Below are positions 1-23,403 of a DNA stretch of 23,403 nt, in pieces. A program made the position numbers and the translations under genes. The first letter of the stretch is position 1. The number at the start of each line of letters is the position of its first letter. Source of the stretch: a virus; the IMG/VR virus record IMGVR_UViG_3300044646_000650, positions 1-23,403 of that record, one strand, 5' to 3'. Under the pieces are notes generated by a model. It worked only from the letters and a program-made list of their open reading frames with translations. It was not told the DNA's origin and searched no databases.

Positions 1-3000
1 ACCTCTTCAAGTTCTTGAGCAATAAAACCAAAGTCTGCTCCTTCTCTATCAGATACATTCTCAGTAGGTACCCAATCAAATGTTACAGGTCTAATCCGAT
101 CAATCTTGTCAAGACCCTCTGTCATACTAACAACATTAGTCTTAACTCTTGAGTCAGATAAACCTTGTACAATAGTACCTTGCCACTCAAGGTTATTGGT
201 GTTTTTAGGAACTCTTCCTACAAGCTGAAAAGCGTTATTAACCTTTCTTTCTAGTCTAAATTCTTGGCCACCCCAATCAGGAGCAGTACTTATCCATCTG
301 TATGACTGAGTTTGGTTGCCATCTGCATCACCTACTAATTCAATAGAAGCTGATGTTGGTTGACCATATGATACTGATCCTCGGACAACAATTTTAGGAG
401 TAGCACCTTCAACAATAGTTAAAGTATCACCCACCATGTCAACAACTGTTCTCCAGTCACACCAAGTACCACGACCAGTTCTATAGTGAAGTTTTCTACT
501 GTTAGCAATACTATTTCCAGCATTGTCAGGAAAATACATTTGAAACATATCTTCTCCTGAAATTCCATAAGAAAGCAAACTACCATAATTATGTACACTA
601 CTTGGAGGACGACCAGTTCCTGTAGCTCCGGCAGCTGAAGCAACTCTTAGTTTTCCACTAGTGTAATAAGTATCCCAGTTATCCCCTACAAGATATCCAT
701 ATGTATTTAGTTGGCCAGCATTAGTAGCACTACCTGCAGTAGAAGCATAACTAACTGATTGACTGCCAATATTTCCAGAATCAATAATAGTTCTCCAAGA
801 ACTGAATCCTCCATTAGCAACTACACGAACTGCAAAGTTATTACTATGGAATGCGTGCGCTAATTGAAACCCATAGTTTGGATTCCAAGAGTTACCCATA
901 CAGTTAATCCAATGAGTCCAATCTCCAAATGGATTTCCAGTGGGTTGATTATAGAAGAAGAATCCAGACTTTTGTGCAGTGTTATTCATATCAGAATAAT
1001 TAGTGCTACCAAGTGATCCATCTCCATATATAATTCTAGAAGAGTCAATACCATCAATAAGTTCTGAGTCCGCAGCTTTTCCAGAAGTTGTTAGGTAAGA
1101 GCCAGATGCTTGTTTTCCGTCTAATGCAGTCTGTAATCCGCTTACGTCTGATATAGCGTGACTATGTGCAGTAATAGAAGTTAAGAATCCTCCATAGTTG
1201 CCTAGGTCATTTGTAAACTGTGATAAGTTTGTTGGTCTGCTAGATACGTTAGTCCAAGCAACACTCCCTGCAGTATCAGCATATCCAGCAGCTCCTTTTA
1301 CCCAACTTCCCCAACTTCCCCCTTCTTGAGTTCTATAGTAAGTATATTTAACAGCATGATCTCTTGCTACAGCAGTCATTAATCCATAAGTACCATATGC
1401 ATAATCATTGCCTAAACCTTGCGTCTGTACATAGTACTGAGAACCTGCTTGTGGAGTATCTGCAGCAGCAGAGTTTTGCATAAACCAAACACCAAAGTTT
1501 GGAATTGCTCCAAATGTTTGATAGGTACTATGCCCTTGTCCACTGTTATTCCAAAGTTGTATTTTGCTTAAGCCATTAAGTTGAGCTGAATTAGTTACAG
1601 ATTGGCTTCCAATGTTAGAAGTTGTAATTGCATCTGTAATTCCATAACCACTAATTGTTGTTGGCTTAGATGAAACGTTTGCAAAAGAAATACCAGTAAT
1701 ATATCCACTATTATTTGTGAATTGAGATATATTCATTGAGGTTAATGCAGTAGCTGTTGCTGCATTACCTGTGATATTCATGGAGTTACCGCTAGTGGTA
1801 AATGTTGCAAGAGTTACTCCTGTACTTGAAGCAATTCTTAACCCTGTTCCACTATATGCTACTATCTCTTCCCAGTCATCAGCAGCATTCCATATGTAAT
1901 GGTTATTGTCACCATTAGTTCTTAGATAAAGTTTATTATCATTAAGACCAAAAGAACTAGTTATACTTCCGTACTGTATATATCTACCATCAGATTCTGT
2001 TTCTGTGTAATATCTGTCATCGTGATTATGAGAAGGTAAAGAAGTTAAATATCCAGCAGATGCGTGATTTCCCCAACCATAAGCCGTATTCCAATTTGAT
2101 GAATTGTCTGTAAAGTTACCACTATGATAAATAGTCCACCAAGGAGTATTCCATGCTCCTGAATAACCCGATCTCCATACCAATGTAGTTTGACCAGCGT
2201 GTGCACCTGCTATCTGCCACATAGTGTCAGAAGCTGCTACGTGTAAAATAGGCGCATAGTTAGGAGCACCTCCAGCACCATTTTCATTCCTAATTACTCT
2301 AGTGTAACCACTGCTGATATTACTAGTTGCATTTCCTAAGAAAGTAGTATTTAATCCTGCAACAGTATCTCCAGATGTGATATAACCACTAGGGTTACTA
2401 GAATTGTATGGGGTATAACCTAGAGCACCTGTTACTTGTCCTGATGTTATTCCTGTTAAATAACCTGAGTTGTTACTGAACTGAGAGATATTCATTGAGC
2501 TTAACGCTCCAGCAGTACTTGCATAGGATACACTTTGAGAACCTATATTAGCTGATGTAATTACTGCATTACCATTTGCATATAATGTGCCACCAATAGC
2601 TGCATAAGTATTTCCAGAAGTATCTATTCTAAGTCTCTCAGTTCCCCATGTACCATCACTTCCATCTGGAGCTAACCCCATATTTTGAGTGATGCGGAAC
2701 TGATCATCATAATAACAATTTCCTATATTCCATCGAGTATTACTATATCCATTGCTGAACATAATAGAAGGTCTATCTGTTCCTCCATTGTTTGAAATAT
2801 GATATCTTGCTACTACTCCATAAGAGTGGTTTCCGTAGTCAGATTCAAAACTATATGGAGCATAGTTACCATTTGCTGATTGTCTTGTTATCCATCTACC
2901 AGATGCACCATGACTAGAACTAGCCTCATTGCTTCTATGGTATTCTTTACCAGTATCCCAAAACTCATGACCTGATCCATTGCTAGGAGCATTACCTACA

Positions 3001-5606
3001 TAAGTGTGACCATAAATCCAATTGTCAGAACCTGCAGTTGTAATACCGTTAGGGAAGTAAGCGGAGTTTGCAGTTCCCCAAGGATTACCATTACTTACAT
3101 ATCCACTTGGTGCATTAACACTAGTAGTTGTAAATGATCCAGCTATTTGCATATTGCCTGAAGTAGAGTTAAGCGCAGCAATAGGAGCATAGCTGATTCT
3201 TCCCCAAGTAAATCCTCTGTCGGTACTTGAGTCATTCATCTGCATCTTAATAGAGTAATCAGTAACAGGACCATATTGATACAATGCACCTACACCCATA
3301 CTTATTTTGTATGAGTCACTTCCACCCCAGAATCTTAAACCATTACCATCCCCAGAGTTTACATTATAAAACTGATTTATATTACTTCCATTAGGAGCAG
3401 ATCCTGCAGTAGTTGCATAGTTTACAGATTGACTACCGATGTTTCCAGAGTCAATTACATCATAGTACGTGGAACCTCCTCTGCGTTGTTTCCATACACC
3501 TTCAGCCCATCCATTACCATTAGCATTAAGGTAGATGTCTCCAGATGTAATGATTCTATACCCGTTGTCTACAGCTTGTCCAACACCAATTCTATCAATC
3601 TGCATTGTACCAAGTCTAGATAAACCGTTAGGGTCTACATAGTAGTTGGTATCCTGAGAATCATAGAAGATAGGAGCACGCATATCATCTCTTGCTCTAA
3701 TTGAACCAGAAATAGCTGCTAAGAATGTACCATTCTCCATCACAAGAAGACCGTGTGTATTCAGGTTTGAAGCTACACCTCCAGCATTAGGATGTGACCA
3801 AGCAAGACCATAAAGATTTCCTGCTCCACCGCCTGCAGTTAACTTATAAGAATCTCCCATTGCAAACACACCCTGCAAAATCGTAGAATTATATAATCCT
3901 ACTATACTATTACCATAGTTATCATCTATATAAAAATTACCATTAGCTCTTGTTGCTCTTGCTGCAGTTCCTGTTACGTTAATACCCCAAGTTCCTGATG
4001 CTCCACCCCCTGTTAAAGTTGGGGCGTATGAGTTGTAGTTTCCTGAATGAAGTATAGGATAATTAGTATCATTACCATTACCTTTTACATAAGTGAACCA
4101 AGAAAGATACAAATCACCTTGACCATATATACCTAATGTATTAACATAAAGTTCTGCCCACGCTGTTAATGCGTTATTGTGACCAAAAACACCGGGTCTT
4201 CCTGTATAGTTACCAAGGAATGAAGACTTATCTGCTGTAGAGTTAAACGATCCAAGCCTTCCTCTCCAAGCTGTACTTGTTCCATCTTCTTGAACCTTGA
4301 GTGCTACATCGCTTTTAGTAAGAGTAATTAATGTTCCCGTAGTTGCTCCACGAGCTGTAACTGTTGCTAGAGTATCTGTTTCTGTATAGCCTGTAATATA
4401 TCCACTGTTATTAGTAAACTGAGAAATGTTCATTGAACTCAATGCACCTGCAGTAGTAGCGTAAGATACGCTCTGAGACCCTATGCTTCCAGAGTGAATT
4501 ATTTGTTTCCAGTCATTTTGAAAACCTAAGTTGTTTCCAACTCTAAACCACAAGTTTCTCGTTGAAGATGTGTCATTGTGATTTACAGAGGCAAACAACT
4601 GCAAAGACAATGCACTGGGAGTATCACCGCCAAAATTGTACAATGATGCATATGCATTCTCTGGAGAATTTAAAATTTGAGCAGTGCTATAATAGTTTGA
4701 TGCACGACCATAACTAAATGTGTTTGCGTTTAATTGTGTTCCACCAACTCCTGTATAGTTTAGGTATGCCGCAGATGTTGAACTATTAGCAAAGTTTACA
4801 CTCTGAGACCCAATATTAGAAGTAGTAATGGCTGAAGATGCAGGTTGGTAATATGAACCTTGTTGACCATCTAATAAGTCAGCATCAAGTCCTGACCCAC
4901 TTCCGTGGTTACCATCATTCCAATGTTTTTTCCAACCTTGTCTATTACCGTTCATAATAGTTTGCGTGTATATATCGCCAACACCAGAACCAGTCATACG
5001 AATAGCTAATGTATTACTATAATAAGATAAGGGTGAGCCGTGACCCATTCTTATTGTGTTGTGCCAATCTCCAGAAGGAGCCTCATCAATACCAAGACCA
5101 GGTGCTTGCCAATATTGTAATGCACTACCTGGAGTGTCTCTAGTTGAATTTATATAATTTGAATTACTTACTGACTGAGACCCAATGTTACCAGAATGAA
5201 TAATTTCTTGATTGTTAACAAATATTCCAGTTTGACCAGATTTAGTTGTAAGATATTGATAAGCACTTCCACTAAACAATGCAATACCAGCACGACCATA
5301 TGCTACTCCAGCTGCAGTCCAAGACCATATATGTAAACATCCTAAATCAGCATCATAACCGCTTTCATTCCAACGTGGGTCAGTATTCATTCTTCTGACT
5401 CCATCATTCCAAGATGCATATCTTAAACCAACCTCTTGTTCGGAATCAGTACCAGTACGTAAATATCTTCCATCTGATTCAGTTTCAGTAAAATACCTAT
5501 CGTCATGGTTATGAGACGGAAGACTAGTTAAAGCATAACTCCCGATGTTACCTGTGTGTATAGACTGGTAACCGCCTATTGTGGTATTGGATAATAAATT
5601 AGCCAT
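1..5606 (-). CDS. Very large tail fibre with C-terminal Peptidase_S74 domain (3' end outside window)
   Basis: The frame is open from the ATG at 5606 to the window edge (1868 codons). I checked it at about 5048, 3740, 2099, 455 and 158. The product is a phage receptor-binding fibre: low-complexity Gly/Ser/Asn/Thr sequence with fibre modules such as SHNHDDRY (twice), GSGLDADLLDG, WNTAYGWGNHASAGYLTS, and an IGSQSV element repeated about seven times. From about residue 1817 it enters a Peptidase_S74 (intramolecular chaperone autoprocessing) domain. The motif SDSRVKTNV carries the expected Ser and Lys (Ser codon 156-158, Lys codon 141-143), followed by RPVTFDW and FGFIAQELEEV. In this family the domain trimerises the fibre and then cleaves itself off before the Ser. 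The gene overlaps the end of the preceding S74 fibre gene by 8 bases (ATGGCTAA), so translation is probably coupled. The protein C-terminus lies beyond base 1. Confidence 0.93.
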   Translation of the reverse strand, partial: MANLLSNTTIGGYQSIHTGNIGSYALTSLPSHNHDDRYFTETESDGRYLRTGTDSEQEVGLRYASWNDGVRRMNTDPRWNESGYDADLGCLHIWSWTAAGVAYGRAGIALFSGSAYQYLTTKSGQTGIFVNNQEIIHSGNIGSQSVSNSNYINSTRDTPGSALQYWQAPGLGIDEAPSGDWHNTIRMGHGSPLSYYSNTLAIRMTGSGVGDIYTQTIMNGNRQGWKKHWNDGNHGSGSGLDADLLDGQQGSYYQPASSAITTSNIGSQSVNFANSSTSAAYLNYTGVGGTQLNANTFSYGRASNYYSTAQILNSPENAYASLYNFGGDTPSALSLQLFASVNHNDTSSTRNLWFRVGNNLGFQNDWKQIIHSGSIGSQSVSYATTAGALSSMNISQFTNNSGYITGYTETDTLATVTARGATTGTLITLTKSDVALKVQEDGTSTAWRGRLGSFNSTADKSSFLGNYTGRPGVFGHNNALTAWAELYVNTLGIYGQGDLYLSWFTYVKGNGNDTNYPILHSGNYNSYAPTLTGGGASGTWGINVTGTAARATRANGNFYIDDNYGNSIVGLYNSTILQGVFAMGDSYKLTAGGGAGNLYGLAWSHPNAGGVASNLNTHGLLVMENGTFLAAISGSIRARDDMRAPIFYDSQDTNYYVDPNGLSRLGTMQIDRIGVGQAVDNGYRIITSGDIYLNANGNGWAEGVWKQRRGGSTYYDVIDSGNIGSQSVNYATTAGSAPNGSNINQFYNVNSGDGNGLRFWGGSDSYKISMGVGALYQYGPVTDYSIKMQMNDSSTDRGFTWGRISYAPIAALNSTSGNMQIAGSFTTTSVNAPSGYVSNGNPWGTANSAYFPNGITTAGSDNWIYGHTYVGNAPSNGSGHEFWDTGKEYHRSNEASSSHGASGRWITRQSANGNYAPYSFESDYGNHSYGVVARYHISNNGGTDRPSIMFSNGYSNTRWNIGNCYYDDQFRITQNMGLAPDGSDGTWGTERLRIDTSGNTYAAIGGTLYANGNAVITSANIGSQSVSYASTAGALSSMNISQFSNNSGYLTGITSGQVTGALGYTPYNSSNPSGYITSGDTVAGLNTTFLGNATSNISSGYTRVIRNENGAGGAPNYAPILHVAASDTMWQIAGAHAGQTTLVWRSGYSGAWNTPWWTIYHSGNFTDNSSNWNTAYGWGNHASAGYLTSLPSHNHDDRYYTETESDGRYIQYGSITSSFGLNDNKLYLRTNGDNNHYIWNAADDWEEIVAYSGTGLRIASSTGVTLATFTTSGNSMNITGNAATATALTSMNISQFTNNSGYITGISFANVSSKPTTISGYGITDAITTSNIGSQSVTNSAQLNGLSKIQLWNNSGQGHSTYQTFGAIPNFGVWFMQNSAAADTPQAGSQYYVQTQGLGNDYAYGTYGLMTAVARDHAVKYTYYRTQEGGSWGSWVKGAAGYADTAGSVAWTNVSSRPTNLSQFTNDLGNYGGFLTSITAHSHAISDVSGLQTALDGKQASGSYLTTSGKAADSELIDGIDSSRIIYGDGSLGSTNYSDMNNTAQKSGFFFYNQPTGNPFGDWTHWINCMGNSWNPNYGFQLAHAFHSNNFAVRVVANGGFSSWRTIIDSGNIGSQSVSYASTAGSATNAGQLNTYGYLVGDNWDTYYTSGKLRVASAAGATGTGRPPSSVHNYGSLLSYGISGEDMFQMYFPDNAGNSIANSRKLHYRTGRGTWCDWRTVVDMVGDTLTIVEGATPKIVVRGSVSYGQPTSASIELVGDADGNQTQSYRWISTAPDWGGQEFRLERKVNNAFQLVGRVPKNTNNLEWQGTIVQGLSDSRVKTNVVSMTEGLDKIDRIRPVTFDWVPTENVSDREGADFGFIAQELEE

Positions 5607-8600
5607 TTATCTTTTTGTTTAATTCTTGGACTTGATTAGTTAATTCTTTTACTGCACCTATAAGAGCAGCAGTTAAGCGTGAGTAGTTGACCCCTACAGG
5701 TTCTCCACTCTCATCATATTGTACAAATTCTGGGTACACCTCAGCAACTTCTTCTGCAATAAGACCTAGTTCTGTAGTCTGAGACCCAATCTTATTGTAA
5801 GTGACTGGTCTCAAATTTACTACCTTTTCTAAATTTCCCTCACTTGTTTCTACGTTTTCTTTTAATTTAAATGAAGACGATTCTGTAAGGAATCCACCAA
5901 TAGTTAAGTTACCTAAGTAATCTAGTGTAAGTCTTTGAGTATGTGCCGCAGAACCTGGTTGGCGTAAAGCAATACCAAATACTCCTTCTAATGCTTGAGC
6001 ACCTTTATAGGCTCTTAAAGATACTCTGTGATGATCTCCATCACTGCCCGTAGTAGCCATACCAATCTGAACTTGTTGTGCAGATACTGTATTTTTTACA
6101 AAAAGAGCATCGTTGAAATCTCCAGTTGCAGCTCCATGAAATATATTTAAAACCTGCTGACCAGAACTAGTCATGGTATCACCAGCCTTAGAAACCTTAC
6201 CTGCAATACTATTAGTTACTGTAGTTGAGAATGAAGCGTCATTACCTAGAGCAGTAGCTAACTCATTAAGAGTATCTAAAGCACCTGGAGCTCCGTTAAT
6301 TAGGTTATTGATTTGGGTTGTTACATAAGATGTAGTAGCGTAACTCTGAGACCCTACCCACGACTGAGTAGCAATAGTTCCAGAGATAAGTCCCTGATTA
6401 GAACTAGCCATAACAACATATCCCCAATCACTCCAAGAGGTATTATCAGTTTTATTTCTAATTCTCCATCCGTTATTAGGTGTACCATAATGAAACAATT
6501 GTTGGACTGTTCCTGTAGAACCACCAGCATTCCATGATAACAGGTGTTGAGAGTGCCCAGTAAAATTTACTGATCTAATCCCATTGTCTGTATAACTATC
6601 CAAACTCGCTTCAGCACCTCCAGATAGTAAGCGTAGAAACTCAGTAGAATTTTGTCCATCAAGTAAATCAGCATCTAATCCACTTCCACTTCCATCATTA
6701 CCTGCGTGCCATACTGTACTTCCACTTACATTAAATCCTCCATCAGCCCTCATTACTCCTGGAGTGAATACACCAGATCCATAATGTCCAGACTCATTTA
6801 AACGAAGCCATGTATCATAAGAAGCTATTGTATCTTTCTCGGTTAAATAAATTCTACCATCTCCAGTAATTCTAGTAGTCCAAGTAGTTCCATTATGAAT
6901 AGCTAAAGCATAGTTTGCAGAAGAAGATACTCTAGCGTACATACCATAGTCAAGAGCTGCGGCATTTACATATAATCCCCAGTCATTATTGTTTGACTTA
7001 GTTATGTAAACTACAGCATCTGTAGAAGAGTTACCTGATCCTCCATCAAATATTGCTCTTCCTGATACATGAAACTCTTCTGAAGGGGATAAAGTTCCAA
7101 TACCTACTTTACCATCTCCTCTAACTAGCATAGCAGCAGAACCATCTGATTTTATCATTCTGACAACATCACTGCCTGTTCCTAAGTCACCTCCTCTTAA
7201 TAAAGTACCAAATTGACCTCCGTTAACATATAGTTTATAATCACCAGGATTAGTAGTTCCTATACCCCAGTTACCTGATGAATTAATAACTCCACGTTGT
7301 GTACCACCTAAGTTATGAGTATTAGTACCATGAGTCCAAAACTGAATTTCAGTAGCAGGATTGGTTTCATATATATTACCACCAATAACTACTGCATTAC
7401 CTCCAGACGTTGCTAATCCTCCAATCAAAGCAAATCCTTGTGGTTGGCTACTAGCATTATAATGAGTACTTGTAAGATAAGACCATTTACTTGTGCCCTC
7501 TCCAATATTACCCATCATGATGTTACCTCCACCTTGGTTTCCTGGTCCTCTTACATTTATTCTACCTGTTGTAGATTCTCCACGATTTGTTACACTTGCA
7601 AGAGTATCGGTCTCAGAATATGAAGTAAGATAACCCGCAGAAGCATGGTTCCCCCACGAGTATGCGGTGTTCCAATTTGTGCTATTGCCTCCAGTAGCAG
7701 TAATAACACCATTTACATCCAGTTTAGTAGAAGGACTACCAGTACCTATTCCAATATTACCACTTGTATTTGCAGTTAATATATCTCCGAATGTTGCATT
7801 CCACATTCTAAATGTTGAATCCTGCCCATACCATAACCAAGCTGTAGTACTATTTTTAAATCCTACGGCTGGGTATAAAGCATTATATATTCCTATACCA
7901 AATGTACCAGACATTTGAGATGTTGGATCTGTAGTTCCAATACCTACGTTGCCATTTGGTAAAATTGTAAAAATAATTTCTTCTCCAGCCCCTCCAGGAT
8001 TCCCTGCCCCTCTCCAGATAGTAAACGCATTGCTAAGACTAGAACCTCTAGATGAGAGTGACCAATAAACACCATCCCAACTAATTTGATTAGCTGCTGA
8101 TGTATGTCCGAATAAAATATCTGCTGGGATGGCTGTTCCATTAGAATCTAATCTAATATTAGCACGATCAGCAATTGCCCAGTTTCTACCAATTCTAACA
8201 CCATTGGTATCTAATGGAGCTGTAGGACTAGTAGTACCTATTCCTACATTACCTGCAGAATTGATACGCAATCTCTCAAGTCCATTTGTAAAAAAGCGAG
8301 TAATACCATGAGTATATGTTGCTGAGTTTTTCGCATCTGTCAACTGACCAATACTAAGTATACCTCCAACCGCTCCAGAAGATCCTGGAATGTAATTAAG
8401 GGCTACTTGTCTATCCCAATTCCAGTCATCTGACAAAAGAAGAGCTGATCTACCCGATTGACCAAGCATCCATAAATCCTCAGAATAACCTAGTAAATCA
8501 TAATTATTAATCTTAACCCTTTGATAACCATCGGTAAGTTTAACCGCTATAGCATTTGAACCAAGAGAGTCAGTACGTACATCAAGTTTATAACTAGGAC

Positions 8601-10116
8601 TAGATGTTCCAATACCTACATTACCTGTACTAGCTTGAACTAAAAGATTATCACTATTAACTACAAAATCATCGTTAGGTTTAAATCCTGCCCATTTAGT
8701 AATAGCATTGTTAACTAAGAATATTCCTACGCCTGCAGGTGGCCTAACCCAAGCAGATCCATTGTAAGGACTTGCTGACCATGCTCCTGTAAATTCAAGA
8801 AGACCCCCACTGAGAAGAGCTCCACTTGCCCGAATACCTCCATCTACATAAAGCTTTGCCCCTACATCTGTAGTAGTACCAATAAGTACGTTACCACCAG
8901 AGGTGATGCGCATTTTTTCAGCATTGTTTCCAACAGAAAAAGATATCGGAGTATTAGCTCCGCCACCAGAAGTAGAAGCTATAAAAGCAGAATCTCCATT
9001 GTGACCAATGTTTATAGAGGGTACCGAAGTGTAAGCAGTTAAAGTTCCTGTTGATGTTATTGTTCCATCAACTTGTAGTTTTACTACTGGACTAGTTGTA
9101 CCAATACCCACATTACCTGCAGCAGTAATAGTCATTCTTCTTCCAAGTCCTGTACCTGTTGCAAATGTTATATTTGCTGTTGCAGAACCATAAGTTCCAA
9201 TACCCAAATCAGTCTCACTACCTGCATAAGCTCCTGTTACATTATTTGCTGAACCTATTGCGGCAAAGTAACTTCCATTAAGGCCAAACTTTAATCCTAC
9301 TTGACCATAAGAAGAATTTATTGCTAATGGTTCATAAGTTGTACTATTAATCTGTATTCTTTCTACTGTTAAGCTACTTGATAATGTAGCTGCTCCTGTG
9401 ACTTGTGAAATAGAAAATCTTACTGCGGAAACTGTTCCAAACGATATTATATTATTTCCTAAAACAAACTTTGCCCCATCTCCCCTTGTATTTATAAAGT
9501 GTAAATCATAGTTGTTTTCTACATATTGGTAAATTGAATTTGGTACACTTAATGTGTCAAAATATAATTTTGTTCCTACACCAGCAATTCTTAAATCTCC
9601 ACTAAACGTAGCAGATGTTCCTGTTAATGCACCACCTAATGTTACTGTACCATTTGAATAATAAGTAGAATTTCCACCTAAAGAAATATTACCATTAAAT
9701 GTTGCAAGACTTGAAAATGTAGATACACTGTTAACAGTAAGACCAAGCACCGATACATTATTTGAGAATGTAGCACTTGTTCCACTTAAAGCTCCTGTAA
9801 GTGTGCCTCCAGCTAGTGGAAGCTTAGCGGCTATACTGTTTGTAACAGTTGTTGAGAAGCTGGCATCATTGCCTAAAGCTGTTGCTAGTTCTCTAAGCGT
9901 ATCTAATGCTCCAGGAGCTGAGTCTACTAGAGAAGCTATGGCACTAGTCACATAAGACTGTGTAGCATAACTAGTTAAACTAGAAGAGGTTAGATAAGCT
10001 TGAGATGTAACCCAAGATTGTGTAGCTGCAAGAGCTCCATTAATAGTAATAGTCCCTGAGGTGGTTAGTTCTCCTATTACTATAAGACCGTTTTTGACTT
10101 TAAACTCATTAGACAT
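5599..10116 (-). CDS. Large tail fibre with GNVGIGTTSP repeats and complete Peptidase_S74 chaperone domain
   Basis: A fibre protein of about 1505 aa. I chose the ATG at 10116 because MSNEFKVKNGL is a common phage-fibre N-terminus and the ATG lies 4 bases after the upstream stop. A TTG nine codons earlier would overlap the endonuclease gene. A module with PGALDTL.ELATALGNDASFSTTVTN occurs near both the N- and C-terminus. About eight GN.GIGT.SP...L.V.G repeats lie between, then GSGLDADLLDG. The last ~93 residues are a complete S74 domain: SSFKLKENV supplies the putative Ser/Lys pair, followed by LRPVTYNK, ELGLIAEEVAEVYPEFV, VNYSRLTAALIGAVKEL, and a coiled-coil tail. Family knowledge says this domain folds the trimer and is released by self-cleavage. 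It lies downstream of a homing endonuclease gene and upstream of a second S74 fibre, in one late operon. Confidence 0.93.
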   Translation of the reverse strand: MSNEFKVKNGLIVIGELTTSGTITINGALAATQSWVTSQAYLTSSSLTSYATQSYVTSAIASLVDSAPGALDTLRELATALGNDASFSTTVTNSIAAKLPLAGGTLTGALSGTSATFSNNVSVLGLTVNSVSTFSSLATFNGNISLGGNSTYYSNGTVTLGGALTGTSATFSGDLRIAGVGTKLYFDTLSVPNSIYQYVENNYDLHFINTRGDGAKFVLGNNIISFGTVSAVRFSISQVTGAATLSSSLTVERIQINSTTYEPLAINSSYGQVGLKFGLNGSYFAAIGSANNVTGAYAGSETDLGIGTYGSATANITFATGTGLGRRMTITAAGNVGIGTTSPVVKLQVDGTITSTGTLTAYTSVPSINIGHNGDSAFIASTSGGGANTPISFSVGNNAEKMRITSGGNVLIGTTTDVGAKLYVDGGIRASGALLSGGLLEFTGAWSASPYNGSAWVRPPAGVGIFLVNNAITKWAGFKPNDDFVVNSDNLLVQASTGNVGIGTSSPSYKLDVRTDSLGSNAIAVKLTDGYQRVKINNYDLLGYSEDLWMLGQSGRSALLLSDDWNWDRQVALNYIPGSSGAVGGILSIGQLTDAKNSATYTHGITRFFTNGLERLRINSAGNVGIGTTSPTAPLDTNGVRIGRNWAIADRANIRLDSNGTAIPADILFGHTSAANQISWDGVYWSLSSRGSSLSNAFTIWRGAGNPGGAGEEIIFTILPNGNVGIGTTDPTSQMSGTFGIGIYNALYPAVGFKNSTTAWLWYGQDSTFRMWNATFGDILTANTSGNIGIGTGSPSTKLDVNGVITATGGNSTNWNTAYSWGNHASAGYLTSYSETDTLASVTNRGESTTGRINVRGPGNQGGGNIMMGNIGEGTSKWSYLTSTHYNASSQPQGFALIGGLATSGGNAVVIGGNIYETNPATEIQFWTHGTNTHNLGGTQRGVINSSGNWGIGTTNPGDYKLYVNGGQFGTLLRGGDLGTGSDVVRMIKSDGSAAMLVRGDGKVGIGTLSPSEEFHVSGRAIFDGGSGNSSTDAVVYITKSNNNDWGLYVNAAALDYGMYARVSSSANYALAIHNGTTWTTRITGDGRIYLTEKDTIASYDTWLRLNESGHYGSGVFTPGVMRADGGFNVSGSTVWHAGNDGSGSGLDADLLDGQNSTEFLRLLSGGAEASLDSYTDNGIRSVNFTGHSQHLLSWNAGGSTGTVQQLFHYGTPNNGWRIRNKTDNTSWSDWGYVVMASSNQGLISGTIATQSWVGSQSYATTSYVTTQINNLINGAPGALDTLNELATALGNDASFSTTVTNSIAGKVSKAGDTMTSSGQQVLNIFHGAATGDFNDALFVKNTVSAQQVQIGMATTGSDGDHHRVSLRAYKGAQALEGVFGIALRQPGSAAHTQRLTLDYLGNLTIGGFLTESSSFKLKENVETSEGNLEKVVNLRPVTYNKIGSQTTELGLIAEEVAEVYPEFVQYDESGEPVGVNYSRLTAALIGAVKELTNQVQELNKKING

Positions 10117-10120
10117 GCTC

Positions 10121-10831
10121 TTAGTATTTATATTTCCAAACAAATCCGTATGCTAATTTCTTAGTTCCACGAATACACTTTCCTATATGACTATCATCAT
10201 AATTTAAAACAGAAGCTATATTTTTTATTGTAGTCTTCCACTCCCTTACTACAGAATTATCTAGTGGATTAATCTGTAGTATACCACCATGATTCTTTAA
10301 TAGATTCTCTTCTCTAGTCTTTAAACAGGCCATCTTATAAGTGTCAGGTTTGATTTTATTTTGATTAGCTATTGCTATTTTCTTTTTAGCTTCCTCAGAA
10401 CATGCATAGTTAGACTTTTTTGGAGCCCTTCCTTTCTTTGCTAAACTCATAAGTTTTTTTGTTTCCTCGGATCTTTTTTGACCTAAGTGATGACTGCTTC
10501 TTTTTAATTTGGTTTCTTCTGTATCCACTCTACCAAAAGTACCATCTCCCCCTGCAGTCATGTTCATACCTAAAGGATTGTTTTTGTGGAAAGTATTTAA
10601 CAAAGTAATGTACTCAATCTCCTTAGTAGAAAGTAAGTTAGGATTACATGTTTCTAATACTTCTAAAGTATGATTTTCCCAACCATACTTTTTTATACTA
10701 TTGTAAATTAATGGTTGCTTCTTACAGTTACCGTTTCTGTAACAAGAAGTCCTAGTAGACAAGCACATAGTTTTACCTACGTAAACTTTTCCATTAGGGT
10801 TTGTGATTTTGTAAATTGTAGCTTGTCTCAT
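10121..10831 (-). CDS. GIY-YIG homing endonuclease with NUMOD-type DNA-binding modules
   Basis: A 236-aa free-standing homing endonuclease. The GIY-YIG nuclease core is at the N-terminus: IYKITN at 6-11, VYVGKT at 16-21, candidate catalytic Arg27, and a Glu in KEIEYI (70-75), followed by NMTAGGDGTFG at 90-100. Residues 102-160 carry Lys/Ser/Glu-rich segments of NUMOD3 type (GQKRSEETKKLMSLAKKG). The C-terminus (about 183-236) looks like a NUMOD1/IENR1 helix-turn-helix: a D..V..W.T...IA..L......I.KC..G..K.A.G..WKY pattern. The gene sits between two fibre genes on the same strand, 34 bases after one and 4 bases before the next, so it rides on late transcription. In this family such genes cut alleles lacking the insertion and spread by repair. 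Its target is not visible but would be expected in the flanking fibre genes. Confidence 0.9.
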   Translation of the reverse strand: MRQATIYKITNPNGKVYVGKTMCLSTRTSCYRNGNCKKQPLIYNSIKKYGWENHTLEVLETCNPNLLSTKEIEYITLLNTFHKNNPLGMNMTAGGDGTFGRVDTEETKLKRSSHHLGQKRSEETKKLMSLAKKGRAPKKSNYACSEEAKKKIAIANQNKIKPDTYKMACLKTREENLLKNHGGILQINPLDNSVVREWKTTIKNIASVLNYDDSHIGKCIRGTKKLAYGFVWKYKY

Positions 10832-10865
10832 TTTTTATTGTTTTCACTATCCAACAATGTTTTTA

Positions 10866-13334
10866 TTAGAAATATTTATAACTCATTACCATCGTGTAAG
10901 GATTAGCACTTGAGTTGACTGCGTTAATTCTTGCATCTGAGCCCACTAGAGAGCTTGTAAAGTTAACAGCTATAGTTGACCCTATGTCAGGGGTAGTTGT
11001 TTCCGTATGAGCGATTGTAGGCGTTCCTGACTGATTCCAGGTAACCATAATTGTACCAGCTCTTTGGTCTGTAAGTGAATTGTTGTTTAAAATGTAGTAC
11101 TCAATAAAGGCACACATACCTACGCTTACGTTTTGAGCCCAAACAATAGTAGTAGCACTAGGATTGATAGTAGCAGTAGAAGACATGTGTACTACTCCGT
11201 TACCAGAGTTTACATTACCTACTCTAAGTTTATCTTGTACTCTTACTTGTCCGTTTACATCTAAGTCATATCCAGGACTTGCTTGGTTTACACCTATTCT
11301 GTTATTAGTAGAGTTGTAAGTCAAAGCAGATGCTCCTGCTAAAGATCCAGAACTGTTGTATTGGAATTGTGTATCAGATCCTCCTGGAGTTGTTGTTGCT
11401 ATTGTCCAACTTCTATTTGCGCTTAGGTCATAGCTAGTTCCATTAATAGTAAGCGTTCTTGCTTGAGGAACATAACCTGCTGAACTATGATTACCCCAGC
11501 CATACGCAGTATTCCAGTTAGTACTGTTACCGCCTGTTGTGGTTATTACCCCACTAGTTGTATTTATTGACGTTATTATAGACCCACCAGCATCTCTAAA
11601 AGTATATAACTGTGTTCCAAAATTTCTAGCATAAGAACCTGAAGCATCTGTACCATAAAAAGTAGTACTACCTCCGCCTTCTACCTGTATTATTCCAGAT
11701 ACGTGAAGAGGTGTAGTAGGAGAAATGATACCAATACCTAAATTGCCACTACTATCTAATTTCATTTTGGTACCACTTGTACCTAATCCCCAATAGAATC
11801 CTCCAAGAGCATTAAACCACATGATCTCACCTCCACCTCCTGATCCATCTAATCCAATCCCTGCATCATTATATATTCCCCCATTATCATAAAACTTTAA
11901 TCGGTATCCAGTTTCTGATGAAGGATTACTAAACCCATTAGAAAAATTACCTATACCATTTACATCTAATTTATAACTAGGAGAAGTAGTTCCAATACCT
12001 ACGTTTAAAGAAGCATTGAGTGTTATCGCAGTTCCTGACTGGTTTGAAATGAATAAATCTTGGTTAGTATTAAAAAATACACTACTAAATTCCCAATAGT
12101 TTGTAGTTGGAGCAGTATTATCTGAAATTCTAATTTGAGCGTTGTTTGATACTATGTTTAACGCACGAGAAGGACTACTAGTTCCGATACCTACGTTGCC
12201 TCCCGCTACAATACGCATATTCTCAGACCCTAGGGTTCCGAATGATATGTAATTGCCTGTTCCGTATTGAACAAAATACGTTGGCTTACCCGAGAACTCA
12301 AATCTGTTTGTTACAGTATCCCAATGCCCGATATTAATAATACCTGTTCCATCAGTAACTCGTAGTGTATGAGCTGATGAAGAAGTAGTTGTTTGAACAG
12401 TAAAACGTGCTCCGGGAGAAGTTGTACCTATTCCCACATTACTTCCATCATCATAGATTAAAGAATTACCAAGTGTAGTAGATCCTGTAAACTTAGAAAT
12501 GTAATTTGTTGTTCCACTAGCATTGGCAGGAGTGTATCCTAACCATCCAGCAATAGTTTTGTTTACCCAAAGAGTTCCGTTAAATCCTAATAACTCTCCG
12601 TTTACTGGTAAGTTTGTTTTTAAATCTACATCATGAATCTCGTTTAACTCAAATCCATTCTGTACTTTAACGAAGATTTCTCCGTTGTTAGAGTTCTTAC
12701 GGGTTACTATACCTATAAAAACTAAGTGAGCAGGAGCATACGGTTTATTGATTAAGCCGTAAATTAAGTTTCCTCCTGTTCCCAACCATACTGGATCACC
12801 TTCTGTACCTGCAGTTGAGGTATCCAATCCAGCCAAAAGACCTTCTGTTACTACGTTAGCAAAGCCATTTGTAGAAACTGTGGCATCCAAAAGACCCATA
12901 GTCTTACTAGATGTGGCTTCAGAAGCATTAGAAGCCAAACCAACAATCATGTTAGTTCCATCTGCACTAGTTACGTAGACTGCTTGACCTTTGTTAATCG
13001 CTACACCAGCTTTAACTTGGTGTTGTAATCTGGAAGTGTAATCAACAGTACTGATTGTCCAGCTTCTGTTAGCTGTAAGATCATAACTTACACCGTTAAT
13101 AGTTAACGTGCGAGATGTAGGAACATAGCCACTTAAACCTATGCCAGATGTAATATCTGACATTAACTGAGCATAGGTTCTAGTATATAGTTGTCCTTGT
13201 GCAGTTGTACCTACAACAACATAGTCCCAAGTAGCAGTATTTGTTAAAGCTGTTAAATAAACTGTACCACTAAGAGTAGTAAGTCCTTGAACTGTTACTC
13301 CGCATTGAAAAGTTTTAGCACTTAGAGACTTCAT
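10866..13334 (-). CDS. Tail fibre / appendage protein with GNVGIGTTSP repeats, no S74 domain
   Basis: An 822-aa structural protein. The N-terminal ~110 residues contain an SRTLTINGVSYDLTANRSWTI module, repeated later as ARTLTINGTSYDLSANRSWTI. Residues of roughly 100-230 form a distinct globular-looking segment (HQVKAGVAINKGQAVYVTSADG, then WLGTGGNLIYG). About five N.GIGT.SP..-type repeats follow, with a WNTAYGWGNHSSAGY module shared with the two S74 fibres. The C-terminus (VVHMSSTATI..., ending MSYKYF) is a beta-rich tip without the S74 chaperone, so it must fold without that aid or with the help of another protein. The ATG at 13334 lies 16 bases after the T-tract of a terminator hairpin. The gene is preceded by its own Bacteroidetes-type promoter and followed by the GIY-YIG gene. 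Confidence 0.88.
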   Translation of the reverse strand: MKSLSAKTFQCGVTVQGLTTLSGTVYLTALTNTATWDYVVVGTTAQGQLYTRTYAQLMSDITSGIGLSGYVPTSRTLTINGVSYDLTANRSWTISTVDYTSRLQHQVKAGVAINKGQAVYVTSADGTNMIVGLASNASEATSSKTMGLLDATVSTNGFANVVTEGLLAGLDTSTAGTEGDPVWLGTGGNLIYGLINKPYAPAHLVFIGIVTRKNSNNGEIFVKVQNGFELNEIHDVDLKTNLPVNGELLGFNGTLWVNKTIAGWLGYTPANASGTTNYISKFTGSTTLGNSLIYDDGSNVGIGTTSPGARFTVQTTTSSSAHTLRVTDGTGIINIGHWDTVTNRFEFSGKPTYFVQYGTGNYISFGTLGSENMRIVAGGNVGIGTSSPSRALNIVSNNAQIRISDNTAPTTNYWEFSSVFFNTNQDLFISNQSGTAITLNASLNVGIGTTSPSYKLDVNGIGNFSNGFSNPSSETGYRLKFYDNGGIYNDAGIGLDGSGGGGEIMWFNALGGFYWGLGTSGTKMKLDSSGNLGIGIISPTTPLHVSGIIQVEGGGSTTFYGTDASGSYARNFGTQLYTFRDAGGSIITSINTTSGVITTTGGNSTNWNTAYGWGNHSSAGYVPQARTLTINGTSYDLSANRSWTIATTTPGGSDTQFQYNSSGSLAGASALTYNSTNNRIGVNQASPGYDLDVNGQVRVQDKLRVGNVNSGNGVVHMSSTATINPSATTIVWAQNVSVGMCAFIEYYILNNNSLTDQRAGTIMVTWNQSGTPTIAHTETTTPDIGSTIAVNFTSSLVGSDARINAVNSSANPYTMVMSYKYF

Positions 13335-13350
13335 TATTGTTTATGTATAT

Positions 13351-13378
13351 AAAAGCTAGGGGTTTTTAGGCCCCTAGC
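13351..13378 (-). terminator. Intrinsic terminator hairpin behind the 477-aa fibre gene
   Basis: Read on the minus strand, GCTAGGGG, an 8-base loop and CCCCTAGC form a perfect 8-bp stem followed by TTTTATAT. It lies between the stop at 13400 and the next start at 13334. Confidence 0.8.
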
Positions 13379-13408
13379 AAAGATAAGGTTTAAAATAAAT
13401 TAAGCAAT
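13378..13408 (-). promoter_or_regulatory. Bacteroidetes-type promoter overlapping the terminator stem
   Basis: On the minus strand an ATTG at 13405-13408 is followed by 19 bases and then TATCTTTG at 13378-13385. This matches the Bacteroidetes TTG/TTTG, N19, TAnnTTTG pattern. The start point expected a few bases further on falls inside the first arm of the terminator hairpin at 13371-13378. A transcript begun here would therefore lack that arm and escape termination, while read-through RNA from upstream would be stopped. This is inferred from spacing; no start site is measured. Confidence 0.6.
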
Positions 13409-14833
13409 TTTAATGACCAATACTCTAAGAGCATTTGTAAGTACAGGAGAACAGAATCCTAAAGTAACTACGTTGTTGGTTGTACGTACTACATCACACT
13501 CTACGTTCTCACCAGTAGCTAGTTCATAAACTTGAACTATGATGTCGTTAGAAGCTAAAGCGTGAGTTACTATCATACTAGTTGCTGGAGCTGCTGGACC
13601 TGTTACAGCATAACGCAAAGCAGCTAATCCAGAAGGAGTTACTGCTACTGTAGAGCTACTTAAAGCATTTACTTCAGCACTAGTAGCCAATTCTACAACA
13701 CCTGCAGCACTTGTAGTAGCGTTTACACCACTTACAGTAATAGAAGTTGTTCCTGAACCAGCAACTGCAACACCGTTAGATCCACTGATTGTGATTCCTG
13801 TAATAACGTCACCTGCTAAATCAGCAGAAGTTAAGTATTTGATTACACCTGAGTCACTTACCAAGTATTTGTTACCTGTGTAAGCAGCACCAGCGTCAGC
13901 AATAGAACCTACGTGTAAAGGCTCAGTTACAGTAGACCAGTAGTCACTAGTCTCATTCCAGATGAAAGAAACGTTAGTACTTGTTCCTCTTTCTACTTCA
14001 ATACCTGCGTTCTGAGAAGGAGAACTAACTTCATCTCTATTAAGAAGAAGAATGTTATCACCAATCTCTACAGTGTTTGAGTTAACGTAAGTTACTGTAC
14101 CGTTCACAGTTAAGTTGCCACCGACAGTTACGGTAGTTCCGTCATCTGTAATAGTTGAGTTAGAGAATCCTGTACCGTTCCACTTAGTTAAGTAGTTGGT
14201 AGTCAATGATCCAGCACCTGTGATAGCAATGTCATCAGCGTTAACTGTGATACCAGTTCCTGCACCTACTGCAAAAGAACGTGAAGCTGTGATGTCTCCA
14301 CCGCCAGTCAAACCTGCACCTGCTGTCAAGGTAACTGCAGAGTGATCAGTGTTACGAGTAGAAGTGGTGTCAAGAGCTACGTCATTGGCGTTTACAGTAA
14401 TACCTGTACCTGCTCCAATGTTAAGAGTTACAGAAGCTCCAAGAGCAACAGAACCTCCATCAGTAAGACCTGCTCCAGCAACTACAGAAAGAGAAGAGTT
14501 AACCAACATTCCGTTAGTAACACCACCTGCCTTAATGGAAAGTTGATTAGAACCATTTAAACCAATAGAAGCATCGTCATACAGAACGTTTACGGTAATA
14601 TCTCTGGTTCCGCTAACAGATATAGCGTTACCAGCTACAATTGACCTTAGATCACCTCCTACGTCTACCCAGGCAGTACCATCATAGAAGTAGATTGACT
14701 TGTCTCCAGTAGAGGAGTTGAAGTAGACCTGACCTGCAGCAGGAGTTCCTGGTGCTGTACCTAAGTTCTGGATGACCGCATTCTGCAGTTCGCATTTATT
14801 GAGGTCTATGCCAGATAAGAATTTTTTTGACAT
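13400..14833 (-). CDS. Tail fibre-like structural protein with GLTGGGDIT repeats
   Basis: A 477-aa structural protein. The N-terminus (KFLSGIDLNKCELQNAVIQNLGTAP, then GQVYFNSSTGDKSIYFYDGTAWVDVGGD) is the attachment-type module seen in many phage fibre and baseplate proteins. The middle has repeated VAGAGLTDGG / TAGAGLTGGGDIT and GAGTGITVNA.D units, typical of beta-helical shafts, and then NGTVTYVNSNTVEIGDNILLLNRDEV. That last segment is also common in phage structural proteins. The C-terminal ~70 residues (ATSMIVTHALASNDIIVQVYE...VLVIKIA) look like a small beta-sandwich tip. The ATG follows a leader of TTTTG units (AAAAC in the coding sense). The gene ends at a strong terminator. Its exact place on the virion cannot be told from sequence. 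Confidence 0.85.
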   Translation of the reverse strand: MSKKFLSGIDLNKCELQNAVIQNLGTAPGTPAAGQVYFNSSTGDKSIYFYDGTAWVDVGGDLRSIVAGNAISVSGTRDITVNVLYDDASIGLNGSNQLSIKAGGVTNGMLVNSSLSVVAGAGLTDGGSVALGASVTLNIGAGTGITVNANDVALDTTSTRNTDHSAVTLTAGAGLTGGGDITASRSFAVGAGTGITVNADDIAITGAGSLTTNYLTKWNGTGFSNSTITDDGTTVTVGGNLTVNGTVTYVNSNTVEIGDNILLLNRDEVSSPSQNAGIEVERGTSTNVSFIWNETSDYWSTVTEPLHVGSIADAGAAYTGNKYLVSDSGVIKYLTSADLAGDVITGITISGSNGVAVAGSGTTSITVSGVNATTSAAGVVELATSAEVNALSSSTVAVTPSGLAALRYAVTGPAAPATSMIVTHALASNDIIVQVYELATGENVECDVVRTTNNVVTLGFCSPVLTNALRVLVIKIA

Positions 14834-14848
14834 GATTTTATATTTTTA

Positions 14849-14863
14849 TTTTGTTTTGTTTTG
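14849..14863 (-). repeat. Tandem AAAAC leader repeat before the 477-aa fibre gene
   Basis: In the coding sense three AAAAC units are followed by A-rich sequence to the ATG at 14833, with no Shine-Dalgarno sequence. A-rich leaders favour initiation in Bacteroidetes, so this probably acts as a translation enhancer. Confidence 0.6.
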
Positions 14864-14865
14864 TT

Positions 14866-15474
14866 TTAGTTAAAGTAAGCTTTACCACTGAACGCTCCAC
14901 AGAAATTAATAGTTACTGCATTTAAACTAATGTAATCTACCGAGCCATCCACGGTAGTTCCTGCTGAATCTACAATCGTTACCGAAGGGTATTTGTTCAT
15001 GTTATGAGTGATAGTCCAGGTACTAATAGGAGAACTTTGAGTATGAGTGTAAGTATCTACGTAAGAAACGCTTACTACGCCTCCATCTACTTGGTGTAAG
15101 TTCAAACTTTTGGTCTCTGCTCCTGTAATAGACATAGAAGCAATCTGATTTCCTTCTACAGTGTCCAATAAATTGTCCACTTGTGTCTTGGTATAGGCGT
15201 CTGTAATGCCATATTCTGCAAGAGTGTCTGGAGTATTGATGATTTTGTTCCAGTCTAACGAAGTAATAAAAGAAGGATTGGCATAAGACCCTGATAATAG
15301 AACAAAATTACTTAAACCAGAGTTAAGTAAACGGAAGTCTACTAAGTCTTCTACTCTAACTTTACGAGATCTTACGTTTCCTGTAGTGGGATTGACGTCA
15401 ATTAATAACAGAAGATCTTCTCCTGCAATTTCAGGACCTGTTAGTGGTTGTAGTTGGGAAACTTTGTAATTCAT
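14866..15474 (-). CDS. Small tail fibre / baseplate adaptor protein
   Basis: A 202-aa protein. The N-terminus (MNYKVSQLQPLTGPEIAGEDLLLLIDV) and the YGITDAYTKTQVDNLL segment are typical of phage fibre attachment and shaft regions. The C-terminal ~55 residues (ISTWTITHNMNKYPSVTIVDSAG...AVTINFCGAFSGKAYFN) match the common fibre-tip fold with the pattern W.I.HN..KYPSV.I.D..G and a terminal SGKAY. It starts one base after the stop of the 124-aa gene (TAA, C, ATG), so it is probably co-translated with it. It probably joins larger fibres to the baseplate or is itself a short fibre. That role is inferred from size and position. Confidence 0.8.
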   Translation of the reverse strand: MNYKVSQLQPLTGPEIAGEDLLLLIDVNPTTGNVRSRKVRVEDLVDFRLLNSGLSNFVLLSGSYANPSFITSLDWNKIINTPDTLAEYGITDAYTKTQVDNLLDTVEGNQIASMSITGAETKSLNLHQVDGGVVSVSYVDTYTHTQSSPISTWTITHNMNKYPSVTIVDSAGTTVDGSVDYISLNAVTINFCGAFSGKAYFN

Positions 15475-15475
15475 G

Positions 15476-15850
15476 TTATTCGTACACTATATATTGACCT
15501 TCTTCGTTTAAAATATAACCATCTTCTAGAAAAGTACCCTTAGCGGATTGACCTTCATACTTAAGAAAACCTAACTTCTGGTAGGGACCCTCAAACCTAG
15601 GCTTAGAACAAGTAACTGAGTTATCTTCTATAACCTGTGTTTCAAATTCTCCTCCATAGTTGTCTCCTCCTCTAAGTAAGACAAACCATTTATGTCCTTC
15701 TCTTCTTATTTTTATCCCTACTCTTTCTTTGAAAGCGTATAACTGCTGCCAGTCATGAGGACAAACATAAGTCTTCTCCGAGAACCCCTTAATAATTACA
15801 TTTACTAAGTCTGTAGCGTAGCCAGGTGTCTGAAAGAAGTTGTTACGCAT
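15476..15850 (-). CDS. Hypothetical 124-aa protein, first gene of the fibre operon
   Basis: I do not recognise this family. The protein is rich in aromatic and charged residues (WQQLYAFKERVGIKIRREGHKWFVLLRGGDNYGGEFETQVI) and has a C-terminal segment ending GYILNEEGQYIVYE that looks beta-rich. There is no signal peptide or membrane segment. It is directly followed, with one base between, by the 202-aa fibre gene, and it leads the late minus-strand block. A structural, assembly or baseplate role is therefore likely but not shown. The ATG at 15850 is 15 bases after the T-tract of a long terminator-like hairpin. Confidence 0.7.
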   Translation of the reverse strand: MRNNFFQTPGYATDLVNVIIKGFSEKTYVCPHDWQQLYAFKERVGIKIRREGHKWFVLLRGGDNYGGEFETQVIEDNSVTCSKPRFEGPYQKLGFLKYEGQSAKGTFLEDGYILNEEGQYIVYE

Positions 15851-15865
15851 AGAAGTTTATAAACT

Positions 15866-15930
15866 AAAAAAGGGTTCTAGGTAGGGGAATACATGAAAGG
15901 AGAAAGATCTGAATCCCTACCTAGTAACCC
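15866..15930 (-). terminator. Long minus-strand terminator-like hairpin in front of the fibre operon
   Basis: The arms at 15872-15886 and 15915-15930 form about 15 bp (GGGTT/AACCC plus CTAGGTAGGG/CCCTACCTAG) with one bulged base. On the minus strand the stem is followed by six T (15866-15871). The loop is 28 bases. It could stop transcription coming from the right, or act as an attenuator in the operon leader. No promoter is visible between it and the ATG at 15850. The rest of 15851-16107 holds no convincing gene. Confidence 0.65.
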
Positions 15931-16073
15931 TCCAAAAACATGGCTAAAGAAACTAGTCACAAAACAATCGTAACTCCAAGAAAAACACAGATCTCCCCCT
16001 AAGAACAAAAATAGCTCTTTAAAAAAATAAGTCAAGAAAACTTAAGTAGAAGAGTGGTTTTTGTTTAATTAAC

Positions 16074-16081
16074 TATCTTTG
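16074..16081 (+). promoter_or_regulatory. Candidate -7 box for the transferase gene
   Basis: TATCTTTG matches TAnnTTTG exactly and lies 26 bases before the ATG at 16108. No good -33 TTTG is seen at the usual distance. Confidence 0.4.
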
Positions 16082-16107
16082 ATTTACAATAGAACTATAA
16101 TAGAGCT

Positions 16108-16779
16108 ATGATACAGGTTATCTTTGATCATATAACAGGATACGGTAAGGTGACAAAAGAAGACTTTATCTTCTCTGACCCCAAAGGAATAGCCTTAGAT
16201 ACTACTTATCTAACCTATTTAAGTGAAGGATGGGTAGAATGGCAAGACTACTGGTATAATCTAAGGTCTGTTAGACTTAGAGTAAAAGACTATAAGCCTA
16301 CTAAAACTGTAAAAAAACTAAGCAAACAAATACAATACTCTCTGCACTTTGTATCAGAGGAAGTTTTAACTCTTCTAGAGCCTATTTATAGAAAGTACAC
16401 AGACAAACACAGTTTCAAAAGAGATATAAACCTAGAAGATTTTAAAGGATTTGAATGTCTGCTTTACTACTACGAAGAAAAACTAGTAGGAGCTAATATT
16501 TTTAAACTATACAAAGACACTACTGGAAGGACTTTAGTCTCTTACCAGTTTCTGTGGGATTATGAAAACCCAAAACTATCCTTAGGTAATGTGTCTCAGT
16601 TATTTGAGTGTAGAATAGCCCAGTTCTTTAGATGTAATCACGTCTACCTTTTAGGAGGCTACGAATTAGCTTCAGCTTACAAGGCAGACTTTAAAGGCTT
16701 TGAATGGTGGACAGGAAAGGAGTGGTCTGAAGACAAAACACTTTACTTAAATTTATGTAAAAGAGACACTTACTTATGA
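16108..16779 (+). CDS. ATE/Bpt-like aminoacyl-tRNA-protein transferase
   Basis: A 223-aa protein. Its layout follows the arginyl/leucyl-tRNA-protein transferase family (ATE1/Bpt), which attach an amino acid from aminoacyl-tRNA to protein N-termini. I matched it from memory of family motifs, not by a search. Residues 33-70 (YLTYLSEGW...WYNLRSVRLRVKDYKPTKTVKK) parallel the family's LL..G(F/W)...VYRP...RV.V.DF.PSRSQRR. Residues 93-115 (IYRKYTDKH...DFKGF) parallel YRRY...RH...DF. Residues 152-195 (YENPKLSLG, YLLGGYELASAYKADF) parallel YDP....SLG, YLGYWI....KMAYKARF, followed by a Trp-rich tail. The N-terminal cysteine cluster usual in cellular members is missing, so substrate use may differ. It overlaps the next gene by 4 bases (ATGA). 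An alternative reading is a divergent GNAT-fold acyltransferase of unknown target. Confidence 0.7.
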   Translation: MIQVIFDHITGYGKVTKEDFIFSDPKGIALDTTYLTYLSEGWVEWQDYWYNLRSVRLRVKDYKPTKTVKKLSKQIQYSLHFVSEEVLTLLEPIYRKYTDKHSFKRDINLEDFKGFECLLYYYEEKLVGANIFKLYKDTTGRTLVSYQFLWDYENPKLSLGNVSQLFECRIAQFFRCNHVYLLGGYELASAYKADFKGFEWWTGKEWSEDKTLYLNLCKRDTYL

Positions 16780-16979
16780 CAATCTTTGAACCTACAAATC
16801 GCTTAGAAGTAAATACCCCTAAAGGCAAAGGAATAATATGGCTAGTAACAGACTATGGTTATGAAACCGATACCATATACACAGTCATCCTAGACAGTGG
16901 AGAGATGTGGCAGTTTACTCATAAGGACTTAACGGTTAGAAGTAATATAACCTTTGGTCGTTTACTTCCTAAACCTTAA
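16776..16979 (+). CDS. Small hypothetical protein coupled to the transferase
   Basis: A 67-aa protein whose ATG overlaps the transferase stop (TTATGA), so translation is probably coupled. The sequence (VNTPKGKGIIWLVTDYGYETDTIYTVILDSGEMWQFTHKDLTV) alternates hydrophobic and polar residues, like a small SH3-type beta barrel. I do not recognise a named family. Its 3' end overlaps the end of the convergent nuclease gene by 18 bases. Confidence 0.65.
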   Translation: MTIFEPTNRLEVNTPKGKGIIWLVTDYGYETDTIYTVILDSGEMWQFTHKDLTVRSNITFGRLLPKP

Positions 16980-17537
16980 GTAATCGGTGGTACCTGGATC
17001 TTCGTTCTTGAAATAATAAACTTCCTTAACCTTGCCGTACTTGATGGTCTTTAAGAACCCATCAGGGACTGTAGCTCCTGTTGGCAATTTTAAACTGCTC
17101 TTAGAGTAGACCATTTTAATCTCTACCTCGACAACCTGAGACTTAGCTAGTTCTCTTTCTCTTACTTCTAGGAGTCTCCAAGCACCTCTGTTTAATCTCT
17201 CGTGTTGAAGAACACAATTAAGATAAGAAAACGTAGCCCATAGTCTATCTCTATCGCAGTTAAAGTCTGCTGCTGGAGCACAATGTCCCTTATCCCATAC
17301 ATTAGCCTCGTAATCTTTTCCATCTGAAGTCCTTACACTATCATTAGTGTAGAAGTCCATTCCTTTTCTAGGATAACTCCCTAAAGGACATTGAACAGTG
17401 TACCAAACTCGCTTAGGCTGTTGTAACACCTCTGAATACACACAAGAATAGATAGAGGTCTTAACATAAACAGAATCCCTCTGAGAGAACCCCTGTAAGG
17501 AAAGAAAGAAAGATAAGATAAAGACTAGTTTTTTCAT
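16962..17537 (-). CDS. Exported DNA/RNA non-specific endonuclease (NUC1 / beta-beta-alpha-Me family)
   Basis: A 191-aa protein. The N-terminus is a signal peptide (basic MKK, hydrophobic 4-15, ending near GFSQ at residues 16-19) of the kind usual in Flavobacteria. The mature part matches the DNA/RNA non-specific endonuclease family: WDKGHCAPAADF at 81-92 stands for the DRGH motif with general-base His85; N116 in RLNRGAW is the expected metal-ligand Asn 31 residues on; E124 in LLE is the matching acidic residue. The spacing agrees with Serratia-type nucleases. The protein should act outside the cytoplasm on DNA or RNA. Phage roles could include clearing extracellular DNA, scavenging nucleotides or blocking competing phage DNA; these are inference. 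It has its own promoter and faces the transferase pair convergently. Confidence 0.88.
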   Translation of the reverse strand: MKKLVFILSFFLSLQGFSQRDSVYVKTSIYSCVYSEVLQQPKRVWYTVQCPLGSYPRKGMDFYTNDSVRTSDGKDYEANVWDKGHCAPAADFNCDRDRLWATFSYLNCVLQHERLNRGAWRLLEVRERELAKSQVVEVEIKMVYSKSSLKLPTGATVPDGFLKTIKYGKVKEVYYFKNEDPGTTDYLRFRK

Positions 17538-17542
17538 GGGTT

Positions 17543-17573
17543 CAAAGGTAAACTAAAAAAATTTTTTTCAAAA
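17543..17573 (-). promoter_or_regulatory. Bacteroidetes-type promoter of the nuclease gene
   Basis: On the minus strand TTTTG (17569-17573), 18 bases and TACCTTTG (17543-17550) match the Bacteroidetes promoter pattern. The spacer and upstream DNA are A- and T-tracts, likely bent. The box ends only 5 bases before the ATG at 17537, so the message would be nearly leaderless. Confidence 0.6.
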
Positions 17574-17590
17574 TTTTCAAAATTTTAGAA

Positions 17591-17599
17591 CCCCCCCCC
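17591..17599. repeat. Homopolymer tract of nine C
   Basis: Nine consecutive C lie 17 bases upstream of the nuclease promoter box, in otherwise AT-rich DNA between divergent genes. Such tracts are prone to slippage. Confidence 0.8.
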
Positions 17600-17641
17600 A
17601 TTTTATATCCATGAGAGGGTAGGGGACACCAATATTAAATA

Positions 17642-17674
17642 CCCCACCTTGTTTTCGGTGGAGGGGGTACCTCC
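17642..17674 (+). promoter_or_regulatory. Mutually exclusive small hairpins in the leader of the 103-aa gene
   Basis: CCACC (17644-17648) can pair with GGTGG (17657-17661). GGAGG (17660-17664) can instead pair with CCTCC (17670-17674). The two share bases, so only one can form at a time. The 3' one ends 12 bases before the ATG at 17687. A regulatory role is inference. Confidence 0.3.
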
Positions 17675-17686
17675 CATAAGAAAGAT

Positions 17687-17998
17687 ATGAAAATAGAAAA
17701 ACTAAACGGCAAAACTCTTGCGGAATGCAAGGGTATTGACATCAGCAAACGCATGAACTTCTCAAAAGAAAACAACTATCCTTACATCAGAATCAAAGAG
17801 AAAGACTCTGATGAGAAAGTACTCGTGATGCTCTCTCGGGGGCTTGCTGCTGATTTGAAAGGTACTGGAAACACTTATCCCCCAAGAGAAAGCGTGTTCT
17901 ACGTTTATGTAGATGAGGAAAGTGGTGAGGAACGCATTCGCTTGGGTAGACCAATGGAAGAGTTCATGGACGCATCTGCTACCCCCGCTTGGGGGTAG
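17687..17998 (+). CDS. Hypothetical 103-aa protein
   Basis: I do not recognise a family. The protein is charged (Lys/Glu-rich) and looks soluble: IEKLNGKTLAECKGIDISKRM at the N-terminus, then YIRIKEKDSDEKVLVMLSRGLAADL, then VFYVYVDEESGEERIRLGRPMEEFM. It has no signal peptide or membrane segment. I prefer this strand because the opposite-strand reading is rich in Phe, Ser and His without a plausible fold and runs through the hairpin at 17979-17998. It stands alone after a structured leader, and its stop codon lies in the 3' arm of a GC-rich hairpin. Confidence 0.6.
   Translation: MKIEKLNGKTLAECKGIDISKRMNFSKENNYPYIRIKEKDSDEKVLVMLSRGLAADLKGTGNTYPPRESVFYVYVDEESGEERIRLGRPMEEFMDASATPAWG
17979..17998 (+). 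terminator. GC-rich hairpin covering the stop codon of the 103-aa gene
   Basis: CTACCCCC, GCTT, GGGGGTAG is a perfect 8-bp stem with a 4-base loop. The TAG stop is the last three bases. Only a weak T-run follows, so termination may be partial or the hairpin may protect the message end. Confidence 0.5.
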
Positions 17999-18032
17999 TA
18001 GTTTGTCCAAGTGCTTAACTTAATTGGGGTCG

Positions 18033-18160
18033 ATTGTCAGTCAATTGTCATGCGATTGTCAGCAATTGACCCTAAAATAGGTTTTGTTTAACTTTTGAAA
18101 GTCTAAACCCGGGAAAATCGGAGACAATTGTCATTTTGTTTAACTTTTTTATGACAATTG
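18033..18160. repeat. Iteron-like cluster of ATTGTCA with a 10-bp inverted repeat and a 15-bp direct repeat
   Basis: ATTGTCA occurs at 18033, 18044 and 18055, exactly 11 bases apart, followed by a degenerate fourth copy near 18065. A further copy lies at 18127 and an inverted one at 18152. The last two form a perfect 10-bp inverted repeat (CAATTGTCAT at 18125-18134, ATGACAATTG at 18151-18160) with a 16-base spacer. TTTTGTTTAACTTTT occurs at 18082-18096 and 18134-18148. One-turn phasing indicates a protein-binding array: an operator, a replication origin or a partition-like site. Which of these cannot be decided from sequence. Confidence 0.7.
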
Positions 18161-18173
18161 GAAGTCAGAAAGT

Positions 18174-18205
18174 AGATAAAAAGAGGGATTCTTCCCTCTC
18201 TATCT
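18174..18205 (+). terminator. Strong hairpin after the repeat cluster
   Basis: AGAGGGA (18182-18188), TTCT, TCCCTCT (18193-18199) form a perfect 7-bp stem, extended by AGATA/TATCT outside an internal loop. It is followed by TCTTTCTC, a T-rich but interrupted run. Confidence 0.45.
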
Positions 18206-18289
18206 TCTTTCTCACTGTCCAAAATAGTGGATTTTAATACCTTTTAGGTTGTGATATGACCAATAAGTAAAATCCCTATTAACCTTACT

Positions 18290-18448
18290 AACTTATAACC
18301 TCTTATATAATCTCTTATAAGTTGTTATCTGTTATTCTTATTCGTCTCTTGTATCAGAGACGTTATCTAACTCTAAGCGAAAGTTTTGCTTGGTCGACTA
18401 TGCGACCTTAAACAGCCATTTAGGCATAGTGCGTCACTCTTATGAGTG
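18290..18448 (+). promoter_or_regulatory. Structured RNA leader with possible pseudoknot, upstream of a 50-aa gene
   Basis: Successive inverted repeats fill this stretch. AACTTATAA/TTATAAGTT lies at 18290-18298 and 18315-18323. CGTCTC/GAGACG lies at 18343-18348 and 18357-18362. GGTCG/CGACC lies at 18392-18396 and 18403-18407, and its loop ACTATG (18397-18402) can pair with CATAGT at 18425-18430 as a pseudoknot. CACTC/GAGTG (18435-18448) ends three bases before the ATG at 18452. It could be a cis-regulatory leader of the small gene or the start of the larger structured RNA locus. I do not recognise a named riboswitch. Bases 18206-18289 show nothing I can name. Confidence 0.4.
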
Positions 18449-18451
18449 GGT

Positions 18452-18604
18452 ATGGAAAAGATTAAAGATTTGTCAACTTGTTCATTGAATGAACTATTGA
18501 CTATTAGACAGAATGCTATCGAAGCAGACAATATAGAACTATATAGAGCATGTGGTAATGCTATTAGTGTTCTGTATTCTAAATGGGAAAATAAGGGAGC
18601 TTAG
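18452..18604 (+). CDS. Hypothetical 50-aa protein
   Basis: A short open frame from ATG at 18452 to TAG at 18604, MEKIKDLSTCSLNELL at the start and VLYSKWENKGA at the end. Composition is that of a small helical cytoplasmic protein (Leu, Ile, Glu, Asn-rich, no membrane segment). Support for its being a gene: it lies on the early strand, its frame reads naturally, and its stop codon sits in the loop of a terminator hairpin, as happens for other small genes here. Against it: there is no ribosome-binding sequence and it is embedded in a stretch dominated by RNA-structure signals. Function unknown. Confidence 0.5.
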   Translation: MEKIKDLSTCSLNELLTIRQNAIEADNIELYRACGNAISVLYSKWENKGA

Positions 18605-18612
18605 TCTCCCTT
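18593..18612 (+). terminator. Terminator hairpin over the end of the 50-aa gene
   Basis: AAGGGAG, a 6-base loop containing the stop codon, and CTCCCTT form a 7-bp stem, followed by TACTTT. Confidence 0.55.
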
Positions 18613-18774
18613 TACTTTAATGCATCATTCTATCTTCACAAGGGATAGCAGTTGTAATTCTTAATTAGTATTAGCAAGTACTCAATCTATCCCTTAATCC
18701 GTAAAGCAGTGTTCCTGTAGGATGCAAGATAGATGTTATGCTATACGGATTACAACTGAATGCAGAGTGGAGTG
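18613..18774 (+). repeat. RNA module copy 1
   Basis: TACTTTAATGCA at 18613-18624. Hairpin CTATC/GATAG at 18630-18634 and 18644-18648 with loop TTCACAAGG. Helix CAGTTGTAAT/ATTACAACTG at 18649-18658 and 18749-18758. The closing segment CTGAATGCAGAGTGGAGTG begins at 18756. The apical region holds AATCCGTA/TACGGATT and CTATCTT/AAGATAG pairings, some competing with the main helix. Confidence 0.65.
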
Positions 18775-19035
18775 TTTCCTGGGACTTAGCAATCGTCAAC
18801 CACAGTAAATATGTGCGTTAGGGTTACTAAGTCTACGAGACGATTAGAAATTCAATTGTAACCTAATCTTTATTTGCAGTAGCTAATGTAAATAAAAGAT
18901 AAGGGTGCTAGATAAAAAAAATGGACGATGCTAATCTTAGCAAGTAATAATTCTCCATTACCTCATCAGACACTATGGGGAAATGAATGTGTTAAAATAC
19001 AAGATAGATCAACAAGCCTTGTATTACAATTGAAT

Positions 19036-19210
19036 TACTTTAATGCACCACAACTCACTTCCAAAGGGTGAGCAGTAATAACAGTAAAATAAGCGGAAGG
19101 GTGCTCTCTTCCAACAGAACGACAGGAAGGTATCTGTGAAGCATTGCTTCTTAGAACACAGAAAGAATACTGTAAAAGAGCTACTGTTATTACTGAGTGC
19201 AGATGGAAGT
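19036..19210 (+). repeat. RNA module copy 2
   Basis: TACTTTAATGCA at 19036-19047. Hairpin CTCAC/GTGAG at 19054-19058 and 19068-19072 with loop TTCCAAAGG. Perfect 14-bp helix CAGTAATAACAGTA/TACTGTTATTACTG at 19073-19086 and 19182-19195. The closing segment CTGAGTGCAGATGGAAGT begins at 19193. A further GGAAG/CTTCC hairpin lies in the apical domain. Confidence 0.65.
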
Positions 19211-19228
19211 AAACTACACTACTAGTTT

Positions 19229-19282
19229 AGCACAAGAGTAGTATATCTAGAGATAACTTCATAAGGATGGCTTGTGCTTTTT
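19229..19282 (+). terminator. Terminator ending the structured RNA locus
   Basis: AGCACAAG (19229-19236) pairs perfectly with CTTGTGCT (19271-19278), with a run of five T at 19278-19282. The loop is 34 bases, long for a simple terminator. Confidence 0.55.
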
Positions 19283-19331
19283 ATACCTAAGGGTATAATA
19301 CCAATCAGTATAAACTAAACAGAAAACAGAT

Positions 19332-19625
19332 ATGAATAACTACATTAGTATTAAAGAGACTACTCGTGGATTCTCTAAAGACTTTATTGACGAAGGTTTT
19401 TGTCTTACGTTTGCTAACAAAGTTTATGTAAGCGTAAGATTTGGTACAGGTCATTACTGTGATCAGGGTGTAACAACTGCTGAAGTTGCTGTCATAGACA
19501 AAGATGGTAACTGGTATGTTTATTATGATGGTAATCTGACTATCACTCCAGACGGTACAGATGTTAACCCTCGTGTAAGTACTGATGATTTAGTAGAAAT
19601 TTTAGTGCTTGCAAAAAATCTATAA
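19332..19625 (+). CDS. Hypothetical 97-aa protein
   Basis: I do not recognise a family. The sequence reads as a compact beta-rich cytoplasmic protein: SIKETTRGFSKDFIDEGFCLTF, then KVYVSVRFGTGHYCDQGVTTAEVAVIDKDGNWYVYYDGNLT, and a helical C-terminus (DDLVEILVLAKNL). Two Cys and two His are present but not in an evident metal site. The ATG is preceded by AAAACAGAT, the same leader as the next gene, and no Shine-Dalgarno sequence is seen. A terminator follows directly, so it is probably a single-gene unit or the end of the RNA locus transcript. Confidence 0.7.
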   Translation: MNNYISIKETTRGFSKDFIDEGFCLTFANKVYVSVRFGTGHYCDQGVTTAEVAVIDKDGNWYVYYDGNLTITPDGTDVNPRVSTDDLVEILVLAKNL

Positions 19626-19646
19626 GGGGACTAATAATCCCCTTTT
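19624..19646 (+). terminator. Intrinsic terminator after the 97-aa gene
   Basis: AAGGGGA (19624-19630), a 7-base loop and TCCCCTT (19638-19644) form a 7-bp stem running into TTTT. Confidence 0.75.
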
Positions 19647-19669
19647 CTCTTAATTAGAACAAAACAGAT

Positions 19670-19903
19670 ATGAATATACTTAAATTTATGTGGAAAGCAC
19701 TGCTGATAGTAGTTCTCCCAATCGTCTTCTTAGTAGTTACTACTACTATTTTTAACTTCTTTCTTGCTATTATTGGAAATCTTTCAGGAGCAGGAAGTAT
19801 TACTGAATGTTTCTATGGATTGTTTAATACAGGCATTACTACGTTTATAGTAGGTGTGTTTACTATTATCGGTACTATTTACTATTTAAGCCAAGAAGCA
19901 TGA
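19670..19903 (+). CDS. Small two-helix membrane protein (77 aa)
   Basis: Two long hydrophobic segments (about residues 7-33 and 50-73) joined by a polar loop with one Cys (GNLSGAGSITECFYG). There is no cleavable signal peptide motif. It is likely an inner-membrane protein. The gene starts after AAAACAGAT and overlaps the next small membrane-protein gene by 4 bases (ATGA), which suggests that the two are made together. Phage proteins of this size include holin-like, superinfection-exclusion and membrane-remodelling proteins. Nothing in the sequence picks one, and no endolysin gene is adjacent. Confidence 0.7.
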   Translation: MNILKFMWKALLIVVLPIVFLVVTTTIFNFFLAIIGNLSGAGSITECFYGLFNTGITTFIVGVFTIIGTIYYLSQEA

Positions 19904-20076
19904 AAAGACTTACTTTACTTTCCCTTCTATTAGGGATTGCTTGTATTGTTGCTATTCTAGCAGCATACCTAAGCGAACAAATGGGCTTAACCGTTATCTC
20001 TAACTTCTTCTCTATTGGAGCCATTGCTACAGGCATTGGCTCTATAGTAGTAGATTCTAAACCTTTTAAAAACTAA
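19900..20076 (+). CDS. Small membrane protein (58 aa)
   Basis: The frame runs from ATG at 19900, overlapping the previous stop as ATGA, to TAA at 20076. The N-terminus MKRLTLLSLLLGIACIVAIL is a hydrophobic helix that could be a membrane anchor or signal sequence. A second hydrophobic stretch (about 36-51, FSIGAIATGIGSIVV) follows, then a short basic tail. It is the second of two consecutive two-helix proteins, so they may form a pair in the inner membrane. Family and function are unknown. Confidence 0.65.
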   Translation: MKRLTLLSLLLGIACIVAILAAYLSEQMGLTVISNFFSIGAIATGIGSIVVDSKPFKN

Positions 20077-20171
20077 TGGAAAAACAACTATTTATCATTG
20101 ACGGCTACAGAATTTGGGCATTGACTTATGAAGATGCTTATGCTAACTACCTAGTAATCTCAAAACTATGA
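20076..20171 (+). CDS. Very small hypothetical protein (31 aa)
   Basis: The ATG at 20076 shares its A with the previous TAA, and the TGA at 20171 overlaps the next ATG by 4 bases. That tight fit on both sides is the main evidence for a real gene. The product, MEKQLFIIDGYRIWALTYED and 11 further residues, has the pattern of one beta-hairpin and a helix. Function unknown. Confidence 0.55.
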   Translation: MEKQLFIIDGYRIWALTYEDAYANYLVISKL

Positions 20172-20395
20172 ATCCAGAAGAATTTGTAGAAGCCTTAGCT
20201 GTTAGTGTGATCATCATGAAGATTAACCGCTTATACTTCTTCTTAGAAAGACTAGATGAAGATTATGAGTTAGGCAACATTTCTGATGAGTTTTATTTAA
20301 AACAAACTCAAGACTTAAAAGTAGCACTAAACAGAATTACTGAACACAACCCTTTTAATCAACTTAAAGAAGAACTTAACTTAATCACATTATGA
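20168..20395 (+). CDS. Hypothetical helical protein (75 aa)
   Basis: The protein is mostly helical by composition (FVEALAVSVIIMKINRLYFFLERLDEDYELG, then DEFYLKQTQDLKVALNRITEHN). It is acidic, with no membrane segment long enough to span and no recognisable motif. It overlaps its neighbours by 4 bases at both ends (ATGA), so it belongs to the overlapping small-gene operon at 19670-20723. Function unknown. Confidence 0.65.
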   Translation: MNPEEFVEALAVSVIIMKINRLYFFLERLDEDYELGNISDEFYLKQTQDLKVALNRITEHNPFNQLKEELNLITL

Positions 20396-20577
20396 ACACT
20401 GAAGACATTCAAGACCGATTGACTTACTTGTATCAAGAACTAAATGCTGCAGAAAACGACCTATTTTGTTTTACAGTACCTTCTATGGATTCTGGTGAAG
20501 AGAATTGGGTAAGAGATCAAGAACGTTACATAGAAACTCTTAAAGCAGAAATTAACTCTTTAACTGAAATATTATGA
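20392..20577 (+). CDS. Hypothetical coiled-coil-like protein (61 aa)
   Basis: A 61-aa acidic protein with two helical segments (IQDRLTYLYQELNAAENDL and RYIETLKAEINSLTEIL) whose leucine spacing suggests a helical hairpin or short coiled coil. It overlaps the genes before and after by 4 bases. No family recognised. Confidence 0.62.
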   Translation: MNTEDIQDRLTYLYQELNAAENDLFCFTVPSMDSGEENWVRDQERYIETLKAEINSLTEIL

Positions 20578-20723
20578 AAGATCAATTCTTAGAACATTGG
20601 TATGTAGCTAAATCTTATGGACTCTTAGCGGAGTTCTTAGATTTTTACAGGTATTTTAGAAAGCAAGGTGTAAGCCGAGCTTTCTCTGCTTATTATGCTG
20701 CTAAAGAAGTAGGCATAGACTAA
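20574..20723 (+). CDS. Hypothetical small protein (49 aa), last of the overlapping cassette
   Basis: The ATG at 20574 overlaps the previous stop (ATGA), and TAA ends at 20723. The product is aromatic-rich and helical (HWYVAKSYGLLAEFLDFYRYFRKQG, then AFSAYYAAKEVGID), with a basic centre. It closes the cassette: a weak hairpin and then tRNA-Glu follow. Family and function are unknown. Confidence 0.6.
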   Translation: MKDQFLEHWYVAKSYGLLAEFLDFYRYFRKQGVSRAFSAYYAAKEVGID

Positions 20724-20729
20724 TCCTTC

Positions 20730-20748
20730 ACACTTAAGGTTAAAGTGT
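20730..20748 (+). terminator. Weak hairpin between the cassette and tRNA-Glu
   Basis: ACACTT and AAGTGT pair around a 7-base loop without a T-tract. It may be a processing or partial termination signal ahead of the tRNA. Confidence 0.3.
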
Positions 20749-20752
20749 AATT

Positions 20753-20827
20753 GGCCCTTTCGTCTAATGGTAGGACAATAGGATTTCATCCTAGAGATGG
20801 TGTGTTCGATTCACCCAGGGGCTACCA
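20753..20827 (+). tRNA. tRNA-Glu (anticodon TTC), CCA encoded
   Basis: The cloverleaf folds by eye. The acceptor stem GGCCCTT pairs with AGGGGCT (two wobbles), the D-arm is GTC/GAC, and the anticodon loop is ATTTCAT with anticodon TTC. The T-arm has a TTCGATT loop, and a genome-encoded CCA lies at 20825-20827. There are single mismatches at the top of the anticodon stem and in the T stem. Confidence 0.9.
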
Positions 20828-20866
20828 CAAATTAAACAAAAAAACAAAAAACCAAAAAAAACATTT
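20828..20866 (+). promoter_or_regulatory. A-rich translation leader of the ParB-like gene
   Basis: The 39 bases before the ATG at 20867 are almost all A with scattered C (runs such as AAAAAAAC) and no Shine-Dalgarno sequence. This resembles the leaders at 14849-14863 and 22203-22234. Confidence 0.5.
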
Positions 20867-21826
20867 ATGAAAACAACAAAGAAAACAAACAAATTAAAGG
20901 TTAAATTGGTAACCAAAAATGACGCACCAACTCCTACTCCTCGTAGAAAAGGTCGTCCTCGTAAAAATGTTATTGTTTCTAAAGAAACAACAGTAACTAA
21001 AACTACTCCTATTAGTTTTATGGAGAAAGCTAAAGAAGTTACTAAAACAGCAGTAGCTAAGACTAACAAGATGTTGTATGTAAGCGGAAACAGTCTTAAA
21101 AACAACTTAAAGTGGCTTAAAGCAAACGAAACACTTAACTTTTTGCCAGGTGTTCAACGTACTCTTATCTTAAAACACATTGATCGTTTAGCTAATTCTA
21201 TTCAAATGTATGGTATGATTCGTCCTATCATCGTAGTAGAAATAGACTTTATTGATGGTTATATGTGTAAGTATGTAGCAGACGGTCAACATGCTCTTAT
21301 GGCTTGTATGCGTTTAGGTATTCCTATTCCTTATGTAGTTGTAAATGGAATTGAAAATGTTGAACAGCTTACTGAATTAGTTGCTATGCTTAATTCTTCT
21401 TCTAGATCTTGGAAACAAGGCGATTATGTAAATGCCTGGGCTCAATCTAAAGAAGATTATAAGCAACTTATTTTCTTGAAGAAAAAGTACAACTTAGACT
21501 TTGATGTTGTTATTACCGCATCTACAGGTAATGACGGTGGTGAAGCTGTTAAGACTATGAAAGCAGGTAAATTTGAAATGCCTGACTTTGCTAAATCTGA
21601 ATTAGCCTGTCAACGTGTAGCAAACTTGCTTACTATTGTTCCTAAAATGGACAGATGGTCTACAAGAGCATTAACTCGTGCTGCTATTAATATCTTTACA
21701 GAAGAAACTTATACTAACGCTAAGCATAAAGCTTTGATGTCGTATGTAAAAGAAAATGCAGATCAATTGAGATTCTGTGCTTCTAAGAAAGAAATTGCAC
21801 TTGAGTTCTTGCGTAAAGGCTTGTAA
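20867..21826 (+). CDS. ParB/Srx-fold protein with N-terminal AT-hook
   Basis: A 319-aa protein. The first ~60 residues are basic and disordered, with an AT-hook-like RRKGRPRKN at 26-34. Residues of about 93-160 match the ParB N-terminal fold: LPGVQRTLILKHIDRLANSI, then GMIRPIIVVE, then VADGQHALMACMRLGIPIPYVVV, with the DGQH signature at 139-142. LNSSSRSWKQGDYVNAW (175-191) is typical of phage ParB-like proteins, and the C-terminus is helical. Cellular ParB uses this fold to bind CTP and DNA. Phage members serve as DNA-binding, nuclease or transcription-related proteins. Without the canonical central helix-turn-helix I would not call it a partition protein. It sits behind an A-rich leader and before a GNRA-capped terminator, so it is probably well expressed. 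Confidence 0.82.
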   Translation: MKTTKKTNKLKVKLVTKNDAPTPTPRRKGRPRKNVIVSKETTVTKTTPISFMEKAKEVTKTAVAKTNKMLYVSGNSLKNNLKWLKANETLNFLPGVQRTLILKHIDRLANSIQMYGMIRPIIVVEIDFIDGYMCKYVADGQHALMACMRLGIPIPYVVVNGIENVEQLTELVAMLNSSSRSWKQGDYVNAWAQSKEDYKQLIFLKKKYNLDFDVVITASTGNDGGEAVKTMKAGKFEMPDFAKSELACQRVANLLTIVPKMDRWSTRALTRAAINIFTEETYTNAKHKALMSYVKENADQLRFCASKKEIALEFLRKGL

Positions 21827-21834
21827 TTAAAACT

Positions 21835-21856
21835 AGGGGTCAGCAATGGCCCCTTT
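21835..21856 (+). terminator. Terminator with GCAA tetraloop
   Basis: AGGGGTCA, GCAA, TGGCCCCT gives an 8-bp stem (one G-T pair) with a GNRA loop, followed by TTAATTT. Confidence 0.7.
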
Positions 21857-21867
21857 AATTTAAAACT

Positions 21868-22197
21868 ATGAAAAAACTGTTCTTTATCTTAATTTTAAAC
21901 GGCTTTACTAATCTAAAAGCCCAATTATTTCCTATTAGATCTCTTTGTTCTGATAGCTGTGTAAAACTTGAACGCTTAACGCATTCAGATACTCTCTTTA
22001 TTGAAGATCTCATAGGAGAAGGTAATCCTAATCCTCCTAAAGTAATAGATTGCTTCGTGTTTAAGTTCTCAGAATGGAACATGATTATCTCTTACAAATT
22101 ACAAGACTGTGAAAAGACTTATCTTATTAAAGACGGCTATATAGGGCCTATTTATATTTATGAGAAAGATAAAGTAACAGTATTAGAAGACAATTAA
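21868..22197 (+). CDS. Small exported hypothetical protein (109 aa)
   Basis: MKKLFFILI, further hydrophobic residues and a likely cleavage after KAQ near residue 19 make a typical Bacteroidetes signal peptide. The mature ~90 residues carry four Cys (in SLCSDSC, IDCFVF and LQDCEKT), which could form disulphides outside the cytoplasm, with a beta-rich pattern (YIGPIYIYEKDKVTVLE). I do not recognise a family. It has a terminator on its upstream side and the repeat-rich leader of the next gene downstream. It may act in the periplasm or outside the cell, for example in surface modification or exclusion; the sequence does not say. Confidence 0.68.
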   Translation: MKKLFFILILNGFTNLKAQLFPIRSLCSDSCVKLERLTHSDTLFIEDLIGEGNPNPPKVIDCFVFKFSEWNMIISYKLQDCEKTYLIKDGYIGPIYIYEKDKVTVLEDN

Positions 22198-22202
22198 AAA
22201 CA

Positions 22203-22234
22203 AAAAACTAAAAAACTAAAAAACTAAAAAACTA
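22203..22234 (+). repeat. Four tandem AAAAACTA units in the leader of the 198-aa gene
   Basis: Four perfect 8-base copies end 11 bases before the ATG at 22246. No Shine-Dalgarno sequence is present. It is probably an unstructured A-rich initiation enhancer; the copy number could vary by slippage. Confidence 0.8.
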
Positions 22235-22245
22235 AAAACAAAATT

Positions 22246-22842
22246 ATGAATTACGAAGATTTAAAATCAACCAATTTGGCTTTTGCCAGCAAAGCTTGGA
22301 GGAACTCTGGTATCAAAGCTCCTATTACTGTAATGTTCGAGTGTTTCACTCCAGGCAATCAATCTGCTCACCAACGTATGCTTAGTCGTGCTTTGGGTAA
22401 CGGTTTGGTTAATCGTAAAACTTTTCTCTTAAACTATACTGAAGATAACTTTACTAAAGACTTTTCTTCTTTTGGGTTTACTGCAGAACACATTGATACC
22501 TATGAGTACTTAGATAGCGTAGAACTTAACGTATCTGGCAAAAATTTGTTAGGCGAAGATTTAATCCTTCGCAGAGTAGATACTACTGATGATGCAGTAG
22601 TAAAAAATGCTGATGGTTCTCTTAAGCCTCAATGGTCTGTTAAAAAGACTCGTGATGGTCAAGAGTTAACTTTCGAAGGTGCTTTAATCTACACTACTGT
22701 GGAATTTGCTGAACCAGGTATGTTTGATGCTACTCTTAAGCAAGATCAAAACCTATCTCGTAGTATGATTTCTATGGCTGCTGGTGTAGAAGCACTCAAA
22801 GAAAACAAAGTTAAATCTAAAGCTAAAGCAGAAGTAATTTAA
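22246..22842 (+). CDS. Hypothetical 198-aa protein, probably abundant
   Basis: I do not recognise a named family. The sequence looks like a single soluble domain: KAPITVMFECFTPGNQSAHQRMLSRALGNGL (residues ~24-54), FGFTAEHIDTYEYLDSVELNVSGKNLLGEDLILRRVDTTD, then a beta-rich stretch to FEGALIYTTVEFA. It ends in a charged Lys-rich tail (KENKVKSKAKAEVI), the kind of flexible tail seen in phage nucleic-acid-binding proteins. The AAAAACTA-repeat leader, separate terminator and position between a ParB-like gene and a tRNA suggest an abundant early or middle protein. A single-stranded DNA-binding or replication-accessory role is possible but is only a guess from context. Confidence 0.75.
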   Translation: MNYEDLKSTNLAFASKAWRNSGIKAPITVMFECFTPGNQSAHQRMLSRALGNGLVNRKTFLLNYTEDNFTKDFSSFGFTAEHIDTYEYLDSVELNVSGKNLLGEDLILRRVDTTDDAVVKNADGSLKPQWSVKKTRDGQELTFEGALIYTTVEFAEPGMFDATLKQDQNLSRSMISMAAGVEALKENKVKSKAKAEVI

Positions 22843-22861
22843 CTAAATGAATTATATTTGT

Positions 22862-22881
22862 AGGGAGTCGTAAGGCTCCCT
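22862..22881 (+). terminator. Hairpin between the 198-aa gene and tRNA-Leu
   Basis: AGGGAG and CTCCCT form a 6-bp stem around an 8-base loop, with only a short T-run. The tRNA starts 4 bases later, so it may be a processing signal or a partial terminator. Confidence 0.5.
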
Positions 22882-22885
22882 TCAT

Positions 22886-22974
22886 GCTATTGTGGTGGAA
22901 TAGGTAGACACGCAGGACTTAAAATCCTGTTGACAGCAATGTCAGTATGGGTTCGATTCCCATCAATAGTACCA
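22886..22974 (+). tRNA. tRNA-Leu (anticodon TAA), CCA encoded
   Basis: The acceptor stem GCTATTG pairs with CAATAGT. The anticodon stem CAGGA/TCCTG holds loop CTTAAAA with anticodon TAA. The long class II variable arm is TGACA/TGTCA, the T-arm has GGTTCGATTCC, and the CCA at 22972-22974 is encoded. Confidence 0.95.
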
Positions 22975-23170
22975 AAAAACAACTCCTTACAGAGGGCGGA
23001 TTAGCACCGTTGAAAGATACTTTGGCTCTTGGGAGTAATTACCCAAATGAGTTACATGACCCAAAGTGAACTGTGATGGACCCTGCTCTGATGTGCACGT
23101 CAACAGGTGGACAGTAAACTATGTCCAGTAAAATCTACAAGCATGGTGAGCATGCAAGAAGTTGTTTTTT
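22975..23170 (+). ncRNA. Structured RNA abutting tRNA-Leu
   Basis: About 196 bases with no useful open frame and a nested fold. A closing helix AACAACT (22978-22984)/AGTTGTT (23160-23166) extends through a run of A into the run of T that follows. Inside are CAGAG/CTCTG (22990-22994, 23086-23090), ACTTTGG/CCAAAGT (23019-23025, 23061-23067) and TTGGG/CCCAA (23029-23033, 23042-23046). GGACA/TGTCC (23109-23113, 23122-23126) and GCATG/CATGC (23141-23155) follow. It shares CGTCAAC, an ACAGTAAA-containing hairpin and TCTAC.AG, in the same order and at nearly the same spacing, with 18794-18839. It starts one base after the tRNA CCA, so it is probably cut from the same transcript. No named family recognised. 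Confidence 0.6.
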
Positions 23171-23176
23171 AAATGT

Positions 23177-23287
23177 TCCTGGTTGCATACCGTAAGATCT
23201 GCTTCCAGGACTTTTTAGTTAGGATAGATTAGCGTTTATCCTAACTGCAAAGGCTAACCAATATTAGCCCTAACCAATGAGTGGTTA
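23177..23287 (+). other. Run of four further hairpins without a gene
   Basis: TCCTGG/CCAGGA (23177-23182, 23205-23210) is followed by CTTTTT, so it may be a terminator. A perfect 10-bp AGTTAGGATA/TATCCTAACT (23217-23226, 23237-23246), GGCTAA/TTAGCC (23252-23269) and TAACCA/TGGTTA (23271-23276, 23282-23287) come next. This is too regular for spacer DNA and may be a second RNA or a 3' domain of the one before it. Confidence 0.5.
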
Positions 23288-23314
23288 AAATCTTTTTCAT
23301 ATCTGTATTACGTC

Positions 23315-23344
23315 AAAGGAGGTTATTGGGCCTCCTTTTTCTTT
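23315..23344 (+). terminator. Strong intrinsic terminator closing the tRNA/ncRNA unit
   Basis: AAAGGAGG (23315-23322), an 8-base loop and CCTCCTTT (23331-23338) form an 8-bp stem, followed by TTCTTTT. Confidence 0.85.
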
Positions 23345-23384
23345 TAACAGGTATCTAATTTAGAAACACTTAAAATACATTTAT

Positions 23385-23403
23385 ATGAGAAAAAGAATCA
23401 CTT
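23385..23403 (+). CDS. Possible start of the next gene (truncated by window)
   Basis: ATG at 23385 begins MRKRIT before the window ends. It follows a terminator and an A-rich leader like those of other genes here. Too short to say more. Confidence 0.3.

Follow-up and report, generated by a model that had tools for sequence, protein, structure and literature searches.

The locus and its two RNA modules

The window, i.e., the whole stretch of 23,403 nucleotides of viral DNA that was analysed (IMG/VR virus record IMGVR_UViG_3300044646_000650), contains the following features at the locus under study.

18392-18455, plus strand: pistol ribozyme (Rfam RF02679; 57.1 bits, above the gathering threshold of 34.5)
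18452-18604, plus strand: open reading frame of 50 codons; its AUG lies 1 nt after the predicted pistol cut and its stop 14 nt before the first predicted twister-like cut
18590-18618, plus strand: hairpin (AAGGGAGCUUAGUCUCCCUU) plus the subsequent UACUUU, extending to the first predicted cut
18612-18775, plus strand: putative twister-like ribozyme, copy 1, recognized by sequence, descriptor, alignment and model R1; P1 strand 18612-18617, predicted cut between U18618 and A18619, P2 18621-18625, P4 18630-18634/18644-18648, L4 18635-18643, P5 18649-18658/18749-18758, P2' 18760-18764, GA 18765-18766, T1' 18767-18769, P1' 18770-18775
18619-19041, plus strand: predicted released RNA of 423 nt, deduced from the two cut sites and including the hairpin domain of the linker
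19035-19212, plus strand: putative twister-like ribozyme, copy 2, recognized by the same four means; P1 19035-19040, predicted cut between U19041 and A19042, P2 19044-19048, P4 19054-19058/19068-19072, L4 19059-19067, P5 19073-19086/19182-19195, P2' 19197-19201, GA 19202-19203, T1' 19204-19206, P1' 19207-19212

We take the pistol ribozyme to cut between G18450 and U18451, a position derived from the established chemistry of pistol cleavage. The two modules further downstream had been noticed in a first-pass annotation of the sequence as copies of one RNA domain, and all the letters and motifs named there are present at both sites. Both copies contain the linear motif TACTTTAATGCA and the motif CTGA.TGCAG, and their L4 loops read TTCACAAGG in copy 1 and TTCCAAAGG in copy 2. 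Pairing is preserved between the copies while the sequence differs, as had been annotated for both the 5-bp hairpin, P4 (CTATC/GATAG in copy 1 vs. CTCAC/GTGAG in copy 2), and the long helix, which is formed by CAGTTGTAAT/ATTACAACTG in copy 1 and by the 14-bp CAGTAATAACAGTA/TACTGTTATTACTG in copy 2. The RNA of positions 18605-19225 folds more stably than shuffled sequence (z -5.3). No competing reading frame of at least 50 amino acids is found inside the modules, the sole same-strand open reading frame of the region being the one at 18452-18604, 5' of copy 1; the description of the element as a repeated, non-coding domain of phage origin is borne out. The loop-3' strand pseudoknot, the closing helix P1 and the neighboring pistol ribozyme are absent from that annotation. 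The linker between the copies (18846-19039) is closed by AGAAATTCAATTGTAA/TTACAATTGAATTACT (18846-18861/19024-19039) and constitutes a conserved, shuffled hairpin domain.

Distribution and covariation of the module

IMG/VR was scanned with 15-mers and then with patterns for the 5' half, the hairpin alone and the 3' half of the module. These scans yielded at least 191 distinct modules in viral contigs and at least about 250 module-bearing loci, with a single copy in 221 of the 249 loci listed. At least one match was present in 48 of 50 whole virus records, where each genome has, in essence, a single locus that comprises one to three tandem modules. The matches of one record are nearly all co-located, the exceptions being G029 and G031, each with two matches farther apart, which in G031 are located at its two ends. 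When 87 distinct modules were picked by the 5' half alone, the expected 3' half was found in nearly all of them, and a twister-style descriptor gave 153 matches in 402 loci vs. 2 in reversed sequence. The homologues settle that the module is not a product of chance. The descriptors, like the covariation null described below, were purpose-written scripts.

The position of the locus is conserved. It is found a few kb from the terminase and HU/IHF-like genes, which lie on the opposite strand, and is followed by a run of small genes, often with tRNAs, whose strand the module shares. The closest relatives of the terminase are those of Leptolyngbya phage Lbo-JY46 (39.6%), Cellulophaga phage phi4:1 (32.7%) and gut crAss-like phages (26-30%), and the carriers of the module are therefore crAss-like phages. 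The longer module-bearing contigs measure 80-126 kb. In three relatives (L139, L212 and L020), which are otherwise up to 100% identical, copy 2 and its 3' flank (window 19036-19278) are missing at one exact point. Thus, the predicted 423-nt product would be limited to some of the phages. Gains and losses of the domain are not coupled to the RNA that separates the copies; the linkers are shuffled among phages, and the region is an RNA mosaic.

When the region and a 45-nt consensus were compared by BLASTN with 50,697 phage records, only chance matches were returned, and among 63 matches in a pattern scan of genome contigs, L265 was the sole real module, the others representing chance spacing. 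The descriptor found no module in the parts of Lbo-JY46 and Cellulophaga phi4:1 that were covered (about 67 kb). No description of the module variant was found in the open-licence literature, and an earlier account may exist elsewhere.

Alignment of the modules revealed the architecture P1-U↓AA-P2-P4(loop UUCnnAAGG)-P5-P2'-GA-T1'-P1', in which the arrow marks the predicted cut. Covariation was assessed against a phylogenetic null obtained by parsimony shuffling and modeled on R-scape. Seven column pairs stood out at E <= 0.015 among 90 aligned modules: three in the P4 hairpin, one in the UGCAY/RUGCA helix (P2), two in the pseudoknot and one in an outer helix, the first six of which belong to the predicted structure. 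In the set of 191 modules, whose 3' halves were selected by P5 pairing alone, four hairpin pairs, the Y-R pair of P2 and one pair of P1 (5-53, E 0.01) were significant, and the fifth hairpin pair reached E 0.05. Pseudoknot T1, which in twisters comprises three Watson-Crick pairs between L4 and L1, covaried in the smaller set (E 0.01 and 0.015), and its two varying pairs fell short of significance in the larger one (E 0.23 and 0.4). Hence, P4, P2 and P1 covary beyond the null, whereas the pseudoknot does so in the smaller set only. The proposal in the first-pass annotation that the element is under selection for RNA structure is supported.

Among the 191 modules, P2 is paired in 96-99% of cells, P4 in 99-100%, the proximal pairs of P1 in 69-81% and T1 in 95-96%. 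P2 shows the exchanges C-G to U-A (10 cases) and A-U to G-C (5 cases), and T1 occurs as CCC/GGG, CAC/GUG, CCA/UGG, CUC/GAG and CCU/AGG. Approximately 5% of the modules, some of which are possibly misaligned, have no GA or no T1 pairing. The stretch between P4' and P2' ranges from 14 nt (L141 and L224) to about 146 nt.

Relationship with twister ribozymes

The order and spacing of the conserved elements, P1-U↓AA-P2-...-P4(UUCCCAAGG)-...-P2'-GA-GGG-P1', are those of a type-P1 twister ribozyme (RF03160), the fold of which, with its pseudoknots T1 and T2, has been described (PMC5408937). In the twister-P1 consensus of Rfam (ccuuUAAcgCc...GGUCCCAAGCCCGg...gGcgGAGGGaagg), UAA, P2, GA, T1' and P1' follow each other in the same order and at the same spacing as in the modules. 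The three essential twister stems P1, P2 and P4 are present in this order around the internal loop L1, the 3' strand of which has the conserved G-A ahead of the T1 strand, and the dinucleotide corresponding to the scissile U-A, followed by another A, is located directly 5' of P2. P4 has a loop of the CCCAAG type, and P5 corresponds to a known optional stem of twisters. Both A's of UAA are fixed in all 191 modules, but they were demanded by the search pattern. In the flanks of loci that were found by the P4 hairpin alone, with UAA outside the pattern, it was correctly placed in 61 of 70 cases. The G and the A of GA, neither of which was demanded by the alignment rule, are each conserved in 181 of 191 modules. 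Applied to the loci, a descriptor built from twister rules alone retrieved 5 canonical twisters along with 118 modules, vs. 2 matches in the reversed control.

The modules differ from canonical twisters in several respects. Pseudoknot T2 in the form of GC in L2 with GC in L4 is absent: the dinucleotides are YC and GG in 118 of 118 modules, whereas they are GC and GC in the 5 canonical twisters from the same loci. Of T2, the C-G half, invariant in both letters, may be retained, and the other half seems to be replaced by the Y-R pair of P2. Furthermore, L4 comprises 9 nt with an extra U, P3 is absent, P5 is very long, and P2, the length of which has been reported to be critical in canonical twisters (PMC5408937), has a fifth pair (Y-R). 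The modules also remain below detection by the Rfam models: none was matched by the twister models even at E 5-10, and RF03160, with its gathering threshold of 67.2 bits, gave no match at E <= 10. A covariance search with all Rfam 15 families, including GOLLD and ROOL, likewise yielded no match on the modules, in line with the first-pass annotation, in which no known family had been recognized.

Canonical twisters occur in the same phages. The Rfam twister-P1 model detects them near the locus in 3 of 35 phages (L406, L407 and L408; 60.0, 52.1 and 48.5 bits across the three, E 1e-14 to 3e-11), below the gathering threshold. In L408, the canonical twister lies on the strand of a variant module and precedes it by 115 nt. 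P2 reads UGCA/UGCA in canonical twisters and modules alike, and both show CAC/GUG and CCA/UGG as exchanges in T1. Model R1, which was built from modules only and with P5 removed, matched the window copies with 24.0 bits (E 3e-5, copy 1) and 29.1 bits (E 6e-7, copy 2), in both cases with the 3' half placed inside P5, and recovered the canonical twisters of L406 (27.5 bits, E 7e-6) and L407 (23.9 bits, E 1e-4) in register, skipping P4/L4 as an insertion. Because of this skipping and of the misplaced 3' half in the window, the correspondence of P4/L4 relies on the descriptor and on inspection by eye.

In view of the shared core, the altered T2, P3, P5 and P2, and the failure of the Rfam models, the module would work in a twister-like manner as a variant rather than as a canonical member of the class. 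It very likely represents a new variety of self-cutting twister ribozyme that was missed by the Rfam models. The twister class would thereby gain a large phage group that departs in T2, and since T2 is, by published accounts, critical to the active site of twisters, the requirements of the twister core could be tested directly on this group.

Predicted processing, alternatives and an insert form

The pistol ribozyme, a self-cleaving element with a different fold, is separate from the modules but shares the locus with them, and it lies upstream of the module on the same strand in nine of the nine phages that have both. Of the 10 pistols in this phage group, 9 have a reading frame that is opened by GG↓UAUGG at the predicted cut. 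Six different reading frames of 50-124 codons are found in this position, lengths that have a naive chance of 1e-10. The stop codon precedes the next predicted twister-like cut by 14-37 nt in 7 of 9 cases; of the other two, one has a distance of 451 nt, and the last has no module in the sequence covered. This arrangement, with an AUG just after the pistol cut, a stop just before the twister-like cut and varying reading frames in between, suggests that the two ribozymes frame an exchangeable single gene. L212 has a homologue of the 50-codon frame, which is uninterrupted there and carries changes that keep the frame. When all modules are considered, stop codons within 100 nt upstream of the predicted cuts are weakly enriched (25% vs. 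17%), and the association is strong only in pistol-containing loci. Hairpins with dG <= -8 are located just 5' of 29-31% of the predicted cuts vs. 6-10% in controls (p 3e-16 and 2e-11). Pistols with such a frame are found at window 18392-18604 and in L212, L219, L265, L401 and L479-L487, and the six frames are unrelated.

We consider it very likely that the modules are self-cleaving type-P1 twister variants, without P3 and with a long P5, which together with the pistol ribozyme carve the phage transcript. The basis is found in sequence, i.e., in the structure, its covariation, the match to twisters, the conserved AUG after the pistol and the stop before the module; from these we infer cleavage itself, the ends of the products and a biological use in mRNA ends and in the stability of individual early genes. 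P1 would fold around the U↓AA strand together with P2 (UGCAY/RUGCA), P4 (5 bp, loop UUCnnAAGG) and P5, and loop bases 3-5 would pair with the strand after GA (T1) to form the active site. Cleavage between U and A (18618/18619 and 19041/19042) would then leave a 2',3'-cyclic phosphate and a 5'-OH. From one early phage transcript, longer than the products, the cuts of the pistol and of copy 1 would release a single-gene message of 168 nt (18451-18618) with a 1-nt leader and, at its 3' end, the hairpin of 18590-18618; hairpins 5' of the cuts would protect the new 3' ends. The use of small ribozymes in phages is a long-standing question, and the excision of single-gene messages with defined ends, which would set the ends and stability of the mRNAs of single early genes, would provide a concrete, testable answer. 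Theta ribozymes of gut phages (PMC10879173) are likewise small ribozymes that process RNA of Bacteroidota phages, but they have an HDV fold and act at tRNA 3' ends, whereas the modules have a twister-like fold and are found beside small reading frames.

Alternatively, the module could be a structured domain that does not cut but is bound by a protein of the phage or the host, or serves as an antitermination or stability element, its twister core being convergent or retired. The altered T2 and the silence of the Rfam models would be compatible with this, as would the P5 sequence CARUUGUAAU, whose conservation exceeds what is usual in a helix and would suit a binding site, and the placement of the locus close to where a long operon begins, a typical place for antitermination elements. 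Yet, the unpaired UAA and GA are among the most conserved letters, with UAA persisting where no pattern demanded it, and the neighboring pistol and canonical twisters and the stops shortly before the cut fit cutting; a non-cutting role thus appears unlikely. Much less probable still is a DNA-level element (a site of recombination or a small mobile cassette) in which inverted repeats mimic RNA helices, which we consider barely credible: the precise absence of copy 2 in three relatives and the shuffled linkers could speak for it, but ordinary recombination between tandem copies explains presence and absence as well, and neither the covariation of the pseudoknot and of P1-P4 nor the fixed orientation with the downstream gene run would be expected.

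The first-pass annotation had proposed one large non-coding RNA of two repeated domains, which might bind two copies of the same partner. The window does contain two copies, with distinct pseudoknots that avoid cross-pairing, and the whole stretch has a stable fold. This proposal is not supported by the comparison with other phages, where most loci have a single copy, close relatives have no copy 2, linker and module are not conserved together, copies come and go independently of the linker, and pistol and canonical twister ribozymes are neighbors; we regard it as very improbable. A self-cutting element better explains the fold, which is that of a ribozyme, as well as the single copies, their gain and loss, and the neighbors, and the window is better read as containing a ribozyme cassette. 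GOLLD and ROOL are, like the RNA of the window, phage-borne, structured and hundreds of bases long, but the modules match neither in Rfam. A large RNA of this type was dropped as weaker than a twister after the UAA / GA-GGG / CCCAAG pattern had been recognized, and so were an exonuclease-resistant RNA, a riboswitch, a processive antitermination (put-like) element and an inverted-repeat mobile element.

Other phages have modules, at least 51 of them distinct, in which a domain of 99-244 nt without a match in Rfam splits P4 ahead of the T1 loop. The insert contains a helix GURG/CYAC, the third pair of which changes from G-C (38 modules) to A-U (13) without exceptions, and a near-invariant internal loop AUAURAAGACUUC / AGAUGURAAA; the 3' half of this loop, which was outside the search pattern, reads AGATGTGAAA in 45 and AGATGTAAAA in 6 modules. 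Another helix, 6 bp or longer, is present in 49 of 51. The insert is placed where binding of a ligand or partner could switch the active site, which makes these forms candidate natural allosteric ribozymes. To our knowledge, glmS is the only established kind of natural allosteric ribozyme. That the insert forms indeed are such ribozymes, and that pistol and twister-like ribozymes are exchangeable cassettes cutting near-leaderless single-gene messages, is a tentative and rather doubtful proposal. Examples of the insert, a possible aptamer (GURGAUAURAAGACUUC ... AGAUGURAAACYAC), are found in L389 (8060-8320), L383, L386 and L411-L477.

Elsewhere in the window, a gene with a NUMOD3 motif (homing-endonuclease-like) is located on the minus strand at 10121-10831 between tail-fiber-like genes, and a freshwater-1 RNA (RF02979, 84.4 bits) at 23072-23133 recurs in L100, L198, L204 and L205 beside tRNA-Leu.
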